Below are positions 1 to 64,000 of a stretch of 64,000 nucleotides of DNA, piece by piece. A model generated the notes under the pieces. It saw only the letters and a program-made list of their open reading frames with translations. It did not search any database and was not told the origin of the DNA. Origin of the DNA: Flavobacteriales bacterium (GTDB taxonomy: Bacteria > Bacteroidota > Bacteroidia > CAIKAF01); the NCBI GenBank assembly GCA_022402535.1, contig JAKRSD010000020.1, positions 478,345-542,344 of the forward strand. Reading direction: 5' to 3'. Positions within the stretch are counted from its first letter, which is position 1. Every line of letters begins with the position of its first letter. The translations under genes and the position numbers were made by a program.

Positions 1-10
1 GCGTCTGCTC

Positions 11-71
11 TTTTTTAATTTCCATCCGCTCCCTTGAGCTGCGCTCAGACTCGCTTCTGGAAATTAAAAAA
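11..71. repeat. Nested inverted repeat beside the initiator tRNA
   Basis: A 14-bp arm (TTTTTTAATTTCCA, 11-24) is perfectly complementary to 58-71. Inside lies a second small hairpin, TGAGC/GCTCA at 35-39 and 43-47. The outer arm ends where the terminator hairpin of the tRNA begins, so the T-run of that terminator is also one arm of this repeat. It could act as a terminator for transcripts entering from the left; that is inference. No gene is visible in 1-60. Confidence 0.6.
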
Positions 72-91
72 GCCGAAGTTTTACTTCGGCT
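61..91 (-). terminator. Intrinsic terminator of tRNA-fMet
   Basis: On the minus strand an 8-bp perfect stem (AGCCGAAG/CTTCGGCT, 71-78 and 84-91, loop of 5) is followed by a T-rich tract read from 70 down to 61. It lies 8 bases beyond the tRNA 3' end. Confidence 0.8.
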
Positions 92-98
92 TTTCTTG

Positions 99-171
99 TA
101 GCGGGAGTTGGACTCGAACCAACGATCTTCGGGTTATGAGCCCGACGAGATACCTACTTCTCCATCCCGCA
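99..171 (-). tRNA. Initiator tRNA-fMet (CAT)
   Basis: The minus strand folds into a full cloverleaf: 7-position acceptor, 4-bp D stem (GAGA/TCTC), 5-bp anticodon stem (TCGGG/CCCGA) with loop CTCATAA, 5-bp variable loop, and T arm GTTGG-TTCGAGT-CCAAC. The anticodon is CAT. Two initiator hallmarks are visible: positions 1 and 72 are an unpaired T-T, and three consecutive G:C pairs sit at the bottom of the anticodon stem. The discriminator is A and CCA is not encoded. It has its own promoter and terminator. Confidence 0.95.
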
Positions 172-202
172 CCGTGACGCTTTCTTTTCAGATAGCGGAG
201 TG

Positions 203-235
203 CAAAGGTAGTAAAATATTGCAAACAAAGAACCC
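203..235 (-). promoter_or_regulatory. Bacteroidota-type promoter of tRNA-fMet
   Basis: On the minus strand TTTG (235-232) is separated by 21 bases from TACCTTTG (210-203), matching the -33/-7 pattern of the phylum. Start would fall near 196-198, about 25 bases before the mature tRNA. Confidence 0.75.
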
Positions 236-253
236 TTTTGAAGAAAACAAACA

Positions 254-2680
254 TTATTCAGCCACAACCACCCTGAAGTTTTTCTCCATGAACCGGTTAC
301 GAACGGTAATTATGTAGGTTCCCTTCGCCAAAGAAGGTATGGGGATACTTAACTCTCCGGAAATGTTATTCTCAAATTCAAAGCCAGCCAGTTCAATACC
401 CAGCAAATTATAAACAGACACCTGTAGTTTTTCACCCGACACCGGCATGTGCAGTATGCCAATTTCACCCTGTTTAATCGGGTTGGGATACCAATTCCAT
501 GTTTCCGAAACACTTTCTTCAAGTTGCGTATTGTTTATTCCCTGAATGATAAATGTGATCTCCCATAAACATCCATTTTGGTCTGTAATAATAAGTTGGT
601 AAGTGCCCGCAGAGAGGTTGGTTGCCGGGTTGTTTACCGGTATTCCATTCAGCAGAAAGTTATAAGGCGGCGTTCCCCCCAACACGTCAAATGAGACAGA
701 ACCATTCCCGGCTTCGGTTTCATTTATAACATTTACATTTGACAACAACGGAGGGGGTTCCGTAAGGATGTATGAACCCACAGACTCACACCCCCAGGAA
801 TCAGAATATACAAAGGTGTATAATCCGTCTCCAAGGTTTTGTAAATGATTACCGCTGAATCCCGTACTCCAAACTATAGAATATCCAGGTGGAAAATTCG
901 CTGAATTTAGATATAGGCTTCCGTCAGAAGCTCCAAAACAACTTGGATTTTCAACCTCCACGATAAAGTCTTGGGGTGTAAGTTGTGTAACCGAAAGGGT
1001 GTCGCTTTGTGCAGATAACCCCCATGCATTTTGGACGGTAACGAAATATAGCCCGGGTTCTGTCACGGTTATGGAAGAATCGGTGGACCCGGTATTCCAC
1101 AAATAAGTATGATGGCTTCCGGCAGATAATGTAACCGAACCGTTTTCACACAAATACAGGGAGCCATTAGCCGAAAGGGATGCTGTATAAGTTTCCCCTT
1201 CAATGAAATGAAATTGATGGTTTGCAGGGAGATTATAAAAACGCTCATAATACCCCGAAGGGTAACGGATCACCAGCGAATCAACCGTTTGGGCCGATCC
1301 GATTCCGACAATCATATGCTGGGAGTCCTGACTGACATAGTTTTCGCCGCAATGGGTAAAACGGGTGTACATATTTCCGCCGGCATAAATCCGGATAAGC
1401 GAACCCACGGCCATGCGATTTGAAACGACTCCCTGCAGCGTGAATTTGATAAAATTGCCGCCGCCGCCCTGATTTTGCCAAAGGGATGAATAGGCCGGTT
1501 GATTATTGAGTTGTAGGATGTCGTAAAATCCGTCATTGTTAAAATCACCTTTGGCAAGGCTGTAACTTTTTATGTTCGGGTTGGAACTGAATATCTGATT
1601 TGATTGACTAAAACCCGTTCCCGAATTATTGACGAAGAAAAAATTATTTACCTGAGGAATCACTGTTCCCGGCTGAGCCGTAACCGCATACAAGTCCTGA
1701 TACCCGTTATTGTCATAATCTACCCAAAGCCCACCCCAAGACCAATGAGGCATGATAACCCCTAATGCGGCTGCGTTTTCTGTAAATGTGCCATTTCCGT
1801 TATTGGTCAGCAGTTTTACGGGATGTGTTGGCCCCCCCGTATTTGTCATAAAAATGTCAAAGTCACCGTCATTATCATAATCCCCTACCGAATTTGTCAT
1901 GGGGTCCATACCGGCAACCAGTGCTCCTGCCTGAGCCGCCACATTGGTAAATGTTCCGTTTCCATTGTTTTTATAAAGGGAATTGTTCCACAAACCTCTG
2001 TCGTTTATTACATAAAGGTCTATCAGCCCGTCTTCGTCATAATCAAACCAGCATCCCTGAAAGGAAGGTTGAAAACCGTCGCCCACACCGGCCTGTAGTG
2101 TGACGTTGGTAAATGTTCCGTTTCCGTTGTTTTTATAGAGTTGGTTTAGTTTATGGGGCGTTGTGGCGTCTCCGAAGGTTTCATAATTACACACATATAT
2201 ATCTAAAAATCCGTCTCCATCATAATCGGCAAAAGAAACACCATAACCATTGGTGTTGGTGATGTTTAACCCGGCTTGTATGGAAATGTCTGTAAATAGA
2301 AAGCTTCCGTTATTGGCATACAGCTTATGTTTACCTTCATAACTCGTAGAAAACAAATCCATATCCCCATCATTATCAAAATCTACCCAAATTACCGTTT
2401 TAACACGCCCCCAACCATAAATGTAAGAGGGCTGTTGTATAAAGGTTCCGCCTACATTTTTAAAAAAAAGAATGCTGTCACTTTCTTTACAAAATGTGAG
2501 GTCATCCCAACCGTCTTGATCAAAATCGTAAAAACTGACTCCGCTGCCCCAGTTATCCTGTGAATTGAATAGCACATTCACGCCCAGCGAGGGGGCTACA
2601 TCAATATATGCCTGCGCCAAACCTTGCAGTGAGGCCATAAACCAGAAAACCCAAACCAATGTCCTCCGGATTGCATTCAT
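254..2680 (-). CDS. FG-GAP/ASPIC (CRTAC1-like) protein with T9SS type A sorting domain
   Basis: 808 residues, predicted to be exported to the cell surface or medium. A signal peptide (residues 1-22, ending LAQA) precedes about seven FG-GAP/VCBS beta-propeller repeats (25-400), each with a calcium-loop signature such as DFDNDGDMD or DYDGDGFLD. An ASPIC/UnbV domain follows (about 408-495). Then come Ig-like or SprB-like segments (505-700) and a T9SS type A C-terminal domain starting at NWYPNPI (about 728). The start codon lies 5 bases after the stop of the haloperoxidase-like gene, so the two form one operon. ASPIC/CRTAC1 propellers are thought to bind ligands or act as adhesins; this one's ligand is unknown. 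Domain calls are firm, the biological role is not. Confidence 0.9.
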   Translation of the reverse strand: MNAIRRTLVWVFWFMASLQGLAQAYIDVAPSLGVNVLFNSQDNWGSGVSFYDFDQDGWDDLTFCKESDSILFFKNVGGTFIQQPSYIYGWGRVKTVIWVDFDNDGDMDLFSTSYEGKHKLYANNGSFLFTDISIQAGLNITNTNGYGVSFADYDGDGFLDIYVCNYETFGDATTPHKLNQLYKNNGNGTFTNVTLQAGVGDGFQPSFQGCWFDYDEDGLIDLYVINDRGLWNNSLYKNNGNGTFTNVAAQAGALVAGMDPMTNSVGDYDNDGDFDIFMTNTGGPTHPVKLLTNNGNGTFTENAAALGVIMPHWSWGGLWVDYDNNGYQDLYAVTAQPGTVIPQVNNFFFVNNSGTGFSQSNQIFSSNPNIKSYSLAKGDFNNDGFYDILQLNNQPAYSSLWQNQGGGGNFIKFTLQGVVSNRMAVGSLIRIYAGGNMYTRFTHCGENYVSQDSQHMIVGIGSAQTVDSLVIRYPSGYYERFYNLPANHQFHFIEGETYTASLSANGSLYLCENGSVTLSAGSHHTYLWNTGSTDSSITVTEPGLYFVTVQNAWGLSAQSDTLSVTQLTPQDFIVEVENPSCFGASDGSLYLNSANFPPGYSIVWSTGFSGNHLQNLGDGLYTFVYSDSWGCESVGSYILTEPPPLLSNVNVINETEAGNGSVSFDVLGGTPPYNFLLNGIPVNNPATNLSAGTYQLIITDQNGCLWEITFIIQGINNTQLEESVSETWNWYPNPIKQGEIGILHMPVSGEKLQVSVYNLLGIELAGFEFENNISGELSIPIPSLAKGTYIITVRNRFMEKNFRVVVAE

Positions 2681-2685
2681 ACTTC

Positions 2686-5600
2686 TTAATCAGAAATGAT
2701 TAATTTAAGTCGTTTGGTTCCAGAATCGGATTGCAGGTACAAGATGTAAATACCGGCAGCTATTGGGGGCAGAGAAATTGAGTGTGTGCCGGCACTCAAA
2801 ATGGGCTTGTTTGCAACATGTATCCATGCACCCGTTAAAGAATAAAGGCCTATGTCTACGAGATTTAATTCATTTGAAACAAACAAATTCATCACAGACC
2901 CGGATGAAATGGGATTCGGAAACAATCGGATTTCTGTATCGCTAAATTCAGACTCAGATACATATGTGTCGGTGATGTTTAATGATAGAAATTGTGGGTA
3001 TTCTGCCGGAACGTTAGGGTTGCCCGCCAAGTCAAATGCATCAAGAATTGACATACTTACTTCATCTTCTGCAATATTTAGCGAACCCACATCAAAAACA
3101 GCTTTCAGGGTAGAACTGTTAAGCCATTCAGAAAGAGAAGTGTTTAATAGCAGGGCTCCCGAAATGTCACTATCTGCCGAAAACTCAAATACGGGAAAAA
3201 CATCGGTTTTCATGGGTTCGCTGAAAACAGAAACCACAATAAACTGTCCGGTAGCATCAGTTATGTTATACGTGTTTGCCGTTACCACTGAAAGAGAAGG
3301 ATTTTTGGTATCCAAATCCAACAACTCTTCTTTGGTGTAGGCGGTCTGATTGTTTCCTGAGGCATCTCTAGCAAATGAAACAGAAAGTGACAGGTTTTCA
3401 ACTTCAATGTTTTGGTCATTTACATTGAATTTTGCTGAATATAGCACCGGACTCACCCAGGTTGAATTGGAAATGGAATAACTGAGCGACCCGGAAACGG
3501 ATGGATTACCCAAGATTTGTACAACAGGTTTTTGGGTTACGTCCATGTTTTCTGAAAAGTCAATCTGAACTTCAAAACCTGCTGTTCCGATATTTGAATC
3601 AGAAATAACCGACGCATTCACGGATTCTCCGATTACCGAAGGTCTTTTGGTATCTATCGTGAATAAATTATTTAATTCGCCCGGTTCGGGGCTGTTTCCC
3701 GAAGGGTCTTTCAGGAGCACAAGCCCTGCCGTTACGTTGAAAAACTCTTCGTTGGCATTAAGCAGGTTGTAGGTTATTTTGCATGAGGTGTCGGATAGCC
3801 AGACGGTGTTTGCCGCATTAAGAGAGAGCGATGTGCCTAATGGGTTCTGAACAGGAAATGTGAATGTGGGCGGGTTTTGGGTATCCATCGGTTTGCTGAA
3901 TATCATATTCACAACCAACGCCTGACTTCCTAAATCCTGAAGATTTAAAACAGGGTCGTTTACCGTTACGGAAACAATGCCCGGGTTTTGGTGTTCAATG
4001 GAAAACACTCCCGATTGGCTCATAGGAAGTTGTTGATTCCCAGCCAGGTCAGTAAAGCCTGAAATTTCAATGCCAATATTTTGAACCGAAAGCATATTGT
4101 CGATTACTTCATAGGCCATGACAAATTGTGTAGAAGAAATCCATTGGCTGTTTGGTAAATCTGGGATAAGCGTTGTAGAAAGATCTGCTGTTGTGGCAAA
4201 TGAAACCTGTGGAATAGCTGTGGGGTCGCAGGGTTCATCAGTCACAAGGGTTACGAAAAAACCATTATTAACGGATGCATCATTCACAACGGTTTCAGAA
4301 ACGGTAATGGAAAGTACTTCTGGGCGTTTTGTGTCTATGCGGAACGGATTTACCCAAAGGTTTACGTTTTGTACCATTCCGTTAAGGTCAATAGCGTTTT
4401 GCGTGCGCAGGTATACTTCATCTAATGTGGAACTGAAGTTTTCTACATTGAATACAACATGAAAGGTTTGGTTATTTGTCCATACTTGGTTTTGGAGGCT
4501 AATTTGACCCGATAAAGGGTTGCTGATTACAAAATCAATTTGCGGATTTACAGCCGTGTTCATGGGCACATTATATTGTATGTTAACAGAAAATTGTGTG
4601 CCGATGTCTGCTATGCTGATGATTGTATCTGAACAGGTTACGTTGACCACTTTGGGTCTTGAAATTTGTATGTAAGAGTCAGCATGGTTAAAAGCCATAG
4701 GCCCGAGCACCATACCGATTTGTCTTCCGGGAATATCATCCACGGGTGGGTGAATTCCGCCCCAGATTCGCGAAAGACTGCACTGGTCAGAAGCATCGCG
4801 GTAAGTGGCCCATTGGAGGGTAACGTCCACAGAAGGTCCTTCTTCAAAAACAAGGAAATCGTTTTCTTCGGCTAAAAAATTACTCATTCCTCCCGGAAAG
4901 TAAGGATCTCCCGTCATTTCAGTGAGCAACTCGGCCGCCGTACGCGAAAAGGTGGAATGCCCTGAAATATATCCGGCAAAAGGAGGGGTTACAAAAGTGG
5001 GCCGTTGGTAGGGCCACCAGTTTTCGGCCAAAATCCAACCCACACCGGCCATATCGGTTTCGGGGTCATTGATATATTCCGGACCTTTCCAGGTGTATAA
5101 TTTCACTTTACCCACATGTTCGTTATTGGTTCCTGCAAGGCTGTCACCAATCGCCACCTGTTCAATATAGCCTGGGATTAAAGGTAATCCTGCTGGGTGG
5201 TAATTAGCCCCATTGGGGTTGGAGCACTGTCCTTTTTCGGCCATAAAGCGCACTGCAGAAACGGGCCGCAGGTAGTCATACCAACCTTTGATTCCCCATG
5301 CGGTTATGGCGGCATCGTGCATGGCGCCACCCAATGCAAAATGAGATTTGGCATCGTATTCCAACGGATCCAGTTCGGGGCCCTGTCCTTTCCATTTTCT
5401 TTCAAAATCGGGGTGATCCTGAATGGTATGTAAAATTTCAAACCAATGTCCGGGCGGAGTAACCGAAGCGGGTCCGTCAGCCCAAAATTCGGCTAGCACT
5501 CTTGTATAATCGCCTCTGGGGACAATTTGTGGAACGTAGGGTTGACCGGTTTTGGGGTTTATGGAATGTCCGGGAGGAGAAACATCTCCATCGAGCAGAT

Positions 5601-6600
5601 TGTAAAAGTTGGGTAAATCGGCGTGTGTGGCCGGGTAATTTTGAATATTCCCGATGGCTCCCGGAGAAACATCCCACATTACCCCATCTCCTGGATCTAA
5701 ATGCGACTGCCAAACAGGCACAAGCAGGAAGTTCCATTTGTAGAGGCTTGTTATTCCTGCGGTGTCCAGTGTATCTATGTAAACGGGTGGCCCGGGATCC
5801 AGATATACATTATAGGCATTGCCGTTACGGAAAAATGTTGATTTTAACGAGTCGTTAAGGGAGAACGGTTTTACGTTTCCCCATTCGGCGCCTAAAAACG
5901 GGGGGTCCGAAAATAAAGGATTTCCCGCCTGATCTATGGCCACGCTTAAGCTTACGGTCTGCCAGCGATTAGGATCTATTATGTTAGGATTTCCGGGGTT
6001 CTCAGGCTCTACCGGAGGGTTTATCGGTTGATAATATTGGTTAGAGTAGTTGCCGGCTTCATTAGCACCGTCCTGCTGGCCGTATAACAAAACCATTTGT
6101 GCCACGTAATTTCCAAACTCGGCAGGCCCCCCGCTCACATAATCTGTAGAGGTGTTAGCCACGTTATAGCCTTTTGAGGCCATGTAATTATTAATGTTGT
6201 TTGTCGTAATCTGCACTCCGGGAGAGTTCATAAAACGATGGCTGATAAAACGATACATGGCAAAGCTTATCGCTTCTTCGCGAGCCTGTTGCAGATTTTG
6301 CTGGGGGATGGGAAGCCCATCAAACGGACAGGCGAACCCGTTCAGGGTTTTACCCAAAAAGTATGTTTCCTGTGCAGGGTCGTAGGCCGCCCAAATATCA
6401 TACATCATCATGGACGACTGATACAGGTTTCTGGCATGAACCGTTGGTCGTGCAAAATCTTTACTGATGGCGCCTAAAAGCAGACTATTACATTCACGAA
6501 TAGCACTTTGAGCGTTTGCAGAAAGCACAACAGCTCCCAAAAGGATTGAAAATAAAGCCTTCATCAGGCCTTTTTGAAAGGGTAGATTTGATGTTTTCAT
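2686..6600 (-). CDS. Vanadium-dependent haloperoxidase/PAP2-fold protein with Ig-like repeats and T9SS domain
   Basis: 1304 residues from the start used here. The N-terminal half carries all three signature motifs of the vanadium haloperoxidase/acid phosphatase (PAP2) family: K-X6-RP (K438 to RP445-446), SGHS (546-549) and SR-X5-H-X3-D (S610, R611, H617, D621). These residues hold vanadate or phosphate in the family. The rest consists of about five Ig-like repeats of roughly 110 residues, several beginning DTKRP, and then a T9SS type A domain (RLFPNPIS). A longer frame begins at 6627, but the -7 box lies at 6625-6632, so translation must start downstream; ATG 6600 gives a normal signal peptide ending SANAQ. 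First gene of an operon with the ASPIC protein. Whether it is a peroxidase or a phosphatase cannot be told from sequence. Confidence 0.9.
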   Translation of the reverse strand: MKTSNLPFQKGLMKALFSILLGAVVLSANAQSAIRECNSLLLGAISKDFARPTVHARNLYQSSMMMYDIWAAYDPAQETYFLGKTLNGFACPFDGLPIPQQNLQQAREEAISFAMYRFISHRFMNSPGVQITTNNINNYMASKGYNVANTSTDYVSGGPAEFGNYVAQMVLLYGQQDGANEAGNYSNQYYQPINPPVEPENPGNPNIIDPNRWQTVSLSVAIDQAGNPLFSDPPFLGAEWGNVKPFSLNDSLKSTFFRNGNAYNVYLDPGPPVYIDTLDTAGITSLYKWNFLLVPVWQSHLDPGDGVMWDVSPGAIGNIQNYPATHADLPNFYNLLDGDVSPPGHSINPKTGQPYVPQIVPRGDYTRVLAEFWADGPASVTPPGHWFEILHTIQDHPDFERKWKGQGPELDPLEYDAKSHFALGGAMHDAAITAWGIKGWYDYLRPVSAVRFMAEKGQCSNPNGANYHPAGLPLIPGYIEQVAIGDSLAGTNNEHVGKVKLYTWKGPEYINDPETDMAGVGWILAENWWPYQRPTFVTPPFAGYISGHSTFSRTAAELLTEMTGDPYFPGGMSNFLAEENDFLVFEEGPSVDVTLQWATYRDASDQCSLSRIWGGIHPPVDDIPGRQIGMVLGPMAFNHADSYIQISRPKVVNVTCSDTIISIADIGTQFSVNIQYNVPMNTAVNPQIDFVISNPLSGQISLQNQVWTNNQTFHVVFNVENFSSTLDEVYLRTQNAIDLNGMVQNVNLWVNPFRIDTKRPEVLSITVSETVVNDASVNNGFFVTLVTDEPCDPTAIPQVSFATTADLSTTLIPDLPNSQWISSTQFVMAYEVIDNMLSVQNIGIEISGFTDLAGNQQLPMSQSGVFSIEHQNPGIVSVTVNDPVLNLQDLGSQALVVNMIFSKPMDTQNPPTFTFPVQNPLGTSLSLNAANTVWLSDTSCKITYNLLNANEEFFNVTAGLVLLKDPSGNSPEPGELNNLFTIDTKRPSVIGESVNASVISDSNIGTAGFEVQIDFSENMDVTQKPVVQILGNPSVSGSLSYSISNSTWVSPVLYSAKFNVNDQNIEVENLSLSVSFARDASGNNQTAYTKEELLDLDTKNPSLSVVTANTYNITDATGQFIVVSVFSEPMKTDVFPVFEFSADSDISGALLLNTSLSEWLNSSTLKAVFDVGSLNIAEDEVSMSILDAFDLAGNPNVPAEYPQFLSLNITDTYVSESEFSDTEIRLFPNPISSGSVMNLFVSNELNLVDIGLYSLTGAWIHVANKPILSAGTHSISLPPIAAGIYILYLQSDSGTKRLKLIISD

Positions 6601-6624
6601 CAGGGAAATGGTTGTAACAACAAA

Positions 6625-6654
6625 CAAACCTATTAATAAATCTTAAAAAGCAAA
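6625..6654 (-). promoter_or_regulatory. Promoter of the haloperoxidase-like operon
   Basis: Minus strand TTTG (6654-6651), 18 bases, TAGGTTTG (6632-6625). A start near 6618-6620 leaves a leader of about 20 bases before ATG 6600 and rules out the upstream in-frame start at 6627. Confidence 0.7.
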
Positions 6655-6707
6655 AGAATTTACAAACAAATGTTAACCTTAAGTAAATAAAAGTGAGTAA
6701 TAAAAGC

Positions 6708-6742
6708 AAAAAACCCCTTGCTAAAATTAACAAAGGGTTTTT
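6708..6742 (-). terminator. Terminator of the coiled-coil paralogue operon
   Basis: Read on the minus strand, AAAAACCC and GGGTTTTT arms plus an inner TTG/CAA pairing form a stem with one internal mismatch, followed by TTTTTT. It lies 22 bases after the stop codon of the 6764-7378 gene. Confidence 0.65.
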
Positions 6743-6763
6743 ATATAGTTGTAAACGAGTAGT

Positions 6764-7378
6764 TTATCGCTTCTGGCGTGCTTTAAGTTGGTTTAGCAAT
6801 TCATTTTGTTTTTGGAGATCAGCTTTTTTGGTCTCCTGGTCTTTTTTGTTTTCCTCTAATTTTTGGGAAAGGTCTTCTCCTTCTTTCACCGATTTTTCGA
6901 GTGCCTTTTCGGCATCTTTAATTACTTTTTCCTGTGCAGCAATATCCAGCGAAAGTTGATATTGGTCCAGATAGCCTACAAATTCAGTAAGAAATGTTTT
7001 CCCGCCTTCCCACACTTTAACGTCGGATTCCGGAGTAACGAAGTTGTTGTTACCTTTGGAAATACCCAGGAACAAAACGGCTTTGGTTTTATCTTTAGAT
7101 TCCACTTTAAAAAAGTAGTCCATTATATCCGGAGTAATGGTGGTAATTTTTGTTCCCTCTGAAAGGGTAATTCCTTTTGATGTTTTGGTTTTGATTTTTT
7201 CCTCTTTGAATTTTTGCGAAAGGGCATCATCCACGGTTTTTGATGTGTAATTTAGCTCAATGCTTAATACAGCCCTAGGCGCATCTGCAATGTCCATGCG
7301 GTCTTCTCGGGGCGCTTGCGCAAATAAAAACGAAACACTGAGCGCCGGGAATAATAAAGTAAAAATTGTCTTTTTCAT
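6764..7378 (-). CDS. Secreted coiled-coil protein, paralogue A
   Basis: 204 residues, no family recognised. It has a signal peptide (ending LFAQ), a conserved N-terminal body (about 22-140) and a highly charged C-terminal helix (about 145-204) rich in K, E and Q with heptad-like spacing, very probably a coiled coil. The neighbouring gene at 7407-8015 has the same layout and clearly related sequence: both begin the mature part with REDRM, both carry a TPDIMDYFFKVE or SPELMDFYFKVE block, then GISKG or SISKG. The two are tandem duplicates, 28 bases apart, in one operon ending at the hairpin 6708-6742. It is likely periplasmic or surface exposed. Function unknown. Confidence 0.85.
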   Translation of the reverse strand: MKKTIFTLLFPALSVSFLFAQAPREDRMDIADAPRAVLSIELNYTSKTVDDALSQKFKEEKIKTKTSKGITLSEGTKITTITPDIMDYFFKVESKDKTKAVLFLGISKGNNNFVTPESDVKVWEGGKTFLTEFVGYLDQYQLSLDIAAQEKVIKDAEKALEKSVKEGEDLSQKLEENKKDQETKKADLQKQNELLNQLKARQKR

Positions 7379-7406
7379 ACAGATATACGTTTTGATTAAT
7401 AGTTAT

Positions 7407-8015
7407 TTATCGCTTAATTCTCCGTTCAATACTCTCAATTTCGGCCTTCAAATCATTCATGATTTTTTGGGCGCTCTCCATTTCTTTTCTGGCTTTTGAC
7501 AACGCTTCTTCTTGCTTTTTGTACGCCGAAACGGATTTGTTGTAACTGTTTTCTAATTTCTTGAGTTCTTTCGCTTTTTCTGCGGCCTCTTCTTTTAATT
7601 TTAGGTTTTCGGCAAAGGGTAAAAAGTTAATCAAAAAGCTTTTGGCGTTTTCCCACGCCTCGGGGTTTCCATCCGCCGTAAGAAAGTTGGTGTATCCTTT
7701 TGAAATACTCAGCAAAATGGCCGATCGGGTTTTACCAACGGGTTCCACCTTGAAATAAAAATCCATTAATTCCGGAGAAATTTCTACAATTTTTACTCCC
7801 ATAGCCGTTACCAATCCTTTTGAAGAGCCCGATTTCACGGGAATTGATTTGAGCTTATCACTTAGCGCGGACGATAAAATTTTGGTGTTATAGTCTGTTT
7901 CGAGCCGCAGGGCGGAACGCTCCGTTTTGTCAATCAACATGCGGTCTTCACGTACCTGTGAGAAACTTGTCAAACAAAACCCGGAGAAAATAAAAAGGAA
8001 TAGCTGCTTTTTCAT
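7407..8015 (-). CDS. Secreted coiled-coil protein, paralogue B
   Basis: 202 residues. Paralogue of the 6764-7378 product, with a signal peptide (ending TSFSQ), a conserved block SPELMDFYFKVEP and a lysine- and glutamate-rich C-terminal coiled coil (about 130-202). The frame is open back to 8039, but that start would overlap the end of the AlkD-like gene and add eight residues before a normal signal peptide. ATG 8015 leaves a 17-base gap after the upstream stop and is preferred. The pair looks like products of a duplication that have since diverged considerably. No enzyme motif seen. Function unknown. Confidence 0.85.
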   Translation of the reverse strand: MKKQLFLFIFSGFCLTSFSQVREDRMLIDKTERSALRLETDYNTKILSSALSDKLKSIPVKSGSSKGLVTAMGVKIVEISPELMDFYFKVEPVGKTRSAILLSISKGYTNFLTADGNPEAWENAKSFLINFLPFAENLKLKEEAAEKAKELKKLENSYNKSVSAYKKQEEALSKARKEMESAQKIMNDLKAEIESIERRIKR

Positions 8016-8032
8016 ATGGCTTACATTATCTG

Positions 8033-8740
8033 TTAACACTTTATCGTTTTTCTTTTTTTGGAAAGCGAACCGCGGGCAATACTCTTGGCAATGTACTCCG
8101 GCCCGAAGGGCACTTTACAGGCTGTTCCGCCCATATCCACACTTACTTTGCCGATTTTTTTGCTTATAGCAATGGCTTCATCCGACAGGGGATTCACATA
8201 AGCACCGACACAAATCACAAAATTATTCATGCAGTAGCGAACCCGGTTTCGTTCCTGGTGAATATGTTTTTCCACATGGTACAAAAGTGCTTTTAATCGT
8301 TCCAGCGGAAGCCGTTCATCGGGTGTTACCGAAACCAAATCAGCCCAAACCCGCCAACCGGCAGAGGCCTTTCCTTCCTCTTTTGATAAAATCCATTCTT
8401 CGGCAAGCTCAATCGCAAAGGGGCTTTCGGTGGCTACCCAGGGAACGGTATATTCGCTTAACATCTCCCAATAAGCTCCGTCTGCCCAGGATTGTATTTC
8501 CGCTTTGCTCATTTTGGAGCCGTCGGCAACCAAGCCGGCCAGATACATGGCATCTGAAATACCGGTGTCATACAATTCCATGGCCACACGCTGGTTCCCC
8601 TTCAGCTTTTTCAACAATGTTTTCATATCGCCCACACGAACGCCGAAAAAAGGCTCACGGGCACCATGATTCATCAGCACTTTTTTGATGCTTTCCGTGC
8701 CCATTTTTTTTAGCTCTTCAACAACCTCGTCTTTGGTCAT
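8033..8740 (-). CDS. DNA alkylation repair protein, AlkD-like HEAT repeat
   Basis: 235 residues, no signal peptide, cytoplasmic. The sequence fits the DNA alkylation repair family (all-helical HEAT-like repeats): an N-terminal helix, the block EPFFGVRVGDMKTLLKKL (about 29-46), a central SGWRVWADLVS-type region and a C-terminal Lys/Arg tail that could contact DNA. Family members such as Bacillus AlkD remove alkylated bases without base flipping. Many relatives of this shorter Bacteroidota type are untested, so activity is inferred. It is the first gene of a run with the two coiled-coil paralogues (17-base gap), though a shared job is not obvious. Confidence 0.8.
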   Translation of the reverse strand: MTKDEVVEELKKMGTESIKKVLMNHGAREPFFGVRVGDMKTLLKKLKGNQRVAMELYDTGISDAMYLAGLVADGSKMSKAEIQSWADGAYWEMLSEYTVPWVATESPFAIELAEEWILSKEEGKASAGWRVWADLVSVTPDERLPLERLKALLYHVEKHIHQERNRVRYCMNNFVICVGAYVNPLSDEAIAISKKIGKVSVDMGGTACKVPFGPEYIAKSIARGSLSKKRKTIKC

Positions 8741-8836
8741 GTACAGATGATTTTTTCAAATATACAATTGTTCCCCCAAAAGCCATGAGGGGGATTTTAT
8801 AAATTATATACCTTTATCTGAGCTTAACAGAGTGAT

Positions 8837-10165
8837 ATGAATAGAATAATCAATAGGTTAACCCCTCATATGTCCGTTGTTTTTTTGGCGCTTCTTTTAT
8901 TAAATAAAGCTTCCGCTCAGTCGCTTTATTTTCCTCCGCTTGCGGGAAACACTTGGGAAACCACGCCTCCGGCTACATTGAATTGGTGTCCCGAAAAAAT
9001 AGACTCCTTATACGATTTTCTGGAAAACACCAACACAAAGGCTTTTTTGGTATTGAAAGATGGAAAAGTGGTACTGGAAAAATATTTTGCCCCATTCACG
9101 CAGGATAGCGTTTGGTATTGGGCATCGGCCGGTAAAACCATTACCGCTTTGCTCACCGGGGTGGCACAGGAAGAAGGAAGCCTCAATATTCAAAATCCTT
9201 CATCAGATTATTTGGGTACCGGCTGGTCATCTCTTACCTCACAACAAGAAAGCGCAATTAAGGTATGGCATCACCTGACCATGACAACCGGGTTAGACGA
9301 CAGTGTTCCTGAGCTGGATTGTTATCTCCCGTCCTGTTTAACATATCTGGCGGCACCCGGTACAAGATGGTCGTATCATAATGCACCCTATACACTTTTG
9401 GATAGTATAATACAGATGTCCACCGGTCAAACACTGAACAATTACACCAACTCCCGCTTAAAAAACAAAACCGGGATGACGGGACTCTGGGTAAAAGTAG
9501 GATATAACACCGTGTTTTTCAGCAAAGCACGCAGTATGGCCCGTTTTGGCATATTGATACAAAATCGGGGAAAATGGAACAATCAGACCGTTTTGGGCGA
9601 TACGGCCTATTTTAATCAGATGACCACCACCTCGCAAAACCTGAACCTTGCATATGGATATCTTTGGTGGCTGAACGGCACCGCCTCTTACATGTTACCG
9701 TATATTCAAACGCCCATCCCAGGAAATGCGATGCCTGATGCCCCTTCAGATATGATTGCCGCCCTGGGAAAAAACGGACAGATTTTGAATGTTTCTCCTT
9801 CTACGGGGTTCGTGGTAGTAAGGATGGGTAACCTGCCCACCGAAAATGTATTTGTACCCAATGTATATAACAATCAGATTTGGCAAAGAATAAACGATTT
9901 GTCCTGCAGCAACAGTTCGATTCAAGAAACACAAGCTGACGCTTCTTTTGCTGTTTTTCCAAACCCGGTGACGGATGTGTTGCATATAACCACCGGAAAT
10001 TCGCCGGGAATGATTCGATATGCTGTGATTGATTCCAAAGGAGCAACCCTTTTGCGGGGAACTACCGGTGGAAAAATTGATGTTTCAGCATTTGCGCCGG
10101 GCAACTATTTTGTATTGACAGAAATCAACAATCAAAAAGTAACCCGTCAGTTTGTAAAGAACTAA
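8837..10165 (+). CDS. Secreted serine hydrolase (class C beta-lactamase fold) with T9SS domain
   Basis: 442 residues. A signal peptide (ending KASAQ at 28) is followed by a beta-lactamase/DD-peptidase-like domain (about 55-350). The SxxK nucleophile motif is S97-A-G-K100 and the second motif is Y180-H-N182, as in class C enzymes and related esterases. The last 80 residues are a T9SS type A sorting domain (FAVFPNPVTD). A -7-like TACCTTTA lies at 8809-8816. The enzyme is probably exported and may be an esterase or peptidase; sequence alone does not show antibiotic hydrolysis. It stands alone, converging on the DUF4919-like gene two bases away. Confidence 0.9.
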   Translation: MNRIINRLTPHMSVVFLALLLLNKASAQSLYFPPLAGNTWETTPPATLNWCPEKIDSLYDFLENTNTKAFLVLKDGKVVLEKYFAPFTQDSVWYWASAGKTITALLTGVAQEEGSLNIQNPSSDYLGTGWSSLTSQQESAIKVWHHLTMTTGLDDSVPELDCYLPSCLTYLAAPGTRWSYHNAPYTLLDSIIQMSTGQTLNNYTNSRLKNKTGMTGLWVKVGYNTVFFSKARSMARFGILIQNRGKWNNQTVLGDTAYFNQMTTTSQNLNLAYGYLWWLNGTASYMLPYIQTPIPGNAMPDAPSDMIAALGKNGQILNVSPSTGFVVVRMGNLPTENVFVPNVYNNQIWQRINDLSCSNSSIQETQADASFAVFPNPVTDVLHITTGNSPGMIRYAVIDSKGATLLRGTTGGKIDVSAFAPGNYFVLTEINNQKVTRQFVKN

Positions 10166-10167
10166 AA

Positions 10168-10902
10168 CTACTTTTTCTTCTTCTTTTTCCCCTTCGTTTC
10201 TTCTCCCTTTTTGAACATTTTCGAAAGGGTTCCGAACATTTCTGTGATATCAAAATACAATCCCTCTACGCCATTTTCGTTTTCAGCCAGCGTGAGGTAA
10301 TCGTATTTTCTGCCATTTTCATTTCTAAGGCTTTGTTTGCCGCCGTATGTGAAATCAAAAATTTCAATCATCCAGTATTCATCGTTTACTTCGCCAACGT
10401 GTATGGCGGTTTCAGGACTTAGACCATCGCCCGATGAAATCATGGCATTAATGACACCGAACAACATTTTTCGCCAGACCAGAAATAAATTTTTGTTTCC
10501 CGCTTCGCGATAGGCAACTACCCGGTAATTGAGAAATTTTAAACTGAACGGCTTTGCCAAATGGGCTTCTTCAGAAAGCTTTACCAATTCTTTCCGATCT
10601 TTTTCGGATAATTCTTTTTTATTCAGAATTTCTTTAATCCGATCGTGTTGTGGAGGATCTACATAAGGGCTATAATCGTCTTTAAACATATAGCCATAAA
10701 ACAAATGCCTAAATTCTTCAACGGTGAGCGTGGTGTCGGCCGATTTAAACCTTCCATAGAGGTTGGGATAGAAAAATGCAGAAGACGGGTTTTCGGTAGC
10801 CTTCTTGATTTCTGAATAATTTACAGGAACCACTTCGGGAAGCTGGGCAAACGACGGGGAACAGATAGCCAGAATAATCAGGCTTGAAAATAACCATTTC
10901 AT
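10168..10902 (-). CDS. DUF4919-like exported protein
   Basis: 244 residues with a signal peptide ending SPSFAQ. The core FFYPNLYGRF and FRHLFYGYMF blocks (about 42-72) resemble the DUF4919 family of Bacteroidota, whose function is unknown. A central region (110-215) ends in an acidic strand, and the C terminus is a run of lysines (KGKKKKKK). The lysine tail is low complexity and may be disordered. It converges tail to tail with the serine hydrolase. The family name is from memory and moderately sure. Confidence 0.75.
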   Translation of the reverse strand: MKWLFSSLIILAICSPSFAQLPEVVPVNYSEIKKATENPSSAFFYPNLYGRFKSADTTLTVEEFRHLFYGYMFKDDYSPYVDPPQHDRIKEILNKKELSEKDRKELVKLSEEAHLAKPFSLKFLNYRVVAYREAGNKNLFLVWRKMLFGVINAMISSGDGLSPETAIHVGEVNDEYWMIEIFDFTYGGKQSLRNENGRKYDYLTLAENENGVEGLYFDITEMFGTLSKMFKKGEETKGKKKKKK

Positions 10903-11012
10903 ACGCTAAGGATTTTGAAAAAAACGAAAAAGCAGAAAACAAAGTATAAACAAAAGCATACGTTTAGATATTTTAAGGCATTGGTTCAGGACCAGAATCG
11001 GGTTAAGAAAGC

Positions 11013-11020
11013 TACCTTTG
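11013..11020 (+). promoter_or_regulatory. -7 element of the thioesterase gene
   Basis: TACCTTTG matches TAnnTTTG exactly, 16 bases before ATG 11036. No good -33 TTG lies at the usual distance, so the promoter may be weak or activated. Confidence 0.5.
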
Positions 11021-11035
11021 CCCTAAAAGAGAGAT

Positions 11036-11470
11036 ATGGCGTCAAAAATACTGGCCTTTATGCAGGCCAACATCGGCAAAAATTTTGGAGATTATACCCC
11101 TCCATTTTCTAAGTTTTTAAATGGAATTATTGTTTCGGCCGAAGAAGGAAAAATCGTGATGGAATTTGAAGTGCATGATACCATGTTAAATCCTGCGGGG
11201 CTTATGCACGGCGGAGTTCATGCGGCCATTATTGATGAAATGACGGGGCTGATGGTGGCCACCCTGGGCGAACCCACTTTGTATGTTTCCTCGAGTCTGT
11301 ATGTAGATTTTTTTGGCAAAGTACGCCACGGCGAAAAAGTACAGGCAACTGCCACGCTCAATAAAAGAGGCCGCACCATCATGAATGCGGAGTGTTTCAT
11401 TACCAATGGTGAAGGCAAAGTGGTTTCTAAAGGAACCTGCAACCTGGTGAATACGGGGATTGCTATTTAA
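11036..11470 (+). CDS. PaaI-family hotdog thioesterase
   Basis: 144 residues, cytoplasmic, single hotdog domain. The family motif HGG (58-60), which forms the oxyanion end of the central helix, is followed by D67 in AAIIDEMTG, the usual acidic catalytic residue. The beta strands after it (SSSLYVDFFGKVRHGE, about 87-102) fit the 4HBT/PaaI fold. Such enzymes hydrolyse acyl-CoA thioesters, often aromatic or medium-chain; the substrate here is unknown. Its start follows the -7 box by 16 bases. It converges on the diheme cytochrome gene. Confidence 0.85.
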   Translation: MASKILAFMQANIGKNFGDYTPPFSKFLNGIIVSAEEGKIVMEFEVHDTMLNPAGLMHGGVHAAIIDEMTGLMVATLGEPTLYVSSSLYVDFFGKVRHGEKVQATATLNKRGRTIMNAECFITNGEGKVVSKGTCNLVNTGIAI

Positions 11471-11475
11471 GCGCC

Positions 11476-12522
11476 TTATTTCATTTCTTTTATCCATTCG
11501 GATAATAAAGCCAAACCTTCGGCATCCACCGTTCTTCTTCCCATTTCGGGCATCATAATACCCGGGTCTAAACTTTGTAGGCGGTAAATCATAATCGACT
11601 TTTCGGGTTTGCCCGGATGTATGGAATATAACATATCGGCCGAAGCCCGGCCTGCTGCCACCGGCGTTTTATTTATTCCCAGTTTGGTAACATCGGTTTC
11701 GGTATGGTTTAAATACAACCCGCTGCTGGATGCCTGGCCTCCCGAACGGTGGCAATGTCCGCAATTTACATCCAGATACGCGCGTGCCCGTTGTTCCAAA
11801 GTACCGGTTTCCGGATTTGTCCAAACCGCAAATTGTGGCGCTTTATCCGCCGGAGGCGCGCCTGTTAATGCCTGTTGTTCGGTCCAGTGGGCCAGTTGGT
11901 TTTTAATGCCCGTTTCGTACGCAAATTCTTTATTCAGCGATCTTGCCGTGGGGCCTATGGGTACAATTTCACCCTGTAATTCGTGACACTGTTTACATTG
12001 ATTTTTATTCGGAATTACGTATTGAATGCTTCTTTTTTTTCCGTCGGTATGAATCCACTCCACGGGCTTTACGGCGCCCGCCACTTCGTAATAGGCTTCG
12101 GTTTGTTCGTCGTTCCAGATATAGGAAAATGCATCCCAGCGGTTGGCCTGTTTGTATAATAACCGGGTTTCCATAATCCGCCTTTTTTTGTCGGGTTTGC
12201 GAAAATCGGCAGGATAGTAAAAGGTTTTGGCAATCACGGTTCCTTCCGGAAAAGAAAACACTTCCGTGGAATCATACCTTGCCGAAGTGCCTTCAGGCAG
12301 TTTTACAAAACGCAGTTTGTGGGCATAATCAGAAAACAAAGGGGTGTTTAAATCGTAAGGGATTACACCCTCTGCTGCGAGCTGATTTTTCATATCGCCC
12401 TTAAAAAGTCCGTATTCCGAAAGCGTGGCATACGGTTTAAAATCCTTTTCGGGTTTGAAATTAAACGAACGAAAAGATAATAATAGAACAATTGCCGAGG
12501 AAAAGAGGAACAGCCTATTCAT
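11476..12522 (-). CDS. SO_2930-like diheme c-type cytochrome
   Basis: 348 residues. A hydrophobic N-terminal signal (about 1-19) is followed by a conserved body and two haem c sites, CKQCH (176-180) and CGHCH (254-258). M280-range methionines near the C terminus could be distal ligands. The gene starts inside the end of the beta-helix gene (8-base overlap), so the two are translationally coupled. This matches the recurrent pair of families named after Shewanella SO_2930 (diheme) and SO_2929 (parallel beta-helix), described as co-occurring exported proteins of unknown function. A redox role outside the inner membrane is likely; the substrate is unknown. Confidence 0.85.
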   Translation of the reverse strand: MNRLFLFSSAIVLLLSFRSFNFKPEKDFKPYATLSEYGLFKGDMKNQLAAEGVIPYDLNTPLFSDYAHKLRFVKLPEGTSARYDSTEVFSFPEGTVIAKTFYYPADFRKPDKKRRIMETRLLYKQANRWDAFSYIWNDEQTEAYYEVAGAVKPVEWIHTDGKKRSIQYVIPNKNQCKQCHELQGEIVPIGPTARSLNKEFAYETGIKNQLAHWTEQQALTGAPPADKAPQFAVWTNPETGTLEQRARAYLDVNCGHCHRSGGQASSSGLYLNHTETDVTKLGINKTPVAAGRASADMLYSIHPGKPEKSIMIYRLQSLDPGIMMPEMGRRTVDAEGLALLSEWIKEMK

Positions 12523-13717
12523 TTTTATTTTTACAAAGAAACGGTTTGGGATCGCGGCTCAGGTTTTTGAATCCGTTTGCCGCATCCAGGTTTGAAAAGC
12601 TATTGTCAGAATTGTTGCCGATACAAATAAAATTTTCATTGCCCTCGGGTCCTCCCGCATTCATGTTGGGGTCTATAATTCCGTCGTATAAAATGGCAGG
12701 AATGTTTTTCTTGAATTTAAACCAGATGAGAAGTCCTACACGGGTTTGTTTTGACGGACCTTTGGCAGATTTCACGATTTCATTATCGTGTATGGAAACC
12801 CGGTATGAAAACGGATTATATAAGGAGTCGTTGTATTTTCTTTCAGAAATATAATAACTGATTATTCCTACAGGGGCTGTTCGATTGCCGATGATTCGGT
12901 TGTTATAGATTTCAATGTTTTCGGACGCCAGTACCATAACGCCGGTTCCCGGGGGCACTTCGCCTACAATATTTCCTTTGGGTGCAAAATTCGTGTAGTT
13001 GTTATCGAAAATATGGTTGTTATACACTTTTATGTCGCGCCCTCTTTTCAGCGGCAGTTCAGGCATATCAAATACCAATACGCCTCCCGTATTTTGTGTG
13101 GCGATGTTGTTATAGACTTCCGCATTTACGCAGTTTTCGATTTCAATTCCCGCCACATTAAATTTTGCCAGACAGTTTGTGACTTTCACATCGTAGGATT
13201 GTCCCACATAAATGCCCGCATCCGAAGCGCCGATGGCAATGCAGGAGTCAATAATTACGCCCCTGCACCCCACTGGATAAATGCCATAAGCCCCGTTTTT
13301 CTTCGAAGGTTTTCCTATCCATTCGGTTTTTACCGACTTCATGTACACATCCGAAGAGTTTAAAATTTTAATGCAATCGCCTTTGGCGTCCTGAATGGTA
13401 AATCCGATTAATTCTATGCCATCGCATTGGTTCACCTTTAACCCTTCGGCGCCATCAAGTTGATTTTTAAAGGACAAGATGGTTTTATCTGTTCCCGCCC
13501 CCATAACCACCATGTTCTTTTTGCCATCTATCGAAAGGCTTCGGTTAAAAGAGAACTTACCGGCAGGAATAAACAGGGTATCTCCGTCTTCGGCTTCAAT
13601 GGCAAGGGTTTGCAGTTTTTTAAAAACATCTTCCTGCGAATAGGCGCTAACGGGCAATGCCCAAATGCAGAAGACGGAACATTTTAAAATCAGGTTTGAT
13701 ATTTTGTGCAGGCTCAT
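12515..13717 (-). CDS. Parallel beta-helix protein, partner of the diheme cytochrome
   Basis: 400 residues. After a signal peptide (ending SAYSQ, about 28) comes a pectate-lyase-like start with DGDTLFIPAGKFSF (about 40-55). A long series of right-handed beta-helix turns follows (about 60-300), with repeated N-rich rungs such as EIENCVNAEVYNN and ENIEIYNNRIIGN. The C-terminal 100 residues are less regular and contain YYISERKYND. The family resembles carbohydrate-active beta-helices, but no catalytic residues can be assigned. It is the first gene of a two-gene operon with the diheme protein; the pairing is conserved across distant bacteria, which suggests one exported complex. Confidence 0.85.
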   Translation of the reverse strand: MSLHKISNLILKCSVFCIWALPVSAYSQEDVFKKLQTLAIEAEDGDTLFIPAGKFSFNRSLSIDGKKNMVVMGAGTDKTILSFKNQLDGAEGLKVNQCDGIELIGFTIQDAKGDCIKILNSSDVYMKSVKTEWIGKPSKKNGAYGIYPVGCRGVIIDSCIAIGASDAGIYVGQSYDVKVTNCLAKFNVAGIEIENCVNAEVYNNIATQNTGGVLVFDMPELPLKRGRDIKVYNNHIFDNNYTNFAPKGNIVGEVPPGTGVMVLASENIEIYNNRIIGNRTAPVGIISYYISERKYNDSLYNPFSYRVSIHDNEIVKSAKGPSKQTRVGLLIWFKFKKNIPAILYDGIIDPNMNAGGPEGNENFICIGNNSDNSFSNLDAANGFKNLSRDPKPFLCKNKNE

Positions 13718-13821
13718 TATTAAAACAGATTTGCTGTTGTGTAGTATTTTATATTTGATTTCAGCCCTAAAGTATTAAATTATGAAAACAAACCCATGCT
13801 GTAGGTGTTTCTTTAATAAAA

Positions 13822-14001
13822 ATGTTTTTCAAAAAAGACCCCATTAAACAGTTAGAAAAAGAATATGCCAAAAAAATGGAAGAATCTCACCGGTTTGGCA
13901 AAGAAGGAAACCGCATGAAAAGTGATATGGCTTTTGCGGAGGCGGAGGAAATTCTCAATAAAATAGCGGCTTTAAAGAACGCAGATAAAACTATCCGGTA
14001 A
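13822..14001 (+). CDS. Lacal_2735 family small protein
   Basis: 59 residues, starting MFFKKDPIKQLEKEY and ending DKTIR. It is a small, charged, helical protein matching the Lacal_2735 (DUF6435) family of Bacteroidota, cytoplasmic and of unknown function. A TATATTTG -7-like box lies at 13750-13757. Its stop codon (13999-14001) falls inside the left copy of the 86-bp repeat derived from the queG 3' end. In the ancestral arrangement this gene therefore probably converged on and overlapped queG by a few bases. It is intact despite the neighbouring insertion. Confidence 0.8.
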   Translation: MFFKKDPIKQLEKEYAKKMEESHRFGKEGNRMKSDMAFAEAEEILNKIAALKNADKTIR

Positions 14002-14076
14002 TAAAGCGGATATTTCTTCTGAGTCCTTCGAATTTGGTTCTTTTAACCGGAGATTTTTTGAAAAGTTCTTCAAAAA
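13991..14076. repeat. Left direct repeat: displaced 3' end of queG
   Basis: 86 bp that match 17536-17621 at 84 positions. Read on the minus strand it encodes the last 28 codons of queG, including its TAG stop (13991-13993), but nothing upstream is left. The two differences are 13994 (GGA for GGG, Gly) and 14063 (CTT for CTC, Leu), both synonymous. The left end overlaps the Lacal_2735 stop and the right end contains the TGA stop of the metalloprotease gene (14070-14072). It marks one edge of the AT-rich island. Confidence 0.9.
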
Positions 14077-15209
14077 TTGCAAGTGTTTTCAAAAATCACT
14101 TCTAATTGAGAACTACCTGTAAACTCAGAAGCAAAAAACTCTACCGATTGTGAAAAGTAAACATCAACCTTTTCATTTAGTTCAAGAGCATAAGGAGGTG
14201 TAGAGCATCCTCCAATTATCACATTCCTGCCAAAATGAGAAAGTTTCGGATATCCTAAATCACATATAGAATTATCAACCGAAACAGCGTAACATGTTGT
14301 GTATGGGTTAAGACCATTTTCAAGGCCGGAATGAACCTTTTCAATCTGACAAGGGGTTAGTGCATTATAGTTACTGTAATCCATCAAATTATTTGAACAG
14401 CCAACACCTACATTATTAAATCCGCAATGGGGGTGAACGGATGAACCATATACATGAATCATATCTGCCGCCGAGGGGGTGTCGCCACAATCATCACCAC
14501 ATGTATTTCCAATATTTGTGGGACAAGCTGCACCATTTGGAAAGAGAACAGTATGATTTAAGCCTAAAAGATGTCCAATTTCATGGCATAAATGATTCCC
14601 GTCAGTCCAAAATGCCCATTGTGGGGGAGGAATAGCTCCGCCACCATTTACCCAATCACGATACCACTTCCAAATCAAACCAGATTCGGTAAACTTAACA
14701 GAGCTAGTCTGACTAGTATTCGGAGCCCACCCCCCAGATGAACAACATGTTATAAAAACATTCATTACGTTTGGTTTATCTGTCCCATATAAATTATACA
14801 AACTTGTTCCGCTGTTATATGAGTATAAACTAGGGTTATTATGAAAATAAACGGCGTCAATTACATAATTGAAATTTTTAGCTAAAACAGGAGTTGTGTT
14901 ACCACTGGGGATATTCATTTGTATATTGAAACCTTGTGAATAATTCATATAATTTACAAGATCTCTAGTAAAATCATAACCATTGTAATTATTACCCATT
15001 CCATCAGAAGATTCTGTAAAGTTGGAATAAGCATCCTTTCTAATAAAATGAAAATTAAGCCTGACGGTTTTGTTGGTACTAATCGATTTAGCGGGATTAA
15101 GCACTTGATTTATTTGTTCACCCTCTGTGTTGTTATCTAAGCAATAAATTTGCGATTTCAATTCTACAACAATAAGTATAGCAAGTATAAAGAATATTGA
15201 CTTTTTCAT
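14070..15209 (-). CDS. Secreted metzincin (M43/pappalysin-like) zinc metalloprotease
   Basis: 379 residues. The signal peptide runs to about 20. The zinc site H209-E210-I-G-H213-LLGLN-H219 is a full metzincin motif, with a Met-turn at NNLMDYS (M276), which places it near the pappalysin group (M43). Several paired cysteines (C155-C156, C229, C237, C241, C262) suggest disulfides. The last 40 residues resemble the short beta C-terminal modules that end in a cysteine motif in Bacteroidota secreted proteins. The final codons and the TGA stop lie inside the queG-derived repeat, so the original end may have been altered. Third gene of a coupled AT-rich operon (ATGA overlap with the gene before). Confidence 0.85.
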   Translation of the reverse strand: MKKSIFFILAILIVVELKSQIYCLDNNTEGEQINQVLNPAKSISTNKTVRLNFHFIRKDAYSNFTESSDGMGNNYNGYDFTRDLVNYMNYSQGFNIQMNIPSGNTTPVLAKNFNYVIDAVYFHNNPSLYSYNSGTSLYNLYGTDKPNVMNVFITCCSSGGWAPNTSQTSSVKFTESGLIWKWYRDWVNGGGAIPPPQWAFWTDGNHLCHEIGHLLGLNHTVLFPNGAACPTNIGNTCGDDCGDTPSAADMIHVYGSSVHPHCGFNNVGVGCSNNLMDYSNYNALTPCQIEKVHSGLENGLNPYTTCYAVSVDNSICDLGYPKLSHFGRNVIIGGCSTPPYALELNEKVDVYFSQSVEFFASEFTGSSQLEVIFENTCNF

Positions 15210-16180
15210 TTTTTAACAAATTTTGTGGTTAACACTTTACCGTTATCTAACTCAACGTAAAGGACATACATACCGAAAATTAAGTCGCCGACATAAAATG
15301 TGTTAGAATTGCCGGTAAATCCGGACAAAAAACGACCTGATAAATCATATATTTTTAAATTTCTAATAATATAGTTATTAGCTATTTTAATGCTGATAAA
15401 ATCTGCAGCGGGATTTGGATAAACATATAAAAGAGACTCTAAGTCGTTTTGATTTATTGAAAATGTTGAGAACATATACAGATTGCATTGATCTTCAGAA
15501 GATGAATTAAAATTAACGGTGCCCCTAATATTATCATAATAACATCTTAAAAGGCCTGTTGCACCAACCATTCCATCAACTACATTACAATTTAAGGAAG
15601 AAGGTTGTGGCAAAAAATTCCATAAGGATCCAATGTTTTTTAAGACTCTGTTACCTACAGTCCAATAGGGAGGCTGATGAAAATCAACAAATCTAAATTT
15701 TCTATTTGAATTTGTTTGCCAACCTGTATCTGAAGCTACCATAAAATTAGGTTGTAAAATGGGGTTACAAATAAAGGTAAAATTATTTGGCTCAACCTCA
15801 TACATGTCGCCAGGCAAAATATCAAAGACATAAAGATTCGTAAAACTTAAAGTTTGAGGATTAAACCAATATATCGTGTCTTGCTGTTTGCAGAATATAA
15901 AATCTTCACCGGCTATATCAGATGAGAGAACATTTATTTGATTTTGATTGGGTATATATGTTTTAATTCTGCTTGTAAAAAGTTTACACTCCCTTTGATA
16001 AATAGTTGTATCCCTATTATATGATACAACAAGATGTTGAAGGCTGCTCATAGATATTATTTCATACAACCATGTTGCCCCTTGTGGAGACCATTCAACA
16101 TCATCCACAATTTGGCATTTCCCATTTTTATAAAAAAAGAGAAAAACGAGTAACAATAAATAAAACCTGTTCATAAACAT
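15206..16180 (-). CDS. T9SS type A surface protein of the AT-rich island
   Basis: 324 residues. A signal peptide (ending KNGKCQ) is followed by WSPQGATWLYE, the same opening seen in the proteins at 41354 and 42273 (GSKWWYCW, GATWYFDQ). The middle part has no recognisable enzyme motif. The C terminus is a T9SS type A sorting domain (LYVYPNPAADF to the KFVKK end). ATG 16180 overlaps the upstream TGA by one base (TGATG); a second ATG at 16174 is also possible. It overlaps the metalloprotease start by four bases. Unknown surface function. Confidence 0.8.
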   Translation of the reverse strand: MFMNRFYLLLLVFLFFYKNGKCQIVDDVEWSPQGATWLYEIISMSSLQHLVVSYNRDTTIYQRECKLFTSRIKTYIPNQNQINVLSSDIAGEDFIFCKQQDTIYWFNPQTLSFTNLYVFDILPGDMYEVEPNNFTFICNPILQPNFMVASDTGWQTNSNRKFRFVDFHQPPYWTVGNRVLKNIGSLWNFLPQPSSLNCNVVDGMVGATGLLRCYYDNIRGTVNFNSSSEDQCNLYMFSTFSINQNDLESLLYVYPNPAADFISIKIANNYIIRNLKIYDLSGRFLSGFTGNSNTFYVGDLIFGMYVLYVELDNGKVLTTKFVKK

Positions 16181-16899
16181 CAGTTTTTAATCTTTAATTT
16201 TAATTCTTCAATTTCTTTATGTAATTCTTTAATTGATTCCACTAAATGGGGTATCAATTCTATATACGAAATTGCTAATGTACCTTTTTCATCCTCAACC
16301 ACCAATTCCGGGAATATGTTTTTTAATTCTTGAGCAATAAAGCCTGTGCTATTTTGGGTAAATCCATAACCCGCTTCTGCTTTTCGCTGTTCTTCAATGG
16401 TTTTAAGTTTGATTTCCGTATCTTCCACATCATCGTGCATTACTGCATTTACATCCGTGTCAAATATGGGTTTCATTTTATACGTCACAGGATTCAGTAA
16501 AAGTAATTTATTAAGTGATCCCTTAACAGGTCTAATGTCTGTTTTAAGTTTTTCGTCAGACGTTTGTAAAAGTTGTGAACATCTTATACCTCCATTAACA
16601 TCTAACCTGAATAATAGAGACCCTTGAGTTCCTATTCCTATGTTTCTGTCGCTTCTCATAAACATTACATAATTACCAGAGTTTGACGCCGGCCAAGGTC
16701 TCCAAAAATTAAATCCACCACCAATACTTTCTAATGCATATACACCATTATTGGGGGTTGTTCCATTATTTCCAAAACTCAGCGTTTTGTAATTTGAATA
16801 TCCAATTTGAATAAGTTCATTATTTAATATTTTAAACGAACCTTGTGAAAAGAGAGATAGTGAAACAAACGAAACGGATAAAAGCAGTAATTTTTTCAT
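16180..16899 (-). CDS. Tail-fibre/S74 intramolecular-chaperone domain protein
   Basis: 239 residues with a signal peptide (ending LFSQ). The C-terminal half (about 105-235) matches the S74 endosialidase-type chaperone domain. It has TSDEKLKTDI with the expected Ser-Lys pair (S114, K119) for self-cleavage, then GFIAQELKNIFPE and a last helix, YIELIPHLVESIKEL, leading into a coiled coil. In phage tail spikes this domain trimerises the protein and then cuts itself off. Bacteroidota carry many secreted versions with unknown cargo. Here the part before the chaperone is only about 85 residues. First gene of the island's minus-strand operon. Confidence 0.85.
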   Translation of the reverse strand: MKKLLLLSVSFVSLSLFSQGSFKILNNELIQIGYSNYKTLSFGNNGTTPNNGVYALESIGGGFNFWRPWPASNSGNYVMFMRSDRNIGIGTQGSLLFRLDVNGGIRCSQLLQTSDEKLKTDIRPVKGSLNKLLLLNPVTYKMKPIFDTDVNAVMHDDVEDTEIKLKTIEEQRKAEAGYGFTQNSTGFIAQELKNIFPELVVEDEKGTLAISYIELIPHLVESIKELHKEIEELKLKIKN

Positions 16900-16928
16900 A
16901 TGCGATAAATTTTAATTTATCTAAAATT

Positions 16929-16999
16929 ATAACTTAAAGCAAACCCAATCAAAAAAATGTGCATAATTTACACACTATGTGTAATAATTAATACATTTG
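16929..16999. promoter_or_regulatory. Divergent promoter region with inverted repeat next to the XRE gene
   Basis: A perfect 7-3-7 inverted repeat, TTACACA-cta-TGTGTAA, occupies 16968-16984. For the XRE gene, TACATTTG (16992-16999) is a -7 box 8 bases beyond it. For the leftward operon, a T-run ending TTTG, 20 bases, then TAATTTTA can be read on the minus strand between about 16955 and 16920. The repeat thus lies where a regulator could control both directions. Binding by the XRE product is inference. Confidence 0.55.
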
Positions 17000-17022
17000 T
17001 ATTATAAATAAATCAAAACATT

Positions 17023-17364
17023 ATGAGTATACAAAAGCAAGTCTGTTTAAATATCAGACAACTGAGAAATAAAAAGAATATAAGTCAAGAAGCTGTAGCC
17101 CGTGAGCTAAATATTGAACGATCAACATACTCTCGAATAGAACTTGGCAAAACTGACATTACCCTTGAAATGATTGAAAAAATATCAAAAGTGCTTGACA
17201 CTGATGTGCCAAAATTAATGGGGTTCAATGGCAATAATATTTATAACGTATCAGAAAACAATTGTGGAAATTTATCTGCTCAGGGGATTAACACATCTTT
17301 GAGTATAAACATACCCGTTGAAATGTTTGATGAATTTAGGAATTTTCTCAATAAAAACAAATAG
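17023..17364 (+). CDS. XRE-family transcriptional regulator
   Basis: 113 residues. An HTH_3/XRE domain covers about 8-66 (RQLRNKKNISQEAVARELNI, then RSTYSRIELGKTD). A 45-residue tail follows that might mediate oligomerisation. It is transcribed divergently from the three-gene island operon across an intergenic region holding a 7-3-7 inverted repeat, a typical layout for an autoregulated local repressor. AT-rich like its island neighbours. Regulation of the metalloprotease operon is plausible but not shown. Confidence 0.85.
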   Translation: MSIQKQVCLNIRQLRNKKNISQEAVARELNIERSTYSRIELGKTDITLEMIEKISKVLDTDVPKLMGFNGNNIYNVSENNCGNLSAQGINTSLSINIPVEMFDEFRNFLNKNK

Positions 17365-17535
17365 CGTTGGTTTTATGAGATTTACCTATTCTTCAGGCTA
17401 CAATTTCCTCAAACCGGTTTTACATTAATTATATGGTTCTGTTTATTAAATAGACATTAGATTTCCGTTTTGGATAATATTAGAGTTTCGATTTACTATA
17501 AGCAATAAATTGCTACTCTATAAATGCAGTAAATT

Positions 17536-17621
17536 CTACCCGGTAATAAAGCGGATATTTCTTCTGAGTCCTTCGAATTTGGTTCTTTTAACCGGAGATT
17601 TTTTGAAGAGTTCTTCAAAAA
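17536..17621. repeat. Right direct repeat: 3' end of the intact queG
   Basis: Matches 13991-14076 at 84 of 86 positions and lies within queG, covering its last 28 codons and stop. The 20 or so bases to its left (17516-17535) also resemble the end of the Lacal_2735 gene weakly (AATGCA against AACGCA), so the copy may have carried a related convergent gene end. 17365-17535 has no other feature that I can see. Confidence 0.9.
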
Positions 17622-18474
17622 CCGACTCCGTAATTTCCTGCCATTCTTTACGGGTTGTTTCCAGCAGTTTAACGTTAGGTGTAAACGCCGGCGTGTTATG
17701 TGGTGTAGAAAACCGGTTCCAGGGGCATACCTCCTGGCAGATATCGCATCCGAACATCCAGTTTTCAAATTTTCCTTTCATTTCTGTCGGAATTTCATCC
17801 CGTAGCTCTATGGTAAAATAGGAAATACATTTACTGCCGTCCACTTTGTAAGGTTCGGTGATTGCCTCGGTGGGGCAGGCGTCTATGCAACGTGTGCATG
17901 AGCCGCAATGGTCGGTTTCGGGACCGTCGGGCAAAAGGTCCAAATCACAAATAATTTCTGAAATAAAAAAGTAGGACCCGGATGTTTTACGGATAAGATT
18001 GGCATTTTTTCCCACCCAGCCCAATCCGCTTTTGGCCGCCCATGCTTTTTCCATTACGGGGGCCGAGTCGGTAAAAACGCGCGCCGCCACATCTCCGAAC
18101 TGTATCCGGATATCATGCAACAAATCGGACATTTTGTTTTTAATCACCGTATGGTAATCTTCGCCATATGCATACATGCTGATTTTGGGCGCTTCGGGGT
18201 CGGTTTGTTTTAAGGGAGAATAATAATTTAACAGCAATGAAATAACCGATTTAGCTCCAGGAACGAGTTTTGCGGGGTCTAGTCGTTTATCAAAATGATT
18301 GGCCATGTAGGCCATTTGGCCGTGCTTGTTTTGGTTGAGCCAGGCTTCAAGGCGCGGCGCTTCTTCTTCTAAGAATCCGGCTTTTGATATGCCACAAAAA
18401 TCAAATCCATGTTTTTGTGCCAGATGTTTTATCTGTGCCGATTTCTCTTTCAGTCTATGGTATTCAGAAGCCAT
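17536..18474 (-). CDS. queG: Epoxyqueuosine reductase
   Basis: 312 residues, cytoplasmic. QueG performs the last step of queuosine synthesis on tRNA, reducing epoxyqueuosine with cobalamin and two [4Fe-4S] clusters. Visible features are D136 in [13 protein letters not shown] (proposed acid), the cluster motif C190[10 protein letters not shown]200-P, and C243-DIC-QEVC250-PWNRF. Length agrees with the shorter QueG type without the C-terminal HEAT extension seen in some homologues. It starts two bases after ruvB ends, so the two are co-transcribed. Its last 28 codons are duplicated 3.5 kb away at 13991-14076. Confidence 0.95.
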
Positions 18475-18476
18475 AA

Positions 18477-19508
18477 TTACAACTCATCAAACAGAGAGCC
18501 TGTGCCTTTGTTGGGCATTTTGCCTAAGTGGCGGAAGGCTTTATCTGTGGCAATTCGGCCTCTTGGTGTGCGCATCAGAAATCCTTCCTGAATTAAAAAA
18601 GGTTCATACACTTCTTCAATCGTTCCTGCATCTTCCGATGCCGCCGTGGCAATGGTAGTAAGCCCCACGGGTCCACCGCCAAATTTTTCTATCAGAATGC
18701 TCAGGATTTTATTGTCCATTTCATCCAATCCTGATTTATCAACATTTAGCGCAGAAAGCGCCATGTCGGCAATTTCTTTGGTTATGGTACCGTCGCCTTT
18801 TATTTGCGCAAAATCCCGCACTCTTCGCAGCAAGGCATTGGCAATACGGGGAGTTCCGCGGCTTCTGCGGGCAATTTCATAAGCAGCGTCTTCTTTTATC
18901 GGTGTTTTTAAAATTTCTGCCGAACGTTTAATGATTGAACTGAGCACATCTGCGTTATAATACTCTAAGCGTGAATTTATGCCAAAGCGTGCCCGGAGCG
19001 GAGCCGTCAACAGCCCTGAACGTGTGGTTGCTCCAATTAAAGTAAAGGGACTTAATGAAATTTGAACGGTGCGGGCATTAGGTCCCGTGTCAATCATGAT
19101 ATCAATTTTAAAATCCTCCATGGCCGAATAGAGGTATTCTTCCACCACAGGACTCAGGCGGTGTATTTCGTCTATAAACAAAATATCGTTCGTATCCAGG
19201 TTGGTAAGAAGTCCTGCCAAATCGCCCGGTTTTTCTAATACAGGTCCTGAAGTGATTTTTATACCCACGCCCAAATCGTTGGCTATGATGTGGGCCAGCG
19301 TGGTTTTTCCCAATCCGGGAGGTCCGTGTAAAAGCACATGATCCAGCGCTTCCTTTCGGCGAATGGCGGCCTCGGTAAAGATTTTCAGATTCTCTACAAT
19401 TTTTTCCTGTCCGGCAAATTCAAAAAAGCCGGAAGGTCGAAGCACACTTTCTATTTCTTTATCCGTGGGCGTAAGGTGAGCCCCTTCGGCATCCAGATAC
19501 TCGTTCAA
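18477..19508 (-). CDS. ruvB: Holliday junction branch-migration ATPase RuvB
   Basis: 343 residues. AAA+ ATPase that with RuvA drives branch migration at Holliday junctions. Walker A GPPGLGKT (62-69), Walker B/DEIH at 113-116, sensor [18 protein letters not shown] (about 155-172), and the C-terminal winged helix ending in TPRGR are all present. Length is usual for RuvB. The minus-strand TACCTTTA at 19534-19527 is a likely -7 element, giving a short leader. First gene of ruvB-queG. Confidence 0.97.
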
Positions 19509-19555
19509 AATTCACACATTTGTTGGTAAAGGTACAATACACGAACCGAAAAAAC

Positions 19556-19987
19556 TTATTCTTTTTCGGCAGGAATTTGGATTGGTTTTTCAAATCCCTC
19601 AATAAGCAGAACCAACCCTGTTTTTCGGGTATTTTCCCGAAGGGGCTGAATATCAAACGAGAGGGTTCTTGAAATATTTTTTTCGCATTTTTTATCTGTT
19701 ATATAACCGGAGACAAGAGATGCTTTTGGAGGAAGGCTTTTCATAAGATTACCGTCCCACAAGAGATAAGGTTCCTCGTTTCCGCAACCGACATACATTA
19801 CTTCGAGGGTTAGAATATTTTCTTTTACCAAGGCTGATAAAACCGAAAAACGTTCTGTGGTTTTATTTTCCAGGTATTCTGTTTTCTGCAGTGCGGTTAT
19901 GGGGTTCATGGGACTGATTGTTTTAGTTTTACATCCTAAAATTAAAAGGGGAAATACAGAGTAGAGAATGATAAAAAAACGCTTCAT
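19556..19987 (-). CDS. Small outer-envelope lipoprotein, unknown function
   Basis: 143 residues. The lipobox LILGC places the lipidated cysteine at about residue 18. The mature part has a pair of cysteines (VGCGNEEPYLLWDG and DKKCEK) and a beta-rich pattern. No family recognised. ATG 19987 is chosen because a TACCTTTG -7 box lies at 20016-20009, so the frame's earlier ATG (20011) would not be transcribed. The product is probably anchored in the periplasm or outer membrane. Confidence 0.8.
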   Translation of the reverse strand: MKRFFIILYSVFPLLILGCKTKTISPMNPITALQKTEYLENKTTERFSVLSALVKENILTLEVMYVGCGNEEPYLLWDGNLMKSLPPKASLVSGYITDKKCEKNISRTLSFDIQPLRENTRKTGLVLLIEGFEKPIQIPAEKE

Positions 19988-20008
19988 ATCGAATTTGTTA
20001 TAACAACT

Positions 20009-20038
20009 CAAAGGTAGTAATAGCGCGGAATTAGCAAA
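20009..20038 (-). promoter_or_regulatory. Promoter of the 19556-19987 lipoprotein gene
   Basis: Minus-strand TTTG (20038-20035), 18 bases, TACCTTTG (20016-20009). Predicted start near 20003. Confidence 0.65.
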
Positions 20039-20126
20039 AATCGAATTTAAGTGTTAAAAAGTGTTAAGCGCACCTTTTTTCAATATTTTCAAGGAATTAC
20101 AAAATATGTAAAAACAAATTGATACA

Positions 20127-20140
20127 AAAAGTATACTTTT
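20127..20140. repeat. 14-bp perfect palindrome in the ruvB-phoH spacer
   Basis: AAAAGTATACTTTT is its own reverse complement and is followed by TAAAGTAT, a partial repeat of one arm. It sits in a very AT-rich spacer, 117 bases before the orphan promoter at 20257. Could be a regulator site; no other support. Confidence 0.45.
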
Positions 20141-20256
20141 AAAGTATGACTATATATACAAGAAAATCAGCAAAATATGACTTTTTAGCAATTTGTACGA
20201 CATTTATAATTTACTTTTTCCCCGGCTTTTTTTCTAACCCTTAACTAGGGCTATTG

Positions 20257-20286
20257 TTGGTGGATTAAATTCTTGCCGTACATTTG
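20257..20286 (+). promoter_or_regulatory. Orphan plus-strand promoter
   Basis: TTG (20257-20259), 19 bases, TACATTTG (20279-20286) is an almost ideal Bacteroidota promoter. The next plus-strand gene is feoA, more than 1.7 kb away behind a terminator. Confidence 0.65.
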
Positions 20287-20291
20287 CCCCA

Positions 20292-20398
20292 GATAAACGA
20301 AACACTTGCTGTTTCTTTATCACAACCTAAATGAGGGTTAAGGGTTAAGGGTTAATTACGAAAGAGCATCACATCCCGTGGTGCTCTTTCGTTTTTTT
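20292..20398 (+). ncRNA. Candidate small non-coding RNA (about 105 nt)
   Basis: The transcript predicted from the orphan promoter would run from about 20292 to the T-run ending at 20398. It has no credible reading frame: its only ATG (20331) gives five codons. It contains three tandem GGGTTAA units (20335-20355) and ends in a strong terminator hairpin. Upstream, outside the transcript, TAACCCTTAA (20235-20244) is complementary to those units. No Rfam family recognised; 6S RNA or a riboregulator are possibilities. Antisense pairing to the convergent phoH end is not involved, since the terminator stops 14 bases before it. Confidence 0.5.
20358..20398 (+). terminator. Strong intrinsic terminator
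   Basis: Arms 20358-20372 and 20378-20392 pair over 15 positions (one G-T), loop ATCCC, then T7. It ends the candidate small RNA and, because the stem is symmetrical and followed by A-rich sequence on the other side, may also serve phoH from the opposite strand less well. Confidence 0.8.
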
Positions 20399-20412
20399 AT
20401 CTGTTTTTGTTG

Positions 20413-21762
20413 TTATAAAAATTCATTTGCCAGATTTGCCAACTCACTTCTTTCGCCCCTTTCAAGGGTTATGTGCGCATGAAGATGATGGGTGTGAATC
20501 CGATCAATTAAATAAGACAATCCGTTACTTTGTGTATCCAGATAGGGAGTGTCTATCTGAAAAATATCGCCTGTAAATACAATTTTAGTGTTTTCTCCAG
20601 CTCGCGTTATGATTGTTTTTACTTCGTGAGGAGTAAGGTTTTGTGATTCATCCACAATAAAAAACACGTTGGAAAGGCTGCGCCCACGGATATAAGCAAG
20701 AGGCTGAATGACTAATTTTTCGTTTTCTAAAAGTTCATTTACTTTTTTTCCCTCTTTTTCGGTTTCACCATACTGACTTTGGATAAATTTCAAGTTGTCG
20801 AAAAGGGGTTCCATGTATGGGTTCAGTTTTGATTTGATATCCCCCGGAAGATATCCGATGTCTTTGTTGCTAAGAGGCACAATAGGCCTTGCTAAATAAA
20901 TCTGGTGAAAATTTCTGCGTTGTTCAATCGCTGCAGCCAATGCCAAAAGCGTTTTTCCTGTTCCTGCCACACCTTGTAGGGTTACCAGTTTTATTTCAGG
21001 GTTTAACAATGCGTCAATGGCAAAAACCTGTTCTGCGTTGCGTGCCTTAATTCCGTATGCATCTCTTCGTTCCACCCTTTCTATCAGGTGTGTTTCGGCA
21101 TTAAAACGGCCTAACACAGAAGATTTTTGATTTCGAATCAGGTAATAATGGTTGGGTATGGGAACTTCTTTCCCGATAAGCTCTTTGGGGCTACAACCCC
21201 CGTCTTTATAAATCTTATCAATAAGAGCGGGATCAACGTCACTTATTTCGGTTTTGCCGGTATATAAGTCCGAAATGTTTCGGATTTTTCCTGTTTCAAA
21301 ATCTTCGGCTTCCACACCTAGCGACTTAGCTTTTATGCGCAGATTGATATCCTTTGAAACCAATACCACATGCCTGTCGGCAAACTCTGTCTGTAATGCA
21401 ATAGCCGCATTTAAAATACGGTGGTCGGGTTTGTTGTCGCCAAATATTTTGCAGGCATCCAGCTCGCGGCTCACCGCATCCTCGCGAACTACTTTAAATT
21501 TTCCTTTGTTTTTTCCCGTCAGCGGAATCCAGTCACTGAAATTATTGCCCAGTCCGTATTCGTCTAAGGTTCTGATAAACTCACGGGCTTCAAAATTTTT
21601 GGTATCGTTTCCCTTTTTAAAGGTGTCCAGCTCTTCTAATACACTGATCGGAAGTGCCACATCATTGTCTTCAAAACAGGTGAAAGCACTGTGATTATAT
21701 AAAATTACCGAGGTGTCTAAAACAAATATTTTTGAATCTTTACTTTTTGATTTTTTGGCCAT
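20413..21762 (-). CDS. PIN-PhoH fusion ATPase (PhoH2-like)
   Basis: 449 residues. An N-terminal PIN nuclease domain (about 12-140, opening FVLDTSVILYNHSAF with acidic residues D and later EELD) is joined to a C-terminal PhoH-like ATPase. The ATPase has Walker A GVAGTGKT near residue 262 and Walker B FFIVDESQNLTPHEVK. PhoH2-type proteins are RNA helicase/RNases. The frame extends to 21843, but the extra residues are not typical, and MAKKSKSKDSKIF gives the usual short N terminus. A stand-alone gene, divergent from feoA. Confidence 0.9.
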   Translation of the reverse strand: MAKKSKSKDSKIFVLDTSVILYNHSAFTCFEDNDVALPISVLEELDTFKKGNDTKNFEAREFIRTLDEYGLGNNFSDWIPLTGKNKGKFKVVREDAVSRELDACKIFGDNKPDHRILNAAIALQTEFADRHVVLVSKDINLRIKAKSLGVEAEDFETGKIRNISDLYTGKTEISDVDPALIDKIYKDGGCSPKELIGKEVPIPNHYYLIRNQKSSVLGRFNAETHLIERVERRDAYGIKARNAEQVFAIDALLNPEIKLVTLQGVAGTGKTLLALAAAIEQRRNFHQIYLARPIVPLSNKDIGYLPGDIKSKLNPYMEPLFDNLKFIQSQYGETEKEGKKVNELLENEKLVIQPLAYIRGRSLSNVFFIVDESQNLTPHEVKTIITRAGENTKIVFTGDIFQIDTPYLDTQSNGLSYLIDRIHTHHLHAHITLERGERSELANLANEFL

Positions 21763-22014
21763 AAAACAATCTGCTTTTAATGCAAACAAAGTTTCCTTTT
21801 TCATCCGTTTAAGGGCTATTTGTTTTTTGAAAGATTTCAACACATCACCCGGTCAAAAAAAACAATTTTGCATAACTCTCTGATTTAATTGCATTTTACC
21901 TGCCCACATTTGCTAAAACTTGTTGACAAGCTTTCCGTTTTTCCGTTTGGGGAAGCATTAGAAAACGAAGGGAATGTTTTCCCAATGTTAAGTATTCCGC
22001 TTAGTTTTGCGCAG

Positions 22015-22251
22015 ATGAAAGCTTCGGAGTTAAAAGTTGGCCAAAAAGCCCGCATCCTTTCTGTTGAAAGCGGAGTGTTGGGTCGCCGGCTTTTAGAAAT
22101 GGGCTTTATTCCCGGTAAAACGATTCAGCTTACGGGCAAAGGTCCGTTTGGGAGCCCGTTGGCATTTCGGGTAGATTTTCTTCATGCTGCTTTGCGAAAT
22201 GCAGAAGCCGAACTTATTGAAATCGAAAACATTGAAAGTGAAATCCGCTGA
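22015..22251 (+). CDS. feoA: Ferrous iron transport protein A
   Basis: 78 residues from MKASELKVGQ, a compact SH3-like FeoA domain with the usual LGRRLLEMGFIPGKTI block (about 22-37) and a C-terminal ALRNAEAELIEIE. FeoA supports Fe(II) import by FeoB at the inner membrane. The frame continues upstream to 21889, but TAGTTTTG (22002-22009) is a -7 box only 5 bases before this ATG, so the longer version is unlikely and the message may have almost no leader. It overlaps feoB. Confidence 0.9.
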   Translation: MKASELKVGQKARILSVESGVLGRRLLEMGFIPGKTIQLTGKGPFGSPLAFRVDFLHAALRNAEAELIEIENIESEIR

Positions 22252-24208
22252 AGAGAAAGAAAATAGACTTTTGCCCCGCAAAATATTATTGGTGGGCAAT
22301 CCGAATAGCGGAAAAACCACCCTGTTCAACCAACTCACAGGGCTAAATCAAAAAATAGCCAACTATCCGGGGGTTACGGTGGAAAGTAAGTCCGGGAAAT
22401 TTTCCCTCATAGACCCCTCAAATAGAATAAAAACAGAAATCGAACTGATAGACCTGCCCGGTATTTATAGCCTGAATGCCATTTCAGAAGATGAAAAACA
22501 GGCAGTTGTTCCGATAATTCAGTTTGCCAAAACGGGAGACATAGAAGATATACTTGTAATTTTTGTAGTAGACACAAACAATCCGGCAAGGAGCCTTCAT
22601 TTATATCTGGCTGTCAGAAACCTGGGTTTTAAAACGCTGTTGTTGATGAATATGGCTCCCATGGCGGCCGAAAAAGGAATTTATCCCAATATAGAGAGCA
22701 TTCAGCGAGATTTGGGGCCGGTTCCTGTTGTAATTTCCAGTAAAAGTCGGGGCAAAACGGCGGGTCTTATCCGCGAAGCCGTGCGCAAATTTCCATCCAT
22801 TCCTATTCCTGTAGAGCATAATAGTGTTGATCATTCTGTTTTTAATAATCAAGGTGTTGAACTAGAAAAACAATGGTTTACGATTAAGGAACCCTCTCAA
22901 AAATCAGCAAGACAAAAAATGGCCGACCGGATATTTATGCATCCTGTGTGGGGTCCCATTTGTTTTTTAACCCTGTTGTTATTGGTTTTTCAGAGTTTGT
23001 TTACTTTTTCGGCTTATCCTACCGACTGGATAGAAGGGGGAATGGATAAATTAACCCGCTTTTTGTCGGGTGTGCTTTCCGACAATTTGTTGTCTCAGCT
23101 TGTTTTAGAGGGGGTATTGCCCGGGTTAACGGGAATTTTTGTCTTTATTCCACAGATTGCCTTTTTGTTCATGTTCATTGCCATAATGGAAGAAAGCGGT
23201 TATTTGTCGAGAGCCACTTTTCTGGCAGATAATCTGATGAGAAGGTTTGGTTTAAACGGCAAATCTTTGATTCCTTTTGCCGGTGGTGCGGCATGTGCCG
23301 TGCCCGCAATACTTTCTGCGCGAACCATCAGCAATCCCCGGGAGCGATTGCTGACCATTTTGGTAACGCCATGGGTTACCTGCTCGGCAAGGCTTCCTGT
23401 TTTCGTTACCCTTATTGCCGTTTTTGTTCCTGAGGGAAATACGGGCTGGGTAAGTACTAGGGGCCTCGTACTCGGTGTTTTTTATCTTTTGGGTGTAGTG
23501 GCAGTCTTTTCCGGTGCCTGGTTATTAAACCTGTTTTTTAAGCCCGAAAAGTCTCCTTCTTTGTTTATGATGGAGTTACCCGATTACAGAGCACCACAGG
23601 TAAAAACAGTAATTAAAACTATGCTTGAAAGGGTTGGCGATTTTGTTTGGAATGCAGGGAAAATTATCTTGGCAATCAGTGTGGTTTTGTGGGTGTTAGC
23701 CTCTTTTGGTCCGCCTTCTGAAATGCAAAAAATAAATGAAAAATATGCGGTACAATCCTTAGAAAACCCTGAAAATCTGCCTCTGGGATACAAAGCAGAA
23801 AAGCTGGAAGCCTCATTTGCAGGTAAGTTTGGTAAAATCATGGAGCCCGTATTAAAACCGTTGGGTTTTGATTGGAAAATAGGTATCGGGTTATTGACCT
23901 CTTTTGCAGCCCGTGAAGTGTTTGTTGGAACAATGAATACTATTTACGGTTTGGGAAATGACGCCGATTCGGATAAGCTTTCTGAAATTATGGCATCCGA
24001 AAAAAGACCGGATGGTTCTAAGCGTTTTGATGCTGCCACATCGCTTTCGCTGATGGTGTTTTTTCTGTTGGCCATGCAGTGTATGAGCACGTTTGCCGTG
24101 GTAAAAAAGGAAACCCGATCGCTGAAATTGGCGCTCCTTCAACTTTTCTTAATGACCGGAATTGCATATGTGGCCTCATTTGCCGTGTATCAGACGCTCA
24201 GTGTATGA
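22184..24208 (+). CDS. feoB: Ferrous iron transport GTPase-permease FeoB
   Basis: 674 residues with the ATG used here. The N-terminal G domain has G1 GNPNSGKTT (38-46), G2 around YPGVTVE (61-67) and G3 DLPG (90-93). The canonical G4 NxxD is replaced by NMAP (156-159). The membrane half has two gating repeats (for example FAGGAACAVPAILSARTI) and about eight helices. It imports Fe(II). The start is uncertain: ATG 22184 lies deep within feoA, ATG 22202 is possible, and GTG 22238 would give a 14-base overlap and put G1 at about residue 20, as in many homologues. It ends with an ATGA overlap with the SprT-like gene. Confidence 0.93.
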   Translation: MLLCEMQKPNLLKSKTLKVKSAEEKENRLLPRKILLVGNPNSGKTTLFNQLTGLNQKIANYPGVTVESKSGKFSLIDPSNRIKTEIELIDLPGIYSLNAISEDEKQAVVPIIQFAKTGDIEDILVIFVVDTNNPARSLHLYLAVRNLGFKTLLLMNMAPMAAEKGIYPNIESIQRDLGPVPVVISSKSRGKTAGLIREAVRKFPSIPIPVEHNSVDHSVFNNQGVELEKQWFTIKEPSQKSARQKMADRIFMHPVWGPICFLTLLLLVFQSLFTFSAYPTDWIEGGMDKLTRFLSGVLSDNLLSQLVLEGVLPGLTGIFVFIPQIAFLFMFIAIMEESGYLSRATFLADNLMRRFGLNGKSLIPFAGGAACAVPAILSARTISNPRERLLTILVTPWVTCSARLPVFVTLIAVFVPEGNTGWVSTRGLVLGVFYLLGVVAVFSGAWLLNLFFKPEKSPSLFMMELPDYRAPQVKTVIKTMLERVGDFVWNAGKIILAISVVLWVLASFGPPSEMQKINEKYAVQSLENPENLPLGYKAEKLEASFAGKFGKIMEPVLKPLGFDWKIGIGLLTSFAAREVFVGTMNTIYGLGNDADSDKLSEIMASEKRPDGSKRFDAATSLSLMVFFLLAMQCMSTFAVVKKETRSLKLALLQLFLMTGIAYVASFAVYQTLSV

Positions 24209-24837
24209 CAAGAGAAGAAAAAAAAGCGGCGTTCATGCGTATTCTTTCACGCTATATGGTGAAAGAAGCGTTGGAGTGGTCTGCTGAGTTTATTCTTGCC
24301 CATTCCGTTAAAATGAAGATTACATCGGTTCGGAGTACCAAATTGGGTGATTATAGGCATCCATTCGGTGATAAAGGACATCAGATTACCATAAATCACG
24401 ATTTGAACCCGGTGGCCTTTTTAGTAACTTTTGTTCATGAAGCGGCGCATCTCACCACTTGGAATACCTATAAAAACAGGGTTCAGCCACATGGTCCTGA
24501 ATGGCAGAAAGAATTTGCCGGTTTAATTTTGGAGGTCATCAATCTGGGCGCCTTTCCGCAGGAAATTGTTCATCATTTTTTGTCCAAAGGAAATTCGCTT
24601 GCGGCATCTTCCTGTTCTGACGCCGAGCTTAATCGATTGCTGCGAAAATTTGACCCTCCCAAAGGCACGCACCTTTTGGAGGAGTTAGAGCCCAATGCCG
24701 TTTTTCGGTTTGGAAAAACAGATGTGTATAGAAAGGGGGAAAAACTGCGCACCCGGTTTAAATGTCTTCACCTTGAAAAAAACCGTTGGTATCTCGTTTC
24801 TGGGCTTGCCGAGGTGGTAAGGATCGAAAATGTTTAA
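24205..24837 (+). CDS. SprT-like zinc metalloprotein
   Basis: 210 residues. The start overlaps the feoB stop (ATGA), which fixes it. A metallopeptidase-like site H78-EAA-H82 with a following H96-GPEW matches the SprT/SprT-like fold. In eukaryotes the fold is found in the DNA-protein crosslink protease SPRTN; bacterial SprT function is poorly known. The C-terminal part (about 165-205, LRTRFKCLHLEKNRWYLVSG) aligns with the zinc ribbon position but keeps only one cysteine, so that zinc site is probably lost. Co-transcribed with feoAB. Confidence 0.85.
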   Translation: MTREEKKAAFMRILSRYMVKEALEWSAEFILAHSVKMKITSVRSTKLGDYRHPFGDKGHQITINHDLNPVAFLVTFVHEAAHLTTWNTYKNRVQPHGPEWQKEFAGLILEVINLGAFPQEIVHHFLSKGNSLAASSCSDAELNRLLRKFDPPKGTHLLEELEPNAVFRFGKTDVYRKGEKLRTRFKCLHLEKNRWYLVSGLAEVVRIENV

Positions 24838-24841
24838 AAAA

Positions 24842-24855
24842 TTAAGAATTCTTAA
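24842..24855. repeat. 14-bp palindrome before the adhesin operon
   Basis: TTAAGAATTCTTAA is a perfect palindrome in the 109-base gap between the SprT-like gene and the giant adhesin. Downstream, TAAAATTG near 24896 resembles a -7 box (one mismatch). It could be a regulatory site or a weak terminator. Confidence 0.4.
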
Positions 24856-24967
24856 GAAATTAACAGGTCAAGCCTTTTTTGTAATTCAAAAAAGCGTAAA
24901 ATTGCACCACTAATCACACTTTTTATAATCAGACCCACCCATTCAAATGTCTTCCAAAATAAGTTGT

Positions 24968-27900
24968 ATGAGAAAACTTCTATTCGTTTGCTTAGCGTCA
25001 GCAACCGTTTTTTCGGCTCTGGGACAAAAAACACAAATTGTTCAGGGAACTCAGGAAAAAACAATTACGTATTCCAATAAAAACAAAGCCGGAGGAGGCG
25101 ATCCGGGTAAATCGGCCAAGTATCCTTCAGGCTTTGAACAAGGCCAGGACTTTGATTGGCTTTATCAAACGGGGGGACCGCTTGATGCATATGACAGAAA
25201 TTCGGAAATTTTGGATTTAAGGGATGCTTTTACCAAGCATTATAAAAACCCTGATGGAAAAATTACGGCCCTGATTACAGCGGGTCCACAACATTATTTC
25301 CAGAATGGGTTGTGGCACACCATTGTAAATAATATTAAGAGTTCGGGGAATGCATTATACCCCAATGCAAACCTCACAAACGATTATAAAACCTACTATG
25401 GCTCTACTCCGGCAGCGGGGATAAAATTTGAAACCCCAGAAGCCATATTTGCTTTTAAAAACCAAAAACTGGTTTATCTGAGTGCCGATTTACAGGTTTT
25501 GGGTGAGGTTGCGCTTACAGATTTTTCCAATACGAATGTAAATCAAGAAACGTTGATTTATCAGAATGTGGCATCAGCCGTTGATTTTCAAATTGAACAA
25601 AGCTCAGCGGGTTTCAGAACCTCTTATGTATTAAATCAACTTCCATCCAATATTCCATCACAAGCCGTATTTATTGGAATTATGGAAGAAATGGAATATC
25701 CCCAACAATGGCAATTGGCAAACAATCAGGGTTGGGCGTCAATTTCAAATCCTTCAGGAGACGGTCATTTGAAAATTTCAAGTATCAATGCATTTGAAAA
25801 AAGCAATGAATATGGAACTACGCAAAAAGGGCAGATAAAACTTTACGAAAGCGGGAAAATGGTGTTTTATTTTCCGTTGGAATGGGTAACGGCGCCTGAG
25901 CGTAACTTTCCAGTGGTGTTAGACCCTACTGTAACCTACACCCCCAACGCCTCTTTATATTGGACAGGAACGGTAGAAGAAGACGGGGGTTGTGATTTTT
26001 CAACCGATAACGATGCGGATGAAAATATGCGTATTGGTTTTGATGACGGCACTTTTGATAATGATTTTTATCAGTGTTATGCCCGTTTCAATATAACGGC
26101 TATCCCTGATAATGCCTGTATCCAAAGTGGACTCACAAGAACCTTTCAATACAACTTCCGTAATGAGAGAAATGACGACAACTTTCTTCGTTTTTATTAC
26201 CAAAACTTAGATCCGTCCAACTTTGATCCGCTTCCCTCAGATTGTTCTGATATTTTCAACAACATTAATAATACAGGTCCTTTTTATACCTTTTATGATG
26301 TTTGGGGGAACTGCGGAGGCCCTTGTACGGATTACAATGAGGCAAACAACGTCTGGAAAGACTGGATAGGAAACACCGGACCCCGTGTACAAAGCTTACT
26401 GGTCCAAAACTGGGTAGTAATTTCATGGGATAATGTTGATAGCCATAGTGATCCCGCCTGGGAAGGTAACGACGAGTGGTTGGATTATCGCGGGTGGGCC
26501 AATGCAAACCGTCCGCAGCTGGTTGTAACATACGAAACACCTTTTATAGCCGCCACTTCTGCATCTGTTTCCCCTAACAATGTGTGTCCTGGTACAAACA
26601 TTACACTTACTCAAAACGGTGGAACCAACGGTTCTGTGGGTTCATGGTTTTGGTATTCAGGATCTTGTGGAGGAACATTGGTGGGTAGTTCTGCTGCGGC
26701 TAACGGGGCGCTGACCATTCCTGCTCCATCGGTTCCAACTACTTATTTTGTTAGAGGTGAGAATATTTGTGGCAACACAATCTGTCAAAGTGTTGTGTTT
26801 ACACCGCTAACGACATCAACGGCCCCAGCAGCAATTAATGCTACTGTAAACCCTGTTTGTCAGGGAGGATCTACACAGCTTTCTGTTTCTGGAGGCTCTT
26901 TAGGATCGGGTGCACAATGGCAGTGGTATACAGGAAGTTGCGGAGGAACGCCCGCAGGAACCGGTACGGCTATTACGGTATCTCCTTCATTAAATACTAC
27001 CTATTTTGTAAGAGCAGAAGGCACGTGCAACACAACCACCTGTGCTTCTCTGGTTGTGAATGTGAGTTCGCCTACCGTAGGAGGCTCAACAGCCGTTGTT
27101 CCATCTACGGTTTGTATAGGAAGCACCGTGGGTTTAACATTGTCCGGCCAAAACGGCGCGGTGGTTAACTGGCAGATGAACGTAAACGGAGGAGGCTGGA
27201 ACTCAATAGGAGGTGCCGGTCTTACGGCCATTACAAGCCCTTCATTAGGAACGGCCGGAACCTATGAGTTTAGGGCCGTGGTTCAAAATTCACCTTGTGC
27301 GTCTCAATTCTCGTCCGTTTCTACGGTAACCGTTAACGGCCTTTCTGTTGGTGGCACTGCAGCCCCTGCAATATCACCGGTTTGTCTTGGTGGAAACACC
27401 ACCGTTTCTTTATCAGGAAGTACGGGGTCCGTGATAACTTGGGAGCGTCGAATTAATGGCGGCGGCTGGGTTAACATTGGCAATGCCGGACTAACCACCA
27501 TACCTACAGGAGTGTTAAACACGGTTGGTACTTGGGAATTCCGCGCTACGGTTCAAAATGCCCCCTGTGCTTCGGTGTTTAGTACCATAGCAGTAATTGA
27601 TGTAAGCCCATTATCTGTAGGTGGTGCTGCATCAGCCTTATCCGCTCAGCTTTGTGATGGAGGTTCAACAACCATATCGTTAAGTGGTCAAACGGGTACC
27701 GTATTATTTTGGGAACTTCAAATAAACGGTGGTGGATTTAATAATATCGGGAATGCGGGTCTTACCTCCATTTCAACCGGAGCCCTTGCTCCGGGAACGT
27801 ATGATTATCGTGCGGTAGTTCAAAGTGCCCCCTGTGCATCGGCTACATCATCCTCTGTTTCAGTTACCGTAAGCACGGTTACTGTCGGTGGTTCTGCAAT

Positions 27901-30900
27901 TCCTTCTGTAGGTCAGCTTTGTCAGGGTGGAAACACAAATATTACACTTACCGGAAACAACGGAACCATTTTATTCTGGGAACAACAGATTAATAGCGGC
28001 GGCTGGGTTAATATCGGCAATGCCGGCTTATCCCTGATTAACTCTGGAGCCCTTGGTGCAGGCCTGAATGAATTCAGGGCTGTAATTCAAAGCGGAGGAT
28101 GTCCTTCAGCGAACTCTGCCATTGCGGTGGTGAATGTTGACCCCACTACGGTTGGAGGTTCTGTTTCTTCAAACTTTATCAGCGTGTGTGACGGCTCTCC
28201 CGTTACATTGACTTTGGCAGGAAACACCGGAGCCATAACGCAATGGGAGCGTCAGTATAACGGCGGCGGTTGGATTTCCGTTGGCAACGCGGGCGTAAAC
28301 CCATTCACAACAGGTCCGTTAACGCCATTCGGCACCTACGAATTTAGGGCACTGGTAACCAGCGGACTTTGTGCTCCGGTATACAGTGCTTCGGTTTCGG
28401 TGTTGGTTAACGAAAATGATGATCCCACATTCAGCTATTCATCATCCGTATTTTGTCAAGGTGGAACAAACGTTGCTCCTACATTCACTACGGGTGGAGG
28501 AACATTCAGTGCATCGCCGGCCGGTTTGGCCATTAATCCATCAAACGGGATTATTGACTTAAGCGCAAGTGCTCCGGGTCTTTACATCGTTACGCATACC
28601 ACTTCGGGTGTTTGTTCTGCTTCAGCTACACAAACCATTAATATCAGTTCTTCATCGAATACATCTTTCAGTTATGCATCTCTTTCATATTGTTTGAATG
28701 CTCCTTCTAATCCGGTTCCAACAGTAACATCTCCCGGAGGTACTTTCACTTCACTGAACCCTGGATTACTGTTTGTAGATCCGATTACCGGTGAAATTAA
28801 TTTATCCATCAGCCAACCGGGTTCTTATTTTGTTGAGTATTCTATCGGAGGTTCATGTCCGTCATCAACAATCCAGACTGTGATTCTACTTGCTCCGGGC
28901 AACTCATCGTTTACTTATGCGGCTCCTTCTTATTGTTTAGGAAGCGGAACGGTTGCGCCTGTTGTAGGTGCATTTGGAGGCACATTCAGTGCTTCACCGT
29001 TCGGAATTATTTTTGCCAATGCGGCAACGGGGGCCATTGATTTAGGAACATCTTCTCCCGGAACGTATACAGTTACCTATAACTCCGGAGGTCCTTGTCC
29101 TACAATAACTAATCAAACGGTTACCTTAAACTTACCGGCAGATCCGCTCTTTTTCTATGCTTCTTCTACTTATTGTAAAGCGGGAACAAATCCAACACCA
29201 TTTGTATCCAGTCCGGGCGGAGGATTTACAAGCTCTCCGGCAGGATTAATTTTTGTGAATCCGGCAACAGGTGAAATCAGCTTGGCGGCATCACAACCCG
29301 GAAGTTACGTAGTAACGTATTCCACAGGGGGGCTATGTCCAACATCTTATACACAAGACATTACTATCGTAGCAAACCAGAATGCCACATTTGTTTATTC
29401 ACAAAACAGTTATTGTCAGAATGGAGTGAATCCCACGCCGACGGTTGCACAAATCGGAGGGGTGTTTACCTCTACTCCGGGACTTGTTTTTACTAATGCC
29501 TTTACAGGACAAATTAACTTAGCGGCATCAACCCCGGGAGCTTATACGATTACCTACACGGTTCCCGGAACCTGTATCGGGGTTTACACGCAAAACATTA
29601 CGATTAACTCAGGTGCTGTGGGCACGCTTTCTTATGCGGCTTCCAGTTTCTGTACGGGAGGTGTTAACGCACCGGCTACGGTTACCCCTGCGGGAGGAAC
29701 CTTTACCTCGTCTCCGGCAGGTTTGTTCTTTGCCGATGCAAACGGAACCATAAACGTGGCGGGTTCAGTGCCGGGAGCGTATACCATTACTTACACTCCG
29801 GCCGGCACTTGCGTTACTCCAGCTTCGGTTAACGTATCTATTATCAACACTCCGCAGCCGTTGATTCAACCGGTTGGCAACCTGTGTACAAACTCACCGG
29901 CCTTAACCATAAATGGTTCACCGGCAGGAGGCACATGGTCCGGAGGAACATTTATCAGCCCATCTGGAGTGTTTGATCCTTCTGCTTCCGGTGCGGGTTC
30001 TTTTGTAGTTACGTATTCGGTAACTGGTCCGGGTGGTTGTGTGGGCACAGCCAATACAACCATTGTGGTGAATCCTGCACCGGCTGTAAATATTACGGCA
30101 GCCGGTCCATATTGTTCTAACGATGGAATTCAAACTCTTTCGGCCACACCATTGGGCGGAACATGGAGCGGAAACCCGTTTGTTTCAATCAACGGATTGT
30201 TCTTCCCTTCAAATTCTGGTGCCGGTTTATTTCCGGTTCAGTACACCGTGAATACAGGCGGATGCACCAGTTCGTCAATTATTAATATTCAAGTATTCGA
30301 TGCTCCGCAGCCGCTGATTAATCCTGTGGCGCCTATTTGTGCAAACGGTGCCCCAATCGGCTTGTCCGCAACGGTTCCAGGAGGTATTTGGTCAGGAGGG
30401 GCTTATGTTACCTCTAATGGAACATTTAATCCGGCCTTAGCGTCATTAGGAAACAATACGGTTACCTACACCTTGGTTTCCGGCGCTTGCTCTGTATCTG
30501 TAAGTTCACAGGTTACTGTGAGCGGTGTGCCCAATGTTCAACTGATTACACCGGCTCCTTTCTGTACTAATGATCCGTCACAATACATTCTGGCCAATCA
30601 GCCTGGAGGTGTATTTGTCGGAGGTAATTATATTAACGGTTCCGGATTATTTGATCCGGGTCTGGCTTCACAGGGGAATAACATTGTGATTTATACCCTG
30701 GTGGGCAACAATGGCTGCGTGGGTTCAGATACTATTCAGGTAGTGGTGAATTCAAATCCCGATGCAACCATCACCTATCCGGGCACAGTTTGTCAGGATG
30801 CACCACCGTTTGCGCTTACTGCAGCTACCGGAGGCGGAGTATGGTCTGGAGGAGTATATGTGAACTCCGGCATTTTTGACCCATCGGTGGCGGGTGTAGG

Positions 30901-31486
30901 AAATCATGCGGTGGTATACAATGTTTCTTCCGGACAGGGCTGTTCTTCCACATCTTCTATATTCATTACCGTAGAACCTAAGCCTATTGCGTTGTACGAT
31001 CATCAGCCAAACGGACTTACGGTTTATTTTACCGACCTGTCTCAATTTGCGGATACTTATCTATGGAATTTTGGTGACGGATCTCCTGAAGTGACGGATC
31101 AAAATCCGGTGCACGTGTTCCCCGATAACGGAGTTTATCTGGTGAGACTTATTGCCTATAATGAATGCGGTTCGGATACGCTCATTCGTTCAGTGGCGGT
31201 GAATAAAGCCACATCTATAGACGAAAATGGTTCATCGATTCAAGTGCAGTTGTTCCCGAATCCAGCCGATCAATTTGTGAATCTGACAGGATCCCAGATT
31301 GCTCCCGGTATGTGGACAATTCGCATGAGCGACATGTCGGGCAAAGAAGTAATGCTGGAAAGATTTAGTGTAGAAACAGGAGAACTTAATAAGACGATTG
31401 ATGTAACGGCATTGAATCCCGGAATATACTTCATCCGATTGTCTGATGGAAATGTATCGACCACGCTGAAGTTTATTAAATTTTAA
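24968..31486 (+). CDS. Giant Ig-repeat adhesin with PKD domain and T9SS type A domain
   Basis: About 2172 residues (2179 if ATG 24947 is used; numbers here follow 24947). Signal peptide to about 27. Residues 60-330 and 335-530 are beta-rich N-terminal regions, the second resembling a carbohydrate-binding or DNRLRE-like module. Two Ig-like units (532-706) lead into three tandem repeat families: five units of about 90 (711-1155), six of about 80 (1160-1635) and five of about 75 (1638-2010). Each unit has a conserved cysteine pattern. A PKD domain with YLWNFGDGSP (2014-2086) and a T9SS type A domain (VQLFPNPADQF) end the protein. It is the first gene of a four-gene surface cassette, overlapping the next frame by one base. 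A fibrous adhesin is the natural reading; its ligand is unknown. Confidence 0.9.
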   Translation: MRKLLFVCLASATVFSALGQKTQIVQGTQEKTITYSNKNKAGGGDPGKSAKYPSGFEQGQDFDWLYQTGGPLDAYDRNSEILDLRDAFTKHYKNPDGKITALITAGPQHYFQNGLWHTIVNNIKSSGNALYPNANLTNDYKTYYGSTPAAGIKFETPEAIFAFKNQKLVYLSADLQVLGEVALTDFSNTNVNQETLIYQNVASAVDFQIEQSSAGFRTSYVLNQLPSNIPSQAVFIGIMEEMEYPQQWQLANNQGWASISNPSGDGHLKISSINAFEKSNEYGTTQKGQIKLYESGKMVFYFPLEWVTAPERNFPVVLDPTVTYTPNASLYWTGTVEEDGGCDFSTDNDADENMRIGFDDGTFDNDFYQCYARFNITAIPDNACIQSGLTRTFQYNFRNERNDDNFLRFYYQNLDPSNFDPLPSDCSDIFNNINNTGPFYTFYDVWGNCGGPCTDYNEANNVWKDWIGNTGPRVQSLLVQNWVVISWDNVDSHSDPAWEGNDEWLDYRGWANANRPQLVVTYETPFIAATSASVSPNNVCPGTNITLTQNGGTNGSVGSWFWYSGSCGGTLVGSSAAANGALTIPAPSVPTTYFVRGENICGNTICQSVVFTPLTTSTAPAAINATVNPVCQGGSTQLSVSGGSLGSGAQWQWYTGSCGGTPAGTGTAITVSPSLNTTYFVRAEGTCNTTTCASLVVNVSSPTVGGSTAVVPSTVCIGSTVGLTLSGQNGAVVNWQMNVNGGGWNSIGGAGLTAITSPSLGTAGTYEFRAVVQNSPCASQFSSVSTVTVNGLSVGGTAAPAISPVCLGGNTTVSLSGSTGSVITWERRINGGGWVNIGNAGLTTIPTGVLNTVGTWEFRATVQNAPCASVFSTIAVIDVSPLSVGGAASALSAQLCDGGSTTISLSGQTGTVLFWELQINGGGFNNIGNAGLTSISTGALAPGTYDYRAVVQSAPCASATSSSVSVTVSTVTVGGSAIPSVGQLCQGGNTNITLTGNNGTILFWEQQINSGGWVNIGNAGLSLINSGALGAGLNEFRAVIQSGGCPSANSAIAVVNVDPTTVGGSVSSNFISVCDGSPVTLTLAGNTGAITQWERQYNGGGWISVGNAGVNPFTTGPLTPFGTYEFRALVTSGLCAPVYSASVSVLVNENDDPTFSYSSSVFCQGGTNVAPTFTTGGGTFSASPAGLAINPSNGIIDLSASAPGLYIVTHTTSGVCSASATQTINISSSSNTSFSYASLSYCLNAPSNPVPTVTSPGGTFTSLNPGLLFVDPITGEINLSISQPGSYFVEYSIGGSCPSSTIQTVILLAPGNSSFTYAAPSYCLGSGTVAPVVGAFGGTFSASPFGIIFANAATGAIDLGTSSPGTYTVTYNSGGPCPTITNQTVTLNLPADPLFFYASSTYCKAGTNPTPFVSSPGGGFTSSPAGLIFVNPATGEISLAASQPGSYVVTYSTGGLCPTSYTQDITIVANQNATFVYSQNSYCQNGVNPTPTVAQIGGVFTSTPGLVFTNAFTGQINLAASTPGAYTITYTVPGTCIGVYTQNITINSGAVGTLSYAASSFCTGGVNAPATVTPAGGTFTSSPAGLFFADANGTINVAGSVPGAYTITYTPAGTCVTPASVNVSIINTPQPLIQPVGNLCTNSPALTINGSPAGGTWSGGTFISPSGVFDPSASGAGSFVVTYSVTGPGGCVGTANTTIVVNPAPAVNITAAGPYCSNDGIQTLSATPLGGTWSGNPFVSINGLFFPSNSGAGLFPVQYTVNTGGCTSSSIINIQVFDAPQPLINPVAPICANGAPIGLSATVPGGIWSGGAYVTSNGTFNPALASLGNNTVTYTLVSGACSVSVSSQVTVSGVPNVQLITPAPFCTNDPSQYILANQPGGVFVGGNYINGSGLFDPGLASQGNNIVIYTLVGNNGCVGSDTIQVVVNSNPDATITYPGTVCQDAPPFALTAATGGGVWSGGVYVNSGIFDPSVAGVGNHAVVYNVSSGQGCSSTSSIFITVEPKPIALYDHQPNGLTVYFTDLSQFADTYLWNFGDGSPEVTDQNPVHVFPDNGVYLVRLIAYNECGSDTLIRSVAVNKATSIDENGSSIQVQLFPNPADQFVNLTGSQIAPGMWTIRMSDMSGKEVMLERFSVETGELNKTIDVTALNPGIYFIRLSDGNVSTTLKFIKF
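27077..28420 (+). repeat. Adhesin repeat family A, five units of about 90 residues
   Basis: Units start near VGG at residues 711, 801, 891, 980 and 1069. The shared core is C-x-G-G-x-T, then a W-x-x-x-x-NGGGW strand, NIGNAGLT, and EFRAVVQ-x-APCAS. The DNA is also similar between units, so recombination could change copy number. Confidence 0.85.
28424..29851 (+). repeat. Adhesin repeat family B, six units of about 80 residues
   Basis: Units begin at F-x-Y-x-x-x-x-YC near residues 1162, 1241, 1322, 1402, 1482 and 1561. Each has GGTFTSSPAGL, INPxTGEIxL and SxPGxYxVTYxxxGxC blocks, as in the SprB-type repeats of other Bacteroidota. Confidence 0.85.
29852..30979 (+). repeat. Adhesin repeat family C, five units of about 75 residues
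   Basis: Units begin near residues 1638, 1714, 1789, 1864 and 1940. Each carries a cysteine, GGxWSGG, SGxFDPS and VxYxVxxxxGC. This family resembles the gliding-adhesin-type Ig units and abuts the PKD domain. Confidence 0.85.
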
Positions 31487-31500
31487 TGAGGAGATTTAGC

Positions 31501-32973
31501 ATGAAATGGAATAAACTGACATTCGGAATATTGGCGCTTGCTTTCGGAATTTCATATTCCGGGTGGAGCCAAAACTACACTCAGGAGCAAATACAATCGC
31601 TGGAACAGGCTAAGTCGGACAAGCTTCAGAATTATAAACCCACATCGGTTCAGAATAAAAATGCGGCCCCCGAACAAGACTGTCCGGATGCCATCATCAT
31701 CTGTCAGGATGTATATTTCACCATGCAATCCTATATGGGTTCGGGAAATATTCCTAACGAAATAAACCCGGCAATCAGCTGTCTGGATGCCGGCGAGGTA
31801 AACAATGTTTGGTACATTTTTACGGCTCAAAACACGGGCATCGTAAACTTTACTCTTACTCCGCTTAATCCTGCTGATGATTACGACTGGGCCGTTTTCA
31901 ATGTAAGTAACGCCACGTGCACAGAGATTTTTTATAATCCTGCGTTACAGGTTGCCTGTAATTTTTCTGCTATTCCGGGTCCAACCGGAGCCAATGGAGC
32001 AACAGTAGGAAATCCACAAAATTCAGCGCCGATTAACGTAACGGCCGGAGAAACCTTTGTGATAAATATCTCAAACTTTTCCGCATCCCAGTCGGGTTAT
32101 ACTCTCGATTTTACGGCCTCTTCGGTAACATTGTATGACACCATTCCTCCGGTGGCGATTGGCGCAGAACATGTATGCAACAATTATGGAGTGCGCATAA
32201 CGTTGGATGAATTGGTAACTTGTTCTACCATTGCCCCTGATGGCAGTGATTTTACGGCACAAAACACTTCGGGAGTTATAATTCCGGTAATCGGAGCGGT
32301 GGGCGTAGGCTGCTCTCCTACCAACAAGTTCACTAATCAGATAGACATTGTTCTTGCTCCCCAGACGCAGGTTCAAACCGTTACGGTGGGACTTCAGCTG
32401 GGAACTGACGGCAATACTATCGGCGACAAATGCCTGAATTGGATGGAAGTTTTAAATCAAACAGCCACCATTCAACCCAAACCGGTTTTAAATTTAGGCG
32501 ATGATTACCTGCTATGCATTTTTGGAATAACTTATCCCACATTGGATGCAGGAAACGAATGGGAAACTTACCAATGGTTTCAAAACGGGGTGGCTGTGTC
32601 CGGTGCAAATCAGTCTACATTTTCTACAACGATGTCAGGAATTTACTCCGTTACAACCAACAACCTTCAAACGGCAGATCCTTGTATTTATTCCGATACG
32701 GTTATTGTGGATGTCAGCACCGATTATTGTGTAGATAATCTGCCCAATGCTTTTTCGCCCAATGGTGATGGTGTTAATGACGTGTATCTGCAAGGAGCCG
32801 ATATGATGATTATAAACAGATGGGGCCAAACGCTTTTTAAAGGCACCGAAGGATGGGATGGAACCCATAACGGAATGCCCGTGGCGAATGGAACCTACTA
32901 TGTGGTGTTTTCATTTTTTAACAGCCAGGGTCAGGAAATAACAATCAAAGAACCCGTAACCTTGATTCGATAG
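31501..32973 (+). CDS. T9SS type B (CHU_C, gliding-motility-associated C-terminal) surface protein
   Basis: 490 residues. ATG 31501 is preceded by AGGAG at a good distance and begins a signal peptide (ending SGWSQ); an in-frame ATG at 31486 overlaps the adhesin stop. The N-terminal part DCPDAIIICQ to FTASSVTL (about 40-205) is a module often found in such proteins. An Ig-like unit with WFQNGVAVSGAN follows (about 350-400). The C-terminal 80 residues from LPNAFSPNGDGVNDVY to the LIR end are the CHU_C type B sorting domain, which needs a PorP/SprF partner in some systems. A PorP gene is indeed two genes downstream. Confidence 0.88.
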   Translation: MKWNKLTFGILALAFGISYSGWSQNYTQEQIQSLEQAKSDKLQNYKPTSVQNKNAAPEQDCPDAIIICQDVYFTMQSYMGSGNIPNEINPAISCLDAGEVNNVWYIFTAQNTGIVNFTLTPLNPADDYDWAVFNVSNATCTEIFYNPALQVACNFSAIPGPTGANGATVGNPQNSAPINVTAGETFVINISNFSASQSGYTLDFTASSVTLYDTIPPVAIGAEHVCNNYGVRITLDELVTCSTIAPDGSDFTAQNTSGVIIPVIGAVGVGCSPTNKFTNQIDIVLAPQTQVQTVTVGLQLGTDGNTIGDKCLNWMEVLNQTATIQPKPVLNLGDDYLLCIFGITYPTLDAGNEWETYQWFQNGVAVSGANQSTFSTTMSGIYSVTTNNLQTADPCIYSDTVIVDVSTDYCVDNLPNAFSPNGDGVNDVYLQGADMMIINRWGQTLFKGTEGWDGTHNGMPVANGTYYVVFSFFNSQGQEITIKEPVTLIR

Positions 32974-32978
32974 AACAT

Positions 32979-34874
32979 ATGAAAAAGATATATTTTATAG
33001 GGTTAGCCATTTTATTCGTTATTCAGATTTCGGCGCAGACTCCATTGGAAAATGCAGGCTATCTGTTTGAAGACAGAAACTACACGGATGCTGCCACAGC
33101 TTATAAAGGGTTGGTAGAGAAAGTGAAAAAACCCGAGCTCAAGTCAGAAATTTATGCTAAAATCGGAGACTGTTATTACTTCACCCAAAATTTTAACGAG
33201 GCTTCTGAATGGTATGGAAAAGCAAATACCGGAGGATATTCATCCGGATTTTTTTTCTTGAGATATGGCGATGTGAAAATGTACAACGGAGACTATCAGG
33301 GGGCTTCCACACTCTTTGAAAAAGCAAAAGCCGCAGATTCAACCTTGATTCGTCTGGCAGATATCCGTTTACTGTCGGCAAATAATTCTGAATCAAAACA
33401 GGAATACCCCAGCATTGTGATGCACGCCAACGCCAAAGAACTCAACAGTCCTTTGGGAGAATATGGAATCGGCTGGATGGGAGAACATTTGATATTTACG
33501 TCTACCCGTATGGAAACTGGCGGTAAAACCGATAAAACTACGGGTCAGGGATTTGCCCGCCTATACATGGCTTCGCCGGAGGGAGAAACCTGGAAAATTA
33601 TCGGCAAACTTCCCGAATCAGTAAACTCGGCATATAATAACGGAACCTTTTCTTATCACGAAGGTTCTCAGACCGCTTATTATGCACAATGTAACGGCTT
33701 CGACGGAAAAGGTAAAACCTGCAAAATATTCAGTACCCGATATGCTTCCGACGCCAAAACCTGGTCAAAACCCGAAGAGCTTTCATTCAACAGCAACGAA
33801 TATAACTGTTCGCATCCCGCAATCAGTGCTGATGGAAATACGTTGTACTTTTCGTCTGATAAACCCGGCGGATTTGGCAAAAAAGACCTTTATAAATCGA
33901 TAAAAGGAAATGCTAATTTGTGGGGAGATCCGATTAATCTCGGAAAAGAAATCAATGGTCCCGGAGATGAAATGTTTCCGACCCTGAGCGGAGATTCGCT
34001 TTTTGTTTATTCTACCGACAGCCGCGAAGGGCTTGGCGGATTAGATATGTACTCTGCCCAGTTGGTTAATGGACAACCCCGCAAACCGGTTTGGATGGAT
34101 CGCCCGTTTAACTCTGCAGGAGATGATTTCAACCTGATTTATGGAAAATCTATCCGCGAAGGATTTTATTGTTCAAATCGTATCGGAGGGTTTGGTTCAG
34201 ATGATATTTATGTATTCCAGATAGACCCCCGTTATAAAACGGTGGCCGGATATGTTCGTGATGACAAAACAGGACTACCATTAGCCAATGCCAAAGTGAT
34301 GATTTCAGGAACAGATGGATCTAAATTTGAAACCACCACGGATCAAACCGGAAAGTTTATCATCAAAAATGCCAATCCCGAAATCTCCTATAGAATTCTT
34401 GGCTCTGATGAGGGGTATTTTTCAAACAGTACCCAGGTTCCTGCCATTAATCTGAATTCAAAAGAAAATCCAGAAGAAAAGCTGAAACTTCGCAATAACG
34501 CGCTTTTGGCTTTGATGCAGATTACTAAAGACGAAATTAAGCTGGACAATATTTACTATGCATACAATAGCGCAGAGCTTACCCAGGAGTCAAAAGCAGA
34601 GTTGATGACATTGGTAAAAATGCTCAATGAAACCCCAAACATCAACATTGTAATCAATGCCCATACCGATGAGCAGGGTTCTGAAAAATATAACTTTCAA
34701 TTGAGTGATAAACGGGCCCAGAGCGTGGTAACCTTTTTGATTGACAACGGAATTGATTCGAAGCGTCTTACTTCTAAAGGATGGGGCGAATCGAACCCGG
34801 TGCATAAAAACGCCACTACCGAAGAACAGCATGCCGCGAATCGCCGAACCACTTTTCAAGTAACTAACTTCTGA
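32979..34874 (+). CDS. PorE-like OmpA-family protein (TPR, WD40-like, CRD, OmpA)
   Basis: 631 residues. Domain order: signal peptide (1-19), TPR-like helices (about 20-130), a beta-propeller with PD40-type blades (about 150-405, e.g. ISADGNTLYFSSDKPGGFG), a carboxypeptidase-regulatory-like beta sandwich (about 418-500), and an OmpA peptidoglycan-binding domain (about 520-631, NAHTDEQGSEKYNFQLSDKRA). This is the architecture reported for T9SS PorE. The lack of an obvious lipobox cysteine differs from classical PorE. Five bases after the type B cargo gene and 11 before PorP, so one operon. It probably anchors the PorP complex to the cell wall. Confidence 0.9.
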   Translation: MKKIYFIGLAILFVIQISAQTPLENAGYLFEDRNYTDAATAYKGLVEKVKKPELKSEIYAKIGDCYYFTQNFNEASEWYGKANTGGYSSGFFFLRYGDVKMYNGDYQGASTLFEKAKAADSTLIRLADIRLLSANNSESKQEYPSIVMHANAKELNSPLGEYGIGWMGEHLIFTSTRMETGGKTDKTTGQGFARLYMASPEGETWKIIGKLPESVNSAYNNGTFSYHEGSQTAYYAQCNGFDGKGKTCKIFSTRYASDAKTWSKPEELSFNSNEYNCSHPAISADGNTLYFSSDKPGGFGKKDLYKSIKGNANLWGDPINLGKEINGPGDEMFPTLSGDSLFVYSTDSREGLGGLDMYSAQLVNGQPRKPVWMDRPFNSAGDDFNLIYGKSIREGFYCSNRIGGFGSDDIYVFQIDPRYKTVAGYVRDDKTGLPLANAKVMISGTDGSKFETTTDQTGKFIIKNANPEISYRILGSDEGYFSNSTQVPAINLNSKENPEEKLKLRNNALLALMQITKDEIKLDNIYYAYNSAELTQESKAELMTLVKMLNETPNINIVINAHTDEQGSEKYNFQLSDKRAQSVVTFLIDNGIDSKRLTSKGWGESNPVHKNATTEEQHAANRRTTFQVTNF

Positions 34875-34885
34875 TCTGTAGCGAT

Positions 34886-35797
34886 ATGAGAAAAATTTTA
34901 TCCATACTGGCCGCCAGTTTTTTAACTACAGGTGCCGTGCTGGCTCAGAATAACACCAATATTACCCATTGGATGTTTGCCCGTTCCAACTTTAATCCCG
35001 CATCTACGGGCATGAACAAGGGCATGGAATTTATGCTTTGGGATCGCGAACAGTGGTGGGGATTGGAAGGTCGTCCCTCTTCGCAGATGCTTAACGCTGG
35101 TGGTTATGTACGCGCTATACATGGCGGAATCGGAGCTACGGTTTCGTTTGATCGGGTTGGTTTTCAGAGTAATTTGCATTTCAGGGCAAATTATGCGTAC
35201 CATGCCCAGTTGAATGAAGATATGTTTTTATCGATGGGAATAGGAGCCGGATTTGTGTACACCAACACCCGCACAAACGGACTGATTTTTTCAGACCCTA
35301 ATGAACCTGTACTCAACGGATTTAACGAAAATGCCATACGCCCAGATGTGGCCGTTGGTCTGGAGCTGATGCACAAAAAATTCATGGTGGGGATTTCGGC
35401 TACGAACCTGATCGGTTCGCCCGGAAGTAAATACCCTTATTTTGCCCGCGGATTAAACCTGTACGGAAATTACTCTTTCAACATCAAAGGTAAAGCCCGA
35501 TTGGTTCCCGGTGTATTGTTGAGAAGCCCATTCTTTACCACTCAGTTTGAGGTTAATACATTGGCGTATTTCTTGAAAGACCGTGTGTGGGGTGGGGTGG
35601 CGTACCGTTTTCAGGATGCTGCATCAGTTATTGTAGGTGCCGAAGTATTTAAAGGGCTCCGCATCGGATATTCTTTCGATTACAGCCTTGGCGGGATTCG
35701 ACCATACAATTCGGGTACACACGAAATTATGTTGATGTACTCCTACAAAAAGCCGCGCAAACCTAAGCCGTCTTTCAACAATCCACGGAATTTTTAA
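34886..35797 (+). CDS. PorP/SprF family outer-membrane protein
   Basis: 303 residues, signal peptide to about 20, then a predicted outer-membrane beta-barrel. The family signature FNPASTGMNKG (about 32-42) and the DREQWWGLEGRPSS block are visible, and the C terminus is a GTHEIMLMYSY strand plus a basic tail. SprF is needed to export the adhesin SprB in Flavobacterium, and PorP works with PorE in T9SS. Here it closes a cassette with two T9SS cargos and a PorE-like partner, so a cargo-specific role is likely (inference). Confidence 0.9.
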   Translation: MRKILSILAASFLTTGAVLAQNNTNITHWMFARSNFNPASTGMNKGMEFMLWDREQWWGLEGRPSSQMLNAGGYVRAIHGGIGATVSFDRVGFQSNLHFRANYAYHAQLNEDMFLSMGIGAGFVYTNTRTNGLIFSDPNEPVLNGFNENAIRPDVAVGLELMHKKFMVGISATNLIGSPGSKYPYFARGLNLYGNYSFNIKGKARLVPGVLLRSPFFTTQFEVNTLAYFLKDRVWGGVAYRFQDAASVIVGAEVFKGLRIGYSFDYSLGGIRPYNSGTHEIMLMYSYKKPRKPKPSFNNPRNF

Positions 35798-35848
35798 TTC
35801 CGGAACATTTCCTTTTTCTGCTTATTTTGTCCCTGAAATTTAATTCAG

Positions 35849-36787
35849 ATGGGCGAATCGGTGTTGATTTTTGTTATAGCCTTGGCAGGATTGCTTCTTT
35901 CGGCGCGTTTATTTACATCGGGTGCCGAAAAAGTGGGTCAATATTTTAAACTTTCTCCTTTTGTCATCGGAGTTTTTATCATGGGGATAGGCACTTCGTT
36001 GCCTGAACTCGTTTCGGCCTTGTTTTCGGTACAAAAAGGCGTTTCTCAAATTATTCCGGGCAACATATTGGGCGCCAATATTGCCAATATTTTACTTATT
36101 CTGGGGGTAGTGGCAGCCTTCAGCAAAAAAGGAATTGAACTCAGCAGCCGATATATCATGATAGATCTGCACTATCTGCTCGGCACGGCTTTGCTATTTA
36201 TTCTGATGGCTTATGACGGACAGATTTCAACCGGAGAAGGCGTTTTATGTCTTATGGCTTTTTTGATTCACACGCTTTATTTATTGCGCAGTGGGGATAT
36301 AAAAGATTCTGCGCCCAAAGAAGAACCGGTTCATATTCCCTTTCCGGTGAAAGAATCGCTGATGATGGCGGTTGCCGCTGTGGGAATTTATTTTTCAGGA
36401 GAATACACCGTTACTTCATTAGAAAAAATAGCCCTGGCACTGGAAATTCCGGCAGCAGTTATCTCCTTAACCTTGTTATCACTGGGAACCACCCTGCCCG
36501 AACTGGCGGTGAGCTTTATTCTCATCCGCAAAAATCAGCAGGAAGAAGCCGTCGGAAACGTATTGGGTTCCTGTATTTTCAATGCCACCATGATTCCCGG
36601 CATTGCGTCCATGATAGGGGTTATTGATGTCCCCAATGAACTTTTAGCATTACCCGTTGCCGTGTTTTTGGGCGCCACTATTTTCTTTTATCTGCTCACT
36701 AATGATAAAAAAATTTCCACCTGGGAAGGAATGCTTTTTGTATTGTTTTACGTGGCTTTCCTACTTAAAACAGCAGGAGTGATATAA
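35849..36787 (+). CDS. Calcium/sodium antiporter, YrbG-like (CaCA superfamily)
   Basis: 312 residues, about ten membrane helices. Two inverted alpha-repeats are clear: GTSLPELVSALFS with GNILGANIANILL, and GTTLPELAVSFIL with GNVLGSCIFNATM. These are the ion-binding motifs of the cation/calcium exchangers. It likely exchanges Na+ (or H+) for Ca2+ at the inner membrane. Followed 14 bases later by the ArsC-like gene. Confidence 0.92.
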   Translation: MGESVLIFVIALAGLLLSARLFTSGAEKVGQYFKLSPFVIGVFIMGIGTSLPELVSALFSVQKGVSQIIPGNILGANIANILLILGVVAAFSKKGIELSSRYIMIDLHYLLGTALLFILMAYDGQISTGEGVLCLMAFLIHTLYLLRSGDIKDSAPKEEPVHIPFPVKESLMMAVAAVGIYFSGEYTVTSLEKIALALEIPAAVISLTLLSLGTTLPELAVSFILIRKNQQEEAVGNVLGSCIFNATMIPGIASMIGVIDVPNELLALPVAVFLGATIFFYLLTNDKKISTWEGMLFVLFYVAFLLKTAGVI

Positions 36788-36801
36788 CCAAAAAGAAAAA
36801 G

Positions 36802-37143
36802 ATGTTAACAATCTGGCATAACAACCGATGCGGAAAAAGTCGAACCGCCCTTCAGATTCTGGAAGAAAAGGGCATTCCGTTTGAGGTAAAAAAATACCTC
36901 GAAACCCCACCTTCTGAAAAAGAAATCAAAGAGGTGCTCAAGAAAACAGGATTAAAAGCCCACGATATCATCCGTACGGGCGAAGCCGTTTACAAAGAAA
37001 ATTTCAAAGGCAAAAACCTGAGCGAAGCCGAGTGGATAAAAGTGATGACAACACATCCGATTTTAATAGAACGCCCCATTGTCATCAATGGCGAAAAAGC
37101 GGTAGTGGCCCGTCCGCCCGAAAAAGTGTTGGAAATTCTGTAA
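36802..37143 (+). CDS. ArsC/Spx-like thioredoxin-fold protein (arsenate reductase family)
   Basis: 113 residues. The nucleophile cysteine C10 lies in HNNRCGKSRTAL, the equivalent of the ArsC HNPxCGTSR motif. R58 region RTGEAVYKE, then LIERPIVI and VVARPPEKV provide the arginines that bind arsenate in ArsC. Because ArsC-type proteins in Bacteroidota are often outside ars operons, and no other ars gene is present, arsenate reduction is uncertain. Probably co-transcribed with the antiporter. Confidence 0.85.
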   Translation: MLTIWHNNRCGKSRTALQILEEKGIPFEVKKYLETPPSEKEIKEVLKKTGLKAHDIIRTGEAVYKENFKGKNLSEAEWIKVMTTHPILIERPIVINGEKAVVARPPEKVLEIL

Positions 37144-37175
37144 AAAGCCTCCGGTAAATTCCCGGTGCGAATGCG

Positions 37176-37183
37176 TATTTTTG
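37176..37183 (+). promoter_or_regulatory. -7 element of mutS
   Basis: TATTTTTG matches TAnnTTTG. No TTG is seen at -33. It makes the TTG codon at 37181 an impossible start. Confidence 0.5.
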
Positions 37184-37189
37184 CACACT

Positions 37190-39805
37190 TTGGCAAAGCA
37201 AAAAGCAAATAGCACTCCTTCGGAAACCCCGCTCATGAAGCAGTACAACGCCATTAAGGCGAAGTACCCTGATGCCATTCTGTTGTTTCGGGTGGGCGAT
37301 TTTTACGAAACGTTTGGCGAAGATGCCATCAAAGCTGCCCGCACCCTCGGTATCGTGCAAACCAAACGCGGAAACGGTTCGGCCACCGAAATCGAATTGG
37401 CGGGTTTTCCTTACCATTCCCTAGAAAATTATCTGCCCAAGTTGGTCAGAGCGGGTTATCGGGTAGCTATCTGCGAACAGCTGGAAGATCCCAAAATGAC
37501 AAAAACCATTGTTAAGCGCGATGTTACCGAAATGGTTTCGCCGGGGGTTTCGTTCAGTGAACATGTGCTTAATCCTTCCGCCAATAATTGGCTTTGCGGA
37601 TTTTATCCCGAAGGAAAAGAATACGGCATCGCCTTTTTGGATGTTTCTACGGGAGAGTTCTCAGCCGGGCAGGGCGACAAAGCCTTTATGGAAAAACTGC
37701 TTCAGTCGTTTTCTCCTTCCGAAGTGGTGGTGCCACGTGCTTTCCAGCGGCAGTTTTCTGAACTTTTTTCGGGCGATTACCACGTGTTTACCCTCGAAGC
37801 CTGGATTTTTGAACACTCTTTTGCCCGCGATTTATTGTTGGCTCAATTCGGTACACCCAATCTGAAAGGTTTTGGTCTCGATGAATACGAAACGGCCGTA
37901 ACCGCCGCGGGGGCCATTCTACATTATTTGAAAGAGGCCCGCCACGATAAGCTTCCGCATATTCATCAGATTTCGCGCATTGAGCAGGATAAATTTGTTT
38001 GGCTCGATGCCTTTACGGCCCGAAATCTGGAACTGGTTCATTCGACTAACGAAAACGCCACCACGCTGTTTTCGGTGCTGAACAGAACCCTCACCCCGCC
38101 CGGAGCCCGAACCCTCCGCCGTCGTTTGCTCATGCCTTTGAAAGATCCGGTATTGATTAACGAACGGTTAAATGTGGTGGATTTTCTACATCAACATCCC
38201 GAATTCCGGAATCAGGTAGCCGAAGGCCTAAAACCTTTCGGCGACCCCGAGCGCATTACCGCCCGCTTAGCCACAGGAAGGGTTACGCCCCGCGAACTGC
38301 TCCAGCTCAAAAGGGCGATGGAATGTATCCAATCCGTAAAAAAACTATGTGCCGCTTCCGGAAATGAATCGTTGAAAGCCCTTTCCGACAGGCTGAATCC
38401 GGCCCGTACCGTGGTGGAACGCATAGAACAATACCTTGAACCCGAAGCGCCCGCAGCCATCAACAAAGGCGGGGTGATTAAAAAAGGTGTAAATTCCGAA
38501 TTAGACGAACTCAGAAACATAGCGTTTTCCGGCAAAGATTATCTGGTGCAGATGCAAATCCGCGAAAGCGAAAAAACGGGCATCAGCAGCCTGAAAGTGG
38601 GCTTTAATAACGTATTCGGATATTATATTGAAGTAACCCATACCCATAAAGAGAAAGTTCCGCCGGAGTGGATACGCAAGCAGACGCTGACGGGTGCCGA
38701 GCGATACATCACGCCCGAACTGAAAGAGTACGAGGATAAAATATTGGGTGCCGAAGAAAAAATTCTTGCCTTAGAAACCCGCCTATACAACGAACTGGTG
38801 GTGTCTATGGCGGAGTTTATTCCATATATACGCCTGAATGCCTCTGTGGCCGGTGAGTTGGATTGTGCTTATAGTTTTGCCGAAGCGGCAGCGGAATTAA
38901 AATATGCCAAACCGTTGGTGAATGATAGCTTTGCGCTCAAAATCATCAAAGGCCGGCATCCGGTGATTGAAACCCGCCTACCTGCTGATCAGCCGTATAT
39001 TCCCAACGATATTTACCTTGATACGGAAGAACAGCAGGAAATCATCATCACGGGTCCGAACATGAGCGGTAAATCGGCCCTGTTGCGCCAAACGGCCCTG
39101 ATTGTGCTGATGGCTCAGGCGGGCAGTTTTGTACCGGCCGAAGAAGCCGTAATCGGCTATTGCGACAAAATTTTTACTCGGGTAGGGGCCAGCGACAACA
39201 TGAGCGCCGGCGAATCTACTTTTATGGTGGAAATGAACGAAACCGCCAACATTCTCAATAACCTCAGTGCCCGCAGCCTGATTCTGCTCGATGAAATCGG
39301 GCGCGGAACCAGCACCTACGACGGAATTTCCATAGCCTGGGCCATTGCCGAATATATTCACGAACACCCCAAATTCAGGGCAAAAACCCTGTTTGCCACC
39401 CATTACCATGAACTGAATGAACTGGCTAACCGCTTTAAGCGGATTAAGAATTTTCATGTAAGCGTAAAAGAGGTGGATAACAAAGTGGTGTTTTTGCGTA
39501 AGCTGATGCCCGGAGGCAGCGAACACAGTTTTGGTATTCATGTGGCCGAAATGGCGGGTATGCCAAGGGGTTTGGTAAGCCGGGCCAACGAAATACTTTC
39601 CGGATTAGAAAAAAGCAACCGCGAAGGTAAAACCGCCAAAACCACCCCGGCGAACGATAATTTCCAACTCAGTTTTTTTCAGTTGGACGATCCCGTACTG
39701 CAAAATATCCGCGAAGAAATCAGCCGTATCGACATCAATACGCTCACGCCGGTAGAGGCACTTATGAAACTCAATGAGATTAAAAAACTGAGCGGGTTGA
39801 AGTAA
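37190..39805 (+). CDS. mutS: DNA mismatch repair ATPase MutS
   Basis: 871 residues from TTG 37190. MutS recognises mispairs and starts repair with MutL. The mismatch-binding F-Y-E (GDFYETFG) lies near residue 38, Walker A is GPNMSGKS (622-629), Walker B LLDEIGRGTST lies near 700, followed by FATHYHEL. The C-terminal region ends with a short helical tail (EALMKLNEIKKLSG). The start is uncertain: the TATTTTTG box at 37176-37183 puts transcription at about 37188-37190, so TTG 37190 (MAKQKANST, a common form) would be almost leaderless, and ATG 37235 is the next choice. Its last 98 bases are repeated at 41194-41291. Confidence 0.95.
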   Translation: MAKQKANSTPSETPLMKQYNAIKAKYPDAILLFRVGDFYETFGEDAIKAARTLGIVQTKRGNGSATEIELAGFPYHSLENYLPKLVRAGYRVAICEQLEDPKMTKTIVKRDVTEMVSPGVSFSEHVLNPSANNWLCGFYPEGKEYGIAFLDVSTGEFSAGQGDKAFMEKLLQSFSPSEVVVPRAFQRQFSELFSGDYHVFTLEAWIFEHSFARDLLLAQFGTPNLKGFGLDEYETAVTAAGAILHYLKEARHDKLPHIHQISRIEQDKFVWLDAFTARNLELVHSTNENATTLFSVLNRTLTPPGARTLRRRLLMPLKDPVLINERLNVVDFLHQHPEFRNQVAEGLKPFGDPERITARLATGRVTPRELLQLKRAMECIQSVKKLCAASGNESLKALSDRLNPARTVVERIEQYLEPEAPAAINKGGVIKKGVNSELDELRNIAFSGKDYLVQMQIRESEKTGISSLKVGFNNVFGYYIEVTHTHKEKVPPEWIRKQTLTGAERYITPELKEYEDKILGAEEKILALETRLYNELVVSMAEFIPYIRLNASVAGELDCAYSFAEAAAELKYAKPLVNDSFALKIIKGRHPVIETRLPADQPYIPNDIYLDTEEQQEIIITGPNMSGKSALLRQTALIVLMAQAGSFVPAEEAVIGYCDKIFTRVGASDNMSAGESTFMVEMNETANILNNLSARSLILLDEIGRGTSTYDGISIAWAIAEYIHEHPKFRAKTLFATHYHELNELANRFKRIKNFHVSVKEVDNKVVFLRKLMPGGSEHSFGIHVAEMAGMPRGLVSRANEILSGLEKSNREGKTAKTTPANDNFQLSFFQLDDPVLQNIREEISRIDINTLTPVEALMKLNEIKKLSGLK
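39708..39805. repeat. Left direct repeat: 3' end of intact mutS
   Basis: The last 98 bp of mutS, matching 41194-41291 at 93 positions. The five differences are at 39730, 39745, 39748, 39797 and 39802. In the mutS frame they are ATC/ATT, CTC/CTT, ACG/ACA, TTG/CTG and AAG/AAA, all synonymous. Confidence 0.95.
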
Positions 39806-39853
39806 ACGGGAGGAATGCGGATAAGACTTCTTTTTTGGGCCGGTTTTTAAAAA

Positions 39854-39950
39854 GTTTCAATTGCTTTTTCAATTTTTAAAAAAACAGAAAAGTTTCAATT
39901 ATAATTGAAATATTGGTAATTTTGCTCACATATTTAATGTATAATTGAAA
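39854..39950 (+). promoter_or_regulatory. Promoter with TTTCAATT half-site array for the AAA/DUF4143 gene
   Basis: A perfect 18-bp palindrome, TTTCAATTATAATTGAAA, lies at 39893-39910. It overlaps the -33 position and ends 6 bases before TAATTTTG (39917-39924), a matching -7 box. Further half-sites are GTTTCAATT at about 39854, TTTCAATTT at about 39868 and TATAATTGAAAC at about 39939-39950, the last only a few bases before ATG 39955. This arrangement is typical of an operator for repression. The binding protein is not identified. Confidence 0.55.
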
Positions 39951-39954
39951 CAAT

Positions 39955-41160
39955 ATGGATTATTTGGAGCGGCCATTATATATGGATAAAATCAAGCCCT
40001 TTATAGGCAAGTCACTAATTAAGGTGCTGGTGGGACAAAGGCGCGTGGGAAAAAGTTTTCTATTGATGCAATTACGCGATTATATCCAGAAAAATGAACC
40101 GAACATTCAAATAGTATACATCAACAAAGAGTTGCACGAGTTTAAACACATCAAACAGGCAGACGATTTATTTCTTTATTTGGAAGAACGCGTTCAAAAA
40201 AACAAAAAAGTAGCCCTTTTTATTGATGAAATTCAGGACATAGATTCCTTTGAAACAGTATTGCGCGATTTGGTGACCCGATCAAAATATGACATCTATT
40301 GCACGGGAAGCAATGCAAATCTGCTATCAGGAGAGTTGGCTACTTTTTTAAGTGGCCGTTATATTGAAATCAAGGTGTTTGGGTTAAGCTACTCGGAATT
40401 TCTTCGTTTCAATGAGATGAAGGATACTCATGATGTGTTTCAGTACTACCTACTGATCGGGGGATTGCCCTATCTGAAAAATTTAAGCCCTGAACAAGCC
40501 GTAGTATATGAATATCTAAGCAGTATTTACAATACCATTTTACTCAAGGATGTGGTGAAACGGTTTAATATCCGTAATGTCCGTTTTTTGGAAAATCTGG
40601 TTTCCTTTTTGGGGGACAATATCGGAAGCCTGGTTTCATCAAAAAAAATAAGTGATTATTTAAAATCCCAACAGGTCAGAATGTCTCCCCAGGTTGTAAT
40701 GGACTATCTGGGCCATTTGGAAAGTTCCTTTCTTGTTTCCAAGGTGCGGCGGACAGGAATTGAAGGCAGAAGGATTTTTGAGGTTGGGGAGAAGTATTTT
40801 TTTGAGGATATCGGATTGCGAAATTCAATCATTGGATTTAAAACAACTGATATTCACAAAATTCTTGAAAATGTGGTGTACCTTCATTTACGGATGGCCG
40901 GATACAAGGTAACCGTAGGATTTGAAGACAACAGGGAAATAGATTTTATTGCCCAACGTGCCGGAGAAAAAATTTACATTCAGGTAGCCTACCTTCTCAC
41001 AAACGAACAGACCATGTCTCGGGAGTTTGGAAATTTATTGACAATCCAGGACAATTTCCCCAAATATGTAGTTACGATGGATCAAACAACCGAAACGGCA
41101 ACTTTTAAAGGAATTGAACGCATTCATGTAAAGGAATTTTGTTTGCGATTGGGGGTATAA
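39955..41160 (+). CDS. AAA_14/DUF4143 ATPase
   Basis: 401 residues. N-terminal AAA ATPase: Walker A GQRRVGKS (27-34), Walker B ALFIDEIQ (87-94), sensor CTGSNANLL (117-124), then SGRYIEIKVFGLSYSEF. The C-terminal half is the DUF4143 module. Its end, REIDFIAQ then IYIQVAYL, follows the layout of a restriction-endonuclease-like fold, but the lysine of a PD-(D/E)xK site is not conserved (QVAY). Such ATPases are abundant and mobile-like in bacteria and archaea; their function is unknown. The gene lies between two copies of the mutS 3' end, so it was inserted there. It has its own palindromic promoter region. Confidence 0.9.
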   Translation: MDYLERPLYMDKIKPFIGKSLIKVLVGQRRVGKSFLLMQLRDYIQKNEPNIQIVYINKELHEFKHIKQADDLFLYLEERVQKNKKVALFIDEIQDIDSFETVLRDLVTRSKYDIYCTGSNANLLSGELATFLSGRYIEIKVFGLSYSEFLRFNEMKDTHDVFQYYLLIGGLPYLKNLSPEQAVVYEYLSSIYNTILLKDVVKRFNIRNVRFLENLVSFLGDNIGSLVSSKKISDYLKSQQVRMSPQVVMDYLGHLESSFLVSKVRRTGIEGRRIFEVGEKYFFEDIGLRNSIIGFKTTDIHKILENVVYLHLRMAGYKVTVGFEDNREIDFIAQRAGEKIYIQVAYLLTNEQTMSREFGNLLTIQDNFPKYVVTMDQTTETATFKGIERIHVKEFCLRLGV

Positions 41161-41193
41161 TTGCCGTAAAATGGTTTTAAAACAAGAAGTCTG

Positions 41194-41291
41194 TCCGCGA
41201 AGAAATCAGCCGTATTGACATCAATACGCTTACACCGGTAGAGGCACTTATGAAACTCAATGAGATTAAAAAACTGAGCGGGCTGAAATAA
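41194..41291 (+). pseudogene. mutS: Displaced 3' end of mutS (right direct repeat)
   Basis: 98 bp encoding the last 32 residues of MutS and its TAA stop, with no upstream coding sequence. It matches 39708-39805 except for five bases, all synonymous. This is a remnant of the mutS allele that was cut off when the AAA/DUF4143 gene came in. It is unlikely to be translated. Confidence 0.92.
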
Positions 41292-41353
41292 CGTTTCGTT
41301 TTTCGCTAACTTGTGCAGATAAACCCAAGCTGAAATCATCAAAAACTAAGCGT

Positions 41354-42268
41354 ATGAAAAAGCTGACAATCACATTTTTATTGATGTGTTGCCAATGGGT
41401 GGCACAAGCCCAAGTTTTTGCCCCTGAAGGGAGCAAGTGGTGGTATTGTTGGAGTGGTTTAGGCCCAGACCGTTATACGGACTCTTTAGTCTATGTAAAT
41501 GATACTCTTATTGGAAATTATGAGTATAAAAGAATTCAGGGAGGCGGGTATCTCCATTTCATAAGAGAAAACGGGGATACGGTTTTCAGGCACTACGGAG
41601 GCGAGGACTACGTGTTATATAATTTTTCCATGGAGGTAGGCGATACCCTCAAAATGGAAGACGGGGAAACGGCCATGTATTATTTTTTTCCGCTGGGAAG
41701 CTACGTTACTTTTGAATTGACGGAAAAGGGAAAAATGGAATTAGGCGATGATTCAGTCAGTTATTACATAATGAAAGCCATATCAACGGATTATGATTCT
41801 GTAAACGTTTTTGGTGTCGTTCCGGAAGCTACAGCGACATATATGGTGGCAGAGAAAGTTGGTCTTTTAAGTCCGGGGAAACTGTTACCTGTTTTCACAG
41901 GTCCTACAATGGATTTACACATTCCTTTTCTTACCCGATTTGACACATTAAACACTATCGGTGTTTATGTAGATCCATGGTTTCTTTCCTGCGGCTGGTT
42001 GGATGTGGAAGAACAGACAATTCAAACTTCTGTTTCGGTTTACCCCAACCCCGTTTCGGATGTGCTGAACTTGGTTTCCTCGTATTCTGAAATTACATAT
42101 ACGGGATACTTATCCGATATATGCGGTCGTAAAGTCATTGAAATCAGATCTACACCGCCCTCAGCAACAACCATTATTTCCACAGAACATTTACCCTCCG
42201 GAATTTATGTGCTCAGTCTTTCCGATTCAAAAGGAAATCGACACAGTGAAAAAATCATTAAGAACTAA
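41354..42268 (+). CDS. T9SS type A surface protein (GxxW-type), copy 1
   Basis: 304 residues. Signal peptide ending AQAQ (about 20), then FAPEGSKWWYCWSG, the opening also seen in the proteins at 42273 and 15206. The body (about 30-225) is rich in aromatic residues and beta strands, with no enzyme motif. The C terminus is a T9SS type A domain (VSVYPNPVSDVLNL to the KIIKN end). Followed after 4 bases by a paralogue, so an operon. It begins 62 bases after the mutS remnant, so before the insertion it lay directly behind mutS. Function unknown. Confidence 0.82.
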   Translation: MKKLTITFLLMCCQWVAQAQVFAPEGSKWWYCWSGLGPDRYTDSLVYVNDTLIGNYEYKRIQGGGYLHFIRENGDTVFRHYGGEDYVLYNFSMEVGDTLKMEDGETAMYYFFPLGSYVTFELTEKGKMELGDDSVSYYIMKAISTDYDSVNVFGVVPEATATYMVAEKVGLLSPGKLLPVFTGPTMDLHIPFLTRFDTLNTIGVYVDPWFLSCGWLDVEEQTIQTSVSVYPNPVSDVLNLVSSYSEITYTGYLSDICGRKVIEIRSTPPSATTIISTEHLPSGIYVLSLSDSKGNRHSEKIIKN

Positions 42269-42272
42269 ACGA

Positions 42273-43229
42273 ATGAAAAGCGTTATCTGTTTTTTGATTG
42301 GGTCTTTTTGTTCCCTGTGGATATATGCGCAGGAATGGCCTGCCCCCGGCGCCACCTGGTATTTTGATCAGGAATACGGTCTGTGCTTTGGACGAGAATA
42401 CAGCAAATGGAAATATGTGGGCGATTCCTTGAAACCCGAGGGAAGGAAGATGAATTTTGTGCGCGATGTAGCCAGACTGGCTTATCTCGCTCCCGGCTTG
42501 GTGTATAAAACCTTTTTTCAGGAAGAGCAGTTTTTTTTAGATAGAAACGACAGTCTTTTTTACGGAAATTCTTTTCTTATCGCAGATTTCAACAGAGTAA
42601 CCGGCGATTCCACGTTTTCTCCATACTACGCATTGCCGCTGGAGTCTTTTTGTAATGAAACGGATTCGTTGATGGTGCTTCAAAAGCCTTTGGTAACGGC
42701 ACATGGTGTGCAAACCGTAGGAAATCGTTCGTTCAAATGGTACAGAATCCAATACCTGTCTGTTTCGCCCGAAGACCAAAGCCTTATTGCGGTAGAAAAA
42801 GAATTTCATCAACGCTATTTTACGCCCGAACAGTGGTTTCTGACCCGGGCGGAGTGGATGTTTTGTGGAGCCATTATTGAATACTGCTACGATGTGTTTC
42901 AATGTTATCAGGACGATTTCATGTCTAATTCCACCTGCTCATCAGCAGATTATGCGTGGGAACACCTAAATACAGAGGAGCCCCTTGCGACAACGGCTGT
43001 TTCAGTTTACCCCAATCCTTTTTCAGATTCTTTCCGTTTGCAGAATACGGCCGAAACCCCCGTTCAATATGTACTTACCGATACGCAAGGCCGGGAAGTT
43101 ATGCGCTTTAATCTGCAGGCTCAGGAATCCCATATCATACAGACAAGTACGCTTCTGGCGGGGCTCTATTTTTTACGGGGAACGCATGTACTTGGAAATG
43201 TGTACACGCAAAAATTGCTGAAAAACTAA
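42273..43229 (+). CDS. T9SS type A surface protein (GxxW-type), copy 2
   Basis: 318 residues. ATG 42273 starts a signal peptide (SLWIYAQ), four bases after the previous stop; the frame is open further upstream but that part overlaps the preceding gene. The mature protein opens WPAPGATWYFDQ and has several cysteines (C31 region, C126-type, CQDDF, NSTCSS). The C terminus is a T9SS type A sorting domain (VSVYPNPFSDSFRL). Paralogue of the 41354 product and, more distantly, of 15206. Unknown function. Confidence 0.82.
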   Translation: MKSVICFLIGSFCSLWIYAQEWPAPGATWYFDQEYGLCFGREYSKWKYVGDSLKPEGRKMNFVRDVARLAYLAPGLVYKTFFQEEQFFLDRNDSLFYGNSFLIADFNRVTGDSTFSPYYALPLESFCNETDSLMVLQKPLVTAHGVQTVGNRSFKWYRIQYLSVSPEDQSLIAVEKEFHQRYFTPEQWFLTRAEWMFCGAIIEYCYDVFQCYQDDFMSNSTCSSADYAWEHLNTEEPLATTAVSVYPNPFSDSFRLQNTAETPVQYVLTDTQGREVMRFNLQAQESHIIQTSTLLAGLYFLRGTHVLGNVYTQKLLKN

Positions 43230-43246
43230 AGTTTCTTGTAAAAGTA

Positions 43247-43277
43247 TTTGCAAATTTATTTGTGAGTGTTACCTTTG
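43247..43277 (+). promoter_or_regulatory. Promoter of tRNA-Gly
   Basis: TTTG (43247-43250), 19 bases, TACCTTTG (43270-43277): the best promoter match in the window. Start is expected near 43283, 33 bases before the tRNA. Confidence 0.8.
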
Positions 43278-43315
43278 CTCTCCCAAAAGAAAACGTTCTT
43301 TACAAGGGAAAACAA

Positions 43316-43388
<73 letters not shown>

Positions 43389-43398
43389 CATGCAAAAT

Positions 43399-43425
43399 AA
43401 GGATACACCGTTATCCTTTTTTTTT
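43399..43425 (+). terminator. Terminator after tRNA-Gly
   Basis: Stem AAGGATA/TATCCTT (43399-43405, 43412-43418), loop of 6, then a run of nine T. It separates tRNA-Gly from tRNA-Leu, for which I see no clear separate promoter. Confidence 0.8.
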
Positions 43426-43488
43426 GCCTTTTCAGGCCGGTACGACAAGAGTCCCCATGCTCTTGCTCGTCAGTTCTTTCGCATTGTT

Positions 43489-43573
43489 GCCCTGGTGGTG
43501 AAATTGGTAGACACGCAGGACTTAAAATCCTGTGATCATTGCGATCGTGCGGGTTCAAGTCCCGCCTGGGGCA
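43489..43573 (+). tRNA. tRNA-Leu (TAA)
   Basis: 85-nt class II tRNA: acceptor GCCCTGG/CTGGGGC (with G-T pairs), anticodon stem CAGGA/TCCTG with loop CTTAAAA, long variable arm (TGATCATTGCGATCG), T arm GCGGG-TTCAAGT-CCCGC. Anticodon TAA. Discriminator A followed by CA. Confidence 0.95.
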
Positions 43574-43574
43574 C

Positions 43575-43626
43575 AAAAATCAGCGTGAGTGTGAGAGCGA
43601 GAGCGCGAACACCACGCTGATTTTTT
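43575..43626 (+). terminator. Terminator after tRNA-Leu with GA-rich loop
   Basis: A 13-bp perfect stem (43575-43587 and 43613-43625) and T6 form a strong terminator directly behind the tRNA. The 25-base loop is a purine-rich GTGAGAG/GAGAGCG stretch. Its GTGAGTGTGA part is complementary to TCACACTCAC just downstream (about 43630-43641), so an alternative fold exists. Confidence 0.75.
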
Positions 43627-43662
43627 CTTCACACTCACACTCATTCTCACACTTTTAATATC

Positions 43663-43743
43663 ATGTTTGATTTCGAGAAACTTGAAGTTTACAAGAAGGT
43701 CAAGGCTTTAACTCAAACGTCAGCATGTTTATCCAAAAGCTGA
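43663..43743 (+). pseudogene. Truncated four-helix-bundle protein remnant
   Basis: 26 codons from ATG 43663 encode MFDFEKLEVYKKVKALTQTS and a short tail before TGA 43741. The beginning is characteristic of the Bacteroidota four-helix-bundle (23S rRNA intervening-sequence-like) proteins, normally about 120 residues. After it no frame continues the family. It looks like a 5' stump left after deletion or rearrangement beside the tRNA. 43744-43852 has no gene; TAATTTTG at 43828-43835 may be the -7 box of the next gene. Confidence 0.6.
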
Positions 43744-43852
43744 AATTAAAGCCCTTTTCACAACTTTGATCATTAATCCTTCTGATAAATATCAAAATTT
43801 GTAAGAAAGTTTGATGCCACAAAAACATAATTTTGATTAAAAACTAAAAATC

Positions 43853-45247
43853 ATGAAGCCACTCATGTGTTTCTTTATTTTTTTCTCAATAATAGGAGTC
43901 GTGTGCTCACAGAATAGTTTTCAACTTGATTTATTTCCGGAAAGACATTTGTTGTTTGAAACTAACGACAATAATCTGCTTATAGTTAGTCAAAATAATA
44001 ATGAAACCAGAGTCAGAAAATGCTCAATTAATGGCATGGTACTGTTTGAAGACACTATTCATTTTCCCTATACTTTATCAAGAAATTTAAACAATGGAGG
44101 ACTAAGATTCAATGGAGGTGAACATTATTTAATTCATGGCAGAAAAAATGGTTTTTCACAAGCTATTTTAGCTAACGCCCTTTTGGATGAAATTGGAAAT
44201 ATTATATGGATAAAGTCGGATACACTTTATTCAAATAATATTGATTGGTCTGTTCATAAGATAAGTGATACGGCCTGGGTTTCAATCCATAAAATTCAGT
44301 CAACAATCAGTATTAAAGTTCAATCATCAAACACAGGTCAGGCAATTTTTAGTTTAAATAATATATATGCAAGTGAAAATAATTTGTTTACGACAGACGA
44401 GTCAAATCTTTACAATTACAAAAGTAATCTTGCCAGTTATAGTTTTTCTCAATACAATTTCACAAATGATTCACTTTTAAATATTTCAAACTATTACCAG
44501 GAATTAGATTTTTATGGTCTCCCGCCCTTTCAAAACGGAAGCAGCATTAATGGTAAATTTTACAATTCTATTAAAGAAGGGAGCCGGATTTATCAGGCAG
44601 GTAAATTTGTACTTAACAATTGGAATACTCAGGAGATTAAACACCTGTTTACTTTTTTTCAGCATGATACATCTGGTAATTTCACGGATATAAAAGGATA
44701 TGAAGTGGATTGGTTTGGTGCTATTTCGAACAATTTCAAGCTTTTTCTTTCGGACAACGATTACCTCTACCTAATCACATCTAGAACTGGACAGGGGTTA
44801 GTAGAAGAATATTTTTTAAGCGTTTTTAATCATGACTTAGATTATTTGTGTAAAAAGAAAATTGCTAATTACATTGAAAATCCTGGCTATGGATTCTATA
44901 ATGGTGCATATTATTTACCATTTTTACTAAACAATAAAATTGAATATAGAATACTCAACGGTTGTGTTGGAGAAAGTTTTTTCTCGACACAAGAGTTTCA
45001 AAATGCTCCACAAGCATTTGTAATTAGCCCCAACCCGGCATCAGAATTCATTTTTATAGAAGGTGTAAAAGACCTTTTAGGTGTTGAGTATTATATTACC
45101 GATGTTAAAGGGAACTTAATCAAAAGAAATTGTTTTAAGCAAGATTCGCCAATTACTCTAGATGTATCTGATATGATATCAGGCACATACGTTTTTTTAT
45201 TTTTGTATGAAGGGAAACTGCAAAGCCAAATATTTATCAAAAAATAA
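43853..45247 (+). CDS. AT-rich T9SS type A secreted protein
   Basis: 464 residues. Signal peptide ending VVCSQ (about 19). The body (20-380) is beta-rich with many N, S and Y residues and no known motif; weak repeats suggest a propeller-like fold. The C terminus is a T9SS type A domain (FVISPNPASEFIFI to the IFIKK end). Base composition is clearly more AT-rich than the surrounding genes and like the 14070-17364 island, which suggests recent acquisition. It lies between the tRNA pair with a gene stump and the LuxE-like gene. Confidence 0.8.
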   Translation: MKPLMCFFIFFSIIGVVCSQNSFQLDLFPERHLLFETNDNNLLIVSQNNNETRVRKCSINGMVLFEDTIHFPYTLSRNLNNGGLRFNGGEHYLIHGRKNGFSQAILANALLDEIGNIIWIKSDTLYSNNIDWSVHKISDTAWVSIHKIQSTISIKVQSSNTGQAIFSLNNIYASENNLFTTDESNLYNYKSNLASYSFSQYNFTNDSLLNISNYYQELDFYGLPPFQNGSSINGKFYNSIKEGSRIYQAGKFVLNNWNTQEIKHLFTFFQHDTSGNFTDIKGYEVDWFGAISNNFKLFLSDNDYLYLITSRTGQGLVEEYFLSVFNHDLDYLCKKKIANYIENPGYGFYNGAYYLPFLLNNKIEYRILNGCVGESFFSTQEFQNAPQAFVISPNPASEFIFIEGVKDLLGVEYYITDVKGNLIKRNCFKQDSPITLDVSDMISGTYVFLFLYEGKLQSQIFIKK

Positions 45248-45252
45248 ACCCA

Positions 45253-46236
45253 TCACGCAATCAACAAATTACAGCCCCTTACATCACTATGATCATAGCG
45301 GCCCAATACTTCAAACGAGCCGTCTTCATATACTTTGCCCAAATCTTTGGTGGCAATAAACGCACAGGAATCGATATTGGCTAGGTCAATAATGTTCAGC
45401 ATTCCGGTTTTTCCATTGGGCAACACTTGAAAGGGGTCGTTTATATCTGTAATCACCACCTTCATTTGCGGTGGCGGAAAAAACAGCCCGTTTCCTTTGG
45501 AATACGCCTGTGACATCAGTTCCGTCATACCGTATTCGGAATGGATGGTTTTTACCCCCAATTTTTGGGTAAGAAACCCGTGTAATTCTTCACGGGTCAT
45601 TTCTTTTCGACGTCCTTTCATTCCGCCGGTTTCCATCACCACAATAGAATCGCCTAGCCGCAGGGTATGTTTTTCGGCAAGGTCCAGCAGGGCAAAGGTT
45701 ACGCCCAACAACACCGTCGGAATTTTCTGCTGACTATTTTTGTGCAAAAGGGCAATAAGTTCGTCGGTGGCATGCAGATAAAATCCGGAATCGTTGTTAC
45801 GGCTTTGTTTAATCAGGTTTTCGGCCATAAACACCAGCGACGATCCGCTTCTTTCCAGGTATGAGGGCAAAAGACACAAGAAACAAAAATCTTCGGGGTT
45901 TCCGTATGCTTTCCGGAAGGTTTCGGTAAACGTGAATGTGTACCATTCCGTTTCTTTCACAAAGTGGCGCGAAGTAATAGCTCCTGTGGTTCCGCTGCTT
46001 GTAAAAACGGTTTCGGCTTCAAATGTGCCGGTTTTAACTTCATGATTTTTGAAAAATTCAACCGGAAGAAAAGGAAAAGAATGGCTGAAACGGTCTGCTA
46101 ATAATTCACAAAACGAGCCATACAGAATATTGTGTTCTTTTTGGTAAAGGAATAAGGCTTGCGCGGCTTGATTAAAATCCTGTTTTCCTAGGATTGTAGA
46201 TCTAATCAGGGTTTTTATGGAATCCCGCTCATTCAT
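45253..46236 (-). CDS. LuxE/PaaK-like acyl-adenylating protein
   Basis: 327 residues from ATG 46236. The adenylation motif FTSSGTTG (about 77-84), SEYGMTELMSQAY (about 230-242) and a C-terminal DHSDVRGCNLL fit the acyl-protein synthetase LuxE family within the ANL-type enzymes. LuxE activates a fatty acid for reduction; no luxC, luxD or luxAB is present here, so another acyl transfer role is more likely. In the same frame ATG 46248 lies inside the terminator of the preceding gene, so 46236 is preferred. Confidence 0.85.
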   Translation of the reverse strand: MNERDSIKTLIRSTILGKQDFNQAAQALFLYQKEHNILYGSFCELLADRFSHSFPFLPVEFFKNHEVKTGTFEAETVFTSSGTTGAITSRHFVKETEWYTFTFTETFRKAYGNPEDFCFLCLLPSYLERSGSSLVFMAENLIKQSRNNDSGFYLHATDELIALLHKNSQQKIPTVLLGVTFALLDLAEKHTLRLGDSIVVMETGGMKGRRKEMTREELHGFLTQKLGVKTIHSEYGMTELMSQAYSKGNGLFFPPPQMKVVITDINDPFQVLPNGKTGMLNIIDLANIDSCAFIATKDLGKVYEDGSFEVLGRYDHSDVRGCNLLIA

Positions 46237-46278
46237 AAAAAAAAGCATCCGGACTTACCGGTTAAGTCCGAAATGCTT
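46237..46278 (-). terminator. Terminator of the acidic small protein gene
   Basis: Minus-strand stem: arms 46263-46278 and 46243-46257 with CGGACTTA/TAAGTCCG as the core and AAGCAT/ATGCTT flanks, then T8. It stands directly before the LuxE-like start codon, so that gene must have another promoter or depend on read-through. Confidence 0.75.
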
Positions 46279-46300
46279 TGCAAAGTGGGATTAAACATGA

Positions 46301-46531
46301 TTAAAAGTCGTCGTCATCATCATAGATGTCGTCATCATCAAAATCGTCAAGATTTTCAAGCTTTGGCTCGTCATCACTTTCCGTTTCGTCGTCTTCGGTT
46401 TCGTAATACGTGTCCATTTCTTCGTAATCATCCTCATCGTCCGGAAGATTCTGATGTTTTTTAGCGGCTAAAACCCGGCTATGGGTAATCGCTGTAGTTT
46501 TTCTGGATGGAGTAAGTAAAGTTTTCATCAT
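46301..46531 (-). CDS. Small protein with strongly acidic C terminus
   Basis: 76 residues. A basic N-terminal third (KTLLTPSRKTTAITHSR) is followed by a very acidic tail (about 28-76; EDDYEEMDTYYETEDDE and a final run of aspartates), probably disordered. Similar short acidic proteins are common in Bacteroidota and lack a known function. ATG 46531 and 46528 are both possible. A minus-strand TACTTTTG lies at 46568-46561 as a -7 box. Its own terminator is at 46237-46278. Confidence 0.75.
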   Translation of the reverse strand: MMKTLLTPSRKTTAITHSRVLAAKKHQNLPDDEDDYEEMDTYYETEDDETESDDEPKLENLDDFDDDDIYDDDDDF

Positions 46532-46635
46532 GGCGCTATATTTTCTGTCATCTGCCTTGGCAAAAGTAACATCAAATTTAAAAAATCGAAATGGAGAAAA
46601 AAAAATCTGAAATTATTTGAAACAATTATACGCAA

Positions 46636-46645
46636 CCGTGCACGG
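46636..46645. repeat. Short GC-rich palindrome in the regulator spacer
   Basis: CCGTGCACGG, a 10-bp perfect palindrome in the otherwise AT-rich spacer 46569-46729. It may be a binding site for a regulator; nothing else supports this. Confidence 0.3.
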
Positions 46646-46729
46646 ACACTGATTTTATTTGTAATATTAAGGAATCATTTAACCCATGTGAACATTAGGT
46701 TAATATAGCTCGACTAAACTATCTGTGGG

Positions 46730-46759
46730 TTGCAGTGTCAGAGACGAACGATACTTTTG
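46730..46759 (+). promoter_or_regulatory. Promoter of the two-component operon
   Basis: TTG (46730-46732), 19 bases, TACTTTTG (46752-46759). Start near 46765, about 20 bases before ATG 46785. Confidence 0.7.
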
Positions 46760-46784
46760 TGTTATCAAAGTGTAAATAGAATCC

Positions 46785-47474
46785 ATGTCAAACACAACCA
46801 ACTTTAAAATACTTCTCGTAGATGATGAGCCGGACATCCTTGAATTTCTGAGCTATAATCTAAAGAAAGAGGGATACACCACGTTTACGGCGGCCACCGG
46901 CCGGCAGGCGCTTGAGGTGGCTAAAAAGCAACTTCCGCACCTGATTATATTAGATGTGATGATGCCCGATTTGGATGGTATTGAAACCTGTAGAGAAATA
47001 CGGTCTATCGATGAACTAAAAAATGTGCTGGTTGCTTTTTTAACCGCACGTGGCGAAGATTATTCACAAATTGCGGGCTTTGATGCCGGCGCCGACGATT
47101 ATATAGCCAAACCCATAAAACCCCGTGTATTTATAAGCCGGGTTAAAGCCTTACTGCGTAGGATAGGAGATCAGGATGAAGACAAATCGGGAATTTTGGA
47201 ATTGGGCGATTTAAAAATTGACCGGGAGCGGTATGTGATTTATTATAAAAATGAAGCCCTTCAGGCTCCTAAAAAAGAATTTGAACTATTGGCTTTATTA
47301 GCCGGCAAACCCGGCAAAGTATTTACCCGCGACGAAATCATGAAAACCGTTTGGGGCGATGAAGTAGTGGTAGGCGACCGTACCATTGATGTGCACATTC
47401 GCAAGCTTCGCGAAAAAATGGATGACCGTTTTATCAAAACTGTAAAAGGGGTGGGCTATAAGTTTGATTTTTAA
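46785..47474 (+). CDS. OmpR/PhoB-type response regulator
   Basis: 229 residues. Receiver domain (8-125) with acidic pocket DDE (13-15), phosphorylation site D57 (LIILDVMMPDLDG), T85-region and K108 (DDYIAKPIKP). The C-terminal winged helix (about 133-229) has the RDEIMKTVWGDEVVVGDRTIDVHIRKLREK pattern split over 187-220. It binds DNA after phosphorylation. The histidine kinase follows 37 bases later. The pair resembles PhoB-PhoR of Bacteroidota, but no phosphate gene is near. Confidence 0.93.
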   Translation: MSNTTNFKILLVDDEPDILEFLSYNLKKEGYTTFTAATGRQALEVAKKQLPHLIILDVMMPDLDGIETCREIRSIDELKNVLVAFLTARGEDYSQIAGFDAGADDYIAKPIKPRVFISRVKALLRRIGDQDEDKSGILELGDLKIDRERYVIYYKNEALQAPKKEFELLALLAGKPGKVFTRDEIMKTVWGDEVVVGDRTIDVHIRKLREKMDDRFIKTVKGVGYKFDF

Positions 47475-47511
47475 TCAACGAATCCCATATTAATCCTAAT
47501 TTCGGTCTCAA

Positions 47512-48588
47512 ATGAAGAGTGAAACCCCTCACAGTCTTGCCATTTATGTATCAGCCGTAGTTTCCTTTCTGACTACGGTTCTTGTGCTTATTGCCGTTTC
47601 GGTTTTTTTTGGTGCATTCCACTGGCTTTTCCCCATTGTGGTTTTCGGGGCTGTGTTTTTTGTTACTTACCTCGCTTTCCGCTACACGGTAAACCGATTT
47701 ATTTACGACAAAATCAAGCTGGTTTACAAAACCATTCATCAACTAAAACTCGGCCCCAAAAAGGCAGGCCTTAAACGCAAAATTGAAACCGGAGAAGACA
47801 TTATTGCCGATGTAAACCGCGAGGTGGTGGAGTGGGCAACCGATAAAACCAAGGAAATTGACGACCTTAAAAAAATGGAAGAATACAGGCGTGAGTTCAT
47901 CGGAAACCTGGCTCATGAGCTGAAAACGCCCATTTTCAATATTCAGGGATATATCAGCACCATACTGGAAGATGGTGAACAGCCCGAGGATTCGATGCAA
48001 TATAAATACCTGCGAAATACAGAAAAAAACATAGAGCGGATGATTAGTCTGGTGCAGGATTTAGATACGGTAAGCCGCATAGAATCCGGAGCCACCCAGT
48101 TGGATATAGACAAATTTGACATTGTTGAAATCAGTCGCGAAGTGTTGGAGCTTCAGGAAATGCGTGCAAAAGAAAAAGAAATCCGCCTTTCGCTGAAAGA
48201 AAACTATTCTCCCATTTATGTCATGGGCGATGTAAACTCCATAAAACAAGTGTTAACCAACCTGGTGGTGAATTCCATTGTGTATGGTAACCCCGGCGGA
48301 AGCACCAAAATTTCGTTTTATGATATGGACGAAAATGTGCTTACTGAAGTGGCAGACGACGGACCCGGAATTGCGGAAGAACATCTCCCCCGGTTATTTG
48401 AACGATTCTATCGGGTTGATAAAAGCCGTTCGCGCAATCAGGGAGGCACCGGGCTGGGTCTGGCCATCGTAAAGCATATTTTGGAGGCACACCGTCAAAC
48501 CATTAATGTGCGCAGTAAAGTAGGAAAGGGCGCCACCTTTTCGTTTACGTTGAAGAAATACAAAAACGGAAAATCCGCCGAGCACTAA
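47512..48588 (+). CDS. Sensor histidine kinase
   Basis: 358 residues. Two adjacent N-terminal membrane helices (10-32, 39-58) without a sizeable external sensor domain, a linker or HAMP-like region (60-115), then the HisKA domain with H135 in GNLAHELKTP. HATPase_c follows, with N box (LTNLVVNSIVYG), G1 (DDGPGIAE), F box (LFERFYRVDKSRS) and G2 (GGTGLGLAI). It phosphorylates the upstream response regulator. It senses in the membrane or by a partner, given the short loop. The end overlaps the ribE stop by four bases on the opposite strand. Confidence 0.93.
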   Translation: MKSETPHSLAIYVSAVVSFLTTVLVLIAVSVFFGAFHWLFPIVVFGAVFFVTYLAFRYTVNRFIYDKIKLVYKTIHQLKLGPKKAGLKRKIETGEDIIADVNREVVEWATDKTKEIDDLKKMEEYRREFIGNLAHELKTPIFNIQGYISTILEDGEQPEDSMQYKYLRNTEKNIERMISLVQDLDTVSRIESGATQLDIDKFDIVEISREVLELQEMRAKEKEIRLSLKENYSPIYVMGDVNSIKQVLTNLVVNSIVYGNPGGSTKISFYDMDENVLTEVADDGPGIAEEHLPRLFERFYRVDKSRSRNQGGTGLGLAIVKHILEAHRQTINVRSKVGKGATFSFTLKKYKNGKSAEH

Positions 48589-49187
48589 GCCGGACGGCGC
48601 AAAGCATCCATCTTGGCCACATACTTGCCTATAATATCAAATTCCAGATTTACGGTATCACCTGGTTTTACGTGTTTGAACACCGTGTTCTCAAAAGTGT
48701 AGGGAATGATATGCACCGAAAACAGGTCTTTTTCGGACCTTACCACCGTCAGGCTTACTCCGTTTATACAGATACTTCCTTTTTCAACGGTTAGGTATTC
48801 GGATTTATTTGTAGAGTCATAAGTAAAAACAAATTCCCAGGAACCGTTTAGGTCGTTTACTGAAGCGCAAATTCCCGTGATATCCACATGTCCCTGTACA
48901 ATATGCCCGTCAATACGCCCATTCATAAGCATGCAGCGCTCCAGGTTTACTTCGTCTCCAGGCTGTAGCAGCCCCAGATTGGTTCTGTCCAGCGTTTCTT
49001 TTATGGCAGTTACCGAATAGCGATTTCCCATGATTCCATCCACCGTAAGGCAAACCCCGTTGTGGGCCAGACTTTGGTCAATTTTAAGTTCATGCACAAA
49101 GGCACATTCCAGCACAAAGGTTTTGTTGGTTCCCTTTTCAGAAATTTCACAAATCTTTCCTAAACCCTCTATGATCCCTGTAAACAT
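48585..49187 (-). CDS. ribE: Riboflavin synthase alpha subunit
   Basis: 200 residues. It converts two 6,7-dimethyl-8-ribityllumazine molecules to riboflavin. Two lumazine-binding repeats are present: MFTGIIEG at 1-8 with GVCLTV, and the second beginning at MNGRIDGHIVQGHVD (about 88-102) with ICINGVSLTV. The start codon overlaps the asnS stop by one base (TAATG), so the genes form an operon. Confidence 0.95.
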   Translation of the reverse strand: MFTGIIEGLGKICEISEKGTNKTFVLECAFVHELKIDQSLAHNGVCLTVDGIMGNRYSVTAIKETLDRTNLGLLQPGDEVNLERCMLMNGRIDGHIVQGHVDITGICASVNDLNGSWEFVFTYDSTNKSEYLTVEKGSICINGVSLTVVRSEKDLFSVHIIPYTFENTVFKHVKPGDTVNLEFDIIGKYVAKMDALRRPA

Positions 49188-50581
49188 TAAAACTTCGCAT
49201 TTTTAGGTGTGCGGGGCGCTAAAATAACATCGCGGATATTGCCCATTCCGGTAACAAAAAGCATCAGGCGTTCAAAGCCCAGCCCGAAACCGCTGTGCGG
49301 GGCGGTTCCAAATTTTCTGAGTTCTAAATACCACCACAGGTCTTCTTCATGTATGCCCTGTTCTTTCACTCGTTCGAGCAATACGGAGTATCGTTCCTCA
49401 CGCTGAGAGCCACCCACCACTTCGCCGATTCCGGGGAATAAAATATCCATGGCACGAACGGTTTTTCCGTCGTCGTTGGCACGCATATAAAAGGCTTTTA
49501 TACCTTTAGGATAATCGGTTACGATTACGGGCGAGTTAAAGTGTTTTTCTACCAGATAACGCTCGTGTTCGCTTTGCAGGTCGTTGCCCCATGCCACGGG
49601 AAATTCAAATTTTTGGCCACAATTTTCTAATATATCAATGGCTTCGGTGTAGGTAATCCGTTTGAAGGGATTGTTGATTACAAAATGAATGCGTTCCAAC
49701 AGCGTGGGTTCATACATTTTTTGAAGAAACTCCAGATCGCTTTTGCAATGTCCCAAAATATGTGAAACACAGAATTGTAGGAATGATTCGCACAGATTCA
49801 TGTTGTCTTCGAGGTCGTAAAATGCCATTTCGGGTTCTATCATCCAGAATTCAGCCAGGTGTCGCGCCGTGTTTGAGTTTTCGGCGCGGAAAGTAGGTCC
49901 GAATGTATATACCTTAGAAAGGGCCAGTGCGGCAATTTCGGCCTGTAACTGTCCGGATACGGTGAGATTGGATTCTGCCCCGAAAAAATCTTCTTCAAAG
50001 TTTACGCTTCCGTCTTCGTTGAGCGGCGGATTTTTAGCATCCAGTACTGATACGCGGAACATTTCCCCGGCGCCTTCGGCATCAGAGCCCGTAATAATCG
50101 GTGTATTTACATAATAAAATCCTCTGTCGTTAAAAAATTTATGAATGGCAAACGCCAGATGATGCCGTATTCTGAAGATGGCCCCGAAGGTGTTGGTGCG
50201 TGGACGCAAATGGGCAATTTCGCGCAAAAATTCTAAGGTATGTCCCTTTTTTTGCAGCGGATAGGTTTCGGCATCGGCTTCGCCCCATAAGGCGATGTTT
50301 TCGGCCTGCATTTCTACAGCCTGACCGCTTCCCGGAGATTCTACCAGGGTTCCGGTTACTGAAATACAGGCACCCGTGGCAATTTTCTTCAGCAGTTCTT
50401 CATCAAATTTTTCTAAATCGGCCACCACCTGCAAATTATCAAAGCAGGTACCGTCGTTCAGCGCAATAAAACTCACGGCCTTAGAGCCTCTTTTGGTACG
50501 AACCCATCCGTTCAGGGTGAGTGATTCTCCGGGTTTTCCGGTTTTTAAAACAGATTCTACGGTATGCGGACTTGCTAACAT
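49187..50581 (-). CDS. asnS: Asparaginyl-tRNA synthetase
   Basis: 464 residues. OB-fold anticodon-binding domain (about 10-120), then a class II catalytic core. Motif 1 is at [19 protein letters not shown], motif 2 at [21 protein letters not shown], and motif 3 at [19 protein letters not shown], ending in [10 protein letters not shown]. This arrangement is AsnS rather than AspS, since the bacterial AspS insertion is absent. Cytoplasmic, essential. First gene of asnS-ribE. Confidence 0.96.
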
Positions 50582-50636
50582 CTTGTAATTTTAAAAGGAG
50601 CGCGAATTTCGTAAAGTTTCCCTAAACCGCGAAACG

Positions 50637-51515
50637 CTATTTGGGGGTACACACAAAGGTGGTAGTTCCTTTGGTTTGGGTGGGCATTTTCATTCCCATA
50701 GAAGTAATCACCATGTCCAGATTCTGCGAAATTTCGCTTTTCAGGGTCATGCCGGTTTTGCGGTCAATTTCTGCAGTGCCGGTTTGTTCACCTTTTACTT
50801 CTATCTGCATCATCGGATTGTCGGAATCCGCCGGTAAAAATTCGGATTTTATATCCAGAATCACTTTGTCTGCCGTTATTTCTTTTACGGTATAGGTATT
50901 TTTCAACCCAAATCCGGCGCCGGTATTTTTTTGCTCCACCTGATACGTGTCACCCTTTTTTATGGGTTTATCAGGAAGTTGATTCAGATATTGTTCGGCG
51001 TTTCCTTCGTTTTTATTGTTCCCGCCTTGTTTTGAAAGACTGTCGAGACCCAAATTTTTGTAAACTTCTTCCATGTCGGAGCGCAGCATTTTTCCTTTAT
51101 TGTCCAATACCATTGTGTATGTGAGGTCTTTCATCAACGAAAAATAAGGTTCCATGCTTTCGCCCATGGCGCCGCCTTTCTTAGGATTATCGGTATCATA
51201 TTCTATGTTGATGGGCATGCCCATCATGGGCATATTCTGCTTCATCACAAAACGGGTCGTTTTGGACTCTATGGTATTTTCTCCGTTTGCCACATCCTTT
51301 ACCGTAAGGTTCTGATAAATCTCCATGGTTTGATCCACGTTAATATTCATTCCCATGGTTGAAGTGGTAACTTCCTGCCGGATAGTGGTTTTGGTTTCAA
51401 AGGCATCTCCCTTTTTCAGACTGAGCGATAACTCAACGGGAGCTCCGTCCCCACAGGAAAAAAGAAAAAAACTGAATGCGGTCAGGGCAGAAATTGTACG
51501 GGTCATAGACATCAT
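50637..51515 (-). CDS. DUF6263-like lipoprotein
   Basis: 292 residues. The lipobox FFLFSC puts the lipid anchor near residue 21 (depending on which of three close ATG codons is used). The mature part is methionine-rich (MGMNINVDQTM, QNMPMMGMPIN) and beta-rich, with a repeated TG-x-A-x-ID-RKTG-type ending. It matches the DUF6263 family of Bacteroidota lipoproteins, function unknown. It lies between asnS and rpoN, 28 bases after rpoN ends, so may be the last gene of an rpoN transcript. Family name moderately sure. Confidence 0.8.
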   Translation of the reverse strand: MMSMTRTISALTAFSFFLFSCGDGAPVELSLSLKKGDAFETKTTIRQEVTTSTMGMNINVDQTMEIYQNLTVKDVANGENTIESKTTRFVMKQNMPMMGMPINIEYDTDNPKKGGAMGESMEPYFSLMKDLTYTMVLDNKGKMLRSDMEEVYKNLGLDSLSKQGGNNKNEGNAEQYLNQLPDKPIKKGDTYQVEQKNTGAGFGLKNTYTVKEITADKVILDIKSEFLPADSDNPMMQIEVKGEQTGTAEIDRKTGMTLKSEISQNLDMVITSMGMKMPTQTKGTTTFVCTPK

Positions 51516-51543
51516 ATTGCGTATTTATATTATGATTTTTAAA

Positions 51544-53025
51544 TTAAAGCTCTTTGCGCAAACGGGCTACCGGAATGTCCATCTGTTCTCTGTATTTCGC
51601 TACGGTTCTTCGGGCAATGTTATAGCCCTTTTCGCGAAGAATTTCCGTAAGACGGTCATCGGTAAGCGGTTTCTTTTTCGATTCGGCATCTATCTGGTCT
51701 TTCAGAATTTTCTTCACTTCGCGGGTAGAAACTTCTTCGCCGGAATCGGTAGAAAGAGATTCGCTGAAAAAGTTTTTAAGCAGCTTGGTGCCAAAATGGG
51801 TTTGAATGTATTTGCTGTTTGCCACCCGGGAAACGGTAGAAATATCAAGCCCCACCCGGTCTGCAATATCTTTCAGAATCATGGGCCGGAGTTTGGTTTC
51901 ATCGCCTTCTTTAAAATATTCGTACTGGTATTCTAAAATGGCCGTCATTACTCCCATTAGGGTTTCCTGGCGCTGCTTTATGGCATCGATAAACCACTTG
52001 GCCGAGTCCAGTTTTTGTTTCACAAAAAGGGCGGCATCTTTATTTTCTTTGTTTTTGCTTTTCCCGTAGGATTCGAGCATTTCGGCATATTTGGGGCTAA
52101 CCCTAAGCTGCGGGGCATTTTTGGCGTTTAAGGAAAGATGCAGATCTCCTTCATTCAAATCCAGAATAAAATCGGGTGTTATGCTTTGCATATTGCGGGT
52201 AACGCTGCTGTATGCATTACCGGGCTTTGGATTCAGATGAAGAATTTCATTTACGCTGTCGCGGAGTTCTTCATCTTCCAGCGAAAGTCTTTTTTGAATT
52301 TTATCGTAATGTTTTTTGGTAAACTCTTCAAAAAAATCTTCCAATATCCGGATGGCCATTTTCACGGTTTTTTCCCCGTTATCGGTTTTTTTAAGCTGAA
52401 GCAGCAAACATTCTCTTAAATCCCGGGCTCCTACGCCGGCAGGTTCCAAATCTTGTACCATGTTCAGAATCCTGTCCACTTCTTCTCTTGTGGTGTTTAC
52501 GCCTTGCGAAAAAGCCAAATCATCGCACAAGGAATCCAAATCTCTGCGCAGATAGCCGTCATCATCAATATTTCCGATGAGGGTTTGGGCAATAATCCGG
52601 TCTTTCTCGCTCACCTCGTTGAACGAGAACTGGGTAATTAAATGCTCATGAAATGTTGTACCCTGGGTAATGGGTACTTCGTGATGTTCATCATCGGCAG
52701 ATGAATTGTTGGCATAGGTTTTATAATAGGGGTCATCGTCGTCGTTCAGGTAATCGCTCAGGCTGATTTCTTCTTCGGTTTTTTCAAAGTTTTCGTTGTC
52801 TTCGTATGGAGTGTCTTCCGAGTGTTCGCTTTCATCGGTCGATGCCTGATAAGAATCTTCAATGCCCGACATGTCCTGCCCTTCTTCAAGAGCCGGATTA
52901 CCCTCCAACTCTTCTTTTATACGTTGTTCTAATGAGGCCGTAGGCACCTGCAACAGTTTCATGAGCTGAATCTGCTGGGGCGACAGTTTTTGCAGTAACT
53001 TTTGGTATAATCCCTGTTTGAGCAT
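51544..53025 (-). CDS. rpoN: RNA polymerase sigma-54 factor
   Basis: 493 residues. Region I (1-50) is rich in Q and L (MLKQGLYQKLLQKLSPQQIQLMKLLQ), region II is a long acidic linker (about 48-130), and region III holds the core-binding and DNA-binding parts. The RpoN box ARRTVAKYRE lies in the final 25 residues. It directs transcription that needs AAA+ activators. No such activator is coded in the window and no -24/-12 promoter was looked for exhaustively. Promoter TATATTTG at 53055-53048. Confidence 0.96.
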   Translation of the reverse strand: MLKQGLYQKLLQKLSPQQIQLMKLLQVPTASLEQRIKEELEGNPALEEGQDMSGIEDSYQASTDESEHSEDTPYEDNENFEKTEEEISLSDYLNDDDDPYYKTYANNSSADDEHHEVPITQGTTFHEHLITQFSFNEVSEKDRIIAQTLIGNIDDDGYLRRDLDSLCDDLAFSQGVNTTREEVDRILNMVQDLEPAGVGARDLRECLLLQLKKTDNGEKTVKMAIRILEDFFEEFTKKHYDKIQKRLSLEDEELRDSVNEILHLNPKPGNAYSSVTRNMQSITPDFILDLNEGDLHLSLNAKNAPQLRVSPKYAEMLESYGKSKNKENKDAALFVKQKLDSAKWFIDAIKQRQETLMGVMTAILEYQYEYFKEGDETKLRPMILKDIADRVGLDISTVSRVANSKYIQTHFGTKLLKNFFSESLSTDSGEEVSTREVKKILKDQIDAESKKKPLTDDRLTEILREKGYNIARRTVAKYREQMDIPVARLRKEL

Positions 53026-53047
53026 GAATATCGATGATGTAAGTTCA

Positions 53048-53078
53048 CAAATATACAGCCCGGGCTCGACTTATGAAA
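53048..53078 (-). promoter_or_regulatory. Promoter of rpoN
   Basis: Minus-strand TTTC (53078-53075; one mismatch to TTTG), 19 bases, TATATTTG (53055-53048). Start near 53042 and a 17-base leader. Confidence 0.5.
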
Positions 53079-53101
53079 GGGGGGGAAAGGTAGAGGTTTT
53101 A

Positions 53102-54292
53102 TTAATTCATGATTATGTCTGCCATGGAAGCCATAAGGGCGGCACCCTTAGCCAGCGCGGCTTCATCAATATCAAAGGTGTCCTGATGCACATTGGCAGT
53201 AATTCCTTTTTCAGGATTACCGGTTCCAAGTCTTAAAAAGCAGGATGGGATTATTTGCGAATAAAAAGCAAAATCTTCAGAAGCCATCCGGATTTCCAAT
53301 TCTTTCACTTGGTCTTCTCCTAAAAGTATTCCGGCTTTTTCCGCAGCTTCGCGGGTGGTTTCATTATCGTTCACCAGACAGGGATACCCTTTTTCGATAC
53401 GTGCTTCGCAGGTTGCCCCAAAGGAAGCCGCGGTTTCGTGGCAGATTCTTCGGATGATTTCGTGAGCCTCTTCTCGCCATTTTTCATCAAGCGTGCGGAA
53501 AGTTCCCTCCATATACACTTCGGACGGAATCACATTAGTGGCGCCTTCTGCCAACACTTTCCCGATGGTAAGCACCGACGGAATGGTAGGTTTTGCCGAC
53601 CTTGAAACCAAGGTCTGTAAGGAGGTAATGATTTGTGCCGCAATGGGTACCGGATCTATGGCAAGTTCGGGCACGGCTCCGTGGCCGCCTTTTCCTTTTA
53701 CGGTAATATACAGCTCATCGGCCGAGGCCATATACATGCCTTTTCTGAATCCGGCAGAGCCTACGGGCAAAGGGTTAAACACGTGCAGACCAAAAATAGC
53801 GCTCGGTCGAATTTCGTTGAAAACCCCTTCTGCTATCATAAGCGAAGCTCCGCCGGGCAGTTTTTCTTCTGCCGGCTGAAAAAGGAAAAATACTTTTCCC
53901 TGCCACAATTCTTTGTTCTCGTTTAGTATTTTCAAAGCGCCCAATAGACAGGTTGAATGCACATCATGTCCGCATGCATGCATTACTCCCGTATTTTTTG
54001 AAGCATATTCTGTATTCGTTTTTTCTAAAATGGGAAGGGCATCCATATCGGCTCTCAGGGCAATGGTTTTTCCGGGTTTTCCGCTATCGAGAAGCCCCGT
54101 TATGCCGTAGCCCGCCACCCGGGTTTTGTGTTCAATGCCTAGGGTGGTAAGCTGATTGGAGATAAATGCCGAGGTTTCTTTTTCCTGAAAAGAGAGTTCG
54201 GGGTATTGATGAATATGTCGCCTGATTTTAATTAATTCACCAAGAAGGGCTTCTGCTTCAGAACGGATGATTTCAAAAGGGGTGTTTTTCAT
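53102..54292 (-). CDS. M20 family metallo-amidohydrolase
   Basis: 396 residues from ATG 54292, which overlaps the TauE stop (ATGA). M20D-type amidohydrolase: RRHIHQYPELSF (about 24-35), MHACGHDVHS (about 103-112) and LFQPAEEKLPGGA (about 135-147) supply metal ligands, with a dimerisation insert and a final NVHQDTFDIDE. It probably cleaves N-acyl amino acids, like hippurate or IAA-amino-acid hydrolases. The partner TauE-like transporter suggests coupled uptake or export of a small acid, but this is inference. Confidence 0.9.
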   Translation of the reverse strand: MKNTPFEIIRSEAEALLGELIKIRRHIHQYPELSFQEKETSAFISNQLTTLGIEHKTRVAGYGITGLLDSGKPGKTIALRADMDALPILEKTNTEYASKNTGVMHACGHDVHSTCLLGALKILNENKELWQGKVFFLFQPAEEKLPGGASLMIAEGVFNEIRPSAIFGLHVFNPLPVGSAGFRKGMYMASADELYITVKGKGGHGAVPELAIDPVPIAAQIITSLQTLVSRSAKPTIPSVLTIGKVLAEGATNVIPSEVYMEGTFRTLDEKWREEAHEIIRRICHETAASFGATCEARIEKGYPCLVNDNETTREAAEKAGILLGEDQVKELEIRMASEDFAFYSQIIPSCFLRLGTGNPEKGITANVHQDTFDIDEAALAKGAALMASMADIIMN

Positions 54293-54660
54293 TTTCCGAA
54301 CCACATTTTAAGAGCAACCAGAATCATTATGGCAGCAAATGCTTTTTTTAAGATTTGGGTATCCATACCCTGCACCCAACGCGATGAAAAATAACTTCCG
54401 CCTATAAAAAAAAGAGCCACCACGGCAGCGTAAGTAAGGTTTGTGTTTCCCTGTTTGTAGTAATTCATAACAGATAACAGTCCCACCGGAAGGAGCATGA
54501 TGGCCGCAATGCTGGTGCCTTGCGCCTGATGTTGGCTTAACCCCATAAAGTACATGAGGGCGGGTACAATCACAATTCCGCCTCCCACTCCCATAAATCC
54601 ACTTAAGACTCCCGCGGCAATACCGATGATTGCCAACGTAATAAATCCTGTAATATCCAT
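54289..54660 (-). CDS. Half-size TauE/SafE (DUF81) membrane protein
   Basis: 123 residues, about four membrane helices. The first block VLSGFMGVGGGIVIVPAL and the HQAQGTSIAAIMLLP block match the first half of TauE/SafE sulfite or organic-anion exporters, which normally have about 250 residues in two related halves. It probably works as a dimer, as other single-half members are thought to do. ATG 54660 is chosen; an earlier in-frame ATG (54714) would add residues without family support. It precedes and overlaps the amidohydrolase gene. Confidence 0.85.
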   Translation of the reverse strand: MDITGFITLAIIGIAAGVLSGFMGVGGGIVIVPALMYFMGLSQHQAQGTSIAAIMLLPVGLLSVMNYYKQGNTNLTYAAVVALFFIGGSYFSSRWVQGMDTQILKKAFAAIMILVALKMWFGK

Positions 54661-54760
54661 TTTGGGCACAATCAAATTTTGGTAAAAGTACATATTGCCG
54701 GTTATGCATGACAAAATTTTGCTCAGGCAAGGCTTACATTTGCTCTATAAAATTCAAAAA

Positions 54761-55399
54761 ATGCACATTCACTCTTTCGAATTTGGACCTTTTGCCGAAA
54801 ACACCTACGTGCTGAGCGATCCTGAAACCCAAATGGCTATCGTTGTAGATCCCGGATGTAGTAATCCCCATGAAGAGCAGGAACTGAAAGATTGGATTGA
54901 ATCTCAAAATATTACAATTGCCAACGTGTTGCTTACCCATGCTCACGTAGATCATGTAATGGGCTGCCGGTTTGTTTGCGATGCCTTTAAAGTAGGCATT
55001 ACCATGCATAAAGAAGATTTGTTTCTGTTGGAAAAGGGCCCCCAGATTGGTATGATGTACGGTTTTCCCGTTAAAGAAGCTCCTGCACCCGAACATTTTT
55101 TATCACCCGGCGATATTTTCACCTTTGGGCAGGTAGAGCTTCAGGTGCTATTTACCCCGGGCCACAGTCCGGGAAGCATTTCTTTTGTTCATACTTCCTC
55201 AAAATCAATCTTTTCCGGAGATGTTTTATTTAAAGGCTCCATTGGCAGAACGGATTTACCCGGGGGGAGTTTTGACGTGTTAATCAATTCCATCAAATCA
55301 CAATTATTTGTGTATGATGATGATTATAAAGTATATAGTGGTCATGGAGGGGTAACCACTTTAGGCGAAGAACGCCGGTTTAATCCCTTTTTGAAGTAA
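54761..55399 (+). CDS. Metallo-beta-lactamase-fold hydrolase (glyoxalase II-like)
   Basis: 212 residues. Metal site H60-A-H62-V-D64-H65 (TH60xHxDH), H in FTPGHSPGS (about 135-137), D in FSGDVLF, and a final H in YSGHGGVTT. The layout matches hydroxyacylglutathione hydrolase-like enzymes, which cleave thioesters, but the C-terminal domain of true glyoxalase II is missing. Cytoplasmic, function uncertain. ATG 54761 follows TACATTTG (54735-54742), a -7 box, so the upstream frame start at 54695 is wrong. Confidence 0.88.
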   Translation: MHIHSFEFGPFAENTYVLSDPETQMAIVVDPGCSNPHEEQELKDWIESQNITIANVLLTHAHVDHVMGCRFVCDAFKVGITMHKEDLFLLEKGPQIGMMYGFPVKEAPAPEHFLSPGDIFTFGQVELQVLFTPGHSPGSISFVHTSSKSIFSGDVLFKGSIGRTDLPGGSFDVLINSIKSQLFVYDDDYKVYSGHGGVTTLGEERRFNPFLK

Positions 55400-55917
55400 T
55401 TCCCAATCTTTATTATCTGAATTGGTGTAAACTATTTGCGCCTGAATATGCTATTTAATACATTTTCAGTGTATTATCTGCGCGATTGTATAAGAAGCAC
55501 ATATTCAGTTGGATGTGTGTTTTTTCGTCGGACACGACCCTTTTTTCATGAAGTCGAACCTAGTTTTAAGGCTTTAAAAAAAATTTCTATCTATTTTAAA
55601 ATCAAACTTTTGAACGTTCGCATTTGGCGGTTTGGACACACTAAACCCCAAGGCGGCCTTATGTGGACTTTCAATCTTCAAAATCGTGGAATCTTTGTCT
55701 TGTCAAAATGATCAACGAAAGAAGATAATCGAGACAAAAAATAAGTAAAATATTTCAAGCGTGCATGGGGCGCCTGCCGTTTTTCACAGGATGTGGAAAG
55801 CGGCAGGCTTTTTTTAGGAGAATCCCATCGGATTTCAAAATCCTTAAAACCACCCGCTTGTAAATCGGGTTAGGCTACTCTTATCCAAAACCTTTATTTT
55901 GCAGAACATTTTCGGCT
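55400..55917. other. 518-bp spacer without a convincing gene
   Basis: It holds an AATACA/TGTATT hairpin near 55458, a poor-quality frame at 55436-55711 with no RBS or homology sense, and the terminator hairpin at 55772-55815. The region is not obviously a decayed gene. A transcript may cross it from the upstream metallo-hydrolase gene; no clear promoter was found. Confidence 0.5.
55772..55815 (+). terminator. Strong hairpin terminator
   Basis: Arms GCCTGCCG-TTTTTCACA (55772-55788) and TGTGGAAAG-CGGCAGGC (55792-55808) pair over 17 positions, two of them G-T, with a 3-base loop (GGA), then T7. It lies 370 bases after the metallo-hydrolase stop, too far to be its own simple terminator, so it may end an unrecognised RNA. 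Confidence 0.7.
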
Positions 55918-56355
55918 ATGTTCAGAGGTTTAATCATCCTTTTTCTACTTATTCCGTCCGGTCTTTGGGCACAGGATGCCGACCGTATTTTGGGACTTTG
56001 GCAAAATGAGGCCCGCGATAAAGTGGTGGAAATTTATAAAGCCGACGGAAAATACCACGGACGCATACATTGGCTGAAAGAACCCAAAAACCCCGATGGA
56101 AGTTGGCGCAGAGATGTGCACAATAATAAGCCGGAACGCCGTTCCAGACTGCTTTTGGGAATCGATGTGTTCAAAAACTTTACTTACAACGCTTCTGATG
56201 GAGAATGGGATGGAGGAGAAATCTATTCTGAATATTCAGGAAATACCTACAATGCTAAAATGTGGCTTAACAATAATGGAGAACTCCGCGTGAAGGGCTA
56301 TTTAGGCTTTTTGTGGTTTTTGGGCAGAACAAATACCTATTACAGAAAATATTAA
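55918..56355 (+). CDS. DUF2147 exported protein
   Basis: 145 residues, signal peptide ending LWAQ. The mature domain (about 20-145) matches DUF2147: DRILGLWQNEARDKVVEIYK, HGRIHWLKEP and GYLGFLWFLGRTNTYYRK. It is a lipocalin-like beta sandwich in solved members, predicted periplasmic, role unknown. It lies directly before the AraC-type membrane regulator (10-base gap), so the two may be co-expressed. Confidence 0.85.
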   Translation: MFRGLIILFLLIPSGLWAQDADRILGLWQNEARDKVVEIYKADGKYHGRIHWLKEPKNPDGSWRRDVHNNKPERRSRLLLGIDVFKNFTYNASDGEWDGGEIYSEYSGNTYNAKMWLNNNGELRVKGYLGFLWFLGRTNTYYRKY

Positions 56356-56365
56356 TGTGTAATTT

Positions 56366-57586
56366 TTGAAAGAGGCTATTCTATATATCGGATTGTCGCA
56401 GGGGTTGTTTGCCGCTTTCGTCATTTTTACGAAGCGCAAAAAACAAACCTCCGACCGCCTGCTTATAGCCTGGCTTCTGTTGATATGCCTTAAATTTTTG
56501 ATTCTCCTTTTGTACGACGAGTACGGAGAGTTTTTTGATGTCGGTTTTTCCAGCGGTTTTATTCCCCTTTCTTTCGGACCGTTTTTGTATCTCTATACCA
56601 AACACATCACCGACGAAGATGCCCGTTTCGGCTTTCGCGAGATTCTGCATGCGGCACCATTCTTCATTCTTACTGCGTTCTATTTTGCGTTTTTTCAGGA
56701 AAGGGTGGATTTTTCAGACCACATGTATTTGGTTTCGGATGAATATATTGGCGTGCGTATTTTGTATGCCTCGGTGTATTTTATCTCCATTTTCACCTAT
56801 ACCGCATTAACCTACAGGCTACTTTACCACTACCGAAAAAACATGGTAAACCGCTTTTCGTTTGAATCGGGCAAAAACCAGCTCAAATGGCTTTACTTCA
56901 CAGCCGGACTTATAACGGCCACATTTACTTTTTACTTTTTTGTGGGATTGGTAAACGCTATCAATAAAAAACCGATTGTAGACAGCGAACTTATGGCCAA
57001 CTTGGGCTTAACCGTAATGACATTTTCGGTAAGTTATTTTGGTATCAAACAGCAGGCTTTGTTCCGCGATCCGCAGGTTTATCTCCAATCCGAAAAAGCA
57101 GAACAAAAAGAAGAAATGGATGTAAATCCATTACCCAAAGCAGAAAAAAAGGCTGAGTTCACGGAAGAAAATTCACCCGAAGAAGAAAAAGAAAAATACA
57201 AACGCTCGGGCCTGAAAGAGGAAGATGCGGAAATCTACATAGAGCGGTTATTGGCTTTTATGGAACGTGAAAAACCATATCTGGATGAAGAAATGACCAT
57301 TCAGGACCTTTCGGCTAAAATCAATATCAGCAAACACCACCTTACCCAGATTTTAAACAATCATCTGGGGAAGAACTTTTTCACGTTTGTAAATGAATAC
57401 CGCATAGAAGAGGTAAAACGCAAACTTGCCGATGAAGCCTTTGACCACCTTACCATTATGGGTATTGCCTACGATTGCGGGTTTAACTCAAAATCCTCTT
57501 TTAATAATATCTTTAAGCAATATACCGGCCTCACGCCTTCGGAATATAAAAAACAGGTAGTAAAAATCCGCGAAGCGGATTCCTAA
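56366..57586 (+). CDS. Membrane-anchored AraC-family regulator
   Basis: 406 residues, TTG start at 56366 in this frame, 10 bases after the DUF2147 stop. Seven predicted membrane helices (about 4-225) are followed by an acidic linker and a C-terminal AraC HTH pair (about 305-400; MTIQDLSAKINISKHHLTQILN and MGIAYDCGFNSKSSFNNIFKQYTGL split over it). Such proteins sense signals at the membrane and bind DNA with the C-terminal domain. Eight to fourteen bases before the MscS gene. Target genes unknown. Confidence 0.88.
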   Translation: MKEAILYIGLSQGLFAAFVIFTKRKKQTSDRLLIAWLLLICLKFLILLLYDEYGEFFDVGFSSGFIPLSFGPFLYLYTKHITDEDARFGFREILHAAPFFILTAFYFAFFQERVDFSDHMYLVSDEYIGVRILYASVYFISIFTYTALTYRLLYHYRKNMVNRFSFESGKNQLKWLYFTAGLITATFTFYFFVGLVNAINKKPIVDSELMANLGLTVMTFSVSYFGIKQQALFRDPQVYLQSEKAEQKEEMDVNPLPKAEKKAEFTEENSPEEEKEKYKRSGLKEEDAEIYIERLLAFMEREKPYLDEEMTIQDLSAKINISKHHLTQILNNHLGKNFFTFVNEYRIEEVKRKLADEAFDHLTIMGIAYDCGFNSKSSFNNIFKQYTGLTPSEYKKQVVKIREADS

Positions 57587-57599
57587 AAAAAGATTGACC

Positions 57600-58415
57600 A
57601 TGAAAAAATACTTTGATTTTACCCTGATCAGTTTTGGAGAATTTCACCTGAAGTTTCATCATATTTTCACGCTGTTTCTCATTTTTATTACCGCATTCAT
57701 TATTCAGCTTTTTGTCAGAAAGTTGATTTTCAGAATGAAGCGCGTGGAGAAATCAAAACGTTACACGATTTACAAACTCTTTCAGTACTTCTTTTGGCTT
57801 GCAGTATTAATTTATAGTCTACAGTCGCTCGGAATCAACATTTCATTATTACTTGCAGGTTCTGCGGCGTTGTTGGTGGGGTTTGGACTGGGCATGCAGC
57901 ATATTTTCGGCGATTTTGTGTCCGGAATTATATTATTGTTGGACGGTTCGTTAAAAGTGGGTGATGTAATCGAACTGAATAATATGATTTGTGTGGTGAA
58001 AGAAATCAACTTCAGAACCACCACCGTTATGGGGCGCAACGAAAATTATATCATTGTACCCAACTCAGAACTCACCCGCTATCAGGTGGTAAACTGGACA
58101 CACAGCCGGGTTTCTTCGCGCTTTAAAGTAACCGTTCGGGTAGAATATGGAGCCGATATCAACCTGGTGATGCAGTTGCTTAAAGAGGCTGCCCAAAAAC
58201 ACCCCATGGTGCTTAAAAATCATCAATGTTTTGCGTGGCTGGAGGAGTATGGAGAATCGGCCCTGATTTTTTCGGTCTTTTTTTGGTCGGATGAAGTGTT
58301 TATAATCGAAAAAGTATGCAGCGATATTCGGGTTTCTATTTACAACGCATTCCGGGAACATAATCTGCATATTCCCTTTCCGCAGCGTACGCTGCACATT
58401 AAAAAAGAGGATTAG
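57600..58415 (+). CDS. Small mechanosensitive channel, MscS family
   Basis: 271 residues from ATG 57600 (an in-frame TTG is at 57594). Three N-terminal helices (about 15-110), a pore helix and Gly/Ala-rich segment (SLLLAGSAALLVGFGLGMQHIFGDF split), the beta domain (DGSLKVGDVIEL) and a C-terminal portion are the standard MscS order. It opens under membrane tension to release osmolytes. Its end overlaps the tyrS stop by four bases on the other strand. Confidence 0.92.
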   Translation: MKKYFDFTLISFGEFHLKFHHIFTLFLIFITAFIIQLFVRKLIFRMKRVEKSKRYTIYKLFQYFFWLAVLIYSLQSLGINISLLLAGSAALLVGFGLGMQHIFGDFVSGIILLLDGSLKVGDVIELNNMICVVKEINFRTTTVMGRNENYIIVPNSELTRYQVVNWTHSRVSSRFKVTVRVEYGADINLVMQLLKEAAQKHPMVLKNHQCFAWLEEYGESALIFSVFFWSDEVFIIEKVCSDIRVSIYNAFREHNLHIPFPQRTLHIKKED

Positions 58416-59683
58416 TGAACAACCACCAGATTGTAGTTCTTTTTCCCTTTTCCAACCAGTAAAAATTTTCCGGCGATGAGATTACTTTCGTTAATGATTA
58501 CGTTTTCGCCTGCATTTTCTTTGTTCAAAAACACACCATTGTTCTGAAACATACGGCGGGCTTCTCCCTTGGAAGGAAAAATAGCGGTTTCTTCAGAAAC
58601 CAGCGAAAGCATGGAAATGCCTGCTTTCAGTTTTTCTCTGTCCACTTCAAAGGTGGGTACACCTTCAAACACAGAAATAATCCGTTGTTCATCAAATGCC
58701 GCTAATTGTTCTGCGGTTCCACGGCCAAAAAGCAATTCTGAGGCTTCCAGTGCTTTCCGGTATTCGTCGGCACCGTGTATCCAGGTGGTTACATCTTCGG
58801 CCAATGTTTTTTGTAACACCCGTTCGTGTGTGGCTTCATGATGTTTGGCGATGAGTTCATCCAATTCTTCCACCGGACGAAAAGAGAATATTTTAATGAG
58901 CTTGAGGGCTTCGGCATCTGTAATATTTAGCCAAAACTGGTAAAATTTATAAGGACTGGTAAACTCAGGCGACAGCCACACATTTCCCTGTTCCGACTTG
59001 CCGAATTTAGAACCGTCAGCTTTCGTAATCAGGGGGGCCACCAAAGCATAAGCTTCTCCCTGCGCTTTACGGCGGATAAATTCGGTTCCGGTGGTAATAT
59101 TTCCCCACTGGTCCGAACCGCCCATCTGCAATTTTACCTCCTGGTTTTTCCATAGATGGTAAAAATCATATCCCTGAATAAGCTGGTAGCTGAACTCGGT
59201 GAAAGAAATACCGGTTTCCAGACGGTTTTTCACGCTGTCTTTGGCCATCATATAGTTCACCGAGATGTGTTTTCCGGCTTCGCGCAGAAACTCCAAAAAC
59301 GAAAAGTTTTTTATCCAATCATAATTATTTACCAAAATAGCAGCGTTAGGCCCGGTGAAGTCAATCAGTTTTTCCAGTTGGGCTTTTATGGCGTTTACAT
59401 TTTGTTGCAGTTGTTCTTCACTGATCAGATTGCGTTCGGCCGATTTTCCCGAAGGATCGCCAATCATACCCGTAGCTCCGCCCACCAACACCACCGGAGT
59501 GTGACCTGCTTGCTGAAGATGACGGAGCAGAATCACCGGAACCAAATTTCCAATATGCAGCGAAGTGGCCGTAGGGTCGAATCCAACATAGCCTTTCACT
59601 TTGTTCTCATTCAGAAATTCTTCGGTACCCGGGATACTGTCGTGCAGAAGGCCCCTACGACGCAATTCTTCAACAAAATTCAT
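58412..59683 (-). CDS. tyrS: Tyrosyl-tRNA synthetase
   Basis: 423 residues. Class I synthetase: HIGH-like HIGN (about 43-46) in PTATSLHIGNLVP, KMSKS-like KFGKS in GSKFGKSEQGN, and a C-terminal S4 RNA-binding domain (about 355-423, with EARRMFQNNGVFLN). ATG 59683 is chosen over 59689. The minus-strand TACTTTTG at 59715-59708 is its -7 box, leaving about a 20-base leader. Confidence 0.96.
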   Translation of the reverse strand: MNFVEELRRRGLLHDSIPGTEEFLNENKVKGYVGFDPTATSLHIGNLVPVILLRHLQQAGHTPVVLVGGATGMIGDPSGKSAERNLISEEQLQQNVNAIKAQLEKLIDFTGPNAAILVNNYDWIKNFSFLEFLREAGKHISVNYMMAKDSVKNRLETGISFTEFSYQLIQGYDFYHLWKNQEVKLQMGGSDQWGNITTGTEFIRRKAQGEAYALVAPLITKADGSKFGKSEQGNVWLSPEFTSPYKFYQFWLNITDAEALKLIKIFSFRPVEELDELIAKHHEATHERVLQKTLAEDVTTWIHGADEYRKALEASELLFGRGTAEQLAAFDEQRIISVFEGVPTFEVDREKLKAGISMLSLVSEETAIFPSKGEARRMFQNNGVFLNKENAGENVIINESNLIAGKFLLVGKGKKNYNLVVVH

Positions 59684-59792
59684 AATCACTTACTTAGTAT
59701 AGGGCTGCAAAAGTAGTGAATTCATCCAGCCATTTTTTTCACTTGTACTTATTTTACTATTACCTTCGCTATAAGAATTTTAGGTTTCAGCG

Positions 59793-60311
59793 ATGCGCTA
59801 TCTGTTTATAGGATTAATTTACCTCAGTCTTTTTGTGGCCTGCAAGAAGCAGGATCCGCTTTTCGACGGCCCGGGAAAACGACCTGTGTATATCAGTTAT
59901 GAAGAATTAACAGACATCCGAAACGAAGAAATTCAACCTGTAACCAATTCAGGACCTATTTTTTTAAGAGACCCTTACCTTTTTATGGTTGAAAAGAAAC
60001 AAGGAATTCACGTTTTTGAAATCAGCAACTCAAGCGACCCCCAACCGGTTACATTTTTTAAGATTCCGGGAGTGAATGATTTTACTCTTTCAGGAGATTT
60101 TCTTTATGCCGATAATGGTCCCAATCTTGTCACGATCAACATTTCCGATATTTTGAATATTCAAGTGGTGAGTATTCAGAATGAAATGTTTCAGCCCATG
60201 CTCTTTCCGCCTGATCATGAAGGTTTTTTTGAATGTGCAGATCCTTCAAAAGGTTTTGTAAGCAGTTGGAAAGACGCAATTTTAATTAATGCAGCATGTC
60301 AAACCTGGTAA
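59793..60311 (+). CDS. LVIVD-repeat-like lipoprotein, short
   Basis: 172 residues. Lipobox LFVAC (C17). The mature domain has LVIVD-like beta-propeller blades (DPYLFMVEKKQGIHVFEIS, SGDFLYADNGPNLVTINIS). A final part, ECADPSKGFVSSW, has no known match. Related in structure to the next gene's product, probably a diverged duplicate or partner. It starts an operon of three surface genes. A near-consensus -7 TACCTTCG lies at 59761-59768. Confidence 0.8.
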   Translation: MRYLFIGLIYLSLFVACKKQDPLFDGPGKRPVYISYEELTDIRNEEIQPVTNSGPIFLRDPYLFMVEKKQGIHVFEISNSSDPQPVTFFKIPGVNDFTLSGDFLYADNGPNLVTINISDILNIQVVSIQNEMFQPMLFPPDHEGFFECADPSKGFVSSWKDAILINAACQTW

Positions 60312-60313
60312 AT

Positions 60314-61087
60314 ATGAAAAAGATTATTCCCTTCTTCCTTTTTGTGGCCGTGTTGGCCGGCGCCTGCGAAAAGCAGGGCGAAACGTTTATTCCGAACAGT
60401 GCCCAGAATGGCAACGGTCAATCAGGCTCCATTACCCGTTTTGCTGTATATGGCGAATACTTATATGCCTTAGATCAAAACCAAATTCAGGTGTACAAAT
60501 TCAATGCATCGGGCACGCCTGTTCTCGTAAATAAAGTAGAAACCCAGTGGGGGTTGGAAACCATCATTATTTATGAAGAAACCATTTATGTAGGCTCTAC
60601 CACCTCACTTTACATTCTGGATATCACTAATCCCGAAAATCCAATTTTACTGAGCCAGACAGACCGCGAAACGGATTTGGCCGGCGGTTGCGACCCTGTG
60701 GTTGTAAAAGGTATATATGCTTTTTCCACGATTAAAATTATTCCCAATGTCTGCGGATTGGTGAATCAAACCAGCCGCCTGTTGGTGTATGATGTTTCTG
60801 ATAAAACGGCTCCCGTACTCGTTGGCGGGCATGATATGATGATGCCAAACGGACTGGGATATAAAGACAATACCTTGTTTGTTTGTGATGAAGGGGCGGC
60901 TGCCGTTGTGGTGTTTGATATAACCGATCCGGCAAACTGCACCCCTATTTCTGCCATTGACATAACCGACCCCGTGGACGTAATCATCAACGGAAACCGT
61001 ATGGTGGTTTCCACCAAAACGGGCTTCAGCTTTTATGATGTAACCAACCCCTCGCAGGTACTTTCAATGGGCAGCTTAAGCTTCTAA
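60314..61087 (+). CDS. LVIVD-repeat lipoprotein
   Basis: 257 residues from ATG 60314, two bases after the previous stop. Lipobox LAGAC (about residue 18). Five or six LVIVD-like blades (e.g. YLYALDQNQIQVYKFN, SLYILDITNPENPILLS, LLVYDVSDKTAPVLVG, VVVFDITDPANC) form a likely beta-propeller. Such proteins are thought to bind partners at the cell surface. Between the short lipoprotein and the barrel protein, so it may be part of one outer-membrane complex. Confidence 0.88.
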   Translation: MKKIIPFFLFVAVLAGACEKQGETFIPNSAQNGNGQSGSITRFAVYGEYLYALDQNQIQVYKFNASGTPVLVNKVETQWGLETIIIYEETIYVGSTTSLYILDITNPENPILLSQTDRETDLAGGCDPVVVKGIYAFSTIKIIPNVCGLVNQTSRLLVYDVSDKTAPVLVGGHDMMMPNGLGYKDNTLFVCDEGAAAVVVFDITDPANCTPISAIDITDPVDVIINGNRMVVSTKTGFSFYDVTNPSQVLSMGSLSF

Positions 61088-61093
61088 ATAGAT

Positions 61094-61747
61094 ATGGGTC
61101 GGTTATTGGCTTCATTCATCGGGGTATATTTTTTCTCATTTGCGCTGTATGCTCAATCTGCGCGAGATTATGGAGCGCCCCATTTTTCTATCAAAACTAA
61201 TGTGTTGGCATTTGTGAATCCGCTGAGGCCTGCCTTGTTTGTTTCTTCAGACTATTTTATTTCGCCCCGATGGAGTGTGGATGCCGGCGCCGGCTGGTTT
61301 TTTGGAACCGCGTTACAGCCCAATATGGGCGAGTCGTTCAATGGCCTGCGCACCCGCTTTGGCATGAAGTATTTATTCCCCAACAGAAGAACCACCACTC
61401 CCTATATCGGCTGTGAAGTAAAGTACCATTATATCCGCGAAAAAAATTACGAATGGCTTTCTAGAGCCGGCGGCCAATACAATGAAATCACTTTGTTGGG
61501 TCTAACGAGAAATACCGGAGGATTAGCCTTTCGGGGTGGGGCACATTTTTATTTTGGCAAGCGCAAATCGTTTCTGATGGATTTGTATGCCGGGGTGGGA
61601 TACCGCTTTACCCGCATGACCCGTGATCCCATTCCGGAGGATGCTGTTCTGGCCAATTTTGGGGTATTGGGATTCGATGACGGAGATTATCATTTACCCG
61701 ATATTTTGTTCGGAGTAAATCTGGGTTATCTGTTCAGAAAAAAATAG
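61094..61747 (+). CDS. DUF3575-like outer-membrane beta-barrel protein
   Basis: 217 residues, signal peptide ending LYAQ (about 21). The body is a small beta-barrel with alternating aromatic strands (SIKTNVLAFVNPLRPALF, WSVDAGAGWFFG, YAGVGYRF, GVNLGYLFRKK) as in DUF3575-type proteins. Six bases after the LVIVD lipoprotein stop, so co-transcribed. Location outer membrane; function unknown. Confidence 0.85.
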   Translation: MGRLLASFIGVYFFSFALYAQSARDYGAPHFSIKTNVLAFVNPLRPALFVSSDYFISPRWSVDAGAGWFFGTALQPNMGESFNGLRTRFGMKYLFPNRRTTTPYIGCEVKYHYIREKNYEWLSRAGGQYNEITLLGLTRNTGGLAFRGGAHFYFGKRKSFLMDLYAGVGYRFTRMTRDPIPEDAVLANFGVLGFDDGDYHLPDILFGVNLGYLFRKK

Positions 61748-61795
61748 AACACATAACGGTTTGAAAGCTATTTTAAAACGCTCCTTAACACCCAC

Positions 61796-62158
61796 ATGGC
61801 AACACATAATCAAACCGGAAAATTAGGCGAAGAATTGGCGGTTGAGTTTCTACAGGAAAAAGGCTATGAAATTCTTGAAAAAAACTGGCGCAAAGGCTAT
61901 CTGGAAGTGGATATCATTGCGCTGGACGGAAACACACTGGTGATTGTGGAGGTGAAAACCCGTGCCGACCTGCACCACGGTTTACCCGAAGAGGCTATTA
62001 CCCGAAAAAAAGAGAGGCACCTGATGGAAGCCGCTGAAGCTTATCTGGAATTGAATAACAGGGACAACGAAGTGCGCTTTGATATCATTGCGGTTTGGGA
62101 CACAGACTCAAATGTACGCATCAACCATATACAGGAAGCGTTCACGGGCATGGGCTAA
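61796..62158 (+). CDS. YraN (UPF0102) family nuclease-like protein
   Basis: 120 residues, cytoplasmic. The family pattern G-x-x-GE-x-LA at the start (TGKLGEELAVEFL), then N-W-x-x-GYLEVDIIALD and VIVEVKTR is the PD-(D/E)xK-like core (E, D, E-x-K). Members are restriction-endonuclease-like proteins of unclear role, perhaps in DNA repair. It is convergent with the SPFH pseudogene. Confidence 0.92.
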   Translation: MATHNQTGKLGEELAVEFLQEKGYEILEKNWRKGYLEVDIIALDGNTLVIVEVKTRADLHHGLPEEAITRKKERHLMEAAEAYLELNNRDNEVRFDIIAVWDTDSNVRINHIQEAFTGMG

Positions 62159-62160
62159 GC

Positions 62161-63012
62161 CTATGTGGTGCCCGCCGAAACCACCGGAGTGGTAGATTTT
62201 TCGCTGCAAAGCACCACCAGTAGATTGCTGACCATAGCCGCTTTTTTGTCGGCATCAAACTCCACCACTTTTTTGGCCGAAAGCTGGTCAAGCGCCATTT
62301 CCACCATACCTACGGCGCCCTCCACAATTTGTTTACGGGCCGCCACCACCGCCTGTGCCTGCTGCCTTTGCAGCATAGCGCCGGCTATTTCGGGTGCATA
62401 AGAAAGGTGCGAAATGCGGGCTTCAATCACTTCGATTCCGGCAATGGAAACCCTTTCGGAAATTTCATTTTCCAATACGCGGTTTATTTCGCTGCTGCTC
62501 TCGCGCAGGGTGTACTGGGCATGTTCATCCTCGTGGTTATCATATGCATAAGCCCCCGCCAGTTGGCGAATGGCTGCTTCGCTCTGAATACTCACAAACT
62601 GTTGGTAATTTTCTACTTCAAACGCAGCTTTAAAGGTTTCTTTTACCCGCCAAACCACTACGGCACCGATAATAATCGGATTACCCGACTTGTCGTTAAC
62701 CTTCAATTGTGATGATTCTAAATTACGGGCCCGAAGCGAAACTTTTCTTTTAATATAGAACGGATTCACCCATACAAAGCCGTCTTTTTTAATGGTTCCC
62801 GTATATTTACCGAAGAGGGTGCAAACCCGTGAACTGTTGGGTTCCACCGCCACAAAACCGGTGGCCAGAAAAAAGGAAACAAATCCGACAATTCACGCAA
62901 ACGGCAGATTTTCTGTCACAATCAAAAAGCCGGTGAAGCCCATTCCGACAAAAACAACAAAAAGCATAAGCCAGCCTGAAGGCGGATGAATAATTCTTTC
63001 TTGGTTTTCCAT
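62161..63012 (-). pseudogene. SPFH/band-7 (prohibitin-type) gene interrupted by an in-frame TGA
   Basis: Reading from ATG 63012 the frame is open for 39 codons (a membrane anchor with WLMLFVVFVGMGFTGFLIV), hits TGA at 62893-62895 (codon 40), and continues in the same frame to 62161. The second part (from GTG 62853, 230 residues) contains the SPFH domain and a coiled region with repeated [19 protein letters not shown]. In homologues as I remember them the position is hydrophobic or aromatic and Trp (TGG) would fit PFAWIVGF. So a G-to-A change seems to have split the gene. Alternatives are readthrough, a base error, or a soluble product from GTG 62853. Other genes here use TGA as a normal stop. 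Confidence 0.8.
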
Positions 63013-63093
63013 GTGTTTTAGAAATAAAGGTTTGTAACGCAAAACTATTTCCACAGGTGTTTAGCCCTCCTAAAAATTCGACAATTGGCAAGA

Positions 63094-63126
63094 TTTGGGA
63101 CATAAAATCCGTATTTGCTATATTTG
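63094..63126 (+). promoter_or_regulatory. Promoter of the DUF6340 gene
   Basis: TTTG (63094-63097), 21 bases, TATATTTG (63119-63126). Very close to ATG 63132, so the leader is very short or absent. Confidence 0.5.
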
Positions 63127-63131
63127 GGCTG

Positions 63132-64000
63132 ATGAAAAAATTCTTTTGGATACTTCTCGCAGCTGTTTTTTTTGCATGGGGTTGCACCTCAAAACGAATT
63201 CCCGTTCAGGTGTTAAGGCCCGGAGAAATCACCCTGCCCCGGAGCATTGCCAAAGTAGGAATAACCCACAGAGCGGGCTTAAGAGGAACAGGTCCGCTTC
63301 AGATTTTTGAAAATGGAAACCCTGCACTTCGTTTCCGGGATTTACGCATAGTAGCTCCCCAAAGTGCCATAGAAGCTTTTTATGTGGAATTTTCTTCGTT
63401 TCCCAGATTTGAGGCCCGCGTGTTTACTACTTCTGAAAAGGTGGATTCACAGGCCATAAAAACACCTTTGCCCAACCCCGAAACCTTAAAAACATGGGAA
63501 AAAGACAGTTTGTGGGATGCCGTAATCAGTCTGGACGATTTTAAAGTAGACATGTTTTCCAGCGGGGGTATTTATCCTTCCCCTTATTACGACACACAGG
63601 GGAAATTATACACGCTTCCCCGTTTTCAGGAAGGGCGAAGAATACGATTTACGGGATTTTGGAAAGTGTATAATACCCGAACGGGCGCCGTAATATTTGA
63701 AAAAACCACCGAAACCGAATTGTTTTTTGCTTCCAATGGCTTTAATGCCGACGATATATACCGTATGCTGCCCGAAAGGCGGGGAAGTGTAGAAAACACG
63801 GCTCAGGTAAATGCCATCAGTTTGGCCAAACAGTTTATTCCGTACTGGCAGACGGCATCGCGCCGTATCTATTTAGGACAGACCGACCCCTGGCTCGAAG
63901 CGGCAGACAGTGCCGAAGTGGGCAATTGGATCTCAGCACTGAAACAATGGGAGAGGATTGAGAAAAAAGCCGTTTTGAGACCCTTCCGTAGGCAGGTGGT
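63132..64000 (+). CDS. DUF6340-like lipoprotein, truncated by the window edge
   Basis: At least 289 residues, open to the end of the window. Signal with lipobox-like AWGC (C18). The mature part (VLRPGEITLPRSIAKVGI, FWKVYNTRTGAVIFEK, SRRIYLGQTDPWLEAADSAEVG) resembles DUF6340 proteins of Bacteroidota, lipoproteins with a C-terminal TPR-like section. Here the last visible segment (ALKQWERIEKKAVLRPF) begins that section. Probably periplasmic or outer-membrane anchored; function unknown. Confidence 0.75.
   Translation, partial: MKKFFWILLAAVFFAWGCTSKRIPVQVLRPGEITLPRSIAKVGITHRAGLRGTGPLQIFENGNPALRFRDLRIVAPQSAIEAFYVEFSSFPRFEARVFTTSEKVDSQAIKTPLPNPETLKTWEKDSLWDAVISLDDFKVDMFSSGGIYPSPYYDTQGKLYTLPRFQEGRRIRFTGFWKVYNTRTGAVIFEKTTETELFFASNGFNADDIYRMLPERRGSVENTAQVNAISLAKQFIPYWQTASRRIYLGQTDPWLEAADSAEVGNWISALKQWERIEKKAVLRPFRRQV

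Follow-up and report, generated by a model that had tools for sequence, protein, structure and literature searches.

The segment at 20257-20398 on the + strand of the 64,000-nucleotide stretch analysed here (the window) is likely to be an independent gene that encodes an intergenic small RNA of ~108 nt, which we consider the best explanation of the unit as a whole. That the unit yields a real short transcript appears very likely, and we suggest more tentatively that this RNA would act in trans as a non-coding regulator. A first-pass annotation had read the segment as a candidate small RNA, and this appears to be the best-supported reading, with a promoter of tRNA grade and a directional terminator in its favor and no open reading frame, tRNA, Rfam family or leader role found. 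In its best reading the unit would be a lineage-specific intergenic sRNA, an ordinary kind of gene. Its features and those of its neighborhood are collected in Table 1.

Table 1. Predicted features of the unit and flanking genes (positions in the window).
Feature	Position	Strand	Remarks
Small lipoprotein-like protein	19556..19987	-	LxxC motif; no Pfam family
Divergent promoter of the lipoprotein gene	20009..20037	-	TTG-N18-TACCTTTG
Inverted near-copy of the transcribed repeat	20234..20244	+	CTAACCCTTAA; just upstream of the -33 box
-33 box	20257..20259	+	TTG; spacing 19, as in most tRNA promoters of the same genome with an exact TTG
-7 box	20279..20286	+	TACATTTG; fits the Bacteroidota sigma-A consensus TAnnTTTG; followed by the discriminator CCCCAG
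Predicted small RNA	20291..20398	+	~108 nt; start placed from the position of the -7 box
5' stem-loop	20292..20321	+	GATAAACGAAACA-CUUGC-UGUUUCUUUAUC; from fold and pairing probabilities
Three tandem GGGUUAA units	20335..20355	+	mostly unpaired in the predicted fold
Intrinsic terminator	20358..20398	+	15-bp hairpin and T7; from fold prediction and terminator scan
Convergent PIN + PhoH-type ATPase gene	20413..21762	-

The promoter motif TTG-N19-TACATTTG (full sequence TTGGTGGATTAAATTCTTGCCGTACATTTG), which the first-pass annotation had described as near-ideal, is present at 20257-20286 (+), and TAnnTTTG is the sigma-A -7 consensus of Bacteroidota (PMC9723704, PMC7366714). By itself the motif is unremarkable, with three exact matches in the window versus 1.84 expected, which is near chance level. 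The other two exact matches, at 43248-43277 and 46730-46759, lie 39 bp before a tRNA-Gly gene and 27 bp before the ATG of a response-regulator gene, so that TTG-N19-TAnnTTTG seems to mark real promoters here. We also scored the window with a matrix made from 24 sites in the upstream regions of the genome's own tRNA genes; because these training sites were picked by their TAnnTT[TC]G core, the core part of the score is circular, whereas neither the spacing to TTG nor the GC-rich bases behind the box entered into that choice. The candidate scores 17.2 (training-set range 6.8-29.9), a value reached 0.35 times per 128 kb in random sequence of the same composition, and it ranks fourth among ~128,000 window positions, in the company of two tRNA promoters and one response-regulator promoter. 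Its discriminator has a GC content of 5/6, versus a mean of 4.2/6 for the tRNA promoters and 2.4/6 for the other intergenic matches. The analysis supports a promoter that would match the genome's own tRNA promoters in kind and strength, and a tRNA-type discriminator suggests high, growth-linked expression, which should make the RNA easy to detect.

The tRNA promoters of this genome (L121-L150) have a GC-rich discriminator, for example TTTGCACCC or TTTGCAGCCC, directly after the -7 box. Elsewhere in the genome, a non-tRNA intergenic site (L227, +, box end at 1215) has the same GC-rich discriminator and may be the marker of another stable RNA. A matrix of TTG-N19-TAnnTTTG followed by a CNCCC-like discriminator could be used to locate stable-RNA genes in Bacteroidota that have not been cultured.

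At the other end of the unit, the terminator hairpin with 15 bp and T7 is present as it had been described (ACGAAAGAGCATCAC-ATCCC-GTGGTGCTCTTTCGT, 20358-20392; 15 pairs, with one T of the T7 paired). Among the terminator-like sites compared over 10 kb it is the strongest, and it is directional on the + strand. The co-occurrence of promoter and terminator is beyond chance, with a very low joint probability: when we simulated the motif with a spacer of 17-20 followed within ~200 nt by a stem and a T tract, the expectation was 0.047 per 64-kb window for stems of 8 bp or longer, and none of 150 simulated windows contained the combination when the stem had to reach 12 bp.

Terminators are frequent at convergent gene ends, and the hairpin might serve there simply as a barrier that keeps stray + strand transcription out of PhoH, or that ends the PhoH transcript on the - strand, in which case the promoter match would be spurious or weak, as the near-chance count of the motif alone would allow. 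Against this, the matrix score ranks with those of real tRNA promoters and the discriminator agrees; the T tract faces the + strand only, so that the hairpin is unsuited to PhoH; and there is no upstream + strand gene whose transcript needs stopping. We consider a barrier role distinctly unlikely.

In Flavobacterium the -7 box has been mapped at -12 to -5 relative to the start (PMC9723704), and the same placement here would put the start near 20291 and give an RNA of ~108 nt. The fold of this predicted RNA is 5.7 sd better than that of dinucleotide shuffles (z = -5.7). Pairing probabilities give two hairpins, at 20292-20321 and 20358-20392, with the repeats in a largely unpaired segment between them; these are the three tandem GGGTTAA units that the first-pass annotation had already placed in the transcript, and the first of them is predicted to be able to pair with AACCU at 20324-20328. 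The triplet, GGGTTAAGGGTTAA, has no second exact copy in the genome, and 0.00 copies are expected in the window. The earlier description made no mention of the 5' hairpin, the upstream CTAACCCTTAA or the tRNA-like discriminator.

No + strand ORF of at least 20 aa lies between the start site and the terminator hairpin, in agreement with the absence of an open frame reported before. The transcript could still be a tiny-peptide mRNA, since an ATG at 20331-20333 stands in an A-rich context (CCTAAATG) and AAATGAGGGTTAAGGGTTAA could encode MRVKG; a TTG-initiated frame of 11 codons is the other possibility. The ATG frame, however, has five codons, falls within the repeat and is without relatives, and with no ORF of at least 20 aa in the + strand transcript body we find such a peptide very improbable.

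The position of the unit among its neighbors bears on two further proposals. Upstream, ruvB and queG come after the lipoprotein-like gene on the - strand. Downstream, the PhoH stop codon lies 15 bp past the end of the unit, also on the - strand, and the next + strand gene is feoA/feoB at ~22 kb. With no + strand gene before feoA/feoB and PhoH on the - strand, the unit would not be a leader or attenuator, and attenuator, leader and riboswitch were rejected because no same-strand gene follows just past the terminator.

The closeness of the PhoH stop codon raises the question of convergent antisense control, in which RNA pairing or polymerase collision would set the 3' end or the stability of the PhoH mRNA. 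On the - strand, positions 20412 to 19990 hold no terminator-like site, and since PhoH is without a U-tract terminator of its own on that strand, its 3' UTR probably enters the unit; it would then reach 20358-20400 or beyond and be fully complementary to the small RNA. A strong fold (z = -6.8) is also predicted for the - strand of the region, but the hairpin is a near-palindrome and a - strand fold comes free with it. Further, within 450 bp downstream of 80 PhoH loci of relatives there was no exact opposite-strand promoter of this type, so that the arrangement is absent in 80 of 80, and a tRNA-grade promoter exceeds what such a role needs. Antisense control of PhoH therefore appears unlikely to us as the explanation of the unit. 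A related proposal, a Rho-dependent or processed RNA from the PhoH 3' UTR, is kept only as a rival to the free-standing small RNA.

To place the candidate small RNA among known families and relatives, we ran a set of homology searches. The comparison with Rfam, which had been proposed with the first description, gave no family match at the gathering threshold, and with relaxed settings (E up to 10) only weak matches below gathering appeared, such as the rimP and Phe leaders; a tRNA and tmRNA search of the unit returned nothing. GibS and FopS sRNAs were discarded, since Rfam returned no gathering match and, with E allowed up to 10, still none of these families, as was 6S RNA, for which there was no Rfam match and whose one long rod with a central bubble differs from the two separate hairpins predicted here. 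BLAST against 60 relatives and 16 genomes of the family (E <= 0.001) found no homologue, a result that says little on close-range conservation, because the family members compared are distant and lie outside the genus (PhoH identity of the nearest, at most 78%). An alignment with a known gene fragment, which had been named at the outset as evidence against a small RNA, was looked for in the homology searches and did not turn up.

A covariance model made from the single sequence gave matches in about 20 of 295 genomes of the class. These were rejected as homologues, since in the alignments inspected it is mostly generic terminator hairpins that are matched, several of them on both strands. With no sequence homologue found outside the source genome, the unit presents neither covariation nor a trace of selection. 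The 5' hairpin also has a cluster of short DNA matches in relatives, but most of these fall inside coding genes and they were judged to be chance, and a BLAST match in one class member (G042) was set aside as covering only a TTAACCC repeat in another intergenic region. In that genome, TTAACCC and TTAACAC repeats adjoin each other in an unrelated intergenic region (L003, 1510-1551), so that words like the GTGTTAA pair at 20051-20067 of the window are present next to TTAACCC there too.

The unit is present as a single copy in its genome. No copy was found among phages and plasmids or in exact scans of viral contigs, and this weighs on the proposal that it is a MITE-like non-autonomous mobile element with TTAACCC/GGGTTAA inverted ends around an internal hairpin. 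The upstream CTAACCCTTAA and the downstream GGGTTAA are indeed inverted with respect to each other, but an element with no second copy in the genome and none in relatives, plasmids or phages, and with its terminator outside the supposed ends, is scarcely credible as a mobile one.

The small-RNA reading can be compared with systems characterized in the same phylum. In B. thetaiotaomicron, the high-confidence intergenic sRNAs were those with a transcription start site and an intrinsic terminator, and 27 of the 49 are strain-specific; 9 of 11 candidates were validated by Northern blot, and eight of these had both features (PMC7366714). The unit has the corresponding features at the level of sequence: a housekeeping-type promoter of its own, an intrinsic terminator of its own and no coding frame. 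It resembles the BTnc class of Bacteroides thetaiotaomicron, including GibS (PMC7366714), in being intergenic, in its sigma-A TAnnTTTG promoter and Rho-independent terminator, in being AT-rich with an unfolded stretch, and in the frequent lineage specificity of the class; it differs in showing no sequence similarity to it (no Rfam match) and in its tRNA-like, GC-rich discriminator. Like the FopS family of the RbpB network (PMC11697453), the predicted RNA has a single-stranded stretch with a terminator hairpin behind it, and RRM_1 proteins are encoded in the genome; unlike FopS, a multicopy family which is in Rfam (PMC11697453), the unit is single copy and without an Rfam match, and it has an additional 5' hairpin and the GGGUUAA tract. 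The Rfp transcripts of Flavobacterium psychrophilum, such as Rfp18 (PMC9723704), are similarly short and independent, and they too are predicted to be strongly structured and have sigma-A promoters; Rfp18 differs in its genus-wide conservation and supported targets. If transcribed, the unit would add to the orphan sRNAs of a sparsely studied branch of the Bacteroidia, unusual in its exposed heptamer repeat and tRNA-type discriminator, and the candidate by itself settles no long-standing question.

As to how such an RNA might work, we propose that the housekeeping sigma-A holoenzyme would start transcription at the tRNA-like promoter and that the unit's own intrinsic terminator would end the RNA, leaving a 5' hairpin, an exposed tract of three GGGUUAA units and the terminator hairpin. 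The two hairpins would shield the ends of the RNA, and the single-stranded G-rich repeats could act as a reiterated seed on mRNAs with UUAACCC-like stretches. This repeated-seed idea is weakened by the count of sites complementary to the tract, since with up to two mismatches the genome holds 33 GGGTTAAGGGTTAA-like sites versus 51 for the reversed control. As GGGTTAAGGGTTAA-like words are the rarer ones, it is from the anatomy of the unit that we infer action in trans, and transcription, the start site and the seed are likewise put forward conditionally. Alternatively, the repeats might offer several binding positions to an RNA-binding protein, such as one of the two RRM_1 proteins that the genome encodes above the cut-off. 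The tandem GGGUUAA units might even act as a sponge for such a protein, for example an RRM_1 protein, or as the place where it assembles, under tRNA-like control and with CsrB-like titration, which seems to us quite improbable; we know of no CsrB-like titration device in Bacteroidota. RbpB, the Bacteroides sRNA partner, belongs to the RRM_1 family (PMC11697453).

We also looked at the repeat as DNA. The copy of CTAACCCTTAA just upstream of the -33 box is a possible candidate operator, and it shares a 400-bp intergenic region with the GGGTTAA triplet and with a GTGTTAA pair at 20051-20067. Genome-wide, TTAACCCTTAA with one mismatch gave 77 matches versus 177 for the reversed control, with CTAACCCTTAA among the matches listed. 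Reading these words as a genome-wide operator or as repeated targets was dropped, the GGGTTAA words being without genome-wide enrichment. Two one-mismatch relatives of GGGTTAAGGGTTAA occur in the genome (L172, C9:142022; L173, C27:7639), both of them intergenic and beside terminator hairpins.

Elsewhere in the window, positions 24947-31486 hold a 2179-aa ORF made of repeated modules, PKD-like in part and with a sorting-type tail at the C-terminus, and on a reading of its translation the product is probably a secreted surface protein.
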